This document shows, piece after piece, positions 1 through 64,000 of a DNA stretch of 64,000 nt. Within the stretch, counting starts at the first letter, position 1. Every line of letters begins with the position of its first letter. Position numbers and translations under genes: made by a program. The notes beneath the pieces were generated by a model. The model searched no databases and was not told the origin of the DNA. It saw only the letters and a list, made by a program, of their open reading frames with translations. Source of the stretch: Gemmatimonadota bacterium. GTDB lineage: Bacteria > Gemmatimonadota > Gemmatimonadetes > Gemmatimonadales > Gemmatimonadaceae. The stretch is from the NCBI GenBank assembly GCA_026387935.1, contig JAPLKU010000010.1:1-64000 (forward strand), read 5' to 3'.

Positions 1-1048
1 ACGCGATCTCCTCATTCGTACCGGTCAGACGAATCACGAGCGGCACCTTGAGCGGATTGGCCTTCAATGCGGTCACGATTCCATTGGCCACCTCGTCGGT
101 GCGTGTGATGCCGCCGAAAATGTGGAATAGGATCGACTTCACGTTCGGGTCGGCCGTGATGATGCGAATGGCATTCACGACCTTCTCGGGATTCGACGAT
201 CCGCCAATGTCCAGGAAGATGGCCGGATCACCGCCATAGTCTTTGACCAAGTCCATCGTGGCCATTGCGAGGCCGGCGCCGTTCACGATGCAGCCGACAT
301 TGCCGTCGAGCTTGATGAACGTCAGGTTGCAGTTGCGGGCGTCGACTTCGGCGGGATCTTCGCTGTCCACGTCGCGAAGCGCCTCGAGGTCGGCGCGCCG
401 TTCCAGTTCGTTGTCGTCGATGACCATCTTGCCGTCGAGCGCCACGATGTCGCCGGCCGGTGTGACCACCAGCGGGTTGATTTCGGCGAGTGAGCACCCG
501 GTCGCCATGAACGCGGCATACAACTGCTGCATCACTTTGGCGGCGGCGCGCGCGAGTTTCGCGTCGTTGTAGAGGAAAAATCCGAGTTCGAGCGCTTCGA
601 ACGCCATCAACCCGTAGCGCACGTCAACGGCATGGTAGCGGATTTTTTCAGGCGTCGTCGCCGCGACTTCCTCAATATCGATACCGCCCGCTGCGCTCAC
701 CATGAACACAGGCTTTTTGCGCGCCCGGTCAACGATGATGCCGACATACGCTTCGCTGGCAATGTCCGCCGCCGGCGCAATGAGGACCTTCTTTACCGTC
801 AGGCCCTTGATCGTCATGCCGAGAATCTTTGACGCCTTCTCGTGGGCTTCATCGGGCGTCTTGCAGAACTTCACGCCGCCGGCCTTGCCGCGGCCACCAA
901 CGTGCACTTGCGCCTTGACCATTACGGGGCCGCCGAACGCGACGGCGGCGGCTCGCGCTTCATCGGCCGTGGTGACCACCGCGCCTTCAGGCGTGGTGAC
1001 ACCGTAGCGGCGCAGAATATCCTTGGCCTGGTACTCGTGGAGATTCAT
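1..1048 (-). CDS. sucC: Succinate-CoA ligase beta subunit (partial, C-terminus off left edge)
   Basis: This is the beta subunit of the TCA-cycle enzyme that converts succinyl-CoA to succinate with formation of ATP or GTP; it partners SucD. The frame opens at ATG 1048 with MNLHEYQAKDILRRYGV, the typical start of the ATP-grasp domain. It stays open to the window edge, giving about 349 of the roughly 390 residues usual for the family. The last visible residues (PLKVPLVIRLTGTNEE) match the conserved end of the CoA-ligase domain. It is the last visible gene of a minus-strand run, 89 nt after the UPF0182 gene. SucD would be expected just beyond the edge, but this cannot be seen. Confidence 0.95.
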   Translation of the reverse strand, partial: MNLHEYQAKDILRRYGVTTPEGAVVTTADEARAAAVAFGGPVMVKAQVHVGGRGKAGGVKFCKTPDEAHEKASKILGMTIKGLTVKKVLIAPAADIASEAYVGIIVDRARKKPVFMVSAAGGIDIEEVAATTPEKIRYHAVDVRYGLMAFEALELGFFLYNDAKLARAAAKVMQQLYAAFMATGCSLAEINPLVVTPAGDIVALDGKMVIDDNELERRADLEALRDVDSEDPAEVDARNCNLTFIKLDGNVGCIVNGAGLAMATMDLVKDYGGDPAIFLDIGGSSNPEKVVNAIRIITADPNVKSILFHIFGGITRTDEVANGIVTALKANPLKVPLVIRLTGTNEEIA

Positions 1049-1137
1049 GTCGGAAAACGGAGTGGGTTTCGGGCTGGAAACCGCGAAATTTAGCAGGTGC
1101 GACGCGGCAACGCCGAAACCGGCAGTTTCGTGGTGGT

Positions 1138-3603
1138 TCAGCGGCCCGGCGAGCGGAGTAGCTGGCCGAGCGCGTCGAACGCGGCGCCAAACGCGATCCA
1201 GTCACCGCGACGCATGGCATCGCTCATGCGGCGGTGCGCGGCTGTTACCGCCGCCCGGAATGCGCCGTCGCCACGGTCCATGCGCCTCGCGGCGCCTCCG
1301 ATTGTCTCCGAGAGCCTCGCGCCCGCCCGCGCCACGCCGGCGAAGTCCGTACTGACGCCGGTGAGCACCGGTCCCGACTCAGCGGCCCACTCGTAATGAG
1401 CCTGCGCGTAGAGCAGTTCTCCGTCGACGGGGATGACGAGCACCCGCCCTCGCCTTGGATTTCGTCGTTGCTGGCCAAAGCCGGCGCTGTCGGCCGTCCG
1501 TTGAAGGCGGTCAAGGACATCGCTCCAGCGGACCAGTCGTTGCGTCGCCCGCCATATCGTGTGCGCCATCGGTCCGCCCGTGCTCGTGACCGATCCGATC
1601 ACCGCCCCGGACGCATCAACGACTGGCACCGTCCACGCGAGGCCGGACGGAGTGCCCGGCGCCGCGTAGAGCGTCGGTGGCCCGTCGGCGAGATCTGCAT
1701 CGGCGTTGTCCACTCCAATCGAGCTCCTCGACGCCGCGCGCGGCACAGGCTCCACGCCCGTCCGCACGAACGCCGTTGCCTGAATCGAGGCCCAATCCAC
1801 CGGTGGCGGCCGAAGTTGCATCAAGGCCGCCGGCGCATTCGCTGGCCGAACAAAAAGCGCGGGGAACCGCCGCATCCAGGTTCGCATGATGGCGTCAGGT
1901 TCGGCGCTCGCCACGAGGGTGACACGGCCGGTCTGCGCGCTGACGAATGCCGTCGCGGCGTGGTGGACGTAGGCACGCGCGGCCCCGGCAAAGAGCAGTC
2001 GTTCAGAGAGCGGATAGGTCGCCGTGGTCGAATACAGTTCCACCGACCAGAAGAGCGAGTCGCCTCGGACGATGGGCGCGAGCGTTGGTCCGAGCGTGAG
2101 GAAAGGCACGAGCGTGGCGAGTCGCTCGCGCACATCGCGGTGAAACACAATGCGCGGCCGCAGCGGCCGATCAGCGGTCGCGAGAAGACGAGGCGCCCGC
2201 AGGTTCCACGCATGCGCGACCCGCTCGACCAGTGATTGGTATGGCGGCGCAGGAATATGGCCCCCGGTATCGGACACGACGACAAATCCCGTCGCGCCGT
2301 CAAATACGAGCGGTTGCTCCCAGGCTAGCAGTGCCGACGACGGAGGCGGTGGCGCCAAGGCCGCTAGTACGCGTCCACGTTCATCGGTCGCGGTGGCATC
2401 AATCCGTTCGCCTGCCCAGTGCGCGGCGTCGCCCGAGCGTGGTCCAACCACGACGATGGCTTCGAGTGCCGGTGCCGCGATCCACGCCAGCTCCGCCGCC
2501 GGGCTTCCTTCGCGCGGGCCAGCCGCTGTGCGGAGCAATGCGGCCGGATCCCATGTCGGCGCCCCGAGCGCGAACGGGGCGAGCGAGGCGAACGAAGCGT
2601 GCGCTGTGCTTTGTGCCGCTGCCGTGTCCAGCTTAATGGCGTCAACGCCGAAGGCGCGTCGCGTATAAAGCCGCCGCGTAATCGCGAAAGGCCGGTCTTC
2701 CTCGCGGAGCTCAGCCTCCGAAAGCGACCGCTGGGCCAGCATCGGAAGTGCGGCTGAGAGCACAGGACTTCCGACGCACGCAAGGAGCGCCGCGAACGCC
2801 GCAATTCGCGCATACCCGTGCCAGCCGGCCCAGAACACCAGAAATGCGGACATCCCCGACAGCACAGCTGTCCAAGCCGTCAGTGTCAATCCTACGCGAA
2901 ATCCGTACGCGCCAAATGGCTGCGCCGCGTCGGCGCCTATAGATGTCATCGAGAGGCCGTCGAGCCGCGCTCCCCATGCCAGTAACAGCAGGCCGACCGC
3001 GGCGAGCGTCGATAAGTGTCGGCGGCAGTACGCCGAGACATACACGCCGCCGCGGTGCAACCGCAGGCTCGGCGTCAGTGCGTAGAGCGCCACGATCAGG
3101 ACGCCGACGACGACCATGACGCGTGTGGCCCACGCGTGTAATTCCAGTTCGAAAGGCAACCACGCCACGACGTACGAGATGTCGCGATCGAGGTACGGGT
3201 CCATTTCGCGGAAGGGCTGTGCGATGCGGGCCAGCGCGAAGGTTGTCCAGTCCCCTGCGGGGGCGGCGAGTACGACGCCGAGTATCGTCGATACGATCAG
3301 AACAGCCGCCAGCAAGACCGGCCCTGGAATCGCCTCGCCGATTTCGAGATTGCCCAAGCGCCGCGGCAGCACCAGCGAGAGGATCGACCGCCGAAGCGCG
3401 TAGAAATTCAGGAAAGAAAAGGTGAATGCGGTGAGTCCGGCCCCGCTCCACCATGCGGCCTGGTGCGCGAGCTGGCTGCGGTAGACCGCAAGCGCACCAA
3501 GCGCGTCGAACCAATGCCAATCCGCATACACCATCGACGCCCATCGCCCCAGCAGCAGCGTAAGGGCGACGGCCAGCAGGAGTACAGCACTCCAGCGTCG
3601 CAT
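1138..3603 (-). CDS. UPF0182 family large membrane protein
   Basis: An 821-residue protein of the UPF0182 (COG1615) family, whose function is unknown. The N-terminal third holds about seven hydrophobic segments (the first near residues 4-22). The family-typical stretch around SLSEAELREEDRPFAITR and YTRRAFGVD follows, and then a long, probably extracytoplasmic region of about 500 residues. The frame is open further upstream, but that would overlap the phosphomannomutase gene. ATG 3603 (MRRWSAVLLLAVAL) falls 11 nt after that gene's stop and places a membrane segment at the N-terminus, so I chose it. The protein is somewhat shorter than the 900 or more residues common in actinobacterial members. 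Family assignment rests on motif recognition; no activity is proposed. Confidence 0.82.
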   Translation of the reverse strand: MRRWSAVLLLAVALTLLLGRWASMVYADWHWFDALGALAVYRSQLAHQAAWWSGAGLTAFTFSFLNFYALRRSILSLVLPRRLGNLEIGEAIPGPVLLAAVLIVSTILGVVLAAPAGDWTTFALARIAQPFREMDPYLDRDISYVVAWLPFELELHAWATRVMVVVGVLIVALYALTPSLRLHRGGVYVSAYCRRHLSTLAAVGLLLLAWGARLDGLSMTSIGADAAQPFGAYGFRVGLTLTAWTAVLSGMSAFLVFWAGWHGYARIAAFAALLACVGSPVLSAALPMLAQRSLSEAELREEDRPFAITRRLYTRRAFGVDAIKLDTAAAQSTAHASFASLAPFALGAPTWDPAALLRTAAGPREGSPAAELAWIAAPALEAIVVVGPRSGDAAHWAGERIDATATDERGRVLAALAPPPPSSALLAWEQPLVFDGATGFVVVSDTGGHIPAPPYQSLVERVAHAWNLRAPRLLATADRPLRPRIVFHRDVRERLATLVPFLTLGPTLAPIVRGDSLFWSVELYSTTATYPLSERLLFAGAARAYVHHAATAFVSAQTGRVTLVASAEPDAIMRTWMRRFPALFVRPANAPAALMQLRPPPVDWASIQATAFVRTGVEPVPRAASRSSIGVDNADADLADGPPTLYAAPGTPSGLAWTVPVVDASGAVIGSVTSTGGPMAHTIWRATQRLVRWSDVLDRLQRTADSAGFGQQRRNPRRGRVLVIPVDGELLYAQAHYEWAAESGPVLTGVSTDFAGVARAGARLSETIGGAARRMDRGDGAFRAAVTAAHRRMSDAMRRGDWIAFGAAFDALGQLLRSPGR

Positions 3604-3613
3604 GGAAGGGCGG

Positions 3614-4990
3614 TCAGCTCGCGCTGAAGACGATTCCCTGTGTCCCCAACCACGCAGCGAATTCGGCGCGGATCTCAGCGACGCGACCGGCCGAACGCGC
3701 TTCGATGCGGAGGACCAGAATCGCCTGCGTGTTCGACGCACGGATCAGTCCCCAGCCGTCGCCATACATGACGCGGGCCCCGTCAACGTCCACCACGGTG
3801 TGCGTGAGCCGGAAATGGCGTATCGCAGCCTCCACGACCGCAAACTTCCGGTCGTCGGCGCAATCCACGCGGAGCTCCGGTGTGGAAACGAACCTGGGCA
3901 CATCGGACAAGAGCTGATCGACCGACTGATTCGAGTCCGCCACGATTCGCAGCAGGCGACCAGCCGCGTAAAGCGCATCGTCGTGGCCGTAGAATCCTTC
4001 GGTAAAGAACATGTGCCCTGACATCTCGCCAGCCACCGGGGCGTGCAGCTCCTTCATTTTCTCCTTGATGAGGGAGTGCCCGGTCTTCCACATCACCGGT
4101 GTGCCGCCGGCCGTTGCAATCCCGTCCGAGAGCGCCTGCGAGCACTTGACGTCGAAGATGATCGACTGCCCTGCTCCCGTTCGGGCTAGCACGTCGCGGG
4201 CGTAGAGCAACAGGAGGTAGTCGCCCCAGATAATCGTCCCGTGCGCGTCGACGAGGCCTATGCGGTCGGCATCGCCATCGAACCCGATGCCAAGATCGGC
4301 CTTCTCGCGTTTAACGGTCGCGATTAAATCCTGCAGATTCTCGACGACGGTCGGATCGGGATGATGATTGGGGAACGTGCCATCGCTGTCGGCGAACAAG
4401 AGCGTCGCGTGGGCGCCGATTCGCTTAAGGAGCTGCGGGGCGACCAGCGCGCCGACGCCGTTGCCACAATCCGCGACAACCTTCAATGGGCGCGACAGCG
4501 GTCCGATGCGCGCCACAAGATCATCGACGTACGCGTCGAGCACGTCGCGTTCGCTCGAGCTGCCGTGGCCCGTCGGAAACTGTCCAGCGAGGCCCAGCGC
4601 ATAGAGTCTCTGGAGGCCGTCACCGAACAACGAGCCCTTCCCTACGCAAATCTTGAGTCCGTTGAACTCCGGCGGGTTGTGCGAGCCGGTGATCTGGATG
4701 CCGGCGCCAACGTCGAGGTGGTGCAGACACCAGTACATGACCGGCGTCGGAACCACGCCGATATCGATGACGGCAACGCCCGACTCCGTCAGGCCGGCGA
4801 CCAACGCATCCCGTAGCGCTGAACCGCTGGGCCGGTTGTCTCGCCCCACGACAACCGTCGGGGTGACACCACGTTCGGCGAGCAGAGCGGCGAACGCGCA
4901 TCCGATGACACGTACGCCGGCTTCCGTGAGTTCCGTGCCTACAACGCCACGGATGTCATACTGACGAAAAATGCCATGGGAGAGGGTCAT
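3614..4990 (-). CDS. Phosphomannomutase/phosphoglucomutase
   Basis: A 458-residue alpha-D-phosphohexomutase that interconverts hexose 6-phosphates and 1-phosphates for sugar-nucleotide and envelope polysaccharide synthesis. The active-site phosphoserine loop TGSHNPPEFNG is at about residues 101-111 (Ser103). The magnesium-binding loop DGDAD is at 238-242. The sugar-recognition loop GEMSGH is at 321-326, which is the version seen in bifunctional PMM/PGM enzymes of the AlgC type. The start MTLSHGIFRQYDIRG is the normal family N-terminus. It is the first gene of the run that continues into UPF0182 and sucC. Phosphoglucosamine mutase (GlmM) is less likely because of the GEMSGH motif and the N-terminus. 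Confidence 0.92.
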   Translation of the reverse strand: MTLSHGIFRQYDIRGVVGTELTEAGVRVIGCAFAALLAERGVTPTVVVGRDNRPSGSALRDALVAGLTESGVAVIDIGVVPTPVMYWCLHHLDVGAGIQITGSHNPPEFNGLKICVGKGSLFGDGLQRLYALGLAGQFPTGHGSSSERDVLDAYVDDLVARIGPLSRPLKVVADCGNGVGALVAPQLLKRIGAHATLLFADSDGTFPNHHPDPTVVENLQDLIATVKREKADLGIGFDGDADRIGLVDAHGTIIWGDYLLLLYARDVLARTGAGQSIIFDVKCSQALSDGIATAGGTPVMWKTGHSLIKEKMKELHAPVAGEMSGHMFFTEGFYGHDDALYAAGRLLRIVADSNQSVDQLLSDVPRFVSTPELRVDCADDRKFAVVEAAIRHFRLTHTVVDVDGARVMYGDGWGLIRASNTQAILVLRIEARSAGRVAEIRAEFAAWLGTQGIVFSAS

Positions 4991-4997
4991 GGCACGA

Positions 4998-5027
4998 AGC
5001 TTACCGTTGGCAACGCGGTGCCGTCAA
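4998..5027 (-). promoter_or_regulatory. Possible promoter of the phosphomannomutase gene
   Basis: On the minus strand TTGACG (5022-5027) is followed after 18 nt by TAAGCT (4998-5003). The -35 box is 5/6 and the -10 box 3/6. The predicted transcription start would be within a few bases of ATG 4990, so the mRNA would be leaderless or nearly so. Weak evidence. Confidence 0.25.
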
Positions 5028-5102
5028 AACTGGCGGGCTCAACGGCACGGTCGCCGCTCACCGCCAACGCCCTTCGACGACGTGGGCAGCGGTCTCAAAC
5101 CC

Positions 5103-5144
5103 CGCCAGACCGCGCCAGACCGCGCCGCAACCGCGCCGCAACCG
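5103..5144. repeat. Short GC-rich tandem repeats between nuoN and the phosphomannomutase gene
   Basis: Two perfect copies of the 10-mer CGCCAGACCG (5103-5112, 5113-5122) are followed directly by two perfect copies of the 11-mer CGCCGCAACCG (5123-5133, 5134-5144). They sit in the 159-nt gap just downstream of the nuoN stop. They have no obvious hairpin; slippage is the simplest origin. Confidence 0.75.
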
Positions 5145-5149
5145 CGCTG

Positions 5150-6667
5150 CTACGGAGCTATCGGCGGAGCAGCCGTTGGCGGATGCGTCGAGGTCACGAG
5201 TGCATTGCTGCGTGCCCACATCGCAAGCCGGTTCGGGAACACACCGAGGAGCAGGATCAGGCCCACGCAGCTTACGAGTACCGCGCGCGTGAGCGGCGCC
5301 AGCGCTGCCGGCTCGACCGCATCATCCGGGCGCGCACGCATGAACATCACCCGCACCAAGTGCAGGTAGTACCCCGCCGACACGACGGACGTCAGCACCA
5401 GCACCACCGAAAGCGGGACGAGATCGCGCGGCGAGGTAATGGCCGCCTGTAGCACATACCACTTGGCGAAGAAGCCGGCGCCGCCGAAGATCGGGAAGCC
5501 GAGCAGTGCCAATAGGCAAACGGAAAAGCCGATCGCGAGCCACGGACGTGTGGTCCAGAGGCCGTCGTAGTCACTGATCGCAGTGGCGTATGTTCCCGGC
5601 TTCGACACCGACGACACGACGGCGAACGCACCGAAGGTTGCGAGTGTGTACGCGACGGCGTAGAAGAGGAATGCCGCCGACCCGAGAGACGTACCGGAGG
5701 CCACGGCGACCAGCAGGTATCCGCCATGCACAATGCTCGAGTAGGCGAGCATGCGCTTCACGTTTCGCTGCGAGAGCGCGACGACGTTCCCAACCACCAT
5801 AGTTGCCGCGGCCACCCACCAGATCGGGGCGAGCCAGGCACCATCCAGCAAGTTGAACGATTCGAGCCAGACACGGAAGAACATCGCAAACGCCGCCGCT
5901 TTCACCACGGCGGCCATGTACGCGGTGATCGGTGTGGGCGCTCCTTCATAGACATCTGGCGCCCACATGTGGAATGGCACGGCGGCGACCTTGAACGCAA
6001 ACCCAACCAGCAGGAGTCCGACGCCAATGAGCAGCATCGAGTGATGCACGAGCGAGTACGTCACGATGCGCGCGCCAATGTCCGGAATGCTCGTGGTACC
6101 GGTCGCGCCATAAATCAACGCAATGCCGTACAACAGGAAGGCCGTTGAAAACGCGCCAAGCAGGAAATACTTCAGCGCGCCTTCGGCCGATCGCACGCTG
6201 GAACGGTTGATGCCCGCCAGCACATACACGGCAATCGACATCATCTCGACGCCAAGGAACACGATCATGAGATCGCGCGAGGCGGCGAGGATCATCATGC
6301 CGGCCGTGGCGAACAGGATCAGGACATGCGACTCGGCGCTCAGTACACGATCGCGCGGATTCGACTCGATGCCAAGCAGGATCGTGGCGGCGGCGCCCGC
6401 GAGGAAGATCAGGTCGCAGGCCCAGCGGAACCCGTCCACCGCAATCACGCCAGGCGATGCCGTGGCGCCTGAGGACGCATACCAGATGACCGCGGCCGCA
6501 GTGGTCAGAATCACGGTGATGCTGGCAAATCCTACTCGGCGCTGATGCTCGGCGCTTTCCGGGCGCCACGCCGCGTAAAGCATCAGTCCCATGGCTCCGA
6601 CCATCAGTACCAGGTCGGGTCCAAGCGCGGCCATCAACTGGGCCGGGATGGCGAGGTTATAGGTCAC
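5150..6667 (-). CDS. nuoN: NADH-quinone oxidoreductase subunit N
   Basis: A 505-residue antiporter-like proton-pumping subunit of complex I, in the membrane arm. It is strongly hydrophobic, with about 14 membrane segments. It has the family stretches VPFHMWAPDVYEGAPTPITA (central broken helix) and RNVKRMLAYSSIVHGGYLL. It starts with GTG 6667, whose GTGA overlaps the nuoM stop by 3 nt, which indicates translational coupling. It is the last gene of the nuoA-N operon; the short C-terminal tail ends before a repeat-rich gap. Confidence 0.95.
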   Translation of the reverse strand: MTYNLAIPAQLMAALGPDLVLMVGAMGLMLYAAWRPESAEHQRRVGFASITVILTTAAAVIWYASSGATASPGVIAVDGFRWACDLIFLAGAAATILLGIESNPRDRVLSAESHVLILFATAGMMILAASRDLMIVFLGVEMMSIAVYVLAGINRSSVRSAEGALKYFLLGAFSTAFLLYGIALIYGATGTTSIPDIGARIVTYSLVHHSMLLIGVGLLLVGFAFKVAAVPFHMWAPDVYEGAPTPITAYMAAVVKAAAFAMFFRVWLESFNLLDGAWLAPIWWVAAATMVVGNVVALSQRNVKRMLAYSSIVHGGYLLVAVASGTSLGSAAFLFYAVAYTLATFGAFAVVSSVSKPGTYATAISDYDGLWTTRPWLAIGFSVCLLALLGFPIFGGAGFFAKWYVLQAAITSPRDLVPLSVVLVLTSVVSAGYYLHLVRVMFMRARPDDAVEPAALAPLTRAVLVSCVGLILLLGVFPNRLAMWARSNALVTSTHPPTAAPPIAP

Positions 6668-8241
6668 GGGCGCACCGACCCGGACGACGACTCGGAGAGT
6701 CCGTGCACGCGCTCAATGATCCGTGTCGCGGCAGAATGCGTACGATTAAGGATCGGCGCGGGATAGAGGCCGAGCCAGAAAATCGCAATGATAAACGGCA
6801 GGAGGAGTCCGATTTCACGCGCGTTCAGATCCTTGAGCGCAGCGTTCTCGGGTTTGGCGAGTGGATTGTAGATGATTCGTTGGAGTGCCCACAGGAGATA
6901 CACCGCGGCGAAAATAACGACGGTTGTCGCGATCGTTGCGGCGATTGGCTCCGTGCGGAACGCGCCAATGAGAACCAGGAACTCACCGACGAACCCGTTG
7001 GTCCCCGGAACGCCAATCGAACTCAGCGCCACGATTGTGAGCATTACTGCAAAGATCGGCATCACCTTCGCGATACCGCCAAAGTCAGCGAGCAGCCGCG
7101 TGTGTCGCCGTTCATAGATCATGCCGATGAGGAGGAATAGTGCGCCTGTCGAGACCGCGTGGTTGATGTTGATCAGCAGGGCGCCCTGCATGGACTGTGT
7201 CGTGAGCGCGAAGATGCCGAGCATCACGAACCCGAGGTGGCTGACCGAGCTGTACGCGACAAGCTTTTTGAAGTCCGGCTGCACCATCGAGACGAGCGCG
7301 CCGTAGACGATGCCGATCACGGCGAGTGTGATCACCGTCGATCGCACCATTGGGTTGGCTACCGCGTCGGGAAAGAGCGGCAGCGCAAACCGGACGAATC
7401 CGAAGGTGCCCATCTTGAGCATCACGGACGCCAGCACGACTGAGCCAGCGGTTGGCGCTTCGACGTGCGCGTCAGGCAGCCATGTATGGAACGGCCACAT
7501 GGGCACTTTCACCGCGAAGGCCACGAAGAACGCACCAAAGAGCCAGAGCGCCGCGCTCCCCGGATAGCTCGCCGACTGCAGGATGAAATCGTAGTTGAAG
7601 ACCGGCCGCCCAAGCGGATCGGCGGTCTTGAGGCCGATGTAGAGAATTGCCACCAGCATCAGCAATGAGCCCAGCATCGTGAAGAGAAAGAACTTGAGGC
7701 TGGCGTAGAGACGTCGTTGCCCGCCCCAGATTCCGATGATCAGATACATCGGAATGAGCATCAGCTCCCAGAACACGTAGAAGAGCACGAGGTCGAGCGA
7801 CATGAACACGCCGAGCATTCCTGTCGTGAGCACGAGCAGGAGCGCGTAGAACGCATGTGGCTTCTCGCGGATGCTCGTCCAGCTCCCGAGTACGGTGAGC
7901 GGCATGATGCAGGTCGTCATCAGCATGAGCACGACCGCAATGCCGTCAACGCCAATCCGATAGTAAATGCCCCACGACGGAATCCACGGAACTGCCGCCG
8001 CTGCTTGCCAATCGGGCGATCCGTAATCCACGGACCACCAGAGTCCGAGCGAGATCAGGCATTCCGCGGCAAAGAACAGCAACGCGAGCTTGCGAGCCGA
8101 ACCCATACGCGCCAGCGCATCCTGCGATGCCGACGCGCTGGCCTGAAAGGCGAGCGCAACGGCACCGACGATTGGCAGCGCCAGCAGCACCGTGAGAATC
8201 CAGTAGTTGTAGCCGATCGAAGCGAGCATCTCTTTCATCAT
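6664..8241 (-). CDS. nuoM: NADH-quinone oxidoreductase subunit M
   Basis: A 525-residue antiporter-like membrane subunit of complex I. The motif LFYVFWELMLIPMYLIIG carries the conserved glutamate of helix 5. The stretch MWPFHTWLPDAHVEAPTAGS is the discontinuous helix shared with Mrp antiporters. The frame is open to 8355, inside nuoL. I placed the start at ATG 8241, 11 nt after the nuoL stop, with GGAG 8 nt upstream; a second ATG follows directly. Confidence 0.95.
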   Translation of the reverse strand: MMKEMLASIGYNYWILTVLLALPIVGAVALAFQASASASQDALARMGSARKLALLFFAAECLISLGLWWSVDYGSPDWQAAAAVPWIPSWGIYYRIGVDGIAVVLMLMTTCIMPLTVLGSWTSIREKPHAFYALLLVLTTGMLGVFMSLDLVLFYVFWELMLIPMYLIIGIWGGQRRLYASLKFFLFTMLGSLLMLVAILYIGLKTADPLGRPVFNYDFILQSASYPGSAALWLFGAFFVAFAVKVPMWPFHTWLPDAHVEAPTAGSVVLASVMLKMGTFGFVRFALPLFPDAVANPMVRSTVITLAVIGIVYGALVSMVQPDFKKLVAYSSVSHLGFVMLGIFALTTQSMQGALLININHAVSTGALFLLIGMIYERRHTRLLADFGGIAKVMPIFAVMLTIVALSSIGVPGTNGFVGEFLVLIGAFRTEPIAATIATTVVIFAAVYLLWALQRIIYNPLAKPENAALKDLNAREIGLLLPFIIAIFWLGLYPAPILNRTHSAATRIIERVHGLSESSSGSVRP

Positions 8242-8252
8242 GGTGGCGGCTC

Positions 8253-10469
8253 CTACGACGCGCGCGCGAACGCGCGGAGGAGGAGAACCGCGCCCAGCAC
8301 GAGCAGCCACGCATACGTGCCCACTCGACCAGACTGCAGCTGGCTGCCGATCCAACCCAGGAACCGCGCGGCTGCGGCAGAACCATTGACGAGGATCGTG
8401 TCGATCAAGCCGATATCGACACCGGTCCAGAGAACCGACCGCGAGAACGTGTATGTGGGCCGGACGATCGCCGCGTCATACGCTTCATCGACGTACCACT
8501 TGTTCTCGAGCACGGACTGCAGGCCTGTTGACGGCGAGGCCGCCGATTTGGGAACGAGTGCACTGGGCTTCAAACGCATGACCGCGATTGTGATCCCGGC
8601 GATTGCGATCGCCACGGCAAACCCGATGAGCAATTCCTCAGTGCTCGCCGCAACGGGTGTCCCTGCCCCGGCGACGCGCTTGGTCGCTTCGCCGACAACC
8701 GGTTCGAGCCAGTGTTCAAGCTTCGCTGTCGGGCCGAGTGGCATGAGGTCGGTGACAACTTCGGGGAGATTCAACCATCCGCCTGCGAGGCTCAGCACGC
8801 CGAGCACGAGGAGCGGTCCCGTCATGATCCACGGCGCTTCTGCCAGATGCGGGCGCGCGGCATCACCAGTCCGGTTGGGGCCGTGGAATGTGTACAGCAT
8901 CATGCGCGTCATGTAGATCGCCGTCAGGAGCGCGGCCGCGAGGCCAAAGATCCAGACGGTGTACAGCACGATGTTGCCCGGAATGCCGAGCAGGGATGCG
9001 TCCGCCAGCGTCGAGCCATGCGCACGTGCGAAGGCAGCGCCAAGAATTTCATCTTTCGAGAAGAATCCGGAGAATGGCGGCACCCCGGCAATCGCCAGCG
9101 TCGCAATCCACATCAGGCCCCAGGTGATGGGCATGTACTGCTTCAGGCCGCCCATGTTGCGCATATCCTGGGCGTCGTCCCCATGGTTGTGCGTCGCATG
9201 GTAGGCGCGGTGCATCGAAAAGATTACCGACCCGGATCCAAGGAAGAGCAAGGCCTTAAAGAAGGCGTGCGTGATCAAGTGAAACACGCCGGCCGAATAC
9301 GCGCCAACGCCAACGCCGACGAACATGTACCCAAGCTGTGACACCGTCGAATACGCGAGCACCTTCTTGATATCCCACTGCTTGAGCCCGATCGTGGCCG
9401 CAAAGAGCGCGGTAACGGCACCAGTCAGCGCCACCGTCAGCGACGCGACCGGCGCGAGCGAGAAGAGCATCGAGCTGCGCGCCACGAGAAACACCCCTGC
9501 GGTGACCATCGTCGCGGCGTGGATCAGCGCGGACACCGGTGTGGGGCCAGCCATGGCGTCCGGCAGCCAGACAAAAAGAGGGATTTGTGCACTCTTTCCG
9601 GCGCAGCCGAGGAACAGGAAGAGGCAGATTGCCGTGACGACGATGCCGCCGGCAGGAAGCTTGTCTGCGCTCTCGGCGATGGCGGCGTAGTCCAGAGTTC
9701 CGAGGTGCGAGAAGAGCAGGAACATGGCGACCATGAAGCCGAAGTCACCAATGCGGTTGACGACGAACGCCTTTTTTCCCGCGTCGGCGTTCGCTTTGTC
9801 GCTGAACCAGAACCCGATCAACAGATAAGAGCAGAGCCCGACTCCTTCCCACCCGACGAAGGTCACGACGTAATTGGCGCCGAGAACCAGGAGCAGCATG
9901 AAGAAGACGAAGAGATTCAGATACGCGAAGTAGCGCGGGTATCCGGGATCATCCTGCATGTAGCCGACGCTGAATAGATGGATCAGCATACCGATGCCCG
10001 TGATCACGAGCACCATGACCATCGAGAGCGCATCAAGCTGCAGCGCGGCGTCGACCTTGAGGTCACCCACCGGAAGCCAGCTGAAGAGCGTATTGATGTA
10101 CGGCGCCGGAGACTCTGCGCTGCGCATCGCCATGAACGTCGCCAGCGCGAGGCCAAAGGCCAGCACCATGACGCCGGGGCCTACGATACTCACGATGGGG
10201 GCGTATTTATGCCGGACTACGTGGCCGTGGTCGCCATGCCCAGCGTCGGCGGCCCCGTGCTCGGCCCCGTGCTCGGCGGCGTGCGGCTGGTCGTGCGCCT
10301 CGCCAGAATGACCGTGGTGGTCGGCGGCTGACGGATCAGCCGGGCCGAGTTTCGCGGCTGCAAACATGGAAAGCGCGCCGTTGATCAGGAAACCGAGCAA
10401 CGGGACCGTCGGCAGCCACCAGACGAACCGGGCGACTGTTTCTGCAAGGGGATGGGCGTTCTGCAGCAT
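8253..10469 (-). CDS. nuoL: NADH-quinone oxidoreductase subunit L
   Basis: The distal antiporter-like proton pump of complex I, about 738 residues, including the lateral helix region at the C-terminus. The family signatures are LPDAMAGPTPVSALIHAATM and NRIGDFGFMVAMF. ATG 10469 (MLQNAHPLAETVARF) is preferred; an in-frame GTG at 10478 would add three residues. Between the first two membrane helices there is an unusual loop of about 40 residues with 11 histidines plus Asp/Glu (about residues 45-88), absent from standard NuoL. Neighbours are nuoK upstream and nuoM downstream. Confidence 0.95.
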   Translation of the reverse strand: MLQNAHPLAETVARFVWWLPTVPLLGFLINGALSMFAAAKLGPADPSAADHHGHSGEAHDQPHAAEHGAEHGAADAGHGDHGHVVRHKYAPIVSIVGPGVMVLAFGLALATFMAMRSAESPAPYINTLFSWLPVGDLKVDAALQLDALSMVMVLVITGIGMLIHLFSVGYMQDDPGYPRYFAYLNLFVFFMLLLVLGANYVVTFVGWEGVGLCSYLLIGFWFSDKANADAGKKAFVVNRIGDFGFMVAMFLLFSHLGTLDYAAIAESADKLPAGGIVVTAICLFLFLGCAGKSAQIPLFVWLPDAMAGPTPVSALIHAATMVTAGVFLVARSSMLFSLAPVASLTVALTGAVTALFAATIGLKQWDIKKVLAYSTVSQLGYMFVGVGVGAYSAGVFHLITHAFFKALLFLGSGSVIFSMHRAYHATHNHGDDAQDMRNMGGLKQYMPITWGLMWIATLAIAGVPPFSGFFSKDEILGAAFARAHGSTLADASLLGIPGNIVLYTVWIFGLAAALLTAIYMTRMMLYTFHGPNRTGDAARPHLAEAPWIMTGPLLVLGVLSLAGGWLNLPEVVTDLMPLGPTAKLEHWLEPVVGEATKRVAGAGTPVAASTEELLIGFAVAIAIAGITIAVMRLKPSALVPKSAASPSTGLQSVLENKWYVDEAYDAAIVRPTYTFSRSVLWTGVDIGLIDTILVNGSAAAARFLGWIGSQLQSGRVGTYAWLLVLGAVLLLRAFARAS

Positions 10470-10480
10470 TGAAATCACGG

Positions 10481-10774
10481 TTAGCCGCGCAGGAGGTTGA
10501 TGTCCTGCAGGTTCACCGACTTCTTGTGACGGAAGATGGCGATGATAATGGCGAGGCCAACGGCGGCTTCCGCAGCGGCCACCGTCATGACGAAGATCAC
10601 GAACACCTGCCCGGTCGCTCCATAGAGCCTCGAGAGCGCCACGAAGCTCAGGTTCACTGCATTAAGCATCAGCTCAACGCACATGAACACGATGATGGCG
10701 TTACGGCGGGTGAGCACCCCGACCACGCCAATCGTGAATAGTGCCGCGGAGAGCGTAAGGGACTCGGCGAGCAT
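10481..10774 (-). CDS. nuoK: NADH-quinone oxidoreductase subunit K
   Basis: A 97-residue, three-helix complex I subunit (homologue of mitochondrial ND4L). [15 protein letters not shown] carries the conserved membrane glutamate of helix 2. The frame extends upstream into nuoJ, but ATG 10774 (MLAESLTL) lies 4 nt after the nuoJ stop and gives the normal family length. Confidence 0.95.
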
Positions 10775-10778
10775 GGCG

Positions 10779-11321
10779 TTAGTTGCTCCGTTTCTTCGCC
10801 AACACAACCGCCCCGATAATCGCGACGAGCAGGAGCACGCTCGTCAGCTCGAAGGCGAGCAGGTATTCCTTGAACAGTGGCCCAGCGATCGGGCCGATGA
10901 TCCCCGCCGTTCCGGCAGCGGCGTTCTCCACCGGCGGCACCACCAGCTTCATCGTGACCTCGCTCCGCGTCAACGCCATCAACTCGGCGACCAGCGCGAG
11001 GCCCACGAGGCCAGCGAGGAGTCGGCCCAACTTGCCTCGCATGTCATTCAAGTCCGACGGATGGCCAAGATTGAGCAGCATGACGACAAACAGGAACACC
11101 ACCATGATGGCGCCGGCGTAGACCAGGATTTGCATCATCCCGACAAACTGGGCGTCAAGCATGACATAGAGGGCCGCTAGTGCGAACATCACGACTACGA
11201 GCCAGAGCGCGGCGGCCACTGGACTCTTCCGGGTCACAAACACGATCGCGCCAACGAGCGCAATCAACCCGAAGAGGTAGAAGTGAAAGGTGTAGAAGAG
11301 TGGAAGAAACTCGTTCTGCAT
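10779..11321 (-). CDS. nuoJ: NADH-quinone oxidoreductase subunit J
   Basis: A 180-residue complex I membrane subunit with five predicted helices. The third helix region, [19 protein letters not shown], is the most conserved part of NuoJ/ND6 and includes the pi-bulge segment that links to the quinone site. ATG 11321 has AGGA 5 nt upstream and follows nuoI directly. Confidence 0.95.
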
Positions 11322-11327
11322 CGGGTC

Positions 11328-11825
11328 CTACTCTCCCTTCTGGTCAGCGGGATCCCACATCTCGCAGACCGGGTGGGTCTGTTCGGTCAGCCGCTGGAGA
11401 TCGTAAACGAAGGAGTCACGGCTGTACTCCGCGTTCTCGTAGTGGCGCCCGACGTGAATCGCCTCTTCCGGGCAGACTTCCTGGCAGTAGCCGCAGAAGA
11501 TGCAGCGGAACTCGTCAATCTCGAATACGAGCGGATACCGATTCCCCTGCTCGTCTTCGCCCGGCACGAGCTTTATGCAGTTGGCCGGGCAGACCGTCGG
11601 GCAGAGGCCGCACGCCACACACTTGGCCTTGCCGTCTTCCGTCGTCAGCATGCGATGCGTCCCACGCCACCGCGGCGAAATATCCCAGCGCTCGTCGGGA
11701 TACTGCACGGTGACCTTGTGCGGGTCCACCATGTGCTTGAACGTGAGGGCAAGCCCCTTCACCGTCGCCCGCACATAGCTGACTTGCTCAATTGGCCGGT
11801 CGAGCACCTTCACCTTGATGGTCAT
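11328..11825 (-). CDS. nuoI: NADH-quinone oxidoreductase subunit I
   Basis: A 165-residue ferredoxin-like subunit of the peripheral arm, carrying clusters N6a and N6b. Two 4Fe-4S motifs are visible: CVACGLCPTVCPANC and CIFCGYCQEVCPEEA. The frame is open into nuoH, but ATG 11825 (MTIKVKVLDRPIEQ) starts 7 nt after the nuoH stop and matches the family N-terminus. Confidence 0.95.
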   Translation of the reverse strand: MTIKVKVLDRPIEQVSYVRATVKGLALTFKHMVDPHKVTVQYPDERWDISPRWRGTHRMLTTEDGKAKCVACGLCPTVCPANCIKLVPGEDEQGNRYPLVFEIDEFRCIFCGYCQEVCPEEAIHVGRHYENAEYSRDSFVYDLQRLTEQTHPVCEMWDPADQKGE

Positions 11826-11832
11826 CGGTGTC

Positions 11833-13119
11833 CTAGGCTCCCTTTTCAACGGGACGAGGCAACGTGCTTCGTCCGACGCTTGCCGCACGCAGTTTGTCCA
11901 CGTTCCGCTTGTCCAGTCGCGAATACGCCGGGCTCACAAGGCGGCCACGGTCGGCCACAAAGAGCAACAGGCCCATCAGCACGATGTTGATGCCGAAGAG
12001 CACCGCACCGAACATCGGGCCACGGGTCACGCCGGCGTAGTCGAGCGCGAGCACCGTGCTGGCGACCACCACCACGTAGCCGAGCGAAATGGGCAGCAGG
12101 ATCTTCCAGCCCAACGACATCAGCTGGTCATAGCGGAAGCGCGGCAACGTCCAGCGGATCCAGATGTAGAAGAACACGAAGAACAGCACCTTGCTCGAGA
12201 ACATCGCGAAGGTGGCCAGACTTTTCAGCACCGTGAATGGCCCCGTGTTGTCCCACTGCGTAAACGGGATGTCCCAGCCACCAAAGAAGAGCGTCGCCAT
12301 CATGGCGCTCGCCGTAATCATGTTGGCGTATTCGGAGATGGGGAACATCGAAAACTTCATCGCGCTGTACTCGGTGTGGTAACCCGCGATGAGTTCCGAC
12401 TCGGCTTCGGGAAGATCGAAGGGGACGCGATTGGTTTCCGCGAAGGCCGAGATCAGGAAGATGAACGCGGCCACCGAAAGCAGCAGCGCATTCCAGCCCA
12501 TCTGCGATTGCTGCGCGATCACCTGGTTGAGCGACACGTTGCCTGAAAGCAGCAGCACGCAGACCGTGCTCATGCCCATGGCGATTTCATAGCTGATCAT
12601 CTGCGCGCTTGCTCGGAGCCCGCCGAGCAGCGCGTACTTGTTGTTGGAGGCCCAGCCGGCGAGCACGATGCCGTACACGCCCACAGATGAAATCGCGAGC
12701 GTAAACAAGAATCCAACGGGGAGATCAGCAACGACCAGATCGATGCGACCCCAGGGTGTCGGCAACGGACTCCCGAATGGAATCACCGCCCACGTGATGA
12801 ACGCGGGAATGAACGCGAGGCCGGGCGCCAGAATGAAGAGCGCCTGACTCGCATAACCCGGGTACGTCTCTTCCTTCATGATGTTCTTGATGCCGTCCGC
12901 CGCGACCTGCAACAACCCCTGCGGCCCCACGCGGTTCGGACCATGGCGGTCCTGAATCCACGCCGACACCCGTCGCTCCGCGAATGTCGAGTACGCCACG
13001 CCTACCATATAGATGGTGAAGATCACGACCATCTTCACCACGGTCGCAATGATGAACACCCCCGTGGACGGATCCGTCTGCGAGTTTGCCACCTGTGCAA
13101 ACAGCATCGCGGTCATCAT
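11833..13119 (-). CDS. nuoH: NADH-quinone oxidoreductase subunit H
   Basis: A 428-residue membrane subunit (ND1 homologue) that forms the quinone chamber at the arm junction. Diagnostic motifs are RVSAWIQDRHGPNRVGPQG (first loop) and ETNRVPFDLPEAESELIAG (acidic loop at the entry to the E-channel). The C-terminal tail is about 30 residues longer than in short homologues. ATG 13119 overlaps the nuoG stop by 4 nt; a second ATG follows at 13116. Confidence 0.95.
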   Translation of the reverse strand: MMTAMLFAQVANSQTDPSTGVFIIATVVKMVVIFTIYMVGVAYSTFAERRVSAWIQDRHGPNRVGPQGLLQVAADGIKNIMKEETYPGYASQALFILAPGLAFIPAFITWAVIPFGSPLPTPWGRIDLVVADLPVGFLFTLAISSVGVYGIVLAGWASNNKYALLGGLRASAQMISYEIAMGMSTVCVLLLSGNVSLNQVIAQQSQMGWNALLLSVAAFIFLISAFAETNRVPFDLPEAESELIAGYHTEYSAMKFSMFPISEYANMITASAMMATLFFGGWDIPFTQWDNTGPFTVLKSLATFAMFSSKVLFFVFFYIWIRWTLPRFRYDQLMSLGWKILLPISLGYVVVVASTVLALDYAGVTRGPMFGAVLFGINIVLMGLLLFVADRGRLVSPAYSRLDKRNVDKLRAASVGRSTLPRPVEKGA

Positions 13120-14666
13120 CGACCGGCTCCGGCCATCGAGCCTGCGAGTGGTGTGCCCTTCAAGCCCAGCGAATCAAACGACATGCCGTCAAAGGCCGGC
13201 GTCGAAGTGGCCAGGGCAGCGAAGATATCAGATGCCGTGGCGTAGTCAGCCTTTTCACCGAGCGCGATGAGCAGGTCAGCAAGCGCAAACCAGGCGGGGC
13301 GCGCCTGACCCGGTGCCGCCTTCGCCTGCAGGAACCGCTGCACACGGCCGCGAAGGTTCGTGAGTGTGCCGTCAGATTCGACGACATTCGCGATCGGGAA
13401 GGCTGCGGTCAGCTTTGACAGTCCGCTCGGGTCTGCAGTGCCAATGAAGATCACGGCGCTTGCAGCGTTGAGTGCTGTGGAGGGGACAGCCGAAGGCTCC
13501 ACGTCAACGAGCACGAGCACGTCGCCGGCAGAGACACCCGCATAGGGCTGCTCCGTGCGCGCTGCGCCAAAGGCTTCAGCACCGGTTGCATTCGCCACAC
13601 GATCCGCACGGAGCGCGAGGTCTTCCACACCAGGAAGCGCGGCCTCAGCGCCCTGCGGCACATCGAACTTCACTGATCCGCCAGTTTTGCCAACGATTCG
13701 CTTAAGTAAGAAGAACACTTCATTGCTGAGCGAAGCGTTCGCGACAACGTGCGCCCTCTTGCCGTTGAGCGCGCCAACCGCAGCGGCGATGGCCGTCGAC
13801 CACTCGGCGGGTGCGCCATTAGCCATCGGCACCGCGCAACGATCCTGACGATTGAGCCAGCGATAGTTGAGGCGGCCTTCATCGCACATGAAGAAGGCGT
13901 TCACTGCTTCATTCGCGCGCGGCTTGAGGCGGACGACTGCATTGTCACGCGTCTCGACGACAATGTTGCAGCCCTGCGAACAACCCGTGCACACGGATGC
14001 CGAGCGATCAAGCTCCCACGCACGCGCCTTGTTCAGGAAGTCTTTCGAGAGCAGTGCGCCGACTGGGCACAGGTCCACCACGTTGCTCGCCCAGGGTTGC
14101 GTGAGCCCGGCGTCAGGTGCGGTCGTAATCACCGCGCGGTCGCCACGTTCGCCCACGGCGAGCACGGCGTCCTTGTGCACATCGTCCATAAACCGGACGC
14201 AGCGCGTGCAGAGGATGCAACGGTTCGGCACGTACAGCACGTCGCCGCCGAAATCTTCGACCGGGTTGAAGCGCTTGGGCTCCCGATAGCGCGAATCCTG
14301 ACGCCCTTCCTGGAAGGTGTAATCCTGGAGCTCGCACTCGCCGGACTGATCGCAGATGGGACAGTCGAGCGGGTGATTGATGAGCAGCAGCTCAAGCACG
14401 CCCTTGCGGGCCTCGAGCGACTTGTCGTTGTGCACGTGGACGACCTGACCTTCGGCCACGGCCGTCGCGCACGACGGCATTAGCTTCGGCGCCTTCTCCA
14501 CGTCCACGAGGCACATGCGGCACACACCCGCGACCGGTAGGCCGGGGTGATAGCAGTAGTGCGGAATGAGCACGCCGGCCGTTTTCGCGGCTTCGAGAAT
14601 CGACGTTCCTGCAGGCACCGAGACCGGGCGCCCTTCAATGGTCAGGTTTACGAGCGGTGCCGTCAT
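13116..14666 (-). CDS. nuoG: NADH-quinone oxidoreductase subunit G, short form with N7 motif
   Basis: The electron-transfer subunit of the complex I peripheral arm. Ligands visible in order: 2Fe-2S N1b (Cys38, 49, 52, 66); His98-Cys102-Cys105-Cys111 for N5; Cys150, 153, 156 and 200 for N4; and C-x2-C-x3-C-x27-C (Cys226, 229, 233, 261), the motif of the extra cluster N7. At 516 residues it is much shorter than the 680-910 residues usual for NuoG, because most of the C-terminal molybdopterin-oxidoreductase-like domain is missing. The 3' end abuts nuoH in frame order with a 4-nt overlap, so this looks like a genuine short form and not a frameshift. The start overlaps the nuoF stop by 4 nt. Confidence 0.94.
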   Translation of the reverse strand: MTAPLVNLTIEGRPVSVPAGTSILEAAKTAGVLIPHYCYHPGLPVAGVCRMCLVDVEKAPKLMPSCATAVAEGQVVHVHNDKSLEARKGVLELLLINHPLDCPICDQSGECELQDYTFQEGRQDSRYREPKRFNPVEDFGGDVLYVPNRCILCTRCVRFMDDVHKDAVLAVGERGDRAVITTAPDAGLTQPWASNVVDLCPVGALLSKDFLNKARAWELDRSASVCTGCSQGCNIVVETRDNAVVRLKPRANEAVNAFFMCDEGRLNYRWLNRQDRCAVPMANGAPAEWSTAIAAAVGALNGKRAHVVANASLSNEVFFLLKRIVGKTGGSVKFDVPQGAEAALPGVEDLALRADRVANATGAEAFGAARTEQPYAGVSAGDVLVLVDVEPSAVPSTALNAASAVIFIGTADPSGLSKLTAAFPIANVVESDGTLTNLRGRVQRFLQAKAAPGQARPAWFALADLLIALGEKADYATASDIFAALATSTPAFDGMSFDSLGLKGTPLAGSMAGAGR

Positions 14667-16027
14667 ACTGAAAGCCCTGTTGAAGCAGCAGCGGAGAGCT
14701 GCGAGCTCTGCGCTGTCAGCTTCGCGCCGGTTGACATGGATGAACGCTTGCCTGTGATCAACGCCTCAAATTCGTGACGGAACTTCTGCAGTCCGCTCAC
14801 CACCGGCGCGGCGCACGAGTCGCTGAGCACGCAGATCGTCTTACCAGTCATGTTGTCCGCGAGTTCGAGCAGCGTGTCGAGGTCTTCGAACGTGCCCTGT
14901 CCGGCCACGATGCGTTCGAGAATCTTCGTCGTCCACGCGGTGCCTTCACGACACTGGGTGCACTGGCCACAGCTTTCGTGCGCGAAGAAGCGCGCCAGGC
15001 GCGCAATCATTCGCGGCATGTTCTGCTGGTCGTCGAAAATGATGACGCCGCCGGAGCCAAGCATCGTGCCCTGCGCAACGAATCCTTCGTAGTCCATCAT
15101 GGTCGCTTCGGCTTCTTCCATGGTCTGGATGGGCACCGATGCGCCGCCAGGAATTACGGCCTTGAACTTCCGGCCAGGCTGCGGGCCGCCGCAGAGGTCG
15201 TACAGGAAATCCTTGAACGGGAATCCAAGCACGATCTCATAGTTGCCCGGGCGCGACACATTGCCGCACACCGAGAAAAGCTTACTGCCGGTGCTTTTCG
15301 GGCTCGACAGGCTCATCGCCTTGTACCACTCGGGGCCATTCATCAGGATGTGCGGCACCGCGACGAGCGTCTCGACGTTGTTGATCGTCGTGGGCTGCGA
15401 GAACAAACCAGACACAGCTGGGAACGGTGGCTTGATGCGCGGGTTCCCGCGCTTGCCCTCGAGCGACTCCATGAGAGCCGTCTCTTCGCCGCAGATATAC
15501 GCGCCCGCGCCTTTGTGCACATGCACATCAATGCGCTTGCCCGTCCCCATGGCGTTGTTTCCAATGATGCCGGCCGCATACGCCTCGGCCACGGCCTTCT
15601 CCATCCAGTCAATGCACTCGGTGAACTCACCGCGGATGTAGATGTAGGCCGTCTCGGCGCCAATCGCGTACGCTCCAATCGCGCAGCCTTCCACAAGCGC
15701 ATGCGGCGTCCAGCGCATGATCTCGCGATCCTTGAAGGTCCCCGGCTCGGATTCGTCCGCGTTGCAGCAAAGGTAGTGCGGCTTGCCGTCTCCCGGCTTC
15801 ATGAATGACCACTTCATGCCCGTCGGAAATCCGGCGCCACCACGACCGCGAAGGCCAGAGGCCTTGACGATGTCCACGATCTGCGCCGGCGTCATTGCGA
15901 GCGCCTGCTCGAGCGCGCGATAGCCGCCGCGTTTCTTCCAGCCGTCGAGCGTGCGGGCTTCCGTCTCGCCAAAGTGCTTGGAGAGAATCGCCGTTTCGCG
16001 CGGATGAGTTTTGTGAGGGTATCCCAT
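14663..16027 (-). CDS. nuoF: NADH-quinone oxidoreductase subunit F
   Basis: A 454-residue NADH- and FMN-binding subunit, the electron entry point of complex I. Motifs: GRGGAGFPTGMKW (NADH/FMN site), GAGAYICGEETALMESLEG (FMN and nucleotide binding) and ESCGQCTQCREGTAW (4Fe-4S N3, with a fourth Cys later at SDSCAAP). It begins at ATG 16027, sharing one base with the nuoE stop. The family N-terminus RETAILSKHFG is present. Confidence 0.96.
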   Translation of the reverse strand: MGYPHKTHPRETAILSKHFGETEARTLDGWKKRGGYRALEQALAMTPAQIVDIVKASGLRGRGGAGFPTGMKWSFMKPGDGKPHYLCCNADESEPGTFKDREIMRWTPHALVEGCAIGAYAIGAETAYIYIRGEFTECIDWMEKAVAEAYAAGIIGNNAMGTGKRIDVHVHKGAGAYICGEETALMESLEGKRGNPRIKPPFPAVSGLFSQPTTINNVETLVAVPHILMNGPEWYKAMSLSSPKSTGSKLFSVCGNVSRPGNYEIVLGFPFKDFLYDLCGGPQPGRKFKAVIPGGASVPIQTMEEAEATMMDYEGFVAQGTMLGSGGVIIFDDQQNMPRMIARLARFFAHESCGQCTQCREGTAWTTKILERIVAGQGTFEDLDTLLELADNMTGKTICVLSDSCAAPVVSGLQKFRHEFEALITGKRSSMSTGAKLTAQSSQLSAAASTGLSV

Positions 16028-16527
16028 TACTTCAGCCCTGCCAGAATCTGTTGAACCTTGTCAGCGGTCACGTTCTCGACCGTGTCGGCATTGATCTGCA
16101 CCGGCGTGGCAAAGCCGCACGCGCCGAGGCATTCCACTTCGATCACGGTGTACTTGCCGTCGGGTGAGGTGACGCCGAGCTCGTTGCAGCCGGTGTGCTT
16201 GAGAAAGGCTTCAGTGACCTTATCGGCGCCGGCGCAGAGGCAGGGCGACGTGGTGCAGATCTGCACGAAGTATTTCCCGACCGGGTGCTGGTGGTACATG
16301 GTATAGAACGTGACGACGCCCTTTACGTACGCGGCGGTAAGGCCGAGTGCAGCGGCAACTTCGGTCATGCCTTCCTCACTGACCCAGCCATGCACTTCCT
16401 GCACAATCCAGAGTGCGGGCAGTAACGCCGCCTGCTTGTTGGGATAGCGAAGGAGGATCGCGTCGAGATCGTTCTTGCGCTTGCCCGTGAAGACCTGAGT
16501 GTACGGGGTGGTTCCGTGTGCACTCAT
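16027..16527 (-). CDS. nuoE: NADH-quinone oxidoreductase subunit E
   Basis: A 166-residue thioredoxin-fold subunit with the 2Fe-2S cluster N1a. The four cysteines are in CTTSPCLCAGAD and ECLGACGFATPV. ATG 16527 (MSAHGTTPYTQVF) is the best start. The open frame upstream to 16653 is just the inverted-repeat element in the gap before nuoD and has no family similarity. The 199-nt gap to nuoD is the only large break in the operon. Confidence 0.95.
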   Translation of the reverse strand: MSAHGTTPYTQVFTGKRKNDLDAILLRYPNKQAALLPALWIVQEVHGWVSEEGMTEVAAALGLTAAYVKGVVTFYTMYHQHPVGKYFVQICTTSPCLCAGADKVTEAFLKHTGCNELGVTSPDGKYTVIEVECLGACGFATPVQINADTVENVTADKVQQILAGLK

Positions 16528-16543
16528 GCGACGGCTCCGTTGG

Positions 16544-16709
16544 AACCGCGGAGACTCGCCGAGCACAAACCGAGATTCGCGGAGACCACAACGGCAACTG
16601 ATGGGGGAACTGCAACGACACTCAGCGCGGCGCGCGCAGTTGCAGTTACCCAAGAAGTTGCAGTCTCCGCGAAGCTCTGCAGTGCCTTGCTCCGCGGATC
16701 TCCGCGGTT
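16544..16709. repeat. Nested inverted-repeat element between nuoD and nuoE
   Basis: Three pairs of perfect inverted arms are nested around one centre. AACCGCGGAGA at 16544-16554 pairs with 16699-16709. TTCGCGGAGAC at 16576-16586 pairs with 16663-16673. AACTGCAAC at 16608-16616 pairs with 16639-16647. The arms are separated by unpaired stretches of 21-31 nt. The element fills nearly the whole 199-nt gap inside an otherwise tightly packed operon. It is either a small non-autonomous element (MITE/REPIN-like) or an RNA structure in the nuo transcript. Confidence 0.8.
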
Positions 16710-16726
16710 AATCACTCCAAACCAGC

Positions 16727-18031
16727 TCATCGGTCAATTTCTCCCATCACGATATCAATGGACGCATTGATCGCGATGACGTCGGACAGCAGATGCCCTT
16801 CGACCATCTTCGGGATTGCCGACAGATTCACATAGCTCGGCGGGCGAATGCGCCAGCGCACCGGCTTCGAGGTTCCGTCGGACACCATATAGTAGCCCTT
16901 CTCACCCTTCGGACTTTCGACCGCGACGTAGCACTCGCCGATTGGCGGGCGCGGGCCTTCCATCACGTTCTTGAAGTGATGGATCATCGATTCCATTTCG
17001 CTCGTTGCCTTGTGCTTCGGCGGGAGAATCACGCGCGGGTCATCAATGTTCACCGGACCATCCGGCAGACGCTTCACCGCCTGGTCGAGAATGCGGATCG
17101 ACTGCCGCATTTCTTCCACGCGCACGAGAAAGCGATCGTACACATCGCCGGCCGAACCAACCGGCACGTCGAAGTCGTACGTCTCGTAGTCGAGATAGGG
17201 AAAATCCTTGCGCACGTCATACGCAACGCCAGACGCGCGGAGCAGCGGACCCGAGAGGCCGTAGTTGATCGCTTCGTCCGGCGACATCACGCCAAGTCCA
17301 ACGGTACGGCCCACCCAGATCGCGTTCTTGGTGAGCATCCGCTCGCATTCGTCGATCGTTTTCGGGAAGGTGCTGATGAACCCCTTCAGCCCGTCAATCC
17401 ATTTGTCCGGAATGTCGGCGGCCATGCCGCCAACGCGCGTCGCACTCGTGGTGAGGCGCGCGCCCACCCAGCCTTCAAGCAGGTTGTAGACGTTCTCGCG
17501 TTCCTGGAAACTCCACAGGAAGGGCGTGAACGCGCCGATGTCGATGCAGGTGGTGCCCATCCAGACGAGGTGCGATGCAATGCGCGAGAGTTCCGCGGCC
17601 ATCACCCGGAGCACCGTGCACCGTTCGGTGATATCAATGCCGAACAGGCGTTCCGCGCCAAGTGCGAAGGCGACGTTGTTGCCGATCGAGTTGAGGTAAT
17701 CCTCACGATCGGTCCACGGAATGATCTGGTTGTATTGGCGATATTCGCCGATCTTTTCAAAGCCGCAGTGCAGGTATCCCACGTGCGGAATGCAGCGTAC
17801 CACCGTTTCGCCATCGAGTTCGAGCACCAGGCGGAGTACGCCATGCGTGGCCGGGTGCTGCGGGCCAATGTTGATGAGCATGTGCTCGCCTTCCAACTCA
17901 GGCTCCATGGCCGGCGGTGCGGCAACGGATACGCCGGCGTCGCCGCCAACGAAGAGTGGCACGCGCTGCGGCTTCCCGTCCGGGCCCATCCCTGTGGTCG
18001 AGAGTTCGACCTCTACGGTGCGATTGGCCAT
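16727..18031 (-). CDS. nuoD: NADH-quinone oxidoreductase subunit D
   Basis: A 434-residue 49-kDa-type subunit that forms the quinone-reduction site with NuoB. The hallmark NIGPQHPATHGVLRL is near residue 52 and holds the quinone-binding His. SIGNNVAFALGAERL and GRTVGLGVMS are also typical. It is separate from NuoC, not fused as in E. coli. The 50-residue N-terminal extension before the conserved core is longer than usual. It starts 4 nt after the nuoC stop. Confidence 0.96.
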   Translation of the reverse strand: MANRTVEVELSTTGMGPDGKPQRVPLFVGGDAGVSVAAPPAMEPELEGEHMLINIGPQHPATHGVLRLVLELDGETVVRCIPHVGYLHCGFEKIGEYRQYNQIIPWTDREDYLNSIGNNVAFALGAERLFGIDITERCTVLRVMAAELSRIASHLVWMGTTCIDIGAFTPFLWSFQERENVYNLLEGWVGARLTTSATRVGGMAADIPDKWIDGLKGFISTFPKTIDECERMLTKNAIWVGRTVGLGVMSPDEAINYGLSGPLLRASGVAYDVRKDFPYLDYETYDFDVPVGSAGDVYDRFLVRVEEMRQSIRILDQAVKRLPDGPVNIDDPRVILPPKHKATSEMESMIHHFKNVMEGPRPPIGECYVAVESPKGEKGYYMVSDGTSKPVRWRIRPPSYVNLSAIPKMVEGHLLSDVIAINASIDIVMGEIDR

Positions 18032-18035
18032 GACG

Positions 18036-18731
18036 CTATTCGCCTGTCTTCTCGCCGCCGCTCAACCGCTTGCGCATGTCGGCGGGCAGATCTTCAAACG
18101 CATCGGCAATGGAGAGTTCTTCCATCGAGTAGCGCGATTCCGGATTTGCAGATAGCGCATTCTTGAGTTGCTCGGAGCGGCTGAACCGGCCACGCAGCGG
18201 GAAATCCTTTCGGAGCGGAAAGCCTTCCTTGTACTGCTCCCAGAGGAGAATGCGTCGGAGGTCGGGATGGCCGGCGAACTTGATGCCGAACATGTCATAG
18301 CATTCCCGCTCAAGCCAATCCGCACCCTTATAGATGTCCCATACGCTGGGCACTTCGAGCTTCTGCCCCTTGACGATCTGCACTTTCACGCGAATGAACC
18401 GGCGAAAGCGCAGTGAACGCAGGTGCCACACCACTTCGAGCGGCTGTGACAGATCGCGGAACTCAACAGCCGTCACATCGGAGAGATATTCGTAGCTCTG
18501 CGCCGGCTCATCATGGAGCCACTGAATGATCTCGTGAACTCTCGCGGCGCTAACAATCACCGTGGTTTCGCCCCGGGCAACGACCACGCGCGACACGGCA
18601 CCGGGAAACTGGGCTTCAACGGCCGCGGCGGATACACTGATCGGCCCGCCATGCACCGGAACGTTTCTGGGGGTGACCGGCGTGGCGTCGCTGCCGGTGC
18701 CAGGGTGAACGATCGTGAACGGATGACTCAT
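18036..18731 (-). CDS. nuoC: NADH-quinone oxidoreductase subunit C
   Basis: A 231-residue 30-kDa subunit of the complex I peripheral arm. The signature is WLERECYDMFGIKFAGHPDL with RRILL following, and the FPLRKDFPL segment is near the end. ATG 18731 (MSHPFTIVHPGTG) is 16 nt after the nuoB stop; longer starts would overlap nuoB by more than 100 nt. The N-terminal 45 residues are not conserved in the family. Confidence 0.95.
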   Translation of the reverse strand: MSHPFTIVHPGTGSDATPVTPRNVPVHGGPISVSAAAVEAQFPGAVSRVVVARGETTVIVSAARVHEIIQWLHDEPAQSYEYLSDVTAVEFRDLSQPLEVVWHLRSLRFRRFIRVKVQIVKGQKLEVPSVWDIYKGADWLERECYDMFGIKFAGHPDLRRILLWEQYKEGFPLRKDFPLRGRFSRSEQLKNALSANPESRYSMEELSIADAFEDLPADMRKRLSGGEKTGE

Positions 18732-18747
18732 CGGAACATTCGGCGAA

Positions 18748-19392
18748 TCAGGGCGCGGAGCGCGTCTGGTGAACCGAGTTGCCGAATGGTTCGGACAGCT
18801 CGTCAATGCGCGACGCGGGGATGTAGAGCTTGCTGATCGGGTCGGGCGACATCTCGTCGCGAATGCCGGCCTGCGCGTTGCGCTCATTCATGATCTTCTT
18901 CTGCAGCATCATGATTCCATAGATCAGGCCTTCGGGGCGCGGCGGGCAACCGGGAACGTACACATCCACCGGAATGATCGTATCAATGCCCTGCACCACG
19001 GCGTAGTTGTCAAACATGCCGCCAGTGGATGCGCAGGCGCCCATCGAGATGCACCACTTGGGCTGCGGCATCTGCTGCCAGATCCGCCGAATAATCGGCG
19101 CGAGTTTGAACGGCACTCGGCCGGCGCAAATCAAAACGTCGCTCTGGCGCGGCGAGAAGGCCATGCGTTCCATGCCGAACCGCGCGAGGTCGTACTTGCT
19201 CGCGGCGGAGGCCATGAATTCGATGGCGCAACAAGCGGTGCCGAACGGCATCGGCCAGAGGGAGTTGGCGCGGCCCCAGTTGACCAGGAAGTCGAGCTTC
19301 GTGGTCACCCACGACTCGCCCGGCCGCGCGTCCATATGGACCATCTCGGTGGCCGGCCCATGGCCGGCGAACTCAGCTCCGTTCAGTCCCAC
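18748..19392 (-). CDS. nuoB: NADH-quinone oxidoreductase subunit B
   Basis: A subunit of 214 residues from GTG 19392, or 198 from ATG 19344, that carries the terminal 4Fe-4S cluster N2. The ligands are the tandem Cys in GTACCAIEF, the Cys of SMGACAST and the Cys of VPGCPPRPE. The GTG at 19392 has GGGAG 7 nt upstream but overlaps nuoA by 10 nt. The ATG at 19344 lacks a clear ribosome site, so I prefer the GTG. The C-terminus is about 20 residues longer than in short homologues. Confidence 0.93.
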
Positions 19393-19787
19393 TGGAGCGC
19401 TCCCTTTTTCCAGACGTAGATGAATCCCACAAGCAGAATCAGCATGAACACGATCATTTCGCCGAGGCCAAAGAACGAGATCTGGCCGGCCGGGCACGCG
19501 CCTGCGACGAGCGGCACCGCGCAGGAAAGCTGGCGGTAATACGCGCCCCACGGAATCATGAAGACGGTCTCGATGTCGAATACGATGAAGAGCATCGCGA
19601 CCATGTAGAACTTGACGCTGAACCGCTCGCGCGCGTCGCCGAGGGGAGTGATGCCCGACTCATACGGCGTCTGCTTTTCCGGAGTCGGCCGAGCGCGCAC
19701 GGTGAAGTGCGAGAGGCCGAGCATTCCCACCGCGTTCATGACAACGAACCCGGCGAGGAGCAGGATGGGGAGGTAAGTTCGATCCAT
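19383..19787 (-). CDS. nuoA: NADH-quinone oxidoreductase subunit A
   Basis: A 134-residue, three-helix complex I subunit (ND3 homologue) and first gene of the nuoA-N operon. The conserved [21 protein letters not shown] holds the acidic loop/helix at the quinone junction; the preceding matrix-loop segment is [11 protein letters not shown], where many homologues have a Cys-containing YECG. ATG 19787 ([14 protein letters not shown]) gives the usual size. The longer open frame to 19916 lies upstream of the promoter boxes. Confidence 0.94.
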
Positions 19788-19833
19788 TTGCGATAGAGGG
19801 TCGCTCGTGAAATGCTTCACGAACAGAGGATAA

Positions 19834-19861
19834 GTTATTTGTTGGTATGGAGTAGTGTCAA
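19834..19861 (-). promoter_or_regulatory. Probable promoter of the nuoA-N operon
   Basis: A perfect -35 box TTGACA (complement of 19856-19861) is followed after 16 nt by AATAAC (complement of 19834-19839, 4/6 to TATAAT). It lies 47 nt upstream of the nuoA ATG in a locally AT-rich stretch, in the divergent gap with dcd. Confidence 0.55.
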
Positions 19862-19886
19862 CGAGCCACCTGAGGTATCGGCCGGG

Positions 19887-19925
19887 GGTTTCGGAGCTAT
19901 CACGTGGTGCGGACAACGGCGGGAA
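19887..19925 (+). repeat. Dispersed intergenic repeat, copy A
   Basis: The segment starts GGTTTCGGAGCTATC and ends GCGGACAACGGCGGGAA. It aligns with 28181-28222 (plus strand) and 29463-29501 (minus strand). All three copies are intergenic. This one lies between the divergent nuoA and dcd genes. Confidence 0.65.
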
Positions 19926-19993
19926 TGTTTGGATAACTCGGCGGCGGGCGCCGCCGTACCTTTCGTACTCCTTCTTTACTCACTTCTTTAAAC

Positions 19994-20542
19994 ATGACTA
20001 TTAAAAACGACCGCTGGATCATTGAGCAGGCCAAGCTCGGTATGATCGAGCCCTTTGAGAGCTCCCAGCAGCGCGATGGCGTCGTCTCGTACGGCGTGAG
20101 CTCGTACGGCTACGACATGCGGGTGGCGCCCGAGTTCAAGATTTTCAGCAACGCGCTGAGCTCCATTGTTGATCCGAAGAACTTCGACCCGAAGTGCTTC
20201 GTGGAGTTCACGGGCGATGTTTGCATCGTGCCGCCCAACTCGTTCGCGCTTGCGCGGAGCATCGAGTACTTCAGGATTCCGCGAAACGTGGTCACCATCA
20301 CGGTGGGCAAAAGCACGTACGCCCGCTGCGGGATCATCACCAACGTCACGCCCTTCGAGCCTGAGTGGGAGGGTCACGTGACGCTGGAAATTTCGAACAC
20401 CACTCCCCTGCCCGCGAAGATTTACGCCAACGAAGGCATTGCGCAGGTGCTGTTCTTCGAGGGTGAGCCGCCGATTACGAGCTACAAGGATAAGAAGGGC
20501 AAGTACCAGGGGCAGCGGGGAGTGACGCTGCCGAAGATTTAA
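19994..20542 (+). CDS. dcd: dCTP deaminase
   Basis: A 182-residue enzyme that deaminates dCTP to dUTP (or dUMP in bifunctional forms) for thymidylate synthesis. [25 protein letters not shown] and [10 protein letters not shown] (catalytic Glu) are hallmarks of the dUTPase/dCTP-deaminase trimer family, and the C-terminal lid [12 protein letters not shown] is present. ATG 19994 has no evident Shine-Dalgarno; the preceding bases are CTTCTTTAAAC. It is the first plus-strand gene of the window and diverges from nuoA. Confidence 0.95.
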
Positions 20543-20623
20543 CGCGCGGTATTTCAACGCCGAGACCGCACCACCCGCTGTGGCATCGCGCCCACTTCGT
20601 GGGTAGTGCATGGTGAGGCCGGT

Positions 20624-20653
20624 TTGACACAACCGTGACACGAATCACATTAT
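20624..20653 (+). promoter_or_regulatory. Probable promoter of the susC-susD pair
   Basis: TTGACA (20624-20629), an 18-nt spacer, then CATTAT (20648-20653, 4/6). The boxes lie about 80 nt upstream of the receptor ATG. A small hairpin, CCCAC-TTC-GTGGG, is at 20591-20603 just upstream. Confidence 0.5.
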
Positions 20654-20733
20654 TGCGCATCGGTAACTGTCTCCGGCAGTTGGCTAAACAGGCCCGCAAA
20701 TCGACCGAACATTCTCCCCAGGAGCGTTGCACG

Positions 20734-23700
20734 ATGCACGTACGCCGAAGTTTCCTCCGGCTGTCGACCGCCGGGTTTGCCCTCGTTCTTGCGACCTCGT
20801 CGCTCGCCGCCCAAGGCGGCTCAGCGTCCGGTATCGTCAAGGATTCCGCCACGGGCTCGCCCATTGGGCAGACCCGGGTGCACGTGTCCGGGACCACCAC
20901 CGGGGCGATGACCACGGACAACGGTCGGTACGTGCTTCGAGGCATCGCGCCCGGCGCGGTGACCCTCGAGTTCAGCCGCATCGGCTACACGCAGAAGCGG
21001 ATGACCGTCAACGTCGCAGCGGGTGCACCGCTCGTAGTGGATGTCAACCTCGCCCAAGCCACCTTCTCGCTCGACGCCGTCGTGACGACCGTCAGCGGTA
21101 TTCAGCGAAAAGTCGAACTCGCCAACTCGACGACGCAAATCGCCGTCGCCGGCACGGTGAGTGAGCTGCCGGTCTCCAACCTCGGCAGTCTGCTTTCCGG
21201 ACGCGCCTCCGGCGTGCAAGTCGTGCAGACCGGCGCCACGGGTACCGGCTCGCGCATTCGTATTCGCGGCCAGAACTCATTCTCGCTCAGCAACGATCCG
21301 ATCGTGATGATCGACGGCGTACGCGCGACGTCCACCACGAACAATGCGATCGGCACCGGTGGATCGGGCCCGTCGCGACTGGACGATCTGAACCCGAATG
21401 AAATCGAAACGATTGAAATCGTGAAAGGCCCGTCGGCGGCCACGCTGTACGGCACCGAAGCGGCGAACGGCGTGATCGTGATCAAGACCAAGCGCGGCCG
21501 CGCTGGCGCGACGCGCTACAGCGTCTCGATGGAAACGGGCAGTATCACCAACGTTGCCAAGTACCCGGACCTCTGGTCGCTCTGGGGCAAGACGACGGCG
21601 GCGCCGACCGTTTCGAACATCTGCCTCCTTACTGCAGTGGCCGCCGGTACCTGCACGGTGGACTCGCTCTCGCACGGCAACGTGCTGAACACACCGGGCC
21701 TCACGCCGATCGGCTCTGGCGCACGCACGCAGTATTCGCTCCAGATCTCGGGCGGCACGGAAGGCCTTCAGTATTTCGTCTCCGGCCAGACCGAAACGGA
21801 AACCGGCGTGTACAAGATGCCGGACAACGAAGTCGGTCGCCTCAACCTGCGCCGCGGCGTCAGCCTGCCCGGCACGCAGATGCGGCCGAACACGCTCGCC
21901 CGTAACAGCCTGCGCGCGAATCTCAATGCCCGCCTCTCGCCCGACCTGACGATTCAGACGTCGTCGGCGTTCATCAATAGCAACGCACGATTTCCGCAGA
22001 ATGAAGACAACAGCAACGGCCTCATGGTCGCGGCCGTTGGTGGCCAGTGGCGTGGCGATCTCGCCGATGCACAGGGCGACTCACTTCACGGCTATCGCTC
22101 GTTCATGATGGGCGACGTGCTCTCGCAAACCACGACGCAGGGCATCAACCGCTTCATCAACAGCGTGTCGGCGCAGTTCACGCCCACGTCGTGGCTCGCA
22201 GCGCGGGCATCGGTCGGCGCGGATTTCGCGCTGCGTAGCGATCTCTTCCTCTCCAAGGTTGGCGAAGGCCCGAATACGGGCACCACGCGCACAGGCTCCA
22301 TTCAGAGCACGAGTGCTGACCTCAACCAGCAGAGCGTTGACCTCGGCGCCACGACCACCTTCCAGTTGCTCCCCTGGCTCAACTCGAAGACGTCGGTTGG
22401 TATGCAGTACCTGCGCAACGCCTCCGGGAATACCACGGGCACGGGCATCGGCCTTCCGCCCGGCGGTGTGACGGTTTCGACCGCCGCGACGCGGTCGAGC
22501 TCACAGAGCTTCAATGAAAAGCGTACCCTCGGCTACTATGTCGAACAGGTGCTCGGCATTCAGGACAAGCTCTTCCTCACGGGCGGCGTTCGCCGTGATG
22601 CCGCGAGCGCCTTTGGTAAGACGCTCAACGCGGTGTACTACCCGAAGGTTGGCGCCTCGTGGCTGCTCTCGAGCTATGACTGGTTCAAGCGCCCGTCGTG
22701 GGTGACGTCACTGCGCGTTCGCGGCACGTACGGCGCCTCGGGCCAGATTCCCGGCGCAACGGACGCGGTACGGTACTACTCGGCCGCTTCGACGACGCTC
22801 TCCAACGGTAGTGATACGCCGGGCGCGTCGCTCGGTTCGCTTGGCAACGCGCAGCTCAAACCGGAGTTCTCGGCCGAAACCGAATTCGGTTTTGACCTGA
22901 ACCTCTTTGAAAGCCGCGCGAATATTGAACTGACGCACTACGACAAGAAGACGTCAGATGCCCTGATCAGCCGACTGATCGCCCCTTCGCTCTCAGGGCT
23001 CTCGAATCAGTTCGTGAACGTCGGCAGCGTGCAGAACAAGGGCTGGGAACTGACCTACACGCAGCATGTGATCGAGCGGAAGGACCTCTCCGTCGAGTTC
23101 ACGCTGACGGGTTCGACGCTCGACAACAAGATGCTGAAGCTCGGCGATGGCATCTCGCCCATTGCCTCGGGCAATCGCAACACGCAGCGCAATCTTCCAG
23201 GCTACCCGCTCTTCGGCCTGTGGGATAAGTCGATCACGTATAACGATGCGAATGGCGACGGCATCATCGTGCTGAGCGAAATGACGTTCAGCGATACCGC
23301 GGTGTACCAAGGTTCGACACTGCCGACGCGCGAAATCGCGTTCTCGCCCTCGGTGTCGCTGTTCAACAACAAGCTCCGCATTTCATCGCAGATTGACAGC
23401 AAGTGGAACTTCAAGAAGTTCAACAACACGCTCCGCCACCAGTGCATGAATGGCGTGTCGTGCCGCGGCCGGTATGACAAGACGGCCTCGCTGAAGGAAC
23501 AGGCCTATGCGCTGGCAACGTCGCAGTCGGTGTACACGGGCATGTTCGAGGACGGGGCATTCACCCGTTGGCGCGAAGCGTCCATCTCGTACGAAATGCC
23601 GACGTCGTGGGCCCGTATGCTGCGCACCAACAGCTGGACGGTGATCCTCACCGGCCGCAATCTCGGCGTCAAGACGAAGTACAGTGGTGTTGACCCGGAA

Positions 23701-23796
23701 GCAGCGGCGTCCAACAGCGATACGCGCGGCAATGAGGAGTACTTCGCCACGCCACCGCTCAAGTACTACACGGTTCGTTTCAACTTCGGCTTCTAG
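20734..23796 (+). CDS. SusC/RagA-family TonB-linked outer membrane receptor
   Basis: A 1020-residue beta-barrel importer of the outer membrane. In order: a signal peptide (MHVRRSFLRLSTAGFALVL to about residue 27, ending SLAAQ); a carboxypeptidase-D-regulatory-like beta-sandwich (about 30-110); a TonB plug (about 115-260, with RIRIRGQNSFSLSNDPIVM, IEIVKGPSAATLYGTEAANG); then the barrel, ending with an aromatic residue in VRFNFGF. ATG 20734 has AGGAG 9 nt upstream; the open frame before it overlaps the promoter. With the SusD-like lipoprotein that follows it should import a large nutrient (glycan or peptide). No glycanase gene is adjacent, so the substrate is unknown. Confidence 0.93.
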   Translation: MHVRRSFLRLSTAGFALVLATSSLAAQGGSASGIVKDSATGSPIGQTRVHVSGTTTGAMTTDNGRYVLRGIAPGAVTLEFSRIGYTQKRMTVNVAAGAPLVVDVNLAQATFSLDAVVTTVSGIQRKVELANSTTQIAVAGTVSELPVSNLGSLLSGRASGVQVVQTGATGTGSRIRIRGQNSFSLSNDPIVMIDGVRATSTTNNAIGTGGSGPSRLDDLNPNEIETIEIVKGPSAATLYGTEAANGVIVIKTKRGRAGATRYSVSMETGSITNVAKYPDLWSLWGKTTAAPTVSNICLLTAVAAGTCTVDSLSHGNVLNTPGLTPIGSGARTQYSLQISGGTEGLQYFVSGQTETETGVYKMPDNEVGRLNLRRGVSLPGTQMRPNTLARNSLRANLNARLSPDLTIQTSSAFINSNARFPQNEDNSNGLMVAAVGGQWRGDLADAQGDSLHGYRSFMMGDVLSQTTTQGINRFINSVSAQFTPTSWLAARASVGADFALRSDLFLSKVGEGPNTGTTRTGSIQSTSADLNQQSVDLGATTTFQLLPWLNSKTSVGMQYLRNASGNTTGTGIGLPPGGVTVSTAATRSSSQSFNEKRTLGYYVEQVLGIQDKLFLTGGVRRDAASAFGKTLNAVYYPKVGASWLLSSYDWFKRPSWVTSLRVRGTYGASGQIPGATDAVRYYSAASTTLSNGSDTPGASLGSLGNAQLKPEFSAETEFGFDLNLFESRANIELTHYDKKTSDALISRLIAPSLSGLSNQFVNVGSVQNKGWELTYTQHVIERKDLSVEFTLTGSTLDNKMLKLGDGISPIASGNRNTQRNLPGYPLFGLWDKSITYNDANGDGIIVLSEMTFSDTAVYQGSTLPTREIAFSPSVSLFNNKLRISSQIDSKWNFKKFNNTLRHQCMNGVSCRGRYDKTASLKEQAYALATSQSVYTGMFEDGAFTRWREASISYEMPTSWARMLRTNSWTVILTGRNLGVKTKYSGVDPEAAASNSDTRGNEEYFATPPLKYYTVRFNFGF

Positions 23797-23808
23797 AGGC
23801 TTCGACTC

Positions 23809-25170
23809 ATGCACTCATATTTGAACGCTCGCCGAGTACGCACGCTGGTGAGCTCCGTCGCCGCCGCGGTAGCGATGGTCGGATGCAGCAGCAAGATTCT
23901 CGGCGTGGACACGCCAGACGTACTGTCCGCAACGGCACTCAGCGGTTCGCTTGGCGCGACCACGATTCGCAACGGTGCCCTGCAGGATTTTACGGTAACG
24001 TTCTCGGGTTCGCAGGACGGATTCATCGTTTCCACCGGCAACATGGGTGACGAAGTGCAGACGTCGGACACCTTTGCCGACCGGTACTTCACGGACGGAC
24101 GCCGGCAGACCGACGTGTTGGGCGGCGCTACGAACAGCACCTATAACGGACTCCACCTCGCCCGCGCGGACTTGACGTCAGCGATTCTGGCATGGGTTCC
24201 GGTAAAGTCGGCGACGGTCGCCGCCGTGAAGGACTCGCTCAGCGAGCTCTACACGATGCGCGGCGTCACGGAGAACCTCTTTGCCGAGGCGTACTGCTCC
24301 GGCGTACCGTTCAGCATCGTGAAGGCCGACGGTTCGTTCGCCTATGGCTCAGCGCAGACGACGGCGCAACTGCTGACGGCGTCTGTTGCGTCGATCGACT
24401 CGGCGCTCGCCCTGGCGACGGGCGTGTCGTATAAGTCCTTCGCTCAGGTTGCCAAAGGCCGGGCATTGCTCAACGCCGGCCAGTTCGCCGCGGCGGCTGC
24501 AGCGGTGGCTGGTGTGGCCACGACCTACAAGTACACGCTCTATCACTCGGTCGCGACTGGCCGCCAGCAGAACGGCATCTACAACGGCACGTTCGTGGCG
24601 GGCTCGCGTTACACCGTTGGCACGCGTGAAGGCACGAACGGGCTTGACTACCTCACAACGCCGGCCGACCCGCGTGTACCGTGGACGGCATCGACCCGTT
24701 CTGGATTCGACGGTACGAGCCGCAACCTGCCGGTGGAACAGAAGTACCCGGCCCAAGGCTCTTCCGTGGTGCTGGCTGATGGCATCGAAGCACGCCTGAT
24801 CGAGGCCGAAGCACGGCTTCAGGGCGCTACGCAGGGTGACCGTGACGCGGTGTTCGCTTTGCTCAACACGCTCCGCGCAACAGGCCTGACGACGGCCATT
24901 GCCGCGCTGCCGGCTTCGCCGACAACGCAGGCGGCGGCGGTGGACATGCTCTTCAAGGAGCGCGCATTCTGGCTCTGGCTGACGGGACACCGGCTTGGCG
25001 ACATGCGGCGCCTGATTCGTCAGTACGGCCGCACGGCAGCGACCGTGTTCCCGGTGGGAACGCTCGCACTCCGGCCGGGCGACACGTACGGCACGGATGT
25101 GAACTTCATCATTCCGTTCCCGGAAAAGAACAATCCCCAGTTCACGGGTTGCCTGGATCGGAATCCGTAG
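23809..25170 (+). CDS. SusD/RagB-family outer membrane lipoprotein
   Basis: A 453-residue substrate-binding lipoprotein that caps the SusC barrel. The N-terminus (LVSSVAAAVAMVGCSS) is a type II signal with the lipid-anchored Cys at about residue 26. The body has helical TPR-like segments, and near the C-terminus FKERAFWLWLTGHRLGDMRR, which is typical of RagB/SusD. It starts 12 nt after the receptor stop, with AGAGG 9 nt upstream of ATG 23809. A strong terminator follows, so the two genes form a complete unit. Confidence 0.9.
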   Translation: MHSYLNARRVRTLVSSVAAAVAMVGCSSKILGVDTPDVLSATALSGSLGATTIRNGALQDFTVTFSGSQDGFIVSTGNMGDEVQTSDTFADRYFTDGRRQTDVLGGATNSTYNGLHLARADLTSAILAWVPVKSATVAAVKDSLSELYTMRGVTENLFAEAYCSGVPFSIVKADGSFAYGSAQTTAQLLTASVASIDSALALATGVSYKSFAQVAKGRALLNAGQFAAAAAAVAGVATTYKYTLYHSVATGRQQNGIYNGTFVAGSRYTVGTREGTNGLDYLTTPADPRVPWTASTRSGFDGTSRNLPVEQKYPAQGSSVVLADGIEARLIEAEARLQGATQGDRDAVFALLNTLRATGLTTAIAALPASPTTQAAAVDMLFKERAFWLWLTGHRLGDMRRLIRQYGRTAATVFPVGTLALRPGDTYGTDVNFIIPFPEKNNPQFTGCLDRNP

Positions 25171-25190
25171 GCGGAGTTCTGCTTGAAGTG

Positions 25191-25224
25191 AAACGGGCGG
25201 GCCAGCAATGGTCCGCCCGTTTTG
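25191..25224 (+). terminator. Intrinsic terminator of the susC-susD operon
   Basis: A 14-bp stem (25191-25204 with 25209-25222, one G-T wobble) closes a GCAA tetraloop and runs into TTTT. It lies 21 nt after the SusD stop on the plus strand. Confidence 0.9.
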
Positions 25225-25300
25225 CGTTAAGCCGCGCTGCTCGGCGACCCCGAGTTTCTGGTAATCGTCCCCACGGCGCGAGGCAACGATAACTTGATGC

Positions 25301-26881
25301 ATGGCTCTCACCCGCCGCGAAGCGTTGTCGCAAGTCGCACAGGTTGCGGCGATGGCGTCACTTCCGCGCGATGCATGGGCGTTCCGGGCGGGAGATCCGC
25401 TCGACGGCACAATCGCCGAATATCAGGCTGGCCGGCGTAGCGGCGAGTGGACGGCGACTGAAGTCACTGCCCGTGCGCTCGAGCGTTGCCGCACCGATGG
25501 CGCGAAGTGGCGCGCGATTGATGCGCTGGCCATCACGGCGATGGACGAAGCGCGAGCGGCCGACGTGCGGCTCCACGCCGGCACGAGCCGCGGTCCGCTC
25601 GATGGAGTCCCCGTCTTTGCGAAGTCGATCTACGATGTCGCGGGACTTCCGACGACGGGTTCGAGCGCCGAATGGGCGCAGCTCTTTCCGGAACGAGTGA
25701 ACCGCGATGCGCTCGAAGTCACTCGGCTTCGCGCGGCTGGCGCTGTGGTTCTTGGCAAGACGGCTGCCGATGATTTTGCCTACCGCGGCAATGGGACGAG
25801 TAGCCACACCGGTCAGGTGCTGAATCCGCATGACCCCCTCGGCGCGCGAACTCCCGGTGGCTCCAGCGCCGGATCGGCTGTGGCCGTAGCCACCGGAATG
25901 GCCTTTGCTGCTCTCGGAACCGACGATGGCGGCTCCAATCGCATTCCGGCACAGTTCGCCGGCGTGGTGGGCATGAAGCCCACATTCGGCCTCGTGCCGC
26001 GCACCGGTGTGATCCCCACATGGCCGTATCTGGACACGCATGGGCCGCTCGCACGGAGCGTGGCCGATGCCGCCTTGCTCCTCGCTGCTATCAGCGGTGC
26101 CGACCTTTCGGACCCCCTCGCGAAATCTGACGGGTGGGACCCCGCTCCGCTGGCTGCTCTGGCGAACGGCCTGCTGCGTGGTGTTCGCCTTGGAATCGTC
26201 GAGCCACACGCGCCGCGCACACAGATGACGGCTGAGGCGCTTGCGATGTGGGATCGGGCGCTGGGCGATCTGCGGGCGGCCGGTGCGACGGTGGAGCCAT
26301 TTGAGGCGGCGGTGACGCGTGTGAACTATCGCGACCAGTTCGCCGCCTCGGCTCGCGAGCGCAACGATGTAGCGGTCAACGCAAACTCCCCTGCACCCAC
26401 GGCGAATGCCCTGCTCCGTTATTTCGCCGGCCGAACGAGTGATCCTCGTGCGATGATTCGGCGTGGATATGCAGTGTACCAAAAGTTTTATGACGTGCTT
26501 CCGGCAACGTTCGAAGCATGCGAGCCCTTGCTCGATCAGCCGATGGGTGACGACTCCGCGGGACGATCGTTCGCGCGTTCACGCGCCGGAGTTGTGGCAG
26601 CGTTGGCGGCGTCCATGCGCGCAGCCGGCGTGACAGCCATGGTTTACCCCACGATGCCGTTCAACGCCCCGCGCGCCGTTGACCCCTGGCCCGACGTTCG
26701 GACACCTCTTGGATTCGGCAACTGGCTCGGCTTGCCGGAGGTGTCTGTTCCGGCCGGGCGCGGAACTGACGGATTGCCGTCGCTGAACGTGTCATTCGTG
26801 ACGCTGCCGGGTGATGATGGCCGCGCGCTGGCCCTGGCCCACGCCTATGAGACGCAATCCCGTCGGTTCGTGAAGCCCTGA
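25301..26881 (+). CDS. Amidase-signature family hydrolase, probably exported
   Basis: A 526-residue serine amidase of the Ser-Ser-Lys class. The catalytic Lys is at about 108 (GVPVFAKS), the bridging Ser at about 188 (GGSSAGSA) and the nucleophile Ser at about 212 (DDGGSNRIPA). The N-terminus MALTRREALSQVAQVAAMASLP resembles a Tat signal with a twin arginine and a moderately hydrophobic core, so export is likely but not certain. It stands alone after the susCD terminator and is not next to gatB or gatC, which argues against the tRNA amidotransferase subunit GatA. The substrate is unknown. Confidence 0.88.
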   Translation: MALTRREALSQVAQVAAMASLPRDAWAFRAGDPLDGTIAEYQAGRRSGEWTATEVTARALERCRTDGAKWRAIDALAITAMDEARAADVRLHAGTSRGPLDGVPVFAKSIYDVAGLPTTGSSAEWAQLFPERVNRDALEVTRLRAAGAVVLGKTAADDFAYRGNGTSSHTGQVLNPHDPLGARTPGGSSAGSAVAVATGMAFAALGTDDGGSNRIPAQFAGVVGMKPTFGLVPRTGVIPTWPYLDTHGPLARSVADAALLLAAISGADLSDPLAKSDGWDPAPLAALANGLLRGVRLGIVEPHAPRTQMTAEALAMWDRALGDLRAAGATVEPFEAAVTRVNYRDQFAASARERNDVAVNANSPAPTANALLRYFAGRTSDPRAMIRRGYAVYQKFYDVLPATFEACEPLLDQPMGDDSAGRSFARSRAGVVAALAASMRAAGVTAMVYPTMPFNAPRAVDPWPDVRTPLGFGNWLGLPEVSVPAGRGTDGLPSLNVSFVTLPGDDGRALALAHAYETQSRRFVKP

Positions 26882-26956
26882 GCGCACGAACGGCACGCCC
26901 GCCAGGTTCATGAGTCTGTCAGGCAGATGTCAGGTGCGGATACCAAATTACGCGCT

Positions 26957-28174
26957 ATGCTGCTGACCGAAACGATCTTCGTCGCCCTCGCCGCGCTTCG
27001 CGCCAATACGATGCGCTCGCTCCTGACGATGCTTGGCATTGTCATCGGCATCGGGGCCGTCATCTCCATGGTCGCGCTCGGCAACGGCGCGCAAAGCCAG
27101 GTGAAAGACCGCATTGCGAGGCTCGGCACGACAGTGCTTTGGATTACGCCGAATCGGGTGAATCAGGGGGGCATAAGCCAGGCCGGTTCCATGGCCAAGC
27201 TCACCCTGAGGGATGTCACTGCTATTGCGGCTAACTCGCCGCACGTCGTGGACGTGAACTACCAGCAAGACCGAAACTTTCAGGTTGTCTGGGGCCGCCA
27301 GAATACGAACGTCCAGATCACGGGTACCACGACCAACTTTCTGAGCGTTCGCAACTTCAAGATTGCCGCAGGGCGGATGTTCACGACGCAGGAAGAGGCA
27401 GGCCGAAAGCGACTAGCCGTGCTCGGTTCAACGGCGATGGAAAATCTGAACATCGACAGTCCGGCCCGAATCATTGGCGAAAAGATTCGCATTGCCTCGC
27501 GTGAGTTTACGGTGATCGGCGTCCTCGCCGAACGCGGCGCGACGGGATTCGGTGACGGCGACAATCAGATCCTCGTACCCTTCACTGTCGGCCGGTTCGA
27601 ACTCTTCGGCACTGATCGATTGAACGACATTTGGGTGCAAGCTGCTTCAGAAGCCGATGTGGACGCCGCCATGGCGGAGATGCAACTGGCGCTCCGCCGC
27701 TCCCACAAACTCATCGCTGGCCGCCCCGATGACTTTCGCATCCAGAATCAGGCCGACTTTCTCGTCGCGCTCAACGAGACCACGCAAACGTTTGGTCTGC
27801 TCCTCTCCGGCATCGCGGCCGTCTCATTGCTCGTAGGAGGCATCGGCATCATGAACATCATGCTGGTGTCGGTCACGGAGCGCACACGAGAGATTGGCGT
27901 GCGCAAAGCGCTCGGCGCGACACGCTTGAATCTGCTGCTCCAGTTCCTGATCGAGGCCGTGGTGCTCTGCCTGATTGGCGGAGCAATTGGAATCGTGGCG
28001 GGCGTCGGCGGATCGTCGGCGCTGGCGAAGTCGATGGGGTGGCAGGCCGCAATTGACGTGCAATCCATCGTCGTCGCATTCGCGTTCGCGAGTGCAACCG
28101 GTTTGATCTTTGGCGTCTGGCCGGCCCGTCGCGCCGCCATGATGGATCCGATCACGGCGCTGCGATACGAGTAG
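26957..28174 (+). CDS. MacB-type ABC transporter permease (FtsX family)
   Basis: A 405-residue inner-membrane protein with a first helix near the N-terminus (TMRSLLTMLGIVIGIGAVIS), a large periplasmic MacB_PCD domain (about 60-270) and three C-terminal helices. The conserved GGIGIMNIMLVSVTERTREI and GVRKALGAT are present. Such permeases work with a MacB-like ATPase in mechanotransmission or efflux, but no ATPase or membrane-fusion gene is adjacent. ATG 26957 (MLLTETIFVAL) gives the family N-terminus; ATG 26927 would add ten residues. Confidence 0.88.
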   Translation: MLLTETIFVALAALRANTMRSLLTMLGIVIGIGAVISMVALGNGAQSQVKDRIARLGTTVLWITPNRVNQGGISQAGSMAKLTLRDVTAIAANSPHVVDVNYQQDRNFQVVWGRQNTNVQITGTTTNFLSVRNFKIAAGRMFTTQEEAGRKRLAVLGSTAMENLNIDSPARIIGEKIRIASREFTVIGVLAERGATGFGDGDNQILVPFTVGRFELFGTDRLNDIWVQAASEADVDAAMAEMQLALRRSHKLIAGRPDDFRIQNQADFLVALNETTQTFGLLLSGIAAVSLLVGGIGIMNIMLVSVTERTREIGVRKALGATRLNLLLQFLIEAVVLCLIGGAIGIVAGVGGSSALAKSMGWQAAIDVQSIVVAFAFASATGLIFGVWPARRAAMMDPITALRYE

Positions 28175-28180
28175 GTTCAG

Positions 28181-28222
28181 GGTCTCGGCGCTATCGCGGG
28201 TAGCGGACAGCGGCCGGAAGAA
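28181..28222 (+). repeat. Dispersed intergenic repeat, copy B
   Basis: The segment starts GGTCTCGGCGCTATC and continues to GCGGACAGCGGCCGGAA. It matches copies at 19887-19925 and 29463-29501. It occupies the 60-nt gap between the convergent permease and namA-like genes. Confidence 0.65.
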
Positions 28223-28234
28223 TTTGCAGATGGC

Positions 28235-29335
28235 TCAGGTGCGCCTGAACAGACCCTTTTTGTCCGCGGGTTCGCAGCGGAGGTACTGCGGCGGAGCGAA
28301 GGCTGTAGCGCCGAGCGCTGCAGCCGCGTGCCAGGGCCACCGCGGGTCATAGAGCATGCCGCGAGCCAGCGCGACGGCGTCAGCACGGCCGGTGGCGATG
28401 ATCTGTTCCGCCTGATGAGCGTCTGTGATCATCCCGACTGAGATGACGGGCATCTGCACGACCGGCTTGATCGCCTCAGCGAACGGCACATGGTAACCCG
28501 GGCCAATCGGAATCTTCTGTGCGAGACTGAGCCCGCCACTCGTGACGTCGATGAACTCGCAGCCCATGGCGTCGAGTCGCTTCGCCAGGGCAATCGTTTG
28601 GTCGAGGTCCCAGCCGCCATCCACCCAGTCCGTTGCAGATACACGAATACCGACCGCCATGGAACGAGGGACGGCGCTGCGCACGGCTTCGAATAGCTGC
28701 AGGGTGAGGCGCATGCGATTCTCGAGACTCCCCCCATATGAATCGGTGCGGTGGTTGGAGAGCGGCGAAAGGAACTGATGCAGCAAGTAGCCGTGCGCGG
28801 CATGGATCTCAATGGCGTCGAGCCCGATCCGGTGCGCGCGCTGGGCCGACGATACGAACGCCGTCACGAGCGCGGCTATCTCTGACTCGGAGAGCGCAGC
28901 GGGTACCGGTTGCCCCTCCTTGTACGGGAGCGCTGACGGGGCAACCACCTGCCACCCATTGGGCGCGCCGGCCAGAATTGGTGCCCCACCATCCCACGGA
29001 CGTTCGGTGGACGCCTTGCGGCCAGCATGCGACAGCTGAATGCCAATCGGCATTGGGCTGTATTTGCGCACCGAGCGGAGGACGGTGCCAAGCGCATCCT
29101 CCGTCGCGTCGTCGTACAGGCCGAGGTCCGCATACGTAATGCGGCCTCGCGGTTCAACCGCCGTGGCTTCGAGCAGAAGCAGTCCAGCACCGGAAAGCGC
29201 CATGCTGCCCAGATGGATTAGGTGCCAGTCCGTGGCACGTCCATCCTCTGCGGAGTACTCGCACATCGGCGAGATCACGATGCGATTGTCGAGGTGCACC
29301 GCGCCGAGATGGAGCGGAGAGAAGAGGCGGCTCAC
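28235..29335 (-). CDS. namA: NADH:flavin oxidoreductase of the YqjM/NamA (Old Yellow Enzyme) class
   Basis: A 366-residue FMN-dependent ene-reductase that reduces activated C=C bonds, usually with NADPH. The thermophilic-like YqjM subclass is shown by the Cys in ISPMCEYSA, by HLIHLGSMA, by the substrate-binding pair in IEIHAAHGYLL, and by QFLSPLSNHRTDSYGGSLE. GTG 29335 has AGGAG 5 nt upstream, so I chose it over the longer frame to 29398. The physiological substrate is not visible from context. Confidence 0.9.
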   Translation of the reverse strand: MSRLFSPLHLGAVHLDNRIVISPMCEYSAEDGRATDWHLIHLGSMALSGAGLLLLEATAVEPRGRITYADLGLYDDATEDALGTVLRSVRKYSPMPIGIQLSHAGRKASTERPWDGGAPILAGAPNGWQVVAPSALPYKEGQPVPAALSESEIAALVTAFVSSAQRAHRIGLDAIEIHAAHGYLLHQFLSPLSNHRTDSYGGSLENRMRLTLQLFEAVRSAVPRSMAVGIRVSATDWVDGGWDLDQTIALAKRLDAMGCEFIDVTSGGLSLAQKIPIGPGYHVPFAEAIKPVVQMPVISVGMITDAHQAEQIIATGRADAVALARGMLYDPRWPWHAAAALGATAFAPPQYLRCEPADKKGLFRRT

Positions 29336-29388
29336 GGATACTCCTGAACGTGTGGATTCGGCAATTTGAGGTCCGACTAAACAACGAA

Positions 29389-29423
29389 GGGGAACCACGA
29401 CGGCAACGCCGTTGCAGTTCCCC
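29389..29423. repeat. Hairpin in the namA-mdh gap
   Basis: GGGGAAC (29389-29395) pairs with GTTCCCC (29417-29423), and inside it GCAAC (29403-29407) pairs with GTTGC (29411-29415). It lies downstream of mdh on the minus strand and could act as its terminator, but no T-run follows. Part of it (29410-29440) resembles the centre of the nuoD-nuoE element. Confidence 0.5.
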
Positions 29424-29462
29424 TCAATTGGTTACCGTTGCACTCTCCGGCGGTTTCCGGCG

Positions 29463-29501
29463 CATCCGGCGGTTGTCCGAACCACCGATAGCGCCGAGGC
29501 C
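29463..29501 (-). repeat. Dispersed intergenic repeat, copy C
   Basis: Read on the minus strand it begins GGCCTCGGCGCTATCGGTGG and ends CGGACAACCGCCGGATG. It is closest to copy A. It sits 17 nt from the mdh stop codon. Confidence 0.65.
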
Positions 29502-29517
29502 ACCAGCGACGAAGACT

Positions 29518-30483
<966 letters not shown>

Positions 30484-30532
30484 TCAAGATAGCGAAACGC
30501 CACACTTCAGGACCGGCCGGAAAAACCGCCCG

Positions 30533-31516
30533 CTAACCGCCAACCTGTGACAGCGCCTTGAGTCCGCCAACCTGCATCTGCAGCAAGTTGTGCTCTTTCG
30601 GTTTATTCGCGAGCGCCTGGATGAACAGCGGCTCGAGCCGTTCGCCCGACCTGAGCGGATCGCGCAGGTTCACCTCATGGTCGCCATACAGGCAGGTGCG
30701 GAGACGCCCGTCCGCTGTAAGCCGGACGCGGTTGCACGTCCCGCAGTAGGTGTGCGACATCGGAGTAATCACGCCAATCGTGCCAGGCGCGCCGGCCGCT
30801 CGGTAGTACTTCGCCGGGCCGTTCCCCATCACTGGTCCAGAAGACGGCTCAAGCGCACCGATCGCCTCGGACGCCCTGCTGAGGACCTCGTCGCTCGGCA
30901 CAACGTGTTCCCATGTCAACCCGGCCATCTCGCCAACGGGCATCAACTCGATGAAGCGGACGTGCACGGCATGATCAAGGGTGAGCCTGGCAAAATCGCC
31001 GATTTCGTCATCGTTGATTCCGCGCATCACCACCACGTTGTACTTCACCGGATCGAGGCCGGCTGCCGCTGCCGCCCGTAGCGCGCCGACTGGGTCGAAT
31101 CCAAGATCGCGACGCGCGATGGCCTTGATACGATCAGGACGCAGTGAGTCGGCGCTGATATTCACGCGGTCAAGCCCGGCGGCCGCGAGTGATGCCGCCA
31201 TCACCGGTAGCTTCACGCCATTCGTCGAGAGCGCGATGTCCTCGACCCCTGGAATCGCTTTCAGCATCGCGATCAACTTTTCGAGCTGCGGTCTGATGGT
31301 CGGTTCGCCGCCCGTGATTCGGAGACGCTTCAGGCCGAGCGGCGCAAGCTGCGTTACGACCTCGGTGATCTCTTCGTAGCTCAGGATGTCGCCCTTCGGG
31401 AGCCAGTCGAGCCCCTCGAGCGGCATGCAGTACACGCAGCGGAAGTTGCACCGGTCGGTAACCGAGATCCGCAGATACTCGATTGACCGGCCAAACTGGT
31501 CGAGTGACGTCGTCAT
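30533..31516 (-). CDS. moaA: GTP 3',8-cyclase (molybdenum cofactor step 1)
   Basis: A 327-residue radical-SAM enzyme that starts molybdopterin synthesis from GTP. The N-terminal cluster motif is CNFRCVYC and the C-terminal cluster motif is CGTCNRVRLTADGRLRTC. The essential C-terminal Gly-Gly is present (SQVGG). ATG 31516 overlaps the moaE stop by 4 nt; upstream in-frame starts would lie inside moaE. It is the last gene of a moaD-moaE-moaA operon. moaC is not in the window. Confidence 0.95.
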   Translation of the reverse strand: MTTSLDQFGRSIEYLRISVTDRCNFRCVYCMPLEGLDWLPKGDILSYEEITEVVTQLAPLGLKRLRITGGEPTIRPQLEKLIAMLKAIPGVEDIALSTNGVKLPVMAASLAAAGLDRVNISADSLRPDRIKAIARRDLGFDPVGALRAAAAAGLDPVKYNVVVMRGINDDEIGDFARLTLDHAVHVRFIELMPVGEMAGLTWEHVVPSDEVLSRASEAIGALEPSSGPVMGNGPAKYYRAAGAPGTIGVITPMSHTYCGTCNRVRLTADGRLRTCLYGDHEVNLRDPLRSGERLEPLFIQALANKPKEHNLLQMQVGGLKALSQVGG

Positions 31517-31959
31517 GGCGTACCGACCCTTGCCGCGGCACCGGTGCCCGCATGAACCCATTCACGGGTGCCATCCAGGTAGTGCTCGCACTTCCAGATG
31601 GGTACGCGTCGTTTCAGCTCCTCAATCACCTGCCGGCATCCGTCAATCGCCATCGCACGATGCGCATGCGCGACGGCTACCGCGACGCTTGCCTCGCCAA
31701 TCGTGAGTTCTCCGACGCGGTGTTCGACCGCGACGCGTGCGCCATGGAATTCCAATTCCACCTCAGCGGCGATCGCCTCGAGCTCACGAATCGCCATCGC
31801 GCCGTACGCACTATACGCGATTCCGGAAACGGCGCGCCCGCCGTTCGTGTCTCGAACAGCGCCCACAAAGAGCGAAACCGCTCCCATATCAGGTCCGGCA
31901 ACTCTCGCCTGCAGCGCCGGCACGTTGATGGCCTGCTCGACGATCGCGACGTGCGTCAT
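31513..31959 (-). CDS. moaE: Molybdopterin synthase catalytic subunit
   Basis: A 148-residue large subunit that inserts sulfur into cyclic pyranopterin monophosphate. LFVGAVRDTNGGRAV and the active-site segment RVPIWKCEHYLDG (Lys in PIWK) are typical. It is linked by 4-nt overlaps to moaD upstream and moaA downstream, so all three should be co-translated. Confidence 0.93.
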   Translation of the reverse strand: MTHVAIVEQAINVPALQARVAGPDMGAVSLFVGAVRDTNGGRAVSGIAYSAYGAMAIRELEAIAAEVELEFHGARVAVEHRVGELTIGEASVAVAVAHAHRAMAIDGCRQVIEELKRRVPIWKCEHYLDGTREWVHAGTGAAARVGTP

Positions 31960-32195
31960 CCGCCCGCCACCGGAGGGATGATGGCAACTTCGTCCCCCTG
32001 AGCGACCAGGTGCTCCGGTGATGCGTACTCCTGATTGACTGCAACGAGTGCCGGCGGCAGACCGCGTCCCGGCGCCAACGCGCGAATGGCGGCCAGAACA
32101 TCAGCCACCGACGCGCCTTCTCCTAGCGTCAGTGCAATTGACGGCGCGCCTAGTGCTTCGGCGTAAGAGGCAAACAGAAGGACGTTCAACTGCAC
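31956..32195 (-). CDS. moaD: Molybdopterin synthase sulfur carrier subunit
   Basis: A ubiquitin-like sulfur carrier of about 79 residues ending in the required Gly-Gly (IIPPVAGG), which is thiocarboxylated and then donates sulfur through MoaE. GTG 32195 (VQLNVLLFASYAEALG) gives the family size. The frame is open to a GTG at 32267, which would add 24 unlike residues. Neither start has a clear ribosome site. Confidence 0.88.
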   Translation of the reverse strand: MQLNVLLFASYAEALGAPSIALTLGEGASVADVLAAIRALAPGRGLPPALVAVNQEYASPEHLVAQGDEVAIIPPVAGG

Positions 32196-32284
32196 TGGGA
32201 GGCGACTGAGGTGGGTCTGCCGGAAAACAAGCGTGGGCTCCGGCACCGGTTGGTGCACGGAGCTCACATAGCACGCATATCTCG

Positions 32285-32605
32285 TTACGCGTCTGAGAGT
32301 TCCGAGATATCGATGTCGGATACGAGTGCGCGAAGCTCCTTTGACGGCTTGAAGACCGGAACGGGCCGGGCGCTCACTTCTACCGGCGAGCCCGTACGCG
32401 GATTCCGCGCCATGCGAGTCTTCCGCTGGCGGATCTTGAAGGTGCCAAACCCGCGCACCTCAATGTTCTTCTGCTCCTTGAGAGCGTCCTTTATTGCGTC
32501 AAGAAACGAATCAACCACGCGGGCGCAGTCCTTCTTCGAGATCATAGGGCCCGAAGTCTGCGCTATGGCGTCAGTTACGTGCTCGACCAGATCTGCCTTG
32601 GTCAT
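32285..32605 (-). CDS. HU/IHF-family DNA-binding protein
   Basis: A 106-residue nucleoid protein that bends DNA as a dimer. MTKADLVEHVTDAI is the usual start, IEVRGFGTFKIRQR is the core, and RMARNPRTGSPVEV forms the beta-arm with the intercalating Pro. The C-terminal tail (LVSDIDISELSDA) is longer and more acidic than in HU and resembles IHF-like proteins. It has its own promoter candidate; HU versus IHF cannot be settled by eye. Confidence 0.92.
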   Translation of the reverse strand: MTKADLVEHVTDAIAQTSGPMISKKDCARVVDSFLDAIKDALKEQKNIEVRGFGTFKIRQRKTRMARNPRTGSPVEVSARPVPVFKPSKELRALVSDIDISELSDA

Positions 32606-32662
32606 CGACGTCCTCAACTGATGGCGACTGCCTTGAAACGTGCTAAACCCCTAAGTGCCTAG

Positions 32663-32692
32663 AGTTTAGGCCTTCAGGGGGCACAGTGTCAA
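32663..32692 (-). promoter_or_regulatory. Probable promoter of the HU/IHF gene
   Basis: Perfect TTGACA (complement of 32687-32692), an 18-nt spacer, then TAAACT (complement of 32663-32668, 4/6). The -35 box overlaps the carA stop codon. The -10 box lies beside a short inverted repeat (CCTAA...TTAGG, 32650-32670) that could be an operator. Confidence 0.5.
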
Positions 32693-33810
32693 GCCGTACG
32701 CCGTTTAGCCACCGCCGCCATGAAGTCGTCAAAGAGCCCCTGGGCGTCGTGGGGGCCCGGGGCGGCCTCAGGGTGATACTGCACCCCAAAGACGGCCAAG
32801 GTGCGGTGTTTCAGCCCCTCAATCGACCCGTCGTTCAAGTTCAAATTGGTCACTTCCAGGTCCGGAGCGCCGGGTATCCCGTCGGCGCCACCTTCCACCG
32901 CGAAGCCGTGGTTCTGGGCGGTAATCAGCACCTTGCCGGTCGCCAGGTCCTTTACCGGATGGTTTCCACCCCGATGTCCATACGGAAGTTTGAAGGTCCG
33001 TCCGCCAAATGTGAGGCCAAGAATCTGATGGCCGAGACAGATGCCGAATACCGGAATCCCCTCTGCGGCGATCGCTTTCACCGCGGCCGGTGCATAGGTC
33101 ACGGCTTCTGGATCACCAGGCCCATTGGAGAGAAACACTCCGTCAGGCTTCATGGCGATTACGTCTTCGGCGGGCGTTTGCGAAGGCACAACCGTCGTCC
33201 TACAGCCCCGCGACTCGAAGAGGCGCAGTATGTTGTGCTTGATCCCGTAGTCATAGGCGACGATGTGTTGCTTGGCCTTCGGATCGCCCCATACGTATTG
33301 GTTCTTGGTGGAGACCACGGTCGCCAAGTCGAGTCCCGCCATCGACGGGCAGGCTTCGAGCAAGGCCTTGGCCTCTGCCGTTGGTTCCTTGCCCGCGCCC
33401 ATGACGCCGCGAAGCACGCCCACAGTCCTCAAGTGACGCGTGAGGCGGCGGGTGTCAACATCATGCAGGACAGGGATATTCGCCCGTCGGAGATAGTCGG
33501 CCAATCCTTCCCCAGCCCGCCAGTTCGAAAACGACCGCGAGAGCTCGCGAACGATGACGCCCGAGACCTGCGGACTGGCCGACTCAGGGTCTTCCTCGTT
33601 CGTGCCGTAGTTCCCGACCATCGGCGTCGTCATCACAACGATCTGGCCGCAATACGAAGGGTCCGTGAAGACTTCCTGGTAGCCACTCATGTTCGTGGTG
33701 AAAACCACTTCGGCCACTGCAGGAGCGCTGTTGGAAGAATCCACCTGCCCACGAAACAGGGTTCCATCCTCAAGGAGGAGGAACCCTGGATTCGAACGGA
33801 GAGAACTCAC
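32689..33810 (-). CDS. carA: Carbamoyl-phosphate synthase small chain
   Basis: A 373-residue glutaminase subunit supplying ammonia to CarB for arginine and pyrimidine synthesis. The N-terminal CPSase_sm domain (FTTNMSGYQEVFTDPSY) is followed by a class I amidotransferase domain with the nucleophile Cys in GICLGHQILGL and the His/Glu in VQYHPEAAPGPHD. I chose GTG 33810, 7 nt after the secG stop; the upstream frame is the antisense-like low-complexity tail of secG. carB is not in the window. Confidence 0.94.
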   Translation of the reverse strand: MSSLRSNPGFLLLEDGTLFRGQVDSSNSAPAVAEVVFTTNMSGYQEVFTDPSYCGQIVVMTTPMVGNYGTNEEDPESASPQVSGVIVRELSRSFSNWRAGEGLADYLRRANIPVLHDVDTRRLTRHLRTVGVLRGVMGAGKEPTAEAKALLEACPSMAGLDLATVVSTKNQYVWGDPKAKQHIVAYDYGIKHNILRLFESRGCRTTVVPSQTPAEDVIAMKPDGVFLSNGPGDPEAVTYAPAAVKAIAAEGIPVFGICLGHQILGLTFGGRTFKLPYGHRGGNHPVKDLATGKVLITAQNHGFAVEGGADGIPGAPDLEVTNLNLNDGSIEGLKHRTLAVFGVQYHPEAAPGPHDAQGLFDDFMAAVAKRRTA

Positions 33811-33817
33811 GTCGATT

Positions 33818-34243
33818 TTACGGTGTCTTCTTGGCTGGCTCGGGCGCCTTCTTCGACGCTTCGGGCTGCTTGGTGTCGCCAGCGGGCGGAGTTGGAATCG
33901 CCTGCAACGGCACGGCGGGCGCGGTTGCACCTGGCGCGGCCGAAGGCGCCGGAGCGCTCTTGCTAGCCGGTGGAGCAAACGACTGATCCAGCACTGAGCG
34001 TGGACCAGACGTGCGCGCCGCCATTAGCTGCATGATGAACGCGAGGCCAATGAAAAGTCCGGCGGCCCACCAAGTGACTTTGGTGAGCAGATTGCCAGCC
34101 TGACGCGCGCCGAACAGGGCATCGCCAGCCGACGCTCCGCCGAAGCTGGCCGCGAGGCCACCGCCCTTGCCCGACTGGAGCAGAACAGCTCCCATCAGAA
34201 CGAAGGCGTCTATGAGGAGGAAAATGATCAGCGCTCTATACAT
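33818..34243 (-). CDS. secG: Preprotein translocase subunit SecG
   Basis: A 141-residue accessory subunit of the SecYEG channel. Two helices (about 4-22 and 53-72) flank the conserved LLQSGKGGGLAASFGG loop and the FGARQAGNLLTKVT stretch. The C-terminal 60 residues are a Pro/Ala/Lys-rich tail, longer than the family core. It sits between tpiA and carA; the tpiA-secG pairing is common in bacteria. Confidence 0.94.
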   Translation of the reverse strand: MYRALIIFLLIDAFVLMGAVLLQSGKGGGLAASFGGASAGDALFGARQAGNLLTKVTWWAAGLFIGLAFIMQLMAARTSGPRSVLDQSFAPPASKSAPAPSAAPGATAPAVPLQAIPTPPAGDTKQPEASKKAPEPAKKTP

Positions 34244-34328
34244 CCGTATGACCTGAGTTGCCGAAGTGAGGTAAGCCTCTAAGCATAGCCGACTTAACCG
34301 ACGCGCTCAAGTGGAGGGAACGCGATAA

Positions 34329-35078
34329 TCAGTTACGAACGATACTCGCCCACCCGTCAGCCTCCAGGCTGGCACCCCCGACGAGCAGGCCTCCGACCTC
34401 AGGCGCTGCCAGAAGGCTCCCTGCGTTGCCTCGATTGACGCTCCCGCCGTAGAGAATAGGGATTCCCTCCCCCCGTGCTCCGGCCAACGTCCGCAGCTCC
34501 TGCCGAATAGCCATGTGCACGGTGCTGGCATCGGCCGGGGTCGCCGTCTTGCCCGTGCCAATGGCCCAGACCGGTTCGTATGCCAGCAGGAATGTGTGCA
34601 ACTGTGCCTTATCGACCTCTGCGACTCCGGCCCGAAGCTGACGGAGCACGACGTCCACCGTCCTGCCGGCCTCACGTTCCGCGAGCGTCTCGCCAACGCA
34701 GAACAGCGGCGTCAGGCCGGCCCGCACTGCTGCGGCGACCTTTTTGCCAGCCTGTTCATCCGTTTCGCCAAACACGTGGCGTCGCTCGGAATGGCCGACG
34801 AGCGTATAGCGGGCGCCGGCGCCGCGCGCGATCGACGCCGAGTTCTCGCCGGTGAATGCGCCGTGGTCTTCCCAGTGGATGTTCTGCACGCCGACCTTGA
34901 TGTCGCTGCGATCCTGCAGCGCGATCGTCACCGTGTGCAGCGAAAGCGCCGACGGGAAGAAGATCACCGTGCGGTCCTGCGTTTTTGGGTAGTACGCCAG
35001 GAACTGGCGGAGAAACGCCTCTGCGTCAGCCGGGGCCTGATTCATCTTCCAGTTCGCCGCAAATACTGGATGCTTCAC
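34329..35078 (-). CDS. tpiA: Triose-phosphate isomerase
   Basis: A 249-residue TIM-barrel enzyme that interconverts dihydroxyacetone phosphate and glyceraldehyde 3-phosphate. Catalytic residues: Lys11 (ANWKMN), His96 (VGHSERR) and Glu168 (AYEPVWAIGTG); the phosphate loop is YGGSVN. ATG 35078 overlaps the pgk stop by 4 nt. It is the third gene of gap-pgk-tpiA. Confidence 0.97.
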   Translation of the reverse strand: MKHPVFAANWKMNQAPADAEAFLRQFLAYYPKTQDRTVIFFPSALSLHTVTIALQDRSDIKVGVQNIHWEDHGAFTGENSASIARGAGARYTLVGHSERRHVFGETDEQAGKKVAAAVRAGLTPLFCVGETLAEREAGRTVDVVLRQLRAGVAEVDKAQLHTFLLAYEPVWAIGTGKTATPADASTVHMAIRQELRTLAGARGEGIPILYGGSVNRGNAGSLLAAPEVGGLLVGGASLEADGWASIVRN

Positions 35079-36277
35079 GTGGAGGCCTTGGGGTCAAGAC
35101 ATTCTACCCCGGGGAGCGCCTTTCCCTCGAGAAACTCGAGCGATGCGCCGCCGCCGGTGGAGACGTGACTCATTTTCGCCGCGAGGCCGGCGTGCTCGAC
35201 GGCGGCGGCTGAATCGCCACCGCCAACAATCGTGGTCGCCCCCGCAGCGGTGGCATCGGCCATGGCGTGAGCGACGGCCATCGTGCCGGCATCGAAGGGC
35301 GACTTTTCAAAGACGCCCATGGGACCATTCCAGACGATCGTCTTCGCCGTACCAATGGCGCGCGCATACGATGCGCACGTGTCGGGGCCGATGTCGTACA
35401 TCGCCTCGCTTGCCGGAATCGCATCGCGTCGCACGGCGTGCGCCTTGGCACCCGCGTCGACCGACGTGGACACCGTCGCGTCGTGCGGCAGCGTGAGTCG
35501 AAACCCCGCGCGTTGCACCAACGACGCTGCGAGTTCTACGCGATCGGGTTCGACGAGCGAGTGTCCTGTTTCGAACTCCATCGCCTTGTAGAACGTACAG
35601 GCCATCGCGCCGCCAATGAGGAGCCCATCAACTTTTGGCAACAACGCTTCGATGACATCAATCTTTCCCGAAATCTTGCTGCCGCCCAGAATCGCAATGA
35701 ATGGCCGCTTCGGATGCTCGAGCGCGCTGCCCAAATACTCCAACTCACGCTCCATGAGCAGGCCAGCAACAGCAGGCCGCAAGAACGACGCGACGCCAGC
35801 CGTTGACGCATGTGCTCGGTGCGCAGCGCCGAACGCATCATTCACGTAGACGTCGCCCAACTCCGCCATGTCCTTTGACAGCGCGGCATCGTTCTGCTCT
35901 TCGCCTGGCAGGAAACGCGTGTTCTCGAGGAGCAGCACCTCCCCCTCCGCAAGCGCGCGAGTGGCCGCAACTGCATTCATGCCCACGGTGTCCTCGCACC
36001 ATTTGACGGTGGTCCCAAGCGCAGCCGATACCACGTCCACGAGCGGTCGCAGTGAGTAGTTCGCTTCCACTTTCGCCTTGGGCCGTCCGAGATGCGACAG
36101 CAATACCACGCGCGCGCCACGCTCGCGGAGGTACGCGATGGTCGGGACAGCAGCGCGAATACGAGTCGCATCCGCGACCTCCCCTCCGCGCAACGGTACG
36201 TTGAAATCCACGCGCACCAATGCGCGCCTTCCGCGAATCTCCGCGGCGGTGAGGTCGCGAACGGTTTTGCGTTGCAT
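35075..36277 (-). CDS. pgk: Phosphoglycerate kinase
   Basis: A 400-residue glycolytic kinase. RVDFNVPL (substrate Asp/Asn), LLSHLGRPK, ENTRFLPGEE, and the nucleotide-side GPMGVFE and GGGDSAAAVE are all present. It starts at ATG 36277, 15 nt after the gap stop, and is coupled to tpiA by a 4-nt overlap. Confidence 0.97.
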   Translation of the reverse strand: MQRKTVRDLTAAEIRGRRALVRVDFNVPLRGGEVADATRIRAAVPTIAYLRERGARVVLLSHLGRPKAKVEANYSLRPLVDVVSAALGTTVKWCEDTVGMNAVAATRALAEGEVLLLENTRFLPGEEQNDAALSKDMAELGDVYVNDAFGAAHRAHASTAGVASFLRPAVAGLLMERELEYLGSALEHPKRPFIAILGGSKISGKIDVIEALLPKVDGLLIGGAMACTFYKAMEFETGHSLVEPDRVELAASLVQRAGFRLTLPHDATVSTSVDAGAKAHAVRRDAIPASEAMYDIGPDTCASYARAIGTAKTIVWNGPMGVFEKSPFDAGTMAVAHAMADATAAGATTIVGGGDSAAAVEHAGLAAKMSHVSTGGGASLEFLEGKALPGVECLDPKAST

Positions 36278-36292
36278 CGCGGTGAGGAGTTC

Positions 36293-37300
36293 CTAGAGAC
36301 TCTTGCCGATGAATTGCATGAGGTCCACACACCGGCAGGCGTAGCCCCACTCATTGTCATACCAGCCGGAGACCTTGACCATCGTGCCGTCAATCACATT
36401 GGTGCAGAGCGAATCCACGATGCACGAGTGAGGGTTGCCGATGTAGTCGCTCGACACCAACTCCTCAGTGGCCAATTGCAGGATGCCCTGCAGCGGACCC
36501 TCGGCAGCGGCCTTGAACGCGGCGTTCACCTCGGCGATCGTCGTGGCCTTTTCCACCTCGACGGTCAATTCCGTGAGCGACACGTCGGGCGTCGGAACGC
36601 GAATGGAAATGCCATCGATTTTCCCCTTCACTTCCGGAATGACCAGCGACGTGGCCTTTGCCGCACCGGTTGTCGTCGGAATCATCGACAACCCAGCGGC
36701 TCGCGCCCGGCGCAGGTCCTTGTGCGGCAGGTCAAGGACATTCTGATCGTTGGTGTAGCTGTGGATCGTCACCATTGACGCGTGCTTGAAGCCAAAGGTG
36801 TCGCGAATGACCTTGACCATCGGCACGAGGCAGTTGGTCGTGCACGAGGCGTTCGAGATGATGTGGTGGGACTTCGCATCGTACTTGTTGTCATTCACGC
36901 CGAGCACAACGGTCAGGTCTTCACCCTTCGCCGGAGCCGAGATGATGACCTTCTTCGCGCCACCGGCGATGTGCTTCTTCGCGTCCTCGGCGTTCGTGAA
37001 TCGGCCGGTCGACTCGAGGACGACGTCGACGCCGAGGGCCTTCCACGGCAACGCCGCCGGATCCTTATCCTTGAAGATCTTGATCCGGTCACCGTCAATC
37101 GTGATCGAATCCGCATCAGACGTAACGGTCCCTTTGTACGTGCGGTGCACCGAGTCGTACTTGAAGAGATGTGCGAGCGTCTTGGTATCGGTCAGGTCGT
37201 TGACCGCGATGAAATCAATTGGCGCGTGCTGTTCCTTGGCGGCGCGGATGACTTGTCTACCAATCCGACCGAACCCGTTGATGCCGACTCTCAGAGACAT
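36293..37300 (-). CDS. gap: Glyceraldehyde-3-phosphate dehydrogenase
   Basis: A 335-residue NAD-dependent glycolytic enzyme. It has the NAD-binding start [14 protein letters not shown], the catalytic Cys153 in [12 protein letters not shown], and the C-terminal [11 protein letters not shown]. The phosphorylating class is clear. No Shine-Dalgarno is visible before ATG 37300. It heads gap-pgk-tpiA, 33 nt after comF. Confidence 0.97.
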
Positions 37301-37333
37301 AAGAAGCAGGAAATAGGGAGGAAGAGACAGTGC

Positions 37334-38047
37334 TTAGTCGGCCGCCGAGCGCGCGCGACCGAACGTGAGGTAACTGACAATCCGGGCGCCTGCGTCGAAC
37401 AGCGCGCCCCCAACAGCGTTCAACGTGGATCCGGTAGTGAGCACATCGTCAACGACGATGAGGTGCGCCCCAGCCATGCGCTCACGCGCGGCATCGTTCA
37501 CGCGAAACACTGCGTGAACGTTCGCGGAACGTTCCGACGGAGTCAACCGCGTTTGCGTCTCGTTGAACCGGTCGCGCGACACAACATCGTTCCAGACGGG
37601 AACGCACTGGCGTTTACCTACGGCGCGCGCGAGAAGTTCAGCCTGGTTGTAGCCGCGTTCGCGCTGGCGGACTCGCGCCAAGGGTACCGGAACGAGGGCC
37701 GTTCGTTCGGCGACGACATCAGATGGCCACGCCACGCGGGCCATGCGTTCACCGATCTCGTCGGCGATGGCACTCCAGCCATCGTATTTCAGCGCGTGCA
37801 CCGCGGCGCTTGCCGCCGAATCGGGGACCCAGCAGACCGAGCGCACGGCCCGCACGAATGGGGGAAATGTGGCGCAGTATGCACAGTCAATGCGAAGCGA
37901 CGGATGACCGCAACGCTCGCACCGCGGCGCGGGCAAAGCGGCGATGCGCGACCAACAGGCACCGCACATCAGTCCGGATTCCATTCCGCCGCTGCAATTC
38001 ACACAGGAGAGCGGCAGCAGCAGGTCGAGCAGCCCGGATGCCATCAT
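37334..38047 (-). CDS. comF: ComF-family phosphoribosyltransferase-like protein
   Basis: A 237-residue protein with an N-terminal double CxxC zinc ribbon (SCVNCSG, CGACW, CERCG, CAYC) and a C-terminal PRTase fold with the PRPP-type motif VVDDVLTTGSTLN. In competent bacteria ComF helps internalised single-stranded DNA processing; in others its role is unclear. The start overlaps the aroE stop by 4 nt. No other competence gene is in the window apart from the general repair protein RadA. Confidence 0.9.
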   Translation of the reverse strand: MMASGLLDLLLPLSCVNCSGGMESGLMCGACWSRIAALPAPRCERCGHPSLRIDCAYCATFPPFVRAVRSVCWVPDSAASAAVHALKYDGWSAIADEIGERMARVAWPSDVVAERTALVPVPLARVRQRERGYNQAELLARAVGKRQCVPVWNDVVSRDRFNETQTRLTPSERSANVHAVFRVNDAARERMAGAHLIVVDDVLTTGSTLNAVGGALFDAGARIVSYLTFGRARSAAD

Positions 38048-38850
38048 CGACAGGCGTCGTGCATTACCGAGCGGTCTGGCGCCACGCCAAACCAGCGCTC
38101 AAATGCCAGTGCGCCTTGTTCGACGAGCATCGGCAGGCCATCGCTCGCCCGAAGTCCGCGGCCCCGGCACGCGAGCACCCAGGGCGTTTCGCCTCGGCGA
38201 TAGACGAGGTCGAACGCGTTACTCGCCGGATCCAGAGATGACGGATCAACCGGCACCGCATCGTCGTGGAGCCCGACTGGTGTGGCATTCACCACCAGCG
38301 CAGCCCCCCGCACCGCTGTATCAGCGTTCCACTCTGCACGCGACACCCGCGCGTAGCGCTCCGCCAATCGCTCGGCCCGACCCATCGTACGAGACCAGAT
38401 GCGCGCCGTCACGCCTTCCCAACGTTCGACGGCCGCGAGGACCGCACTCGCGGCGCCGCCTGCACCAAGCACCGCGACCACCGAACCCGGTGCCGGCGCA
38501 CCAACGGTTGATCGAACGGCCGCGTCGAATCCGCCGACATCGGTGTTGTCGCCGACGAGCGCGCCGTCTTCGGTCCAGAAGGTGTTTACCGCACCGGTTC
38601 GTTGCGCCACAGGGCTGAGCTGCGAACAGCACGCCGCAAAGGCCTCCTTGTGCGGCACCGTCACGTTTCCAGCCGCGTTGGCATCAATCAGCTCGTGCGC
38701 AATCTTGGCCAGGTCGCCCGGCATCACATCCAACGTTTGGTACACGATGCCCATTCCCGCGGCACGCAGCGCAGCGTTCTGCAGCCGCGGAGAGAGCGAG
38801 TGCGCTACCGGGTGACCGATCAGGACCAAGCGTCCGGGCAGATCGATCAT
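38044..38850 (-). CDS. aroE: Shikimate dehydrogenase
   Basis: A 268-residue NADPH-dependent enzyme of aromatic amino acid synthesis. The shikimate-binding serines are in AHSLSPRLQNAA, the catalytic Lys is in NVTVPHKEA, and the nucleotide motif is VLGAGGAASAVL. It overlaps the phosphatase gene upstream and comF downstream by 4 nt each. Confidence 0.95.
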   Translation of the reverse strand: MIDLPGRLVLIGHPVAHSLSPRLQNAALRAAGMGIVYQTLDVMPGDLAKIAHELIDANAAGNVTVPHKEAFAACCSQLSPVAQRTGAVNTFWTEDGALVGDNTDVGGFDAAVRSTVGAPAPGSVVAVLGAGGAASAVLAAVERWEGVTARIWSRTMGRAERLAERYARVSRAEWNADTAVRGAALVVNATPVGLHDDAVPVDPSSLDPASNAFDLVYRRGETPWVLACRGRGLRASDGLPMLVEQGALAFERWFGVAPDRSVMHDACR

Positions 38851-39317
38851 GTTGCGTCCGGGGCCTTGGCTTCGGCTATCCGCGCGATGGCCAGATCCAC
38901 CATGCGTTCGAGTTCGTCGGCCGTGGAGCGATAGAGATCGAGATCACCACCGAACGGATCCGCGATCACCTGTCCCGTCGTTGCGCGCTGCGCGTAGTCG
39001 GCGAGCAGAAAGGTCTTCCCCTCACCGCCGAGGACCGAAGCGCGCTCCACGTGATGAATCCCCATGCCAAGAATGAGGTCTGACGTATCGATGAGCTCGC
39101 GCGTGAGCACGCGGGCGCGGTGCCCGTTGAGGTCCAGCTTGCGCTCAAGGCCGACGAGCAACGCCCCGTCTGAGGCGGGCGCTCCGTCCCACGCGCTCGT
39201 GCCGGCGCTGTCGAAGGTGATCGTGGCGTTTGGATAGCGCGAAACGGCCGCGCGGCCGATGGCCTGCGCCATCGCGCTTCGGCAGGTGTTCCCCGTGCAA
39301 ACAAAGAGCAGGCGCAT
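38847..39317 (-). CDS. Low-molecular-weight protein phosphatase, probably arginine-specific (YwlE-like)
   Basis: A 156-residue LMW-PTP fold protein. The P-loop CTGNTCRSA starts at Cys7, and the general-acid loop DPFGG is near residue 120. The Thr in CTGNTCRS (instead of Ile/Leu as in CLGNICRS) is the feature linked to phospho-arginine specificity in YwlE, so protein-arginine phosphatase is the better prediction. ATG 39317 follows the upstream stop closely; GTG 39329 would add four residues. No McsB-like arginine kinase is in the window. Confidence 0.85.
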   Translation of the reverse strand: MRLLFVCTGNTCRSAMAQAIGRAAVSRYPNATITFDSAGTSAWDGAPASDGALLVGLERKLDLNGHRARVLTRELIDTSDLILGMGIHHVERASVLGGEGKTFLLADYAQRATTGQVIADPFGGDLDLYRSTADELERMVDLAIARIAEAKAPDAT

Positions 39318-39318
39318 G

Positions 39319-39990
39319 CTACTGGTCACTCACCAGATCGGGCGCGACCGCGCAGAGCGCTGCGGCACCAATGGCACCGGGGCGGATCAGGCGCGGGAAT
39401 CGCCCCGTGCAATCCACCACCGTTGATGGCGGCGAGGGCGCGAGCGTCCCTGCGTCGAGGACACGCAACGCGCCCGAGGCAACGGCCGCCGACCAATGAT
39501 CCACAATCTGCGCGGCATCCGCGGCCGGCGGATCGCCCGGTTGATTTGCACTCGTGGATGTAATGGCATCGCCGTACGCAACGATTAATCGCTGCATCGC
39601 CGGATGGGGCGTCCAACGTACCGCGATTCCCCCTTCGGGTCCGCGCAGCTGGTCCGGCACGCGACGTTCTCCGCCCGGCAGCACAAGCGTCAGCGGTCCA
39701 GGCCAGAATCGCGCGGCGAGCATCGCTGAAGATTTGGTGAGGCGTAATCCGAGGCGCTCGATCATTGCGCTGGAAGCGACAAGCAGCAGGAAGGGCTTCC
39801 CCGCTGGCCGTTGCTTGATAGCCATCAGCGCCTCAACGGCCGCGCGATCAATCGCGCCACCAAGCCCGTAGACGGTTTCCGTGGGATACCCAAGCACGCG
39901 GTGTGCGACGAGATGCGCGATCGTTCCGGGAATCGCCGCGTCGATCTCCGCCGGAGACCAGAATGGCGTGGCCTGCGGCGCGCGCGTCAC
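39319..39990 (-). CDS. tsaC: L-threonylcarbamoyladenylate synthase (Sua5/YciO/YrdC family)
   Basis: A 223-residue enzyme that makes threonylcarbamoyl-AMP for the t6A37 modification of ANN-decoding tRNAs. PTETVYGLGG, IKQRPAGKPFLLL, FWPGPLTLVLPG and ITSTSANQPGDPP are diagnostic. GTG 39990 overlaps the ispD stop as GTGA, so I prefer it over the frame extending to 40101. It lacks the extra C-terminal Sua5 domain. Confidence 0.92.
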   Translation of the reverse strand: MTRAPQATPFWSPAEIDAAIPGTIAHLVAHRVLGYPTETVYGLGGAIDRAAVEALMAIKQRPAGKPFLLLVASSAMIERLGLRLTKSSAMLAARFWPGPLTLVLPGGERRVPDQLRGPEGGIAVRWTPHPAMQRLIVAYGDAITSTSANQPGDPPAADAAQIVDHWSAAVASGALRVLDAGTLAPSPPSTVVDCTGRFPRLIRPGAIGAAALCAVAPDLVSDQ

Positions 39991-40691
39991 TCTTTCACCA
40001 TCTGCATGGCGTCGGCGCGAGCGATGTCGGATTCGTCGGTGACCTTCATGGCGCGCTCGCTGCCCCGAACGACCACAACTTCCAGTCCGAGTTGTTCGCA
40101 CAACGCGGAGTCATCGGTGGCATCAACACCACTCGCCAGCGCATGCTGATGCGCTTGTAGGATCATCCCGCGGGGGAAGCCCTGCGGCGTCTGCGCGCGC
40201 CAGAGCGACGAGCGGTCCACTGTGCGCGTGATGCGGCCTGACGCGGACACCTCTTTGAGCGTGTCCACGACGGGCAGCGCGGCAATGGCCCCATGCCCCT
40301 TCCGCGCCTCCACGACCACCCGGTCGATCATGGCCGCCGTCGCCAGCGGGCGCGCCGCATCGTGGATGAGCACGTATTGGCAGGATTCAGGAAGGTCTTC
40401 GAGTCCATGCCGGACGGATTCGCCGCGCACGGCGCCACCCGCGGTAACGAGCATCCGCTCGGTATCGCATTGGAAGAGCCAGGGTGGCGGGTCGCCGGCA
40501 ACATTCGGAGGAAGCACACAGACGACCATAGCGACGTCGTCGCGGTCCTGAAACAGTTGCAACGAATGCAACAACATCGGTTTGCCGGCAACCCAGCGAA
40601 ACTGTTTGAGTTCGCCGGACTGCGATCCGCCGGCGCGCGTGCTCGACCCCGCGGCTACGATCACGACTCCCACGTCGCGAGCCCCGCTCAC
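39987..40691 (-). CDS. ispD: 2-C-methyl-D-erythritol 4-phosphate cytidylyltransferase
   Basis: A 234-residue enzyme of the MEP isoprenoid pathway. It has the nucleotide-binding start VVIVAAGSSTRAGG, the central VLIHDAARPLA and the C-terminal ATDDSALCEQLG. It starts at ATG 40691, overlapping the radA stop by 4 nt, and is itself coupled to tsaC. ispF is not adjacent. Confidence 0.94.
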   Translation of the reverse strand: MSGARDVGVVIVAAGSSTRAGGSQSGELKQFRWVAGKPMLLHSLQLFQDRDDVAMVVCVLPPNVAGDPPPWLFQCDTERMLVTAGGAVRGESVRHGLEDLPESCQYVLIHDAARPLATAAMIDRVVVEARKGHGAIAALPVVDTLKEVSASGRITRTVDRSSLWRAQTPQGFPRGMILQAHQHALASGVDATDDSALCEQLGLEVVVVRGSERAMKVTDESDIARADAMQMVKE

Positions 40692-42085
40692 GGTGCGACC
40701 GCTTTGAAGAGATCGTTGAGCGTGCCGAGTCCAATCACCTTGAGTCCCCGTGGAACGCGCGCCGGCACCGAACGCGTGGCGACGTAGGCTGTGCGCATTC
40801 CCATCTTTTCAGCTTCGGCGAGGCGTCGCTCGACCTGAGAGACGGGGCGCACTTCCCCGCCAAGTCCAACTTCGCCGATAAAAACCGCGTGCGCGTCGGT
40901 CGGTTTGTCATGCACACTCGATGCAAGCGCCGCCGCCACCGCCAGATCGCCCGCCGGTTCCTGGAGTCGTGCGCCACCGACCACGTTCAGGAAGACGTCG
41001 AGGGACGAAAAAGAAATCCCGGCACGGCGCTCGAGCACAGCGAGCAAAAGGGCAAGACGGCGACCGTCGAACCCGGTGGTCACGCGCTGCGGCGTTCCAA
41101 ACCCAGCCTTTGCGGCGAGCGCCTGTACCTCGACCAGCACCGGCCGCGTCCCCTCAATGAGCGCGGTGATCGCGCTGCCGGAGGCGTGGTGGCCTTCGCG
41201 GTTTCCCAGGAAGAGTGCGGAAGGATTCTCGACTGGAACAAGTCCGCCTTCAGTCATTCGGAACACGCCGATCTCGTCCACCGAGCCAAACCGATTCTTC
41301 GTGGCCCGAAGCACGCGATGGTCGAGCGAACTCTCTCCCTCGAAGTAGAGCACCGTGTCAACGATGTGCTCCAGTGTCTTGGGCCCGGCGATCCCTCCGC
41401 CCTTCGTGACATGCCCAATCAGAAGGACGGCAACGCCGCGTTCCTTCGCAAAGCGCATCAGCCGCGCCGCACACTCACGCACCTGTCCAACGTTGCCGGG
41501 CGCGCCCTCGAGGTCACCGGTAAAAATCGTCTGGATCGAGTCAATGATCATGACCACGGGCGGGTTCGCCTCCGCAGTTGCGAGCACGGTCTCGAGCATG
41601 GTTTCACCGAGCAACGATACGCGCCCAGCGGACGCGCCGAGTCGATCGGCGCGAAGCTTCACTTGGAGCGGCGATTCCTCGCCCGAGACGTAAAGCGTAC
41701 TCGACCCGCGTGCCTCGAGTTCGGCTGCGACCTGCAAGAGGATGGTGCTCTTGCCGATCCCAGGCTCGCCGCCGACAAGCACAAGCGAACCGGGCACGAT
41801 GCCGCCGCCGAGGACAAAGTCGAATTCAGCGATGCCGGTCTTGATGCGGGTAGATTCCGAACCGGAAACGTCACCGACGCGTTGTGTTTCCACGACGCGT
41901 CCGCCTGAGCCCAGCGAGCTGACGCCCGCCTTCCGGCGCGACGCGGAACCGGCGGTGGCGCGCGGCGTGACCAACTCCTCGACGAGTGTGTTCCATTCGC
42001 CGCACGCGTCGCACTTGCCGGCCCATTTCGGGTGGTCGGCGCCACATTCGGTGCAGCGATACGACGTCCGCGCTCGCGCACCCAT
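40688..42085 (-). CDS. radA: DNA repair protein RadA
   Basis: A 465-residue RecA-like branch-migration helicase. In order: a zinc finger (Cys11, Cys14, Cys25, Cys28); Walker A GGEPGIGKS at about 105-113; the RadA-specific ATKNRFGSVDEIGVF; and a C-terminal Lon-protease-like domain (GEVGLGGEVRPVSQVERR). The N-terminus SYRCTECGADHPKW is typical. It lies 6 nt after dnaB, an association that suits its role in replication-coupled recombination. Confidence 0.96.
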   Translation of the reverse strand: MGARARTSYRCTECGADHPKWAGKCDACGEWNTLVEELVTPRATAGSASRRKAGVSSLGSGGRVVETQRVGDVSGSESTRIKTGIAEFDFVLGGGIVPGSLVLVGGEPGIGKSTILLQVAAELEARGSSTLYVSGEESPLQVKLRADRLGASAGRVSLLGETMLETVLATAEANPPVVMIIDSIQTIFTGDLEGAPGNVGQVRECAARLMRFAKERGVAVLLIGHVTKGGGIAGPKTLEHIVDTVLYFEGESSLDHRVLRATKNRFGSVDEIGVFRMTEGGLVPVENPSALFLGNREGHHASGSAITALIEGTRPVLVEVQALAAKAGFGTPQRVTTGFDGRRLALLLAVLERRAGISFSSLDVFLNVVGGARLQEPAGDLAVAAALASSVHDKPTDAHAVFIGEVGLGGEVRPVSQVERRLAEAEKMGMRTAYVATRSVPARVPRGLKVIGLGTLNDLFKAVAP

Positions 42086-42091
42086 TCGTCG

Positions 42092-43525
42092 TTATCCGGG
42101 CTGTCGGGCGGTCCAGTTCTCGAAGCGCGTGAACTGCTTCCGGAAGTTCAGCTTCGCAAACCCGGTTGGCCCGTTACGCTGCTTGCCGACGATCACTTCC
42201 GCGTAGCCTTCGAGCGGCGTGCCGTCAGGCATCTTTGCCACGTTGCCCTGATCGTCGATCGGCCGCTCGTACATCTCGGGGCGGTAGATGAACATGACAA
42301 CGTCGGCGTCCTGCTCGATCGCACCCGATTCGCGCAGGTCCGAGAGCTGCGGCCGCTTGTTCTCGCCGGTCCGTTGTTCGGGCGCACGCGAAAGCTGCGA
42401 CAGCGCCACCACCGGCAGCGACAGTTCCTTCGCGAGAATCTTGAGCGAGCGTGAAATCTGGCTGATTTCCTGCTGACGGCTTTCGCTGCCGGCGGGTCCG
42501 GACAGCAACTGGAGGTAGTCGATAATGACCATCTGGATTCCGGCCTGTGCTTTGAGGCGCCGCGCGCGGGACCGCAGCTCGAGCAGCGTGATGCCGGGTG
42601 TATCGTCAATCCAGATGGGCGCCTGGCCGAGCAGCGCAGCGGCCTTGGCAAGATTGGAATGATCCTGGCTGCTGAGCTTTCCTGAACGCAGTCGCTGTGC
42701 ATCGATAAATCCTTCCGATGCGAGCATACGCTGCACGAGCGATTCCTTGCTCATTTCCAGCGAGAAGATTGCCGTCGGAATGTTTCCCTCCACGGCGGCG
42801 TATTGGGCAATATTGAGGACGAAAGCTGTCTTGCCCATCGACGGACGCGCCGCGATGATCACGAGATCCGAGGGCTGGAACCCCAGCGTGAGTTTGTCGA
42901 GATCGGCAAAGCCGCTCGGGACGCCGGTCAGCGGGCCGCCCTCGCGAAGCTGCTCAATACGCTCCATCGCCGGCCAAAGGAGTTCCTTGATGCGCGTAAA
43001 CCCTTCGCCGCCGCGCGTCTGGCTGACCTGGAAAATTCTATGCTCGGCAAGGTCGAGTAATTCACTCGCGTCGGCCGGCGACTCGTGGGCCTCGACGACC
43101 AAGCCTTGTGCCACGTCGATCAGTCGACGGCGGAGTGCCTTTTCCTTGACGATCTTGGCGTGGTACTCGACGTTGGCTGCCGTCGGAATCGCGTAGAGCA
43201 GCATGCCGATGTACTCGCGCCCACCAGCGGCCTGCAGCGCCCCCTGACGTTCGAGCTCTTCCGCCAGCGTGACGGGGTCGACGACCGCGCCATTTTGGTT
43301 CAGCGTGAGCGCGGCGCGAAAAATGCGCCGGTGGCCCTCGCGATAGAACATCGTTTCTTCCAGCAGCTCGACGGCGCGTACGACCGCCTCTACGTCGAGC
43401 AGCATCGCTGAAAGGACGGCAACCTCAGCGTCTTCAGAGTACGGCGGACGTCGGTCGCGCGAGGCATCGCGCGCCGGTTCACGCCCCTGAGGCGCTATCG
43501 AAAACTCTTCTGGCGAGCTGGACAT
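42092..43525 (-). CDS. dnaB: Replicative DNA helicase DnaB
   Basis: A 477-residue hexameric fork helicase. The N-terminal domain begins with PPYSEDAEVAVLSAMLLD, and the C-terminal RecA domain has Walker A ARPSMGKTA at about 227-235 and IDYLQLLSG (Walker B), ending FAKLNFRKQFTRF. ATG 43525 lies inside the end of the uracil-DNA glycosylase gene, a 47-nt overlap. No later start preserves the conserved N-terminal domain. Confidence 0.96.
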   Translation of the reverse strand: MSSSPEEFSIAPQGREPARDASRDRRPPYSEDAEVAVLSAMLLDVEAVVRAVELLEETMFYREGHRRIFRAALTLNQNGAVVDPVTLAEELERQGALQAAGGREYIGMLLYAIPTAANVEYHAKIVKEKALRRRLIDVAQGLVVEAHESPADASELLDLAEHRIFQVSQTRGGEGFTRIKELLWPAMERIEQLREGGPLTGVPSGFADLDKLTLGFQPSDLVIIAARPSMGKTAFVLNIAQYAAVEGNIPTAIFSLEMSKESLVQRMLASEGFIDAQRLRSGKLSSQDHSNLAKAAALLGQAPIWIDDTPGITLLELRSRARRLKAQAGIQMVIIDYLQLLSGPAGSESRQQEISQISRSLKILAKELSLPVVALSQLSRAPEQRTGENKRPQLSDLRESGAIEQDADVVMFIYRPEMYERPIDDQGNVAKMPDGTPLEGYAEVIVGKQRNGPTGFAKLNFRKQFTRFENWTARQPG

Positions 43526-44369
43526 CTTCCCAGGTGGGGCGCTTCCAGTTGGGGTTACGCAGAAGCGCCGCTGGGTGGTAAGTCACTACCAACGGCACGC
43601 CGTGAAAACGGTGGATCTGCCCGCGTAATCTACCGATCGGTTCCTTCGTTTGCAGCAATGTCTGGGCCGCAAAAGTGCCAAGCGCCAAAATGACGTGAGG
43701 CTTCAGCAGGGCCAGCTGCTGCATGAGGAACGGGCTGCATGCCGCGATCTCTGCCGGCTCGGGGTTTCGATTACCCGGCGGCCGGTGTTTCAGGACATTG
43801 CAAATGAAGACGTCTTCGCGCTTGAACTGGACGGCCTCGAGGATCTTGGTCAGCAGATCGCCGGCGCGTCCGACGAACGGCAGGCCCGTCGCATCTTCAG
43901 TGGCACCAGGTGCTTCACCAACGCAAACGAACTTGGCCTGGGGGTTTCCGTGGCCCGGAACTGACTTGGTAGCGGTCGTCCAAAGCGAGCAGGCTTTGCA
44001 GGCGGCAATGGCGTTTGCCACGGCGTCGAGCGTCACCAGATGACTCGCGGCTCGCGCGCCTTCGGATACCGACCCGCCGACGTCGATCGGCCCGGACGGT
44101 ACGACCACCTTGGCGGCCGCAGCCGACGGAGGCGCAGGACGTTCAATTGGCGGCGGCGCCGGACGTTCAATTGGCGGTGGCTCTGGGCGGCTGACTTTGG
44201 CGGGCGGGCGCGCGGCCATTGGTTGCATCGCTCCCGGCATGACCGGAGCGCCGACGATCTTCATGAGGTCCTCGACGGAAAGACCGTCAAGCACCAGATC
44301 CTGTTCGCCCATCTCCTTCCGCTGTTCCAGATACTGCCGCAAGCGATCCCTAGCGTCCACTCGCGCCAT
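43479..44369 (-). CDS. Uracil-DNA glycosylase, family 4 (4Fe-4S)
   Basis: A protein of about 296 residues that removes uracil from DNA. The catalytic core covers the C-terminal two thirds: CKACSL, GEAPGATEDATGLPFVGRAG, ICNVLKHRPPGNRNP and HPAALLRNP, with four Cys for an iron-sulfur cluster. The N-terminal 100 residues are an added low-complexity region with a repeated PPPIERPA unit, encoded by a 24-bp tandem repeat. ATG 44369 overlaps the coaBC stop by 20 nt; GTG 44360 is an alternative start. Confidence 0.92.
   Translation of the reverse strand: MARVDARDRLRQYLEQRKEMGEQDLVLDGLSVEDLMKIVGAPVMPGAMQPMAARPPAKVSRPEPPPIERPAPPPIERPAPPSAAAAKVVVPSGPIDVGGSVSEGARAASHLVTLDAVANAIAACKACSLWTTATKSVPGHGNPQAKFVCVGEAPGATEDATGLPFVGRAGDLLTKILEAVQFKREDVFICNVLKHRPPGNRNPEPAEIAACSPFLMQQLALLKPHVILALGTFAAQTLLQTKEPIGRLRGQIHRFHGVPLVVTYHPAALLRNPNWKRPTWEDVQLARRVFDSASGA
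44137..44184. repeat. 24-bp tandem repeat inside the uracil-DNA glycosylase gene
   Basis: Two tandem 24-bp units begin GGACGTTCAATTGGCGG (44137-44160 and 44161-44184), differing at a few 3' bases. They encode a repeated Pro-rich IERPAPP unit in the linker before the catalytic domain. Confidence 0.85.
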
Positions 44370-45570
44370 CCTTCCACAACAGTTCGACACGATCGAGGAT
44401 CGCGTCTGCGACGGCGTCCTTACTCATCAGCGGAAGGGTCTCCGGCTTCGTTGTCTTCGTGAGAATCGTCACGCGATTGGTGTCGCCACCAAAGCCTGCA
44501 CCCGTCTCCGTTGCGTCATTCGCCACAATGAAATCGAGACCCTTCGACTCCAGTTTCGCAGCGGCATTGGCGAGGATGTCATTCGTTTCCAACGCAAACC
44601 CCACGACCACGCAGCCTTTGGGCCGGGCATCACGGGTGGAGTTCAAGATGTCGTCTGTTTGCTCGAGAGCGATCGGCGCGAGGCCGGCAGACTTCTTGAG
44701 CTTTGCACCTGCAACCGCACGCGGGCGGAAATCGGCTGGCGCTGCCGCCATGACGAGCAGGTTCGCCCCAACGAGCGCCGCGCGAACCGCATCGGCCATT
44801 TCGCTGGTACGCTCGACGCGAATCACGGAGACGCCCTCCGGGACGGGAACCTCAAGCGGGCCGGCAATGAGCGTCACCTCCGCACCACGCCGCTTGGCTG
44901 CTCGCGCAATTGCCACGCCCATCTTGCCACTGGAGCGATTCGAGATGAACCGCACCGGGTCAATTGGTTCGCGAGTGGGGCCAGCCGTCACGACCACGCG
45001 CTTGCCGGACAGTGCGCCCGCCGGTTCGAGGAATCGCGCAACCGCTGCGAGAATCTCCTCTGGCTCACGCATGCGACCCTGCCCTGCGCCTTCGTCAGGC
45101 GACGCAAGCGGTCCCGTGCCGGGCTCCAACACGGCGTACCCCAAACGGCGGAGGTGCGCGACGTTGGCCACCGTCTGCGGGTGCGACCACATGCGGTCAT
45201 TCATCGCCGGAACGATCAGCACCGGCGACGCGTTGGCCAACAGGCACGCGGTCAACAGATCGTCGGCGCGCCCAGCAGCAGCGCGCGAAATAAAATCGGC
45301 AGTCGCCGGCGCTACGACAATCACCTCGTTCTGTTTTGCGAGTGCGATGTGATCGAGCGCATGGCCGTCCGCGATCAGATCCACATGCACCGGGCGCGCA
45401 GTGAGCGCCTCGAATGTCACCGCGCCGACAAACTCACGCGCCGAGCGCGTCATGACGACATCCACGTCGGCTCCGGCCTGCGCGAGCAGGCGGGCAAGCG
45501 AAACCGTCTTGTAGCTCGCTATTCCCCCCGTGACACCGAGGAGGATGCGCCGGCCGCTGAAGGGACGCAT
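44350..45570 (-). CDS. coaBC: Bifunctional phosphopantothenoylcysteine decarboxylase/synthetase
   Basis: A 406-residue coenzyme A biosynthesis enzyme. The N-terminal CoaC flavoprotein half starts RRILLGVTGGIASYKTVSL and contains the PAMNDRMW substrate motif. The C-terminal CoaB half begins at VVTAGPTREPIDPVRFISN and has the SSGKMG nucleotide site and VGFALET. It follows rpoZ by 48 nt, the usual gmk-rpoZ-coaBC order. Confidence 0.95.
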   Translation of the reverse strand: MRPFSGRRILLGVTGGIASYKTVSLARLLAQAGADVDVVMTRSAREFVGAVTFEALTARPVHVDLIADGHALDHIALAKQNEVIVVAPATADFISRAAAGRADDLLTACLLANASPVLIVPAMNDRMWSHPQTVANVAHLRRLGYAVLEPGTGPLASPDEGAGQGRMREPEEILAAVARFLEPAGALSGKRVVVTAGPTREPIDPVRFISNRSSGKMGVAIARAAKRRGAEVTLIAGPLEVPVPEGVSVIRVERTSEMADAVRAALVGANLLVMAAAPADFRPRAVAGAKLKKSAGLAPIALEQTDDILNSTRDARPKGCVVVGFALETNDILANAAAKLESKGLDFIVANDATETGAGFGGDTNRVTILTKTTKPETLPLMSKDAVADAILDRVELLWKDGASGR

Positions 45571-45618
45571 CTGGGAGATTTGCTGGGCGCTGAACCGCCG
45601 CGCCCGGCTCCCGTGGTG

Positions 45619-45831
45619 TTACTCGGTCGGACGACGCTTCGGGACGACGCGGTACTCGATGTCGCCAGCCGAAAGATCTTCGAGCGCGCGGGTCGTGAGC
45701 TTCTTCTCGCCGCTCGCCGAGCGGTCGCGCGGGAACTCGTTGAGCACGCGCGCAAACTTCGCGGCCACGAGCACCGAGAGGTACTTGTTGGCGGCGTGAG
45801 CGGAAACTTCGTTCGGGGTAAAGACGCGCAT
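45619..45831 (-). CDS. rpoZ: RNA polymerase omega subunit
   Basis: A 70-residue RNA polymerase assembly factor. NKYLSVLVAAKFARVLNEFP corresponds to the conserved omega helix, and KKLTTRALEDLSAGDIEYRV to the second conserved block. Its place between gmk and coaBC supports the call, since sequence similarity is modest in so small a protein. Confidence 0.85.
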   Translation of the reverse strand: MRVFTPNEVSAHAANKYLSVLVAAKFARVLNEFPRDRSASGEKKLTTRALEDLSAGDIEYRVVPKRRPTE

Positions 45832-45874
45832 GGATCGGTCCTGTCCGGGTTACGGTGTGACGTGGTTGTATCTA

Positions 45875-46519
45875 CTAGCCCACGTTGTACTGCTGAATCT
45901 GTTCCTCGAGCCGGTCGACGAGCGCGGACACCTGCTCATCGAGCTTGTGCACGCGGTCGCGCCGCAGCCCCTCGGCATCGATTATCGCCGACACCTTCTC
46001 GACCGCCTGGTCGAGGGAGTCGTTTACCACCACATAATGATAACGGGTTACGTCCTGAAGCTCAGTGTGGGCGTTCCTGAGCCGTTCGGCCAACTGGGCA
46101 TCACTTTCAGTGTTCCGGGAACGCAGCCGGTCTACCAGAGCCTCTACTGACGGTGGCAGGACGAAGACCAGGACCGACTGTGGGAAGCTTCCGATGAACT
46201 GGCGAGCGCCTTGAACGTCTATGTCCATCAGCACGAAGCGACCGGCGTCGAGCACCCGTTGCACCTCGCTTCGGAGGGTGCCGTAGCGCTTGCCATGGAC
46301 CAACGCCCATTCGGCGAACTCGCCTCGCTCCTGCTTGGCGATGAATTCAGGGTCGGCGAGAAACTGATAGTCAACGCCGTCTGCTTCCGTGGGTCGCGGC
46401 GCCCGGGTGGTGCACGACACCGAATAGCCAACGTCTGCGCGCTGGGCCATGAGGCGCCGCGCGATGGTGGTTTTCCCGACGCCGGACGGTGCGGAAAGGA
46501 CTAGCGGAAAGGGCGTCAC
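45875..46519 (-). CDS. gmk: Guanylate kinase
   Basis: A 214-residue GMP kinase. It has the P-loop LSAPSGVGKTTIARRL, the GMP-binding SCTTRAPRPTEADGVDY, the family FAEWALVHGKRYGT, and RLRSRNTESD in the lid. ATG 46519 overlaps the yicC stop by 4 nt. Confidence 0.96.
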   Translation of the reverse strand: MTPFPLVLSAPSGVGKTTIARRLMAQRADVGYSVSCTTRAPRPTEADGVDYQFLADPEFIAKQERGEFAEWALVHGKRYGTLRSEVQRVLDAGRFVLMDIDVQGARQFIGSFPQSVLVFVLPPSVEALVDRLRSRNTESDAQLAERLRNAHTELQDVTRYHYVVVNDSLDQAVEKVSAIIDAEGLRRDRVHKLDEQVSALVDRLEEQIQQYNVG

Positions 46520-47394
46520 TCCAGGTTCTCCACCTGCTCGCGGACCCGCTCCAGCTCTTCCTTTACGAGCACGACGTCGTTTTGCATCGTCGCATCGTTG
46601 GCCTTGCTTCCCGTCGTATTTGCCTCGCGCAGGAGCTCCTGCAGGAGGAATCCGAGGCGCTTACCCACACCGCTGTCGGGCGCCAACGCCAACGTTTCGC
46701 GAAAGCCCGCAAGGTGAGAGCCAAAACGGTCAATTTCTTCGCCAACGTCGATTCGCTCAGCGAGCAGTGCGATTTCCTGCGCAAGGCGCTGTTCATCGAT
46801 GGCGGCACCATCGAGAAGATCGCGCACTGCCTCGCGGAGCTTCTCCCGGTGTGCCACGACGCGAAGCGGGCTGCGCGCCGCAATCCGAGCTACGGCGACT
46901 TCAATCGCCAGCAGCCTCTCGCGCACGACGTTGGCCAGTCTGGCGCCCTCAGCTTCTCGAGCGCTGAGCAGGGAGGATGCTGCAGCATTGACGACGGCGA
47001 CGAGTTCTTCGGCCGTCCCCTCTTCTTCCGCCTCGGGGTCGAGCGACCGGATGACGTCCGGCATTCTGAGGACGGTCGCAACATCAACCGTGCCGCCAAG
47101 GCCGTGACGCTGTTGGAGCGCCGTGAGCGCAGCCGCCCGCGCCGCGAATGCCACTTCGTCGATAACCGGTGCGCTCGATTCAGGGCGGTCGATCCGCGCG
47201 CTGACGGTCACATGGCCGCGCGCGATGCGCTGCCTGAGGGCTTCGCGCACCTCAGGTTCCCATCGCGACAACGCCCCGGGCAGCTTGATGCTCGGATTGA
47301 AGAATCGATGGTTTACGGAGCGAAGCTCCACGCTTACCAGGACACCTCCAACGTTGCCGTCAGCGGCCCCGAATCCGGTCATGCTACGAATCAT
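46516..47394 (-). CDS. yicC: YicC/YloC-family endoribonuclease
   Basis: A 292-residue protein that begins MIRSMTGFGAADG, the family hallmark, followed by SVELRSVNHRFF. The C-terminal DUF1732-like end contains KLGFLLQELLREANTTGSK (seen here as GKRLGFLLQELLREA) and KEELERVREQVENLE. YicC proteins have been described as RNA endonucleases in the stress and sporulation context. It is the first gene of the long housekeeping run ending at comF. Confidence 0.93.
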   Translation of the reverse strand: MIRSMTGFGAADGNVGGVLVSVELRSVNHRFFNPSIKLPGALSRWEPEVREALRQRIARGHVTVSARIDRPESSAPVIDEVAFAARAAALTALQQRHGLGGTVDVATVLRMPDVIRSLDPEAEEEGTAEELVAVVNAAASSLLSAREAEGARLANVVRERLLAIEVAVARIAARSPLRVVAHREKLREAVRDLLDGAAIDEQRLAQEIALLAERIDVGEEIDRFGSHLAGFRETLALAPDSGVGKRLGFLLQELLREANTTGSKANDATMQNDVVLVKEELERVREQVENLE

Positions 47395-47406
47395 ATGAAG
47401 GGGCGT

Positions 47407-47435
47407 AAGTTACTGTGGCACAACGGTTTTGTAAA
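47407..47435 (-). promoter_or_regulatory. Possible promoter of the yicC-gmk-rpoZ run
   Basis: TTTACA (complement of 47430-47435, 5/6), a 17-nt spacer, then TAACTT (complement of 47407-47412, 3/6). It lies 13 nt upstream of the yicC ATG, so the leader would be very short. Confidence 0.35.
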
Positions 47436-47446
47436 GTAAATCCGTT

Positions 47447-49255
47447 CTAGTTCCAGAACTCCCAGCGGATGCCGTAGGCGCTGGTAATCCTGGGCATCAG
47501 GTAGCCTGGGAAGGTCTCAAAGTTCGTGCCGGCCATGTTCCGGTAGGTCCATGACACGACGGCCGTTCCGATGCGTATTTCGAGCTGCGTGCCGAACACG
47601 CTCCAACCCGGCGTGACCTGGCCGAGGGGGTCGTTCCCCTTTGTAACGAATAGCTGGCTTCGGTACTCGTGCGTGAGCGCGGCCAGCAGGTGAAAGTTGC
47701 CCTGCGGAAACTTGTCTTTGAACGACGACGCGAACCAGACCTTCGTTCGCGCCTGCGTCTGCGGGCGAAACGTCGTTGCGCTGTTCCACTCGATGATGTC
47801 GGTGCTGGCGTTCCAGCCTCGGAGCAGCGGACCGGTGAAACTCGCGGTAAATGCCGTACCGTCTGGGACCCTCACCGCGCGCATGGCCGTGTCCAGTTCA
47901 ACTGGGGCTGAAACGACACCGCCCGCAAGGCGGACCGCACCGACGCTCACCCAGCGATCGCGCCATCGAACGGCGCCCTCCACGCGCGAGCCGGCGCGGG
48001 TGGCCTTGCCGCCGTCGAGTCCAGCCTGCGACGCGCCAAGCGAAGCCGAGAGGCGGAGCCAGTCTCGCGGGACGGCAGTCGCTCGCGCATCCCAGACGCC
48101 GGTGCCCTCAAATCGCCGACCGGCCATTGCATTGACCGATAGCCAGTTGTGAATCCACTCCGCGCGTACCGCTGGTGCCCCTTCCAGCTTGCCGTTTGCC
48201 GACCGAACACGGCCGCTCCCGCTCAAGCGGAGCCCTCCACGATTGATGCCACCCGAGAGGCTGTATTGCGCATGCGAGGCTGTCGTATCTGCCGTGTCCG
48301 CGACGGCGGCGGCCGAAATCGTGCTTGCTTTGGGGTGCGTCTTTGTCGCCGCAATGGTTGCCGCCACGAACTGCATCCAGGCACCTGAGGCCTGAGGATC
48401 ATGCCATCCAGCGCGGAGATACGTCATTGACGACGACCCATCGAAGGCTGGGAGTGCATTCTTTAGTGGCTTCGTCGTGCGCGGATTCCGAATTCCTGGA
48501 GCGCGGACGAGCCCTTGGCGAAGCGAGGTGAGGTCAACGCTCCACGGTCCACTCGCCCAACCCAGGCGAACCATCGTTCCGAGCGCATCGCCGTCCATTC
48601 CGGTTACGGAGGCCGTGTTGGCCTGCTGCGCGGCAAGTTGAATTGCGAGGCCCTTGGCCGATCGCTGGCCGAAGAAGCCGCGGAAAAGATTCAGATTCTC
48701 GCTGCCGGTGAGCACATCAACGCGTGTCGCCGGCGTGGTATGGTCGACGCGCCAGGTCCGCGCGTGTACGCGCAACTCGCCAGGCGTCGCTTCCAGCGTG
48801 ACCTGTTCAAGGCTCCAGAGCGGAATGAGTGTGAAGTCGGTGATGCCGACGTTGCGCGGCGTCACCTCCTCGCGTTCCACACCATCGACGAAGAGGCGCA
48901 CGCCATGCGGATCGCCGTGCCACGAGAGCACCTCCGGCGCAGAGATGTAGCCGGTGGTCATCATGGTGACGCCAGGATACTGCGCCACAAGTTCGCCGAG
49001 CGTGAGCGCGCCGGCAGCGAAGAGTTCGTCGCGATTCCATGAGGTGGGCACGACGCCCGTGCCGAGCGAGCCCGGCAGATACGGAGCGGGCAACGGCGCT
49101 TTGACGGTGTCGTCCAGCGTCAGCATGCGCGGGCGACGGGCAGTACTATCGGCGGTCGTATCGACGGCGACGCGCGGCGGAGGTCCCGCCTGCGCGGCGA
49201 TACTGCTGGCTGCGAACGAGGCCGCGAAGAGCAGCGACCCGAAATACCGCGTCAG
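47447..49255 (-). CDS. Outer-membrane beta-barrel protein with TonB-plug-like domain, apparent CTG start
   Basis: A predicted exported protein of about 602 residues. If translation starts at CTG 49255, the N-terminus is (M)[21 protein letters not shown], a good signal peptide. A plug-like domain follows (about 60-160, ELVAQYPGVTMMTTGY, VRLFVDGVEREEV), then repeated beta-strand-like segments ending in an aromatic IRWEFWN, typical of outer-membrane barrels. No ATG, GTG or TTG in this frame lies near pepA; the only upstream start is at 49510, deep inside pepA, and the first ATG downstream would remove the signal. GAGGG lies 8 nt before the CTG. The transported molecule is unknown. Confidence 0.72.
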   Translation of the reverse strand: MTRYFGSLLFAASFAASSIAAQAGPPPRVAVDTTADSTARRPRMLTLDDTVKAPLPAPYLPGSLGTGVVPTSWNRDELFAAGALTLGELVAQYPGVTMMTTGYISAPEVLSWHGDPHGVRLFVDGVEREEVTPRNVGITDFTLIPLWSLEQVTLEATPGELRVHARTWRVDHTTPATRVDVLTGSENLNLFRGFFGQRSAKGLAIQLAAQQANTASVTGMDGDALGTMVRLGWASGPWSVDLTSLRQGLVRAPGIRNPRTTKPLKNALPAFDGSSSMTYLRAGWHDPQASGAWMQFVAATIAATKTHPKASTISAAAVADTADTTASHAQYSLSGGINRGGLRLSGSGRVRSANGKLEGAPAVRAEWIHNWLSVNAMAGRRFEGTGVWDARATAVPRDWLRLSASLGASQAGLDGGKATRAGSRVEGAVRWRDRWVSVGAVRLAGGVVSAPVELDTAMRAVRVPDGTAFTASFTGPLLRGWNASTDIIEWNSATTFRPQTQARTKVWFASSFKDKFPQGNFHLLAALTHEYRSQLFVTKGNDPLGQVTPGWSVFGTQLEIRIGTAVVSWTYRNMAGTNFETFPGYLMPRITSAYGIRWEFWN

Positions 49256-50733
49256 CGCGCGCGCCCTCGCACGAACTCGACGAACGTCCGAACCGGAACG
49301 CCGGTCGGTCCACGCCCGATCGATCCGAGATCGGCTTCCGTGTAGGCCGTGCCCGCGATGTCGAGATGCGCCCAGGGTGCCCCCTCGATGAACTCTGCGA
49401 GGAACATCGCGGCCGTGATCGATCCACCGCCGCGGCTGCCGATGTTCTTCATGTCCGCGACGTCGGACTTGATCTGTTCCTTGTATTCCGGCCAGGTCGG
49501 CATCTGCCAACCCGGCTCGCCGCCGCGCTTGTTGGCGGCGAGAATCTCGTCGACCACCTGTTGGTCAGTACCCAGGACCCCCATGGCCGTGTTCCCGAGC
49601 GCGACGACAATCGCGCCCGTCAGCGTCGCGGCGTCGACCATCGCCTGCGGCTTAAACTCACGCGCGGCGTAGCTGAGGACGTCTGCCAGCACGAGACGCC
49701 CTTCGGCGTCCGTGTTGATGATCTCGATGGTCTTCCCGTTGTACGCCTTCACCACGTCACCGGGATTCATCGCGGTCCCACTCGGCATGTTCGTCGTGGA
49801 TCCGATGAGGCCGACGACATTGATCTTGAGCTTCATGCTCGCGATCGCTTCCATCGCGCCAACCACACCCGCCGCGCCGCTCATGTCGAACTTCATCCAC
49901 TCCATGCGATCGGCCGGCTTGATGGAAATGCCGCCGGAATCGAAGCAGAGTCCCTTTCCTACAAGGCAGATCGGCCGCTCCGAGCCACCGCCCTTGTACT
50001 CCATGACAATGAGCTTGGGATCCTGCGGCGTACCCTGCGCGACGGCGAGGAACGAGCCCATGCCCATCGCCGTCATTTCCTTTCGGCCACGCACGGTGCA
50101 CTTGAGACCATGACGCTTCGCAACGTCCTGCGCGGTAGCGGCGATGTGCGCCGGTGTGCAGAGATTGCCCGGCATCATCGCCAGTGTGCGAGCCACGTTC
50201 TGCCCCTCGGCAATCGCCTTGCCTGCCGCCAGGCCAGCGCGACTGGCGGCGTCAACCTTGGCGGCGACGATTGTCATTGAAACCAACGGCTTCGGTCGTT
50301 CACTCACCGGAGGCAACGTCTTCAGGTCACGGTATTCCCACGCCCCGAGCGAGGCACCGATGGCGGCATTTTCAACAGTCGTTGCATCGGAGGCGCCACA
50401 CCAGAACGCCGCGCGCTGCACGCCCATCGCATTCGCCTTGCGTCCGGCAATCGAAGCGGCACGGCACACACCGTTCGCCGTTACTGCAGCACCGAGGCCG
50501 ATGAGCATGACCCGCTCGGGCCCCTTTCCCTTCGCATAAGCGAGCAGCGTCTCGTCCCGCGCGCCCTTGAAATCCTTCTCCTTGAGGGCGCGGCTCAGGG
50601 CTCCGCCCGTCGCGCGATCGACCTTGGCCAGTTCTCGCGGCAGCGGCGTGCCGCTCGGCAGCGCAATCGCGAGCAATGGAATGCTGAAGCCAGCGGGATC
50701 GCCGGCGCGCACCGCGAGGGCCACGCTCATCAT
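49252..50733 (-). CDS. pepA: Leucyl (cytosol) aminopeptidase
   Basis: A 493-residue M17 metallopeptidase that removes N-terminal residues from peptides. The C-terminal catalytic domain has [18 protein letters not shown] (metal Lys and Asp), [15 protein letters not shown] and the signature [20 protein letters not shown] 50733 overlaps the icd stop (ATGATGA; 50730 is an equal alternative). The stop codon overlaps the apparent CTG start of the next gene. Confidence 0.95.
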
Positions 50734-51980
50734 TTCGCTCGCATGCCGGCGATGATCGCGTCGGCGAACTTCGTGGTGGAGACTTCGGTCGAGCCAGGCA
50801 TCTGGCGCGCAAGATCGTACGTGACGGTTTTGGCGCTGATGGCGTGCTCCATTCCGTGGACGATGAGGTCGGCGGCGTCCTGCCATCCCATCAACTCGAA
50901 CATCATCACGCCCGAAAGAATCACGCTACCCGGATTGATCTTGTCGAGGCCGGCGTACTTCGGCGCTGTCCCGTGTGTCGCTTCGAACACCGCGGCCTCG
51001 TCACCAACATTGCCACCCGGCGCAATGCCGAGGCCGCCCACCTGCGCGGCCGCTGCGTCGCTGACGTAGTCGCCATTGAGATTCGGCGTCGCGATCACGT
51101 CGTAGTCCTCAGGGCGCAATAGCAATTGCTGGAACATCGAGTCGGCGATACGATCCTTGATGAGGACCGCGTCGGCGCGGGCCGCGCCGCCTGCCGTGTT
51201 GAGATCCGCTTCCGCGACGACCTGATCCTTGAATTCATCGCGCGCGATTTCGTAGCCCCAGTCTTTGAAGCCACCTTCGGTGAACTTCATGATGTTGCCC
51301 TTATGCATCAGCGTGACCGACTTCCGGTTCCGCTTGAGCGCATACTCGATGGCCATCTTGACGAGGCGCTTTGATCCGAAGGGCGACATCGGCTTGATCC
51401 CGATGGCCGAGCCTTCGCGAATCTGCTTCTTGAACTCGGTTTGAATGAAGTCGCGGAGCTTGTTGGCTTCCGCCGATCCCGCCTTGAACTCGATGCCCGA
51501 GTAGACATCCTCGACGTTCTCGCGGAAAATCACGATGTCGAGTTTTTCCGGGTGCTTCATTGGCGCCCCAACGCCCTGAAAGTAGCGGACGGGGCGGATG
51601 CAGGCGTAGAGATCCAGTTCCTGGCGGAGCGCAACGTTCAGCGAGCGAATGCCGCCGCCCACAGGTGTGGTGAGCGGGCCCTTGATCGCGATTCGGAATT
51701 CCCGAACCGCCTCGAGCGTTTCGGCTGGCATCCATTCGCCGGTCGCGTTAAATGCCTTTTCGCCAGCGAGGATTTCCATCCACGCAATCTTTCGCTTTCC
51801 CGCGAATGCAAACTCGACGGCCGCATCAAAGACTCGCACCGACGCGCGCCAGATATCGGCGCCAGTGCCGTCGCCTTCGATGAACGGAATGATGGGCTTG
51901 TCGGGGACGCTGAACTTGCCGCCGGACGCCTGGATGCGGTCGCCGCCGCTCGGAACACGCGCGTGCTTGTACTCGGTCAC
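50730..51980 (-). CDS. icd: Isocitrate dehydrogenase (NADP type)
   Basis: A 416-residue TCA-cycle enzyme, exactly the E. coli length. [13 protein letters not shown], the substrate and phosphorylation-site region [29 protein letters not shown] and [19 protein letters not shown] are all diagnostic. GTG 51980 has AGGA about 10 nt upstream; the longer frame to 52106 runs into the aminotransferase. The Ser in GGIRSLNV is the residue controlled by AceK in enterics; no aceK is visible here. Confidence 0.95.
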
Positions 51981-52065
51981 TTGGTCAGTTCCTGAGTTCA
52001 GTTTCGAGAGAGAGTAAGCTAGAACTGCGCCCCGGAGGCAGCAACACAACTGCCCGGAGTTGTCG

Positions 52066-53235
52066 CTACTTCGCCGACTCGCGGTACCACGACTCGGCAG
52101 CCGCAACGCCGCTCCCGGGTGTCACCGCGATTCCGGCGTCATTGAGGGTCATCTCGGTGCCCGCCAGCGCGCCGAGCACCATGAGCTCATTGAGGTCGCC
52201 GAGATGGCCGATGCGAAAGGCTTTGCCACGCAAAGGGCCGAGTCCAGCCCCAAGGGCAAGGTTGTACTTCTTGAACGCGATGTCACGAACCACTTCGGCA
52301 TCGCCACCCGACGGCACGAGGATTGCCGTGACCGTGTCGGACTGCGTGGACGCGTCCTTGGCGCAGACATCCAGCTTCCAAGCTTGCACCGCGCGCCTGA
52401 CGCCCTCACCGAGTCGCTTGTGGCGCGCCGCGACGTTTGGCATTCCCTCGCCAAGCAGCATGTCGAGCGACTCGCGCAGTCCGTACATGTGTGCGAGCGA
52501 CGGCGTGTACGGGAAGTAGCCATTCGCGTTGTGCGTGATGTGGTCGCGCAAATCAAAGTAGGCGCGCGGGCAGGTCGCCGTGGCCACCGCCGCGAGTCCC
52601 TTCGGTCCCACGCAGAGGATGCCGAGACCGGCCGGCATCATGAATCCCTTTTGCGATCCGGCAATGGCAAAGTCCACGCCCCACTCGTCGAGGCGAAAGT
52701 CGAGGCTGCCAACCGAGCTGACGCCGTCAACAAGCAGCAGCGCGTTGTGCTTCGCACGGTCCATCGCTGCACGAACAGCGGCGATGTCACTCGTCACACC
52801 AGTGGCCGTCTCGTTGTGTACGACGAGCACGGCCTTGATCGCCCCCGCCTTGTCTGCGGCGAGCCGTTCACCGATTACCGCTGCGGGAACGGCGCCACCC
52901 CATTCCACTTCAATGACATCTACCTGCATGCCCAAGCGCTGGGCCGCGTCGATGAAGAGCTGGCTAAACATGCCGTTGCGTACGGCAAGCACCCGGTCAC
53001 CGGGCGAGAGCGAGTTGACGATGGCTGTTTCCCACATGGCCGTGCCGGACGCAGGCAGGATAAAGGCCTGACCTTTGGTCGTGCCGAACACTTTCGTCAG
53101 GTCGCCGAGGATTCCCTTGGTCAGCGCGGGAAACGCGGATGACCGGTGGTCCTCCTGCGCGCGATGCATCGCGCGGAGCACGCGGTCGGGAACGTTGGTC
53201 GGTCCGGGAACGAAGAGGAAGTTGCGACCTGGCAT
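52066..53235 (-). CDS. Class V aminotransferase (serine/alanine-glyoxylate type)
   Basis: A 389-residue PLP enzyme. [20 protein letters not shown] is the characteristic start, [14 protein letters not shown] binds the cofactor phosphate, and the Schiff-base Lys is at about 196 in [10 protein letters not shown]. The closest functional group is serine-glyoxylate or alanine-glyoxylate aminotransferase; the donor cannot be decided from sequence. ATG 53235 was chosen because the open frame upstream to 53412 lies within the next aminotransferase. Confidence 0.9.
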
Positions 53236-53269
53236 CGGAGATGGAAGAAGTGGGCGAAGGAGCGAGAAC

Positions 53270-54430
53270 TCAGACCAACTGTTTGAGCTTGGCCAGTTTT
53301 TCCACTGCCTTTTCGAGCGTGGCTTTCTGCTTACAAAACGCAAAGCGCGTGTATTTCTTTCCCGCCGGCGCACCCGGGCGGTAGAAGCTAGAGCCCGGAA
53401 CGGTGGCGACACCGATCTCTCGCGTCATCCACTTCGCAAAGGTGACATCGTCGTCTTTGCTGATCGCGGAAAAGTCGGCGAAGAAGTAGTACGCCCCTGC
53501 AGGCGTTGCGAACGTGAAACCCGCATCACGAAGCGGTCCGGCGAGATAGTCGCGTCGATCGCGGTAATCCTTCGCGAGCTGCTTGTAGTACGAATCAGGA
53601 TAGGCGTACCCAATGGCCGCCGCTTCCATGAGCGGTGCCGGTGCGCCCACAGTGAGGAAATCGTGAACCTTTCGAATCGCGACCGACATCTCTGGCGGCG
53701 CGATGGCATAGCCCAGTCGCCAGCCGGTGATGCTGAAGGTCTTCGAGAGGCTCGAGATCGTGACCGTCCGCTCCGCCATTCCGGGCAATGTGGCCATCGG
53801 AATGTGCTCGCCCTCGAACAGGATGTACTCGTAGGGATCGTCGGTGATCACGAGCAGGTCGTGCTCGATGGCAATCGCCGCGATAGCCTCCAATTCCGAA
53901 CGCGAGAACACGTGGCCACTTGGATTGTGGGGCGAATTCACGACGATGGCGCGTGTCTTCGGCGTCACCGCCTTCTTCAGCAGGTCTGCATCAAAGTGCC
54001 AGTCCGGCTCGACGAGCGGAACGAACACGGGCTTCGCCTCGCAGAGGATCGCGTCGGGTCCGTAGTTCTCATAGAACGGCTCGAAGATGATGACTTCGTC
54101 GCCGGGGTTGAACAGTGCGAGGAAGACCGATGCCGTCGCTTCCGTGGCGCCGCAGGCAACGGTGATCTGCGTCTCCGGATCAACGGTCATCCCATACCCA
54201 CGCTGGTACTTGTCGGCAATGGCGTTGCGGAGCTTTTTTGAGCCCCACGTGATCGCGTATTGATTGAGGTCATCGCGGATGGCGGCGATCGCCGCCTCCT
54301 TCATCGACTCCGGCATCGGGAAGTCCGGAAATCCCTGGGAGAGATTCACGGCGCCGTACTGGTTGGCGACGCGCGTCATCTCACGGATGACCGACTCAGA
54401 AAAGCTCTGGGTCCGGCGGGCGTTTGTCAT
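53270..54430 (-). CDS. Class I aminotransferase (kynurenine/methionine aminotransferase-like)
   Basis: A 386-residue PLP enzyme. FSESVIREMTRVANQYGAVN followed by LSQGFPDFPMP is the start typical of KAT/YbdL-type enzymes. NSPHNPSGHVFSR holds the phosphate-side Asn and the Schiff-base Lys is at about 230 in SSLSKTFSITGWRLG. The family N-terminus supports ATG 54430. That ATG is only 3 nt beyond the 3' end of tRNA-Leu on the same strand, so its mRNA must arise from the tRNA precursor or from inside the tRNA gene. Confidence 0.92.
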   Translation of the reverse strand: MTNARRTQSFSESVIREMTRVANQYGAVNLSQGFPDFPMPESMKEAAIAAIRDDLNQYAITWGSKKLRNAIADKYQRGYGMTVDPETQITVACGATEATASVFLALFNPGDEVIIFEPFYENYGPDAILCEAKPVFVPLVEPDWHFDADLLKKAVTPKTRAIVVNSPHNPSGHVFSRSELEAIAAIAIEHDLLVITDDPYEYILFEGEHIPMATLPGMAERTVTISSLSKTFSITGWRLGYAIAPPEMSVAIRKVHDFLTVGAPAPLMEAAAIGYAYPDSYYKQLAKDYRDRRDYLAGPLRDAGFTFATPAGAYYFFADFSAISKDDDVTFAKWMTREIGVATVPGSSFYRPGAPAGKKYTRFAFCKQKATLEKAVEKLAKLKQLV

Positions 54431-54433
54431 AAG

Positions 54434-54519
54434 TACCTAGGGCGGGAATCGAACCCGCAAGGCCCGTAAGGACCGGGGGATTTTGAGTCCCCTGCGTCTG
54501 CCAGTTCCGCCACCCAGGT
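54434..54519 (-). tRNA. tRNA-Leu (anticodon CAA)
   Basis: Read on the minus strand, the 7-bp acceptor ACCTGGG/CCTAGGT has one G-T pair and discriminator A. The D-arm begins TGGCGGAACTGGCAGACGC. The anticodon loop CTCAAAA gives CAA. A long variable arm (CGGTCCTTACGGGCC) and the T-arm GCGGGTTCGATTCCCGC follow. It is class II, as expected for Leu. CCA is not encoded; CTT follows the discriminator, then the ATG of the aminotransferase. Confidence 0.95.
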
Positions 54520-54563
54520 GAGCAATTCATGCGCGGGTGCCACCGGCCAGAAAAACAACCAGA

Positions 54564-54596
54564 GCGCCGCCGCCAGCAAGAAACTAGCGGCGGCGC
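54564..54596 (-). terminator. Probable terminator of the sigma/anti-sigma/Spy cassette
   Basis: A perfect 10-bp GC stem (54564-54573 with 54587-54596) with a 13-nt loop. On the minus strand it is followed by TCTGGTTGTTTTT. It lies 33 nt after the Spy-like stop and upstream of tRNA-Leu. Confidence 0.75.
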
Positions 54597-54629
54597 ACCT
54601 ACTGAGCCAGCTACTGACCTAGCGCGGAG

Positions 54630-55322
54630 CTACCGGACTTCCGGTGGGACTTTTCTGGGCAACGGACGCCGATTCGGATCGTCGGCTCCGCTGACCGGCG
54701 GCCGGCCACCCATCACGTCGCCATCCGGCGGCGGGCCATTGGGCCGCATCCGTCCCCGCCCGCCTGGACCGCCGCCTGGACCGCCGCCTGGACCCATCCG
54801 GCCGCCTTCACCACCTTGGGCGCGCATCTGCTCAACTCGGCGACGGAGCTGCTCTTCGAGGCCGAAGTAGCGGGCGCGCTGCATGGGTGTCAGGAACGTT
54901 GCCAGTTCCTTTTGCTCTGACTCCATCAGTTCGATACGCTGGCGCTGCGACTTGACCATCCGGTCCATGAGGTCACCCACCTGCTTCTGGCGGGTGGAGT
55001 CGCCGGAAATCATTTCATCGCGGAGCGACATCCGGATATCGCGCTCCTGTTCCATGAGCATGCGACGTCGGTCAGCAAACTTCTCGTTGGTCTGCCGCAA
55101 CTTGTCGGCCTGCGCATCGTTGAGACCCAACTGGCGGCGCGCCATCTGGCCGATGCGGTCACGAACCTGGCCTTCGAGCGCGGCACGGTTCTGCATCGCG
55201 GAGTCGGGGCGCGGCTGGCCGGCCGCACTGCCCCTCCGGCCTGGACGATTCGGGTTGCCCTGTGCACCCGCGACACTCGTCGAAGCGACCAACAGCGCGG
55301 TGAGCACGATTCGGTTTGTCAT
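54630..55322 (-). CDS. Periplasmic Spy/CpxP-like protein with Gly/Pro-rich tail
   Basis: A 230-residue exported protein. It has a signal peptide (MTNRIVLTALLVASTSVAGAQ), an Arg/Gln-rich helical core (about 45-165) with two LxxxQ-like segments (GLNDAQADKLRQTNEKF, LTPMQRARYFGLEEQ) as in Spy/CpxP, and a disordered C-terminus rich in Gly, Pro and Arg. A 12-bp repeat CGCCTGGACCGC (three units, 54761-54796) encodes GGGPGGGPGG. The ATG overlaps the anti-sigma stop by 4 nt. A stress chaperone or sensor role is inferred from the operon; similarity to Spy is weak. Confidence 0.75.
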   Translation of the reverse strand: MTNRIVLTALLVASTSVAGAQGNPNRPGRRGSAAGQPRPDSAMQNRAALEGQVRDRIGQMARRQLGLNDAQADKLRQTNEKFADRRRMLMEQERDIRMSLRDEMISGDSTRQKQVGDLMDRMVKSQRQRIELMESEQKELATFLTPMQRARYFGLEEQLRRRVEQMRAQGGEGGRMGPGGGPGGGPGGRGRMRPNGPPPDGDVMGGRPPVSGADDPNRRPLPRKVPPEVR

Positions 55323-55945
55323 TGATTGCTCCTACCCGGTGCTTGGGTTCGTTCCTGCATGATCGGTGTGGCAATGGTCGTGGGATCAGCCTGCGGCCGC
55401 GAGTCGAGACCCTCGAGCGACCCGAGCAGCGTTTGTAGTTGTGCGTCCGTCAGATCCGACAGCTCCGCTCCGAGCGATAGCAGTCCGTTTGAAGTCCTAC
55501 GAACGACCGTGCCCGGAGTGTTCGACGCAACGGTCGTCTCAGCCGGCGTCTGCGATGCGCCGTCGACCGCGGCCGGTTGCGCCACCGCCGTCGCCGAGTC
55601 CGCCGGCGCACGATTGTTTACGACGAGTACCGTCGCGGTGCCAACGATGAACAGCGTGACGCTTGCAGCGGCGCGCCAGAGGGGCTGGCGATGGAACGGC
55701 AAGCGTGTCGTGCGAACAGGGCCGCGGCGTGGGGCCGCAATCTTCGCAGTGATGTTCGCGACATTGATCGCCTGGGCCGGATACACCAGGTTGACCGCGC
55801 GAAGTAGCTCGACTTCAGCCACACAGTCGGCGCACCCAGTGAGATGTGCTTCGACCCGGGTGTGATCCGGGGTGCCCAGAGCGCCGCTGACGTAGAGCGG
55901 CAGCAGGTCACGCATCGCACCATCGGGACAATCATGCATCGTCAT
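55319..55945 (-). CDS. Zinc-finger anti-sigma factor with one membrane segment
   Basis: A 208-residue protein. The N-terminal anti-sigma zinc domain has Cys6 and the HxxxCxxC element in EAHLTGCADCVAEVE. A single membrane helix is near 88-110 (WRAAASVTLFIVGTATVLVV). The periplasmic part has a segment AELSDLTDAQLQTLLGSLE. It should hold the ECF sigma at the membrane. ATG 55945 overlaps the sigma stop by 14 nt; ATG 55939 is an alternative. Confidence 0.88.
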   Translation of the reverse strand: MTMHDCPDGAMRDLLPLYVSGALGTPDHTRVEAHLTGCADCVAEVELLRAVNLVYPAQAINVANITAKIAAPRRGPVRTTRLPFHRQPLWRAAASVTLFIVGTATVLVVNNRAPADSATAVAQPAAVDGASQTPAETTVASNTPGTVVRRTSNGLLSLGAELSDLTDAQLQTLLGSLEGLDSRPQADPTTIATPIMQERTQAPGRSNQ

Positions 55946-56489
55946 TGAGCAACTCCTTGATGGCGCGCATCGCGTTGTGATAGTGCACCCGGCACGATCC
56001 CTCGGTACTGCCCACTACCGCCGCGATATCGCTGTAGGCCATGCCGTCCGTCACCCGCAACAGGAACACTTCTCGCTGCAGCGGCGACAATGTCTCCACT
56101 GCCTTTCGCACCCGCCGCGCCGTTTCATCGGCCACCAGCGCATCGAGCGCGTCGTACGCCTGCACCGCATGCGTCTCTTCCAGCTCCACCACGTTTCCCT
56201 GCCTTCGTTCTGCCCGGCGCCGATCCAGGATCAGGCGCTTGAGGATCGTGAACAGCCAGGTCCGAAATGCCGAATCGGCGCGAAAGGTGTCGATCGAATT
56301 GAACGCACGAACAAATGTGTCCTGCACCAGCTCATCCACCTGCTCCCGCTCACCTGAACTGGCGGCAAAACGCGCCAGCGCGCTCACGTGCCGTTCGACG
56401 ATGGCCGTAGCCGCCGACTGGTCACCTGCTTTCCATCGCGCGATCAGGGCGGAGTCCACCGCCCGTTCATCGTTGCCAGCTAGCGCCAC
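55932..56489 (-). CDS. ECF-family RNA polymerase sigma factor
   Basis: A 185-residue sigma-70 family protein with only regions 2 and 4. Region 2 is VDELVQDTFVRAFNSIDTFR with FRTWLFTILKRLILD; region 4 is LSPLQREVFLLRVTDG with SDIAAVVGSTEGSCRVHYH. The start is GTG 56489 (MALAGNDERAV). It is the first gene of a three-gene cassette with the anti-sigma and Spy-like genes. Autoregulation is likely, but I could not identify a convincing ECF promoter upstream. Confidence 0.93.
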   Translation of the reverse strand: MALAGNDERAVDSALIARWKAGDQSAATAIVERHVSALARFAASSGEREQVDELVQDTFVRAFNSIDTFRADSAFRTWLFTILKRLILDRRRAERRQGNVVELEETHAVQAYDALDALVADETARRVRKAVETLSPLQREVFLLRVTDGMAYSDIAAVVGSTEGSCRVHYHNAMRAIKELLNDDA

Positions 56490-56581
56490 GTTCCAGCGTT
56501 CACCCCATTAGACGACAGCTATTGGCCGCCGTTAGTGTTAGCAAAGGACCTGCTCCAGCCTTCTACCCGCCCAGGTATTCC

Positions 56582-57262
56582 GTGTCCCCTGAGATCATTG
56601 CCCACCGCGGTGCCTCCCACGAACGTCCGGAGAATACACTGGCGGCCTTTACCCGTGCGGCCGAACTGGGGGCCGATGCGGTCGAATTGGACGTCCATCT
56701 GAGTAGCGACGGCAGACTGGTCGTGCACCACGATCCGACTGTACAGGGTTCCTTCCTCCCCAAGGCTATCCGGTCATTGACGCTCGCCGATCTCCGGGAG
56801 TTTGGGGTTCGGGGAGAACCGATTCCCACGCTCGACGAGGTGATCACCGCAATTGGTGGCCGGCTGAGGATCTACTGCGAGCTGAAAGGGGCCGGCACCG
56901 CCGATGCCGCAGCCGCCCTGCTTGCCCCATTGGGCGACGGCGCGGCCGTGCACTCCTTTGACCACCGGATGATCGCCGAGGCGGCACGAGTCGCGCCAGA
57001 GTTGCCGCGAGGGGTGCTGGAAACGAGCTACCATCGCGACACGGGGTTTCCCATGCGCGACGTCGGCGCGCGCGACCTCTGGCAACACGAAGCGCTGATT
57101 GACGCCGGAATGATCACCCTCGTGCACGCGGCTGGCGGCCGCGTGCTCGCATGGACGGTCAACGATCCTGATCGAGCGCGTGAACTGACGCGCATAGGCA
57201 TCGATGGGCTCTGTACCGATGACGTCGCCGCTACCCGCGCGGCACTCACCGCTCCGGGTTAG
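56582..57262 (+). CDS. Glycerophosphodiester phosphodiesterase
   Basis: A 226-residue GDPD-fold enzyme that hydrolyses deacylated phospholipids to glycerol 3-phosphate and alcohols. IIAHRGASHERPENTLAAF (catalytic His and Glu-Asn), ELDVHLSSDGRLVVHHD (metal Glu, Asp and second His) and the late AWTVNDPDRARELTRIGIDG are diagnostic. GTG 56582 gives a compact cytosolic form; a TTG at 56522 would add 20 residues without similarity. It diverges from the ECF sigma gene. Confidence 0.92.
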   Translation: MSPEIIAHRGASHERPENTLAAFTRAAELGADAVELDVHLSSDGRLVVHHDPTVQGSFLPKAIRSLTLADLREFGVRGEPIPTLDEVITAIGGRLRIYCELKGAGTADAAAALLAPLGDGAAVHSFDHRMIAEAARVAPELPRGVLETSYHRDTGFPMRDVGARDLWQHEALIDAGMITLVHAAGGRVLAWTVNDPDRARELTRIGIDGLCTDDVAATRAALTAPG

Positions 57263-57288
57263 GATCGCCCCGGAGTAGCGCGCCCGTT

Positions 57289-57624
57289 CTACTTGGTCGG
57301 TTCGGCGACGACAGCGGCTGTTTCTGATGGTGCGGCTGGCGCTGCGCCAACATCGCCGCGGTTGCGAGTCAGTTCGGCTTCAAGGCGCGTGGCCTCGGCC
57401 TCATGTTTGGCAAGCGTGCCATCCAGTCGCTCGACGGTCGCCCCGTCGAGATCCTTGCCGTCGCGCCGCGCGCGATGAAGCGCGTACCCAAGCGCCTGCG
57501 CGGCAGCGTCCGCGGACTGGCGCACGCGAAAGATTTCGATCCGGGTTTTGCCTTCGTCGAGCGTATCGCGGACCGCATCGCCCGCGTTCTTCATCTCGCC
57601 CTTCAGTCTGTCGAGTAACCCCAT
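57289..57624 (-). CDS. Small helical protein of unknown function
   Basis: A 111-residue protein not recognised as a known family. ATG 57624 (MGLLDRLKGEMKNAGDAVRD) has GGAGG 5 nt upstream, a good sign that it is translated. The sequence is charged and predicted helical throughout: an amphipathic N-terminus, a segment IFRVRQSADAAAQALGYAL, then a coiled-coil-like KHEAEATRLEAELTRN, and an Ala-rich tail. No signal or membrane segment. It lies downstream of the L21-L27 terminator and faces the phosphodiesterase gene tail to tail. Confidence 0.7.
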   Translation of the reverse strand: MGLLDRLKGEMKNAGDAVRDTLDEGKTRIEIFRVRQSADAAAQALGYALHRARRDGKDLDGATVERLDGTLAKHEAEATRLEAELTRNRGDVGAAPAAPSETAAVVAEPTK

Positions 57625-57685
57625 CTGTCCCTCCTGGTGCATTCACTACGCGCGACGAGTGCAGGGAGTTTCCTTGGCGGCACTC

Positions 57686-57720
57686 TTAAAAACGAAGCCC
57701 CCGCCAGCGGCGAGGGCTTC
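57686..57720 (-). terminator. Intrinsic terminator after rpmA
   Basis: A 12-bp stem (57694-57705 with 57709-57720, one mismatch) followed on the minus strand by GTTTTTA. It is 22 nt after the L27 stop and closes the rplU-rpmA operon. Confidence 0.88.
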
Positions 57721-57741
57721 TGTATTACACCGAAAGAGCGG

Positions 57742-58008
57742 TTACGCGACCGCCGCTTCGGGATAGACGCTGACCTTGAAGCGGGTCTTGCTCTTGTGCT
57801 CGAACTTCACGATGCCGTCCACGAGGGCCCAGATCGTATAGTCCGTGCCAAGCCCGACGTTGTTGCCGGGATGCCACTTCGTGCCGCACTGGCGCAGGAT
57901 GATGTTTCCGGCGCGAACGCGCTCGCCGCCGAACTTCTTGATCCCGCGGTATTTAGGGTTCGAATCGCGGCCGTTACGCGACGAACCTACGCCTTTCTTA
58001 TGAGCCAT
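57742..58008 (-). CDS. rpmA: 50S ribosomal protein L27
   Basis: An 88-residue large-subunit protein near the peptidyl-transferase centre. [19 protein letters not shown], the [20 protein letters not shown] core and [16 protein letters not shown] are diagnostic. The N-terminus begins directly with AHKKG, with no cleaved Firmicutes-type extension. It is 30 nt after rplU. Confidence 0.97.
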
Positions 58009-58038
58009 TGCAGTTGCCTGAGTTCGTAGGCGGCTGAA

Positions 58039-58356
58039 CTAGCCGAGTGTGACTTCGTTGATACGGATTTCCGTGAACTTCTGACGGTGCCCCTGCTTAC
58101 GCGCGTAGTTCTTGCGACGACGGAACTTGAACACGACGATCTTGTCGCCAAGACCGTGCTTCACGATTTCCGCTGTCACCTTCGCGCCCTTGAGCAGCGG
58201 CGTTCCGGTCCTGACGTTCGTGCCGTCCGAGCCGAAGAGCACCTCGTTGAACTCAATCTTGCTGCCGGCATCGCCGACTATCGTCGGCACGCGGAGCGTG
58301 ACGCCCTTTTCGGCGCGGAACTGCTTGCCACCCGTCTTGATGATTGCGTATGACAT
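58039..58356 (-). CDS. rplU: 50S ribosomal protein L21
   Basis: A 105-residue ribosomal protein. MSYAIIKTGGKQFRAEKG and VVFKFRRRKNYARKQGHRQ are the L21 signatures. It is the first gene of the rplU-rpmA operon, and has the best promoter in the window 40-70 nt upstream. Confidence 0.97.
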   Translation of the reverse strand: MSYAIIKTGGKQFRAEKGVTLRVPTIVGDAGSKIEFNEVLFGSDGTNVRTGTPLLKGAKVTAEIVKHGLGDKIVVFKFRRRKNYARKQGHRQKFTEIRINEVTLG

Positions 58357-58397
58357 CGATCGGAACTGAAAGAGGCGGTGTAATTCGGTAGCCTAAC

Positions 58398-58426
58398 AGT
58401 ATATCACCGCTAGGGTTGGGGGTCAA
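58398..58426 (-). promoter_or_regulatory. Promoter of rplU-rpmA
   Basis: TTGACC (complement of 58421-58426, 5/6), a 17-nt spacer, then TATACT (complement of 58398-58403, 5/6). The start of transcription would be near 58391, giving a leader of about 35 nt before the rplU ATG. Confidence 0.8.
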
Positions 58427-58601
58427 GACATCCAGGGTAGCAAAGTTGCGGGCCCAAGCCCGGGCTTCGAACGCCATTACAGAGACCCGACCACCCCCAA
58501 GGGCCCTGCCATGACGATTCGGGTTCACGGTTGCTTCCGCCCTGATTCCCGGCATTGCCGGGGCATAATCCTCGACCTGAAAAGACATAGCTACTGTCGA
58601 G
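58427..58601. other. Non-coding part of the rplU-rne gap
   Basis: The 306-nt gap between rplU and the RNase gene holds the rplU promoter at one end and a large hairpin at the other. In between I see only a palindrome AAGCCCGGGCTT (about 58456-58467) and a hairpin CCCGGC-ATT-GCCGGG (58548-58562). No supported gene on either strand. Confidence 0.5.
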
Positions 58602-58645
58602 AAGAAGCCCCGGTGCCGAATCACGGCGCCGGGGCTTCTTATTTT
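58602..58645. terminator. Large hairpin after the RNase E/G gene
   Basis: A 12-bp perfect stem (58602-58613 with 58629-58640), extended inward by a G-T wobble and four more pairs, around the loop AATCA. It lies 22 nt after the RNase stop codon, so it probably ends that transcript. The T-run (ATTTTT, 58641-58646) is on the plus strand, whereas on the minus strand the stem is followed only by CTCGACAG. Confidence 0.7.
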
Positions 58646-58662
58646 TCGGTACAGCAGGCCGA

Positions 58663-60432
58663 CTAGGCGACCGCGTACTGCTGGGTGACGTCGCGCCCGG
58701 CGCCCTTCACCACGAGCTTGAATTCATCGGGCTCGAGCAGCGGATCGTCGCGCATTTCAAGGCGGAATCCGAGTCCCTTCTCGAGCTTCTGCATGAGGTC
58801 CTTTTCGTTTTCGAGTACGTAGAGCGCCGTCTCGGGGTGGAGCTTCACGATCATGTTGTCCTTCTTGCCGTCCACCGCCATGCGGCGAATGGAGCGTTCC
58901 ATCCGGCGGACAATTGTTTCGGGTGTGAACACGCGCCCGGTGCCATGACACGTCGGGCACGGCATCGTCATGTTCTGAAGATGGCTCTGCCGAACGCGCT
59001 GGCGGGTCAACTCGATAAGCCCGAGATCACTCACGGCGAATGCCTTCGTGCGCGCGCGGTCGCGACCCAGGTGCGTGCGGAGTTCTTGCAGCACCTTATC
59101 GCGGCTGCCCCGCGTCTCCATGTCGATGAAGTCGCAGACAATGATGCCACCGATGTCGCGGAGGCGCAGTTGCCGGGCCACTTCGCGCGCGGCTTCGACG
59201 TTCGTGCGAAGGCTTGTCTTCTCGGGGTCCTTCTTTCCGGTGTAGCGTCCTGAGTTGACGTCCACGGACACGAGCGCCTCGGTCGGCTCGATGATCAGAT
59301 AGCCTCCCGACGGCAGGTCGCAGCGACGCTTGAACAGATCGCGAATTTCGGTTTCAATCTCCGCCTTGTCGAAGAGCGGCGTCTTTTCCTCGTGCAGGAC
59401 GACGCGATCGATGAGTTCGGGGGCGATGCCCTGGAGGTACTCGACGATCTCGTTGTGGATCTGCTTGGAATCCACGGTGAGCTTGTCGACCTTGGCGCTG
59501 AACAGGTCGCGAATGATGCCCCGCGTCAGCGAGGTCTCGCGGTGCAAGAGTTTCGGAGCCGACCCAACGAACTTCTGCTTCTTGTGGATCTTGGCCCACT
59601 GGGTCATGAGCGTCGAAAGCTCGCGATTGAACGTGTCGGGGGTGACGTCTTCACCGACGGTGCGGACGATGACGCCGCCGGAATCCTTGGGCAGCATCTT
59701 CTGCACCTGCTCGCGCAGGCGCTGGCGCTCGGCGCGCTCGCCAATCTTGCGACTGACGCCAACCCGCGACGCAAAGGGCATGAACACGAGGAAGCGGCCG
59801 GCGAGCGAGACCTGCGCCGTCACGCGCGGCCCCTTGGTGGAAATCGGTTCCTTCGAGACCTGGCAGATGATCGTCTGGCCGCGCTTGAGCACATCCTGGA
59901 TTTGCGGTGGCTCTGCGCGGCGCGGGCGGCGACCACCGCCGCGGCGACCACGCCCGCCCTGCGGCTGGCGTCCGTCGCCACCTTTCTGGTCGCCCTTCTC
60001 CGACTTGAGTTCGGCCTTCTTCTCGGGCTTCAGTTCGACTTTGGCATCGGCCGCAGCGGGTGCCGGAACGTCGGCGTAGGGCGAATCACCCCCGGTGTCG
60101 GCTGCGACTTCTTCGGCGGAGTCGGCGGCAGACTGCGTGGTCTCGTCCGCAGCGCCAGTATCCTCGTCGTCGCCGTCCTCATCATCATCGTCATCGTCGC
60201 CTTCATCGAAGACAAGGTCGGACGAATGGAGGAACGCGCTCTTCTCAGTACCGATGTCGACGAATGCGGCCTGGAGACCCGGCAGCACCGCCTCGACCTT
60301 GCCCAGATAAATGTCACCGACCATGCGCCGTGCTTCGGGCCGGTCGACCTGCAGCTCAACGAGCTGGTCGTCCTCGAGAATAGCAACGCGAATCTCGCGC
60401 TGCGTTCCGCTGATCAAAATTTCTCGCTTCAT
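58663..60432 (-). CDS. rng: Ribonuclease E/G family protein
   Basis: A 589-residue endoribonuclease for rRNA and mRNA processing. It starts MKREILISGTQREIRVAIL like RNase G. The S1 domain (about 38-235) is interrupted after FLHSSDLVFDEG by an insertion of roughly 100 residues. The insertion is first acidic (Asp/Glu runs), then Lys-rich, then an RG-rich stretch (GGRGRRGGGRRPRR). Catalytic aspartates are in VSVDVNSGRYTGK and IIVCDFIDM, and the zinc-link is CPTCHGTG. The long C-terminal scaffold of E. coli RNase E is absent. Confidence 0.93.
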   Translation of the reverse strand: MKREILISGTQREIRVAILEDDQLVELQVDRPEARRMVGDIYLGKVEAVLPGLQAAFVDIGTEKSAFLHSSDLVFDEGDDDDDDEDGDDEDTGAADETTQSAADSAEEVAADTGGDSPYADVPAPAAADAKVELKPEKKAELKSEKGDQKGGDGRQPQGGRGRRGGGRRPRRAEPPQIQDVLKRGQTIICQVSKEPISTKGPRVTAQVSLAGRFLVFMPFASRVGVSRKIGERAERQRLREQVQKMLPKDSGGVIVRTVGEDVTPDTFNRELSTLMTQWAKIHKKQKFVGSAPKLLHRETSLTRGIIRDLFSAKVDKLTVDSKQIHNEIVEYLQGIAPELIDRVVLHEEKTPLFDKAEIETEIRDLFKRRCDLPSGGYLIIEPTEALVSVDVNSGRYTGKKDPEKTSLRTNVEAAREVARQLRLRDIGGIIVCDFIDMETRGSRDKVLQELRTHLGRDRARTKAFAVSDLGLIELTRQRVRQSHLQNMTMPCPTCHGTGRVFTPETIVRRMERSIRRMAVDGKKDNMIVKLHPETALYVLENEKDLMQKLEKGLGFRLEMRDDPLLEPDEFKLVVKGAGRDVTQQYAVA

Positions 60433-60498
60433 GGTGTACCACAGAGGGGTGGCTCCCGGCGTCGCGGCTGATCGGACACGGCATGGCCGGCCGGACGT

Positions 60499-60525
60499 TG
60501 CTGACTCCGTAGAGGAGTTTCAGCA
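60499..60525 (-). promoter_or_regulatory. Hairpin in the 5' leader of the RNase E/G gene
   Basis: TGCTGACTCC (60499-60508) can pair with GGAGTTTCAGCA (60514-60525, one bulge) around GTAGA, about 65 nt upstream of the RNase ATG. The remaining 275-nt gap (60433-60707) shows no supported gene. Feedback control through the leader is known for E. coli rne, but is only a suggestion here. Confidence 0.35.
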
Positions 60526-60707
60526 GTCCAGACATGGTTCGGCCTGACGTGCGATCGAATGCGGTCAGCATCCCGGATATGGGTCGCGCGACTGGAGGAA
60601 GCGGCTCCGGCGGAAGAACAGGCACGACCAACGCACCTGGTTACCAAAGCCTGCGTGTTGTGACGGCCGCCCGGAATCCCGGTAGCCGACACGCTATCCT
60701 GAGAAAC

Positions 60708-61928
60708 CTAGATACGCGCGAGGTCCTTGAACAAGTGACGGGCGATGACGATTCGCTGGATCTCGCTCGTCCCCTCGCCGATCTCGCCGATTTTGGCATC
60801 GCGCATCATGCGCTCAACGGGATAGTCCTTGGTGTAGCCGTAGCCACCATGCACCTGCACCGCGGCGATCGTTGCCCGCATGGCGAGCTCCGAGCAGAAA
60901 AGCTTCGCTATCGCCGCTTCCTTCGCGTAAGGGTGGCCGTTCTGAGCGAGCCAGGCGGCGTGATACACGAGGTGGCGGCCGGCTTCGACGCCCACGGCGA
61001 TATCCGCAAGGGAGAAATGCACGCCCTGGAACTCGGCGATCGCCCGTCCGAACTGCTTTCGCGTCGACGTGTACTGCACCGACTGGTCGAGGGCGCCCTG
61101 CGCGAGTCCGACGGACAACGCCGCAATGCCAATGCGCCCCGAATCCAGCGTCTTCATGAAGTTCGAGAACCCCGCCCCTTCTGTGCCGAGCAGGTTTTCC
61201 GCCGGAACCTCAACGTCTTCGAATATCAGTTCGCGGGTGTCCGAGGCACGCCAGCCGAGCTTGTCTTCCTTCTTGCCGGAACGGAATCCGGGCATTGCGA
61301 CGACGGACGGATCATGCCCGACGCCAGCCGCGACCGCCGCGGGGATGTCGCAGGTGTGTTTGGAGAGGATGAACGAGCTGATGCCCTTCGTGCCCGCGCC
61401 GGGGTTCGTCACGGCGGTAACAATGAAGATCTCCCCTACTCCGCCGTGCGTGATAAAGCGCTTTGTGCCGTTGAGTAGATAGTGATTGCCCTTCTTCACG
61501 GCCGTCGTCTTTGTGCCTGCGGCGTCGCTGCCGGCGTCGGGTTCAGTCAGGCCGAAACCGCCGAGCACTTTGCCCGCCGCCAACATCGGCACGTACTTCG
61601 CGCGCTGCGCGTCCGTGCCAAAGTTCACGATCGGCGACGTCCCAAGCGTGGTGTGCGCTGAAATGGTGATGGCATGCGAGGCGCACACTTTCGCCATCTC
61701 CTCGATGGCGATCATGAAGCTCAGCGTGTCGAGCCCTGCCCCGCCGAGCGACTCGGCCCACGGAATGCCCAGCAGGCCCAGGTCGGCCATGCGACGGACG
61801 TTTGCCCAAGGAAACTCCTGAGTGTCGTCCATCTGTCTGGCGACCGGCACCACCTCATCGCGGGCCAGCGCGCGAACCATGTCGCGTACAGCAAGGTGCT
61901 GTTCGCCAAAGTACGTCGAATCATGCAT
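60708..61928 (-). CDS. Acyl-CoA dehydrogenase
   Basis: A 406-residue flavoenzyme for the first step of fatty-acyl beta-oxidation or a related acyl-CoA oxidation. FGLTEPDAGSDAAGTKTTA and LNGTKRFITHGG bind FAD and substrate, QVHGGYGYTKDYPVERMMRD is the family signature, and the catalytic-base Glu is in IGEGTSEIQRIVIARH. The position of that Glu suggests a short/medium-chain (butyryl-type) enzyme. ATG 61928 is preferred over TTG 61934. It is a single gene without nearby etfAB. Confidence 0.94.
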   Translation of the reverse strand: MHDSTYFGEQHLAVRDMVRALARDEVVPVARQMDDTQEFPWANVRRMADLGLLGIPWAESLGGAGLDTLSFMIAIEEMAKVCASHAITISAHTTLGTSPIVNFGTDAQRAKYVPMLAAGKVLGGFGLTEPDAGSDAAGTKTTAVKKGNHYLLNGTKRFITHGGVGEIFIVTAVTNPGAGTKGISSFILSKHTCDIPAAVAAGVGHDPSVVAMPGFRSGKKEDKLGWRASDTRELIFEDVEVPAENLLGTEGAGFSNFMKTLDSGRIGIAALSVGLAQGALDQSVQYTSTRKQFGRAIAEFQGVHFSLADIAVGVEAGRHLVYHAAWLAQNGHPYAKEAAIAKLFCSELAMRATIAAVQVHGGYGYTKDYPVERMMRDAKIGEIGEGTSEIQRIVIARHLFKDLARI

Positions 61929-61973
61929 CCCCAATAATAATGGGGTTTGCGTCGCGTATCCGGACGAACAGGA

Positions 61974-63659
61974 TCAACGCGTACACCGGTCGCAACCGGC
62001 GCAGCGTCCGCCTTCTAGCGAATCGCCGAAATAGGAGAGGAGCACCTCGCGTCGGCATCCGCGCGATTCCGCATATCGGATCATGGCGGCGAGCCGAGCC
62101 TCGGACGCCCGTCGGTTCGCGGCAACGCGGCTCCAATCCACCCCGAGGGCGGCCGGCGCAACAGGCTGGCTTGCCAGAAAGAGCCCGGCTCCGGGACGTC
62201 GCCAGATCAGGAGGGATCGGCGGGCGAGCTCGTCGAGTGCGGAAGCAAGTGCGACCTCGCCGAGTCCGGGTGGCAGCCCGGTCAGACGAATCGTGGCGCC
62301 AGTTCCGATTGCACCGCCAGCGGCTCGCGCGAGGGCGCAGACGAGGTGGTACTCCCGCGAGTCCGGCGGGCAGCAGGCGCGAATCCGATGTGCGGTGGCG
62401 ACGACGCGCACCCAGACTGCGGTGGTGTCGCCGAAGAGTTCCTGCACGGCACCGGCTCGTGCAAGGACGGCCAACGCGCCGCGGCATGTTGACGGCGGCA
62501 GCTTGGCCAACGCCGTCACCGCCCCTACCGCGATCGGCGCACCGCTTTGCCCGAGTCGCAGCGCCGCTGCGTACACCTGTTCTACCTGGCCGCGTGGGGG
62601 AGATGCCGATTGAATGAAGAACTCCGGCGATCGGCGATCGCTCCTCGCGTAGAGGAGGATGCACTCGGACGGCTGGCCATCACGGCCGGCTCGGCCAGCT
62701 TCCTGATAGTACGACTCAAGCGACCCCGGCATGGCATCGTGCAGTACGAGGCGAACATCCGCTTTGTCGACGCCCATGCCGAACGCGCTGGTCGCGACGA
62801 TCACGTCAATCGCGCCATCCATGAACCGTTCCTGCGTACTGCGGCGCAGATCGCCGGCCTGCCCCGCGTGATAGGCAGACGCGCGCACGCCCGAGCGTGA
62901 CAAGGCCGACGCAAGCCGCTCGACACGTGAACGTGACGCGGCATACACCACCACGGGGCCGCGGCGCGTGAGGACGCGCGACCGAATCTGGGAGTCGCGG
63001 TCGGCGACGCGCGCCACGCGTTGAACAGCATACGTGAGATTGGGGCGATCGAACCCTGCGACGATCCGCACCGGCTTGATCAACCCGCACACGCGAGCGA
63101 TGTCGTCTCGAACCGACGGCGTGGCGGTGGCAGTCAGCGCGATCACTGGAGGAGAACCCAGGGGCGTGCGAATCGCCTGCAGTTCACGGTAGGCCGGGCG
63201 GAACTCGTGCCCCCATTCAGAAATGCAGTGCGCCTCGTCTACGGCGAGCAACGAAACCTTCAGACGCGATAGCGCCGCGAGGGCGCGGCCTGCAACGAGG
63301 CGTTCCGGTGCCACGTACAGGAGCTTCGCCTCGCCGCGAATCGCCGCACCGATCGCGTCGGCTTGCTGGCCAGCCGTCAGGCCGCCGTGCAGCCCCGCGG
63401 CCGGGATCCCTTTCCGGACCAATGTGTCGACCTGGTCTTTCATGAGTGAGACCAGCGGCGAAAGCACGACGGTGAGTCCGTCGAGCAGCAGCGCTGGAAC
63501 CTGAAAGCAAAGCGACTTTCCGCCGCCAGTCGGCATGACGGCCAGTACATCTCGTCCGGCCAACACCGAGATGATCACGCGCCGTTGCACGGGCCTGAAG
63601 CGCGGATAGCCGAAATACCTCGCGAGCACGCGCTCAGCGTCTTCGATCGTTTGAGTCAT
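61974..63659 (-). CDS. recQ: RecQ-family ATP-dependent DNA helicase
   Basis: A 561-residue 3'-5' superfamily 2 helicase. Motif I is MPTGGGKSLCFQ (Walker A, about 42-53), motif II DEAH is at about 141-144 (LLAVDEAHCISEWGHEFRP), and motif VI is QEAGRAGRDGQPS. After the helicase core there is a divergent winged-helix region and a Cys-rich end (GGRCAGCDRCTR). It has no HRDC domain and is shorter than E. coli RecQ, resembling the short RecQ class. It starts at ATG 63659 next to a palindrome. Confidence 0.94.
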   Translation of the reverse strand: MTQTIEDAERVLARYFGYPRFRPVQRRVIISVLAGRDVLAVMPTGGGKSLCFQVPALLLDGLTVVLSPLVSLMKDQVDTLVRKGIPAAGLHGGLTAGQQADAIGAAIRGEAKLLYVAPERLVAGRALAALSRLKVSLLAVDEAHCISEWGHEFRPAYRELQAIRTPLGSPPVIALTATATPSVRDDIARVCGLIKPVRIVAGFDRPNLTYAVQRVARVADRDSQIRSRVLTRRGPVVVYAASRSRVERLASALSRSGVRASAYHAGQAGDLRRSTQERFMDGAIDVIVATSAFGMGVDKADVRLVLHDAMPGSLESYYQEAGRAGRDGQPSECILLYARSDRRSPEFFIQSASPPRGQVEQVYAAALRLGQSGAPIAVGAVTALAKLPPSTCRGALAVLARAGAVQELFGDTTAVWVRVVATAHRIRACCPPDSREYHLVCALARAAGGAIGTGATIRLTGLPPGLGEVALASALDELARRSLLIWRRPGAGLFLASQPVAPAALGVDWSRVAANRRASEARLAAMIRYAESRGCRREVLLSYFGDSLEGGRCAGCDRCTR

Positions 63660-63664
63660 ACCGC

Positions 63665-63681
63665 ACGGTAGGCGCTACCGT
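63665..63681. promoter_or_regulatory. Palindrome just upstream of recQ
   Basis: ACGGTAG (63665-63671) and CTACCGT (63675-63681) are perfect inverted arms with a 3-nt spacer; the outer bases CCG/CGG extend the symmetry. It ends 5 nt before the recQ start codon. It could be an operator or a small RNA hairpin over the ribosome site. Confidence 0.35.
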
Positions 63682-63753
63682 ACGGGGCGTCCCATCATTT
63701 TGTCGCGATCGGCATCGATTTCACGGCGGACGCGCTGCGCAGCTTTTAAAAGC

Positions 63754-64000
63754 CTACACGGCGCGCTCGAAGTGTCCGCGCGTGTACTCCTCGCCAACCA
63801 CCGCGCGCACAAGGGCTGCGTCGGGCCGAACACCCGCCTGCAGCGTGTCGAGCTGCGCGCGGAATGCCGCGACTACCGGGGCCACATTATCTCCCGGAAC
63901 GTTGAAGACGAGCTTGAACCCGCGGATGCCCGCCGCCCAAAGCCGCGGCAGGAACGCCGAGCCATCAATTGGGCGAGAGTGCAGCAGCCGATTACGGCAG
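63754..64000 (-). CDS. U32 peptidase-like protein (C-terminal part; start off right edge)
   Basis: An open frame enters from the right edge and ends at TAG 63756-63754. Its last 80 or so residues read in part LLHSRPIDGSAFLPRLWAAG, FKLVFNVPGDN, and end EEYTRGHFERAV. The pattern of a short name-like loop, a Gly-containing segment and a terminal TRGHFxRxV resembles the end of U32 family (collagenase-like) proteins. The call rests on a fragment, so it is tentative. A 12-bp palindrome GCTTTTAAAAGC (63742-63753) directly follows the stop. Confidence 0.55.
   Translation of the reverse strand, partial: CRNRLLHSRPIDGSAFLPRLWAAGIRGFKLVFNVPGDNVAPVVAAFRAQLDTLQAGVRPDAALVRAVVGEEYTRGHFERAV

Follow-up and report, generated by a model that had tools for sequence, protein, structure and literature searches.

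In a genome of the Gemmatimonadaceae (Gemmatimonadota), the operon of nuo genes carries a long palindrome between nuoD and nuoE, which raises the question whether this structure serves the respiratory operon or is a copy of a repeat that inserted there. The window analysed, a stretch of 64,000 nucleotides, lies on contig C11; the genome comprises 2.8 Mb in 28 contigs and is 95% complete. On its minus strand, the window contains eight Pfam-matched genes, nuoA to nuoH. Upstream in the transcript lies nuoD (16727-18031, minus strand; 434 aa, PF00346, Complex1_49kDa) and downstream nuoE (16027-16527, minus strand; 166 aa, PF01257, 2Fe-2S_thioredx), leaving a gap of 199 nt at 16528-16726. The original prediction considered all other nuo gaps to be at most about 50 nt, which is correct for junctions of -4 to 47 nt and fails for nuoB-nuoC with 151 nt as called, a value that goes back to a late nuoC start set by the gene caller, as the open frame runs on through the gap.

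The whole palindromic element, a subfamily A copy, covers 166 bp (16544-16709), with the flanking genes 16 and 17 nt away. The three perfect arm pairs that had been predicted (11, 11 and 9 bp) are all present in the gap: AACCGCGGAGA (16544-16554 with 16699-16709), TTCGCGGAGAC (16576-16586 with 16663-16673) and AACTGCAAC (16608-16616 with 16639-16647). Their supposed common centre was recovered within 3 nt (16626.5, 16624.5 and 16627.5). Allowing mismatches extends the arms of the nuo copy to 22 nt (86%), 21 nt (86%) and 26 nt (81%), of which the first are the outer left and right arms (16544-16565 and 16688-16709, plus strand) and the second the middle left and right arms (16572-16592 and 16657-16677, plus strand). 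A conserved core with its loop, identified as a match to the core model R1, lies at 16589-16667; its left half is an exact core pattern (16602-16620), and its right half is worn. The 8-mer CGCGGAGA by itself occurs in the window no more often than expected (8 observed, 7.99 expected), and the unusual feature of the gap is the arrangement, not the abundance of this 8-mer.

A genome-wide search for the arms, as the original prediction had called for, and for the gap revealed that the element is multicopy, with about 30 related places. Comparison of the nuo gap with its own genome by blastn gave 35 pieces at 20 places (40 of 56 candidates scored); the element is similar to its reverse complement, and many places were therefore matched on both strands. 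The core pattern together with R1, a model built from 21 copies (15 of them from the same genome), added nine further places, and the arm pattern added one lone arm. The latter pattern had 29 matches versus one with the reversed control; of the 29, the match at C21:65741 did not look like an element on inspection by eye. At best, other copies are 70-79% alike to the nuo copy by blastn, and therefore the spread is not recent for most of them. Fifteen subfamily-A copies were alignable over their full length, with a mean column identity of 69%. As in MITEs, which are 70-300 bp in size, bear inverted repeats, are non-coding and occur in multiple dispersed copies, a non-coding unit of 166 bp with inverted repeats is found here at about 30 places.

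What the copies share is a near-fixed core, GGGGGAACTGC...GCAGTTCCCCC; the arms around it vary in sequence by subfamily and host. In full, the core reads TTGGGGGAACTGCAACGAC, loop, GTCGTNGCAGTTCCCCCAA, with long arms on both sides. Arms of subfamily A are composed of units such as CCGCGGAGATC, spaced about 10 nt, and those of subfamily B read GGTCTCGGCGCTAGCGCG...CGCGCTAGCGCCGAGACC; arm units of roughly 10 nt each include CGCGGAGATC, CACGGATTT, CGCGAAGGA, CGCAGAGGA, GACGCAAAGG and others. Two kinds of arm were seen by eye within one element at C18:258703 and C27:45803, and a subfamily-A arm is frequently closer to an arm of another copy than to its own partner. Both observations fit an exchange at the core. 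Half elements are present as well (C25:6174 and C15:433). In one relative (L071, G001:C31:1670-1850), an array of GTTGCA/GTTGCC hexamers, probably grown by slippage, lies between the core halves.

Within the genus, R1 matched 15 of 18 genomes at E <= 0.001, with at least 48 matches in the host genome (both strands counted) and at least 45 in G011; these counts are lower bounds, as scoring covered 150 of the 848 or more candidates in each genome. No match at this threshold was obtained in G004, G008 and G015. Across the phylum, a search with stricter filters and 32 scored candidates per genome gave R1 matches at E <= 1e-4 in 11 of 150 genomes, the host included, and all 11 belong to the same family. 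Among GTDB species genomes, the pattern GGGGGAACTGC N8-38 GCAGTTCCCCC occurred in 42 stretches, of which 29 are Gemmatimonad records and 13 come from other taxa. Inspection by eye of the Gemmatimonad records placed the core mostly between arms of repeated units of about 10 nt, the unit varying (CACGGATTT, CGCGAAGGA, CGCAGAGGA), with few such arms in L162, L164, L189 and L200; none of the 13 other stretches had arms of this kind by eye. A literature search that covered subscription papers only in part yielded neither a title dealing with repeats of this kind in Gemmatimonadota nor a paper containing any of six arm-like strings.

Comparison with relatives gives an idea of how the repeat arrived at the nuo locus. 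In the genus, 17 of 18 genomes gave a nuoD match, and nuoE adjoins it in all 16 other than the host. The gap between them is -4 nt in seven of these, 8-46 nt in seven, 103 nt in one and 238 nt in one, several lengths being approximate since the nuoE match begins inside the protein. The nearest relative, G003 (nuoD 95% identical), has a gap of 43 nt, and the 103 nt of G009 are, by eye, a tandem duplication. At this junction, the element is absent in 16 of 16 comparable genomes. The 238-nt gap of G016 (contig C16; L119/L203) holds a different palindrome made of CGGAT-type units, with another core and no GGGGGAACTGC, apparently a second independent acquisition at this junction. In a genome of another genus (L085, G045:C44), part of the same gap is taken up by GAGAGACAACA direct repeats, each about 11 nt long.

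Element-free sites were also found elsewhere. At the site C20b, G001 has a gap of about 60 nt that lacks the element, the site C20a in G001 is longer yet element-free, and C23a lacks the element in G002 and G014. Presence and absence at orthologous sites, a further property of MITEs, is thereby documented for the nuo junction and, in some relatives, for C20a, C20b and C23a. In the host, C20a and C20b form an element-gene-element arrangement of 3.2 kb (L077, G000:C20:92000-98000), and at the same site G003 (contig C2; L205) has one worn element without the gene. This is the state expected after recombination between two copies, and other orders of events are conceivable. At the corresponding place in G005 (contig C44; L211), arm-like stretches were noted by eye on either side of a different gene. 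A single copy in the genome, with a gap conserved in relatives lacking the arms, had been named as the outcome that would speak against the original prediction; the opposite was observed, with many copies and a gap that is absent or different in relatives. The nuo hairpin very likely represents a dispersed repeat that inserted at this junction specifically in this lineage. Loss from all relatives in place of one gain is formally conceivable and would need many losses.

The positions of the copies relative to genes are not random, and this observation bears on the strongest alternative, an element of the host itself that acts at 3' ends, where the hairpin would end or protect transcripts from both directions and the nuo copy would be a partial terminator within the operon. 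According to a single simple codon-usage caller, the midpoint of a copy lies inside a called gene at none of 30 places in a background that is 85% coding; owing to hand-set element limits, six copies extend into a called gene, the overlap ranging from a few nucleotides to 36 nt. Of 28 copies with both neighbours (L081 and L311, each with one neighbour missing, were excluded, and L029 changed class between two annotation passes), 13 lie between convergent, 11 between tandem and four between divergent genes. The background of 201 gene pairs, taken from the window and ten 20-kb stretches of the same genome, comprises 26 convergent, 147 tandem and 28 divergent pairs (the window alone had one convergent pair in 50). 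The convergent excess at the copies (13/28 vs 26/201, p 9e-5) favours a role at 3' ends, as does the finding that eight of 11 tandem copies begin 6-18 nt past the upstream stop codon, with element limits set by hand. However, the four copies between divergent genes do not suit this explanation, nor do the three of 18 genus genomes without a match to R1. Moreover, an intrinsic terminator, that is, a G+C-rich stem followed by a U-tract, was not found within 16400-16850, and the hairpin is not followed by a U-tract. A sigma-70 promoter was likewise not matched in this range.

The long hairpin that the original prediction had proposed for the RNA is stable in computed folds: the minus-strand RNA of the gap folds at -103.5 kcal/mol compared with -77.4 +/- 4.5 for shuffles (z -5.79; 0 of 200 dinucleotide shuffles equally good). 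Likewise, each of the 15 aligned subfamily-A copies is more stable than its mononucleotide shuffles (z between -3.3 and -14.8). In 46 elements, the duplex of an element's own left and right arms has a mean of -76.3 kcal/mol versus -51.9 for swapped arms, and none of 20,000 arm-swap permutations was as good as the own pairing. This set comprises 28 of 29 Gemmatimonad records and 18 of 20 supplied loci from the host or its relatives, the dropouts being L162 (short flank) and L079 and L070 (whose core the search expression missed). Twelve of the 30 host places are outside the set (L006, L015, L016, L020, L021, L028, L030, L059, L078, L080, L307 and L311), being degenerate, half, hybrid or simply omitted, and the figure is therefore biased towards well-formed copies. 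That own arms outpair swapped arms across subfamilies agrees with a host 3'-end element; the lack of compensation within subfamily A does not. There, 14 copies showed no excess for the own arm (alignment score 19.0 vs 19.5, p 0.66), the C18 copy being excluded because its outermost arm lies outside the aligned stretch. In the core, two-sided changes occupied 4 cells versus 7.1 in shuffles, and pairing was 88.0% versus 89.2%. Complementarity is kept across subfamilies with different arms, and no pair-by-pair compensation is seen; therefore, selection on the hairpin itself is not demonstrated. Taken with the divergent copies and the missing U-tract, a 3'-end element of the host appears unlikely.

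A second alternative assumes a REPIN or a TIR repeat moved by a REP-associated tyrosine transposase of the Y1 type. The element is palindromic, intergenic and present in many copies, and Y1_Tnp (PF01797, RAYT) occurs in 23 of 148 genomes of the wider family, among them G020 and G045 of other genera, which also have R1 core matches, not side by side with the Y1_Tnp genes in the loci examined. Against this, Y1_Tnp was detected in none of the 18 genus genomes, the host included, while five of 14 control genomes were positive, and the exact core half was present at none of 30 Y1_Tnp loci in other genomes of the family. Seven printed Y1_Tnp loci with long inverted repeats comprised four of the GGGGTCAG type and three others, none like the arms of the element. 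In the former (L274, L278, L280 and L284), Y1-type transposase genes lie between inverted arrays of GGGGTCAG units that fit GGGGWSAS, and in the latter (L283, L287 and L288) between other inverted arrays. For this genus, movement by a Y1 transposase is largely refuted and, as a general explanation, very improbable. The original prediction of a small mobile element of the MITE or REPIN type is supported in its broad sense by dispersed copies, element-free sites and intergenic position, and is not supported as a strict REPIN, given that Y1_Tnp was found in none of the 18 genus genomes. No autonomous relative or mobiliser of the repeat was found in a transposase search that addressed Y1_Tnp only. 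The longest flank repeat gave no indication of a target site duplication either (mean 2.57 vs 2.49 for mismatched flanks, in 14 of the 15 aligned copies), and old copies may have lost such a duplication. The pair C23a/C23b was considered as the ends of an insertion sequence and rejected, as the 451-aa frame between them is also matched in G002, G003 and G014. In G020 (L070, C21:469900 and 471450; another genus), a 403-aa frame lies between two cores with GACGCAAAGG-type arms, which are 1.5 kb from each other.

A regulatory RNA specific to nuo, which the position within the operon and the stable fold might suggest, can be dismissed almost entirely, as it is refuted by the copy number (about 30 related places, with copies beside other genes) and by the absence of the element from the junction in all 16 other genus genomes compared. 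Moreover, the sole Rfam match with E up to 1 in 11000-21000 is at 13099-13128, outside the element.

Known repeat systems resemble the element in part. ERIC, also called IRU or RU-1 (127 bp), is comparable by description, not by sequence, as a dispersed, intergenic, long imperfect palindrome of similar size. An exchangeable-arm architecture is not known for ERIC. In Yersinia, ERIC is reported to be transcribed with both neighbours, and the upstream transcript to be less stable (PMC2229807, PMC10969869). A table in PMC2229807 gives target duplication and TA ends for ERIC; none were seen in the present element. REPIN and REP sequences with RAYT are likewise inverted palindromic units, extragenic and in many copies per genome (PMC3116915, PMC3733652), whereas the present genus has no Y1 transposase, and the element is several times longer than the 20-40-bp palindromes of REPs with their adjacent GTAG or CGTC tag (PMC3733652). 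The TIR repeats of TIRtrons are likewise long inverted repeats in moderately abundant families, noted in Acidobacteria and others (PMC3733652); however, they border genes of the Y1 type, and some carry a GGGGWSAS motif, whereas the core GGGGGAACTGC does not fit this motif and is not beside Y1 genes. NEMIS/Correia and RUP elements are also short, palindromic and beside genes, but have defined terminal repeats and duplications, with RUP ends resembling an insertion sequence (PMC2229807), features not found here. Correia/NEMIS hairpins are reported to be processed by RNase III (PMC2229807, PMC10969869).

Taken as a whole, the explanation that the nuo copy is a member of a dispersed, non-coding family of long palindromes, MITE-like or ERIC-like in a broad sense, and that it occupies the nuoD-nuoE junction in this lineage only can be held with good confidence. 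The repeat would have been copied into the nuoD-nuoE gap by some machinery and kept there since a site just behind a stop codon is presumably tolerated. The nuo transcript would then contain a long hairpin with imperfect pairing, which might be a substrate of RNase III or another double-strand RNase or, alternatively, might slow decay from the 3' end. Such processing or protection might partly uncouple the mRNA levels of nuoA-D from those of nuoE onward. A measurable effect of the hairpin on nuo mRNA is conceivable, if somewhat doubtful, and a role of the hairpin as a dedicated switch for this operon is improbable.

For nuo itself, a tolerated insertion is an ordinary finding, and it accounts for the irregular gap in an otherwise tight operon. 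The novelty is the repeat family, with its fixed core, differing arms and no RAYT, and not nuo. It may tentatively be regarded as a class of mobile elements in Gemmatimonadota in which a near-invariant core palindrome with interchangeable arms spreads behind stop codons without a RAYT. Within this class, and with similar reserve, arm units of about 10 nt might be replaced from one host to the next and, inside a single genome, be recombined at the core, the two arms staying complementary throughout. The family bears on the question in bacterial genomics of how dispersed palindromes spread without a recognisable mobiliser: its constant core, set between arms that differ, suggests that either the copying machinery or the host recognises the core.

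Follow-up and report, generated by a model that had tools for sequence, protein, structure and literature searches.

In a window of 64,000 nucleotides of Gemmatimonadota DNA, which is the whole stretch that we analysed, a tRNA-Leu gene with the anticodon CAA (54434..54519, minus strand) lies directly ahead of a gene for a class I/II PLP-dependent aminotransferase of 386 aa (53270..54430, minus strand), and the spacer between the discriminator base and the start ATG at 54430 is the trinucleotide CTT (54431..54433, minus strand). This junction is not the result of chance; it recurs at 2-3 nt in six genomes that form one clade. Comparison of the sequences makes it likely, in our judgement, that a deletion placed an ancestrally leaderless gene under the tRNA promoter, and that an RNase Z cut would free the tRNA together with a message whose leader is 2-3 nt long.

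The tRNA was identified with ARAGORN and with the Rfam model RF00005 (50.1 bits); its acceptor stem is ACCTGGG/CCTAGGT and its discriminator is the A at 54434. Together with the ORF, these predictions agree with the initial annotation, which had read the discriminator, CTT and the ATG in this order on the minus strand and had judged the gap too short for a promoter or a Shine-Dalgarno (SD) sequence, as holds for the 3 nt found here and for the 2-3 nt of the clade. Leu(CAA) is represented by a single gene among the 50 tRNA genes of the genome, and it is the only one of the 50 in which the start of a conserved ORF lies this near the 3' end of the tRNA.

The match to the aminotransferase profile PF00155 (5.6e-63) spans the whole protein, whose best solved relative is 2o0r, Rv0858c (1.8e-91), with E. 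coli YbdL also among the nearest; no NCBIfam equivalog cut-off is reached, and the substrate is not assignable in that way. The in-frame codons that precede the ATG at 54430 are TAG GTA CTT, and this ATG is the only ATG, GTG or TTG start ahead of 54379. When codons 2-17 are compared among the six genomes that carry the junction, hereafter the fused genomes, 13 third positions vary versus three first and three second positions of the 16 codons. These codons are under purifying selection and are therefore translated, which places the start at 54430 and sustains the earlier choice of this ATG over the later one at 54379. The latter, the codon of Met18 (54377..54379, minus strand) that had been proposed as an alternative start, was rejected: it encodes a conserved Met of the family that is internal in almost every orthologue, whatever start the gene uses. 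An upstream start inside the tRNA was likewise discarded, given that the candidate TTG at codon -10 occurs in three fused genomes, while the other three are out of frame or stopped. A class V aminotransferase gene (52066..53235, minus strand) begins 34 nt past the stop codon of the first and possibly shares its transcript.

The genus is represented by 18 genomes. Of these, 17 contain a close orthologue of the aminotransferase, and in six of the 17 tRNA-Leu(CAA) lies 2-3 nt ahead of it, with the spacers CTT, CAT, CT, CTT, CCT and CT. The fused genomes represent six species of one clade of uncultured Gemmatimonadota (support 97/96), so that one change on the tree explains their distribution, and the 12 remaining genomes of the genus all lack the junction. 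When 288 genomes from the order were searched for the junction pattern, the six fused genomes and two unrelated matches came up. Within a second collection of 80 orthologues, only two had an upstream tRNA, and by their match values these correspond to G012 and G004, both from the fused clade.

The surroundings of the junction come from two conserved blocks. Upstream of the tRNA lies a group of ECF sigma, zf-HC2 and LTXXQ genes, which occupies this position across much of the genus and whose last member in the window is the LTXXQ-family gene (54630..55322, minus strand). Downstream of the aminotransferase, the class V aminotransferase, an isocitrate dehydrogenase family gene and an M17 aminopeptidase gene form a block that also recurs across the genus. 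The two blocks are apart in the unfused genomes; G011, which is unfused, has both on one contig and strand, with 22 kb from the tRNA to the enzyme. The synteny comparison with related genomes that the initial annotation had called for thus gives a clade-wide junction, shared by six species, and separate blocks in the relatives. This arrangement would be explained most simply if the common ancestor of the six species had undergone a deletion or a local rearrangement. We also observed, at the tRNA of the window and at tRNA-Leu(CAA) of L146-L150, that the acceptor stem differs between the two sets, being ACCYGGG (A1-U72) in the fused clade versus GCCGGGA (G1-C72) in the unfused genomes, with both arms changed together.

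The comparison with unfused relatives indicates what each gene lost on joining. In all ten unfused tRNA-Leu(CAA) loci examined, a terminator-like hairpin of 11-19 bp begins 1-13 nt past the tRNA, whereas the six fused tRNA genes have hairpins of at most 7 bp in the matching stretch and are thus without a terminator-like hairpin. The motif TANNNT stands 5-6 nt ahead of the aminotransferase ATG in 7 of 11 unfused orthologues versus none of the six fused ones; in a shuffle test the mean was 0.39 and none of 5000 shuffles reached 7, a figure that is indicative, since the genomes are related. With both the terminator-like hairpin of the tRNA and the gene's own -10 motif lost, read-through from the tRNA would be the natural supply of the mRNA.

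The position of TANNNT in the unfused orthologues is the signature layout of a leaderless promoter. This putative leaderless ancestry is not uniform, as the exact motif is missing in four unfused orthologues (G007, G008, G010 and G015). Among the conserved ORFs of the genus that were examined here, TANNNT at 4-8 nt precedes start-region ATGs about 9 times as often as internal ones, and for SD-like motifs the ratio is about 8; both modes of initiation therefore appear to be in use, and leaderless starts appear to be common in the genus. Maps of transcription start sites in P. acnes, in which many mRNAs are leaderless, also have TAnnnT as the commonest variant of the -10 element (PMC3848588). 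A separate observation concerns family F11 (L146, L147, L149-L151, L155 and L161), which has a strongly conserved promoter-like pair, TTTACA-17-TAACTT, about 12 nt before the ATG, and which its sequence marks as a strong candidate for a gene with a short leader in this genus.

The fused clade retains a conserved promoter-like element ahead of the tRNA, which would now serve both genes. The alignment suggests a putative -10 element, TAGTTT (54581..54586, minus strand), which appears as TAGYTT or TAAGTT in 16 of 16 aligned genomes, and, after an 18-nt spacer, a putative -35 element, CTGGCT (54605..54610, minus strand), with a YTGG-type element in this place, about 18 nt ahead of the -10, in most genomes of the genus. 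A scan with the standard consensus found no promoter, and the putative -35 is weak. Overlapping the putative -10, a 14-bp hairpin (54564..54596, minus strand) has a conserved loop, CTAGYTTC; the overlap is kept in most genomes of the genus, and within the genus exact matches to the core of the hairpin occur at the tRNA-Leu(CAA) locus only. It is probably the terminator of the upstream operon. A transcript arriving from upstream would form this hairpin, while in one initiated at the putative promoter the left arm would be missing. The element may be a terminator and a promoter interleaved, or an operator.

The sequence of events that we propose is as follows. A deletion or rearrangement in the ancestor of the six-species clade would have brought the 3' end of tRNA-Leu(CAA) up against the start codon of the aminotransferase, for which a leaderless promoter was probably already in use. 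Comparison with the unfused state shows that the terminator-like hairpin of the tRNA is gone, as is the promoter motif of the enzyme gene, and the aminotransferase transcript would now start at the tRNA promoter, a co-transcription that we strongly infer. Cleavage of the precursor would then follow at the discriminator; RNase Z is the most likely enzyme, since the CCA is not encoded, and the products would be the tRNA and a 5'-monophosphate mRNA with a leader of 2-3 nt, to be translated by recognition of the AUG at its 5' end without an SD sequence. The narrower reading, in which an obligatory leaderless mRNA is made by RNase Z maturation of a single-copy upstream tRNA, for a gene that was leaderless before the deletion, and which would amount to tRNA punctuation on a bacterial chromosome, seems to us slightly better than an even proposition.

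The absence of an encoded CCA in tRNA-Leu(CAA), which had been pointed out before, extends to all 50 tRNA genes; the genome has a CCA-adding type of nucleotidyltransferase, and it encodes RNase Z at G000:C18:91175-92068 (322 bits versus a cut-off of 293). An RNase Z cut past the discriminator would yield a 5'-phosphate mRNA, here starting with CUUAUG. RNase Z is inhibited by CCA, and the spacer of G004 begins with CC, close to CCA. When the cut mRNAs were folded in silico, the 5' end and the AUG were predicted to be unpaired in four of the six fused genomes; in G013 and G006 the prediction has the AUG partly paired. Ribosomes may read a message with 2-3 nt ahead of the AUG less efficiently than one that begins with the AUG itself. 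A long-range pairing between the 5' end of the tRNA and the coding region, seen in three predicted folds, was set aside, for unfused genomes conserve this coding sequence to the same degree.

It is unlikely, in our estimate, that the enzyme is instead translated from the uncut tRNA-mRNA, or after a cut by another nuclease, of the RNase E type or inside the tRNA, such that RNase Z would not produce the message. Precedents for other nucleases exist: the E. coli metY tRNA is reportedly excised by RNase III, for which other RNases can substitute (PMC6511841), and P. acnes, which has no obvious tRNase Z, uses a different nuclease to cut the 3' ends of its tRNAs (PMC3848588). Against this, the present genome does have RNase Z, and its tRNA genes uniformly leave the CCA to be added; translation of the uncut transcript would, moreover, probably be hindered by the folded acceptor stem 2-3 nt from the AUG, which would impede entry of the 30S subunit.

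We also regard as improbable a promoter located inside the tRNA gene, from which the aminotransferase would have an independent mRNA, with neither RNA processed from the other. Intragenic promoters are hard to rule out from sequence, and a precedent exists in E. coli, where the internal promoter of the metY-nusA-infB operon sits on the 3' side of the tRNA gene (PMC6511841). None of the six fused tRNA genes, however, has TANNNT at a usable distance, the only two matches both overlapping the ATG, and since the tRNA terminator has been lost, read-through RNA would be made anyway. The least probable alternative, and a very remote one, is that the aminotransferase was wholly or almost wholly silenced by the deletion, which left an adjacency without consequence for expression; one evolutionary event would be enough for it, and codon use revealed no functional connection of the enzyme with tRNA-Leu(CAA), but the gene is intact in six of six species and is under purifying selection, its first 17 codons included, long after the event.

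Nothing in the comparison points to a regulatory role specific to leucine. The initial annotation had suggested that the expression of an amino-acid enzyme would be tied to the maturation of a leucine tRNA; a meaningful tie of this kind was not supported, as the enzyme family is not leucine-specific and UUG usage is unremarkable. Feedback through UUG codons was also rejected, with 0-3 TTG codons in the fused orthologues versus 0-7 in the others and no signal. The arrangement of tRNA and enzyme looks like an accident of deletion that the lineage has tolerated.

In mitochondria, tRNAs punctuate polycistronic RNAs, from which they are excised, and the mRNAs are left with almost no leader; this is usually treated as an organelle feature. 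The junction described here resembles it in that the tRNA abuts the start codon and the AUG lies at most 3 nt from the predicted cut, which would be the 5' end of the mRNA. It differs in being a single junction on a bacterial chromosome and not a genome-wide system, in having a dedicated putative tRNA promoter, and in that processing is only predicted. The metY-nusA-infB operon (PMC6511841) likewise joins tRNA and protein genes in one transcript, as we infer here, from which the tRNA is excised, but that operon has its internal promoter P2, for which, as for an SD sequence, 2-3 nt leave no room. With actinobacterial leaderless mRNAs (PMC3848588, PMC4681348, PMC4633059) the predicted mRNA would share the lack of an SD sequence and a 5'-proximal start codon, and the unfused orthologues share the TANNNT -10 element near the start codon; in the actinobacterial case the 5' end comes from transcription initiation, while here it would come from tRNA 3' processing. 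The leaderless mRNAs made by MazF in E. coli, as they are cited in PMC3848588, also have their leader removed after transcription, but that cleavage is induced by a toxin and leaves 5'-hydroxyl ends, whereas constitutive tRNA maturation and a 5'-phosphate would be expected here.

We found no example of a bacterial leaderless mRNA produced by excision of a tRNA in the open-licence literature, whose silence proves little. One deletion, seen against relatives that retain the earlier state, suggests how tRNA punctuation could emerge in bacteria: a gene that can be translated without a leader outlives the loss of its promoter and leader once a tRNA has been dropped in front of it. The unfused relatives make the idea of the fusion directly testable.

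Some other tRNA loci deserve mention. Two tRNA genes of the same genome, tRNA-Ile(GAT) (G000:C17:55157-55230) and tRNA-Arg(TCG) (G000:C20:129622-129695), are followed by ORFs that start 20 and 34 nt downstream, respectively, behind a purine-rich stretch, and could possibly give further tRNA-mRNA transcripts, these with an SD sequence. A generic scan of the genus from T-loop to ATG gave mostly non-tRNA sequences among the matches listed; one more candidate among them for a tight junction, tRNA-Arg(CCT) at L246, was rejected in view of a plausible later start. Neither of the two unrelated matches in the order is a parallel junction. At L195 (G259, C38 near 155202), the ATG opens an ORF of 12 codons; the order there is tRNA-Leu(CAA), TTC, this short ORF and then an ORF that resembles the M17 aminopeptidase of the window. 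At L202 (G136, C26 near 3012-3073), the frame of the ATG differs from that of the likely gene. An ORF at this locus, whose N-terminus resembles that of a lipoprotein, appears to begin inside the 3' half of tRNA-Leu(CAA), so that a single transcript could yield either the tRNA or the mRNA but not both.
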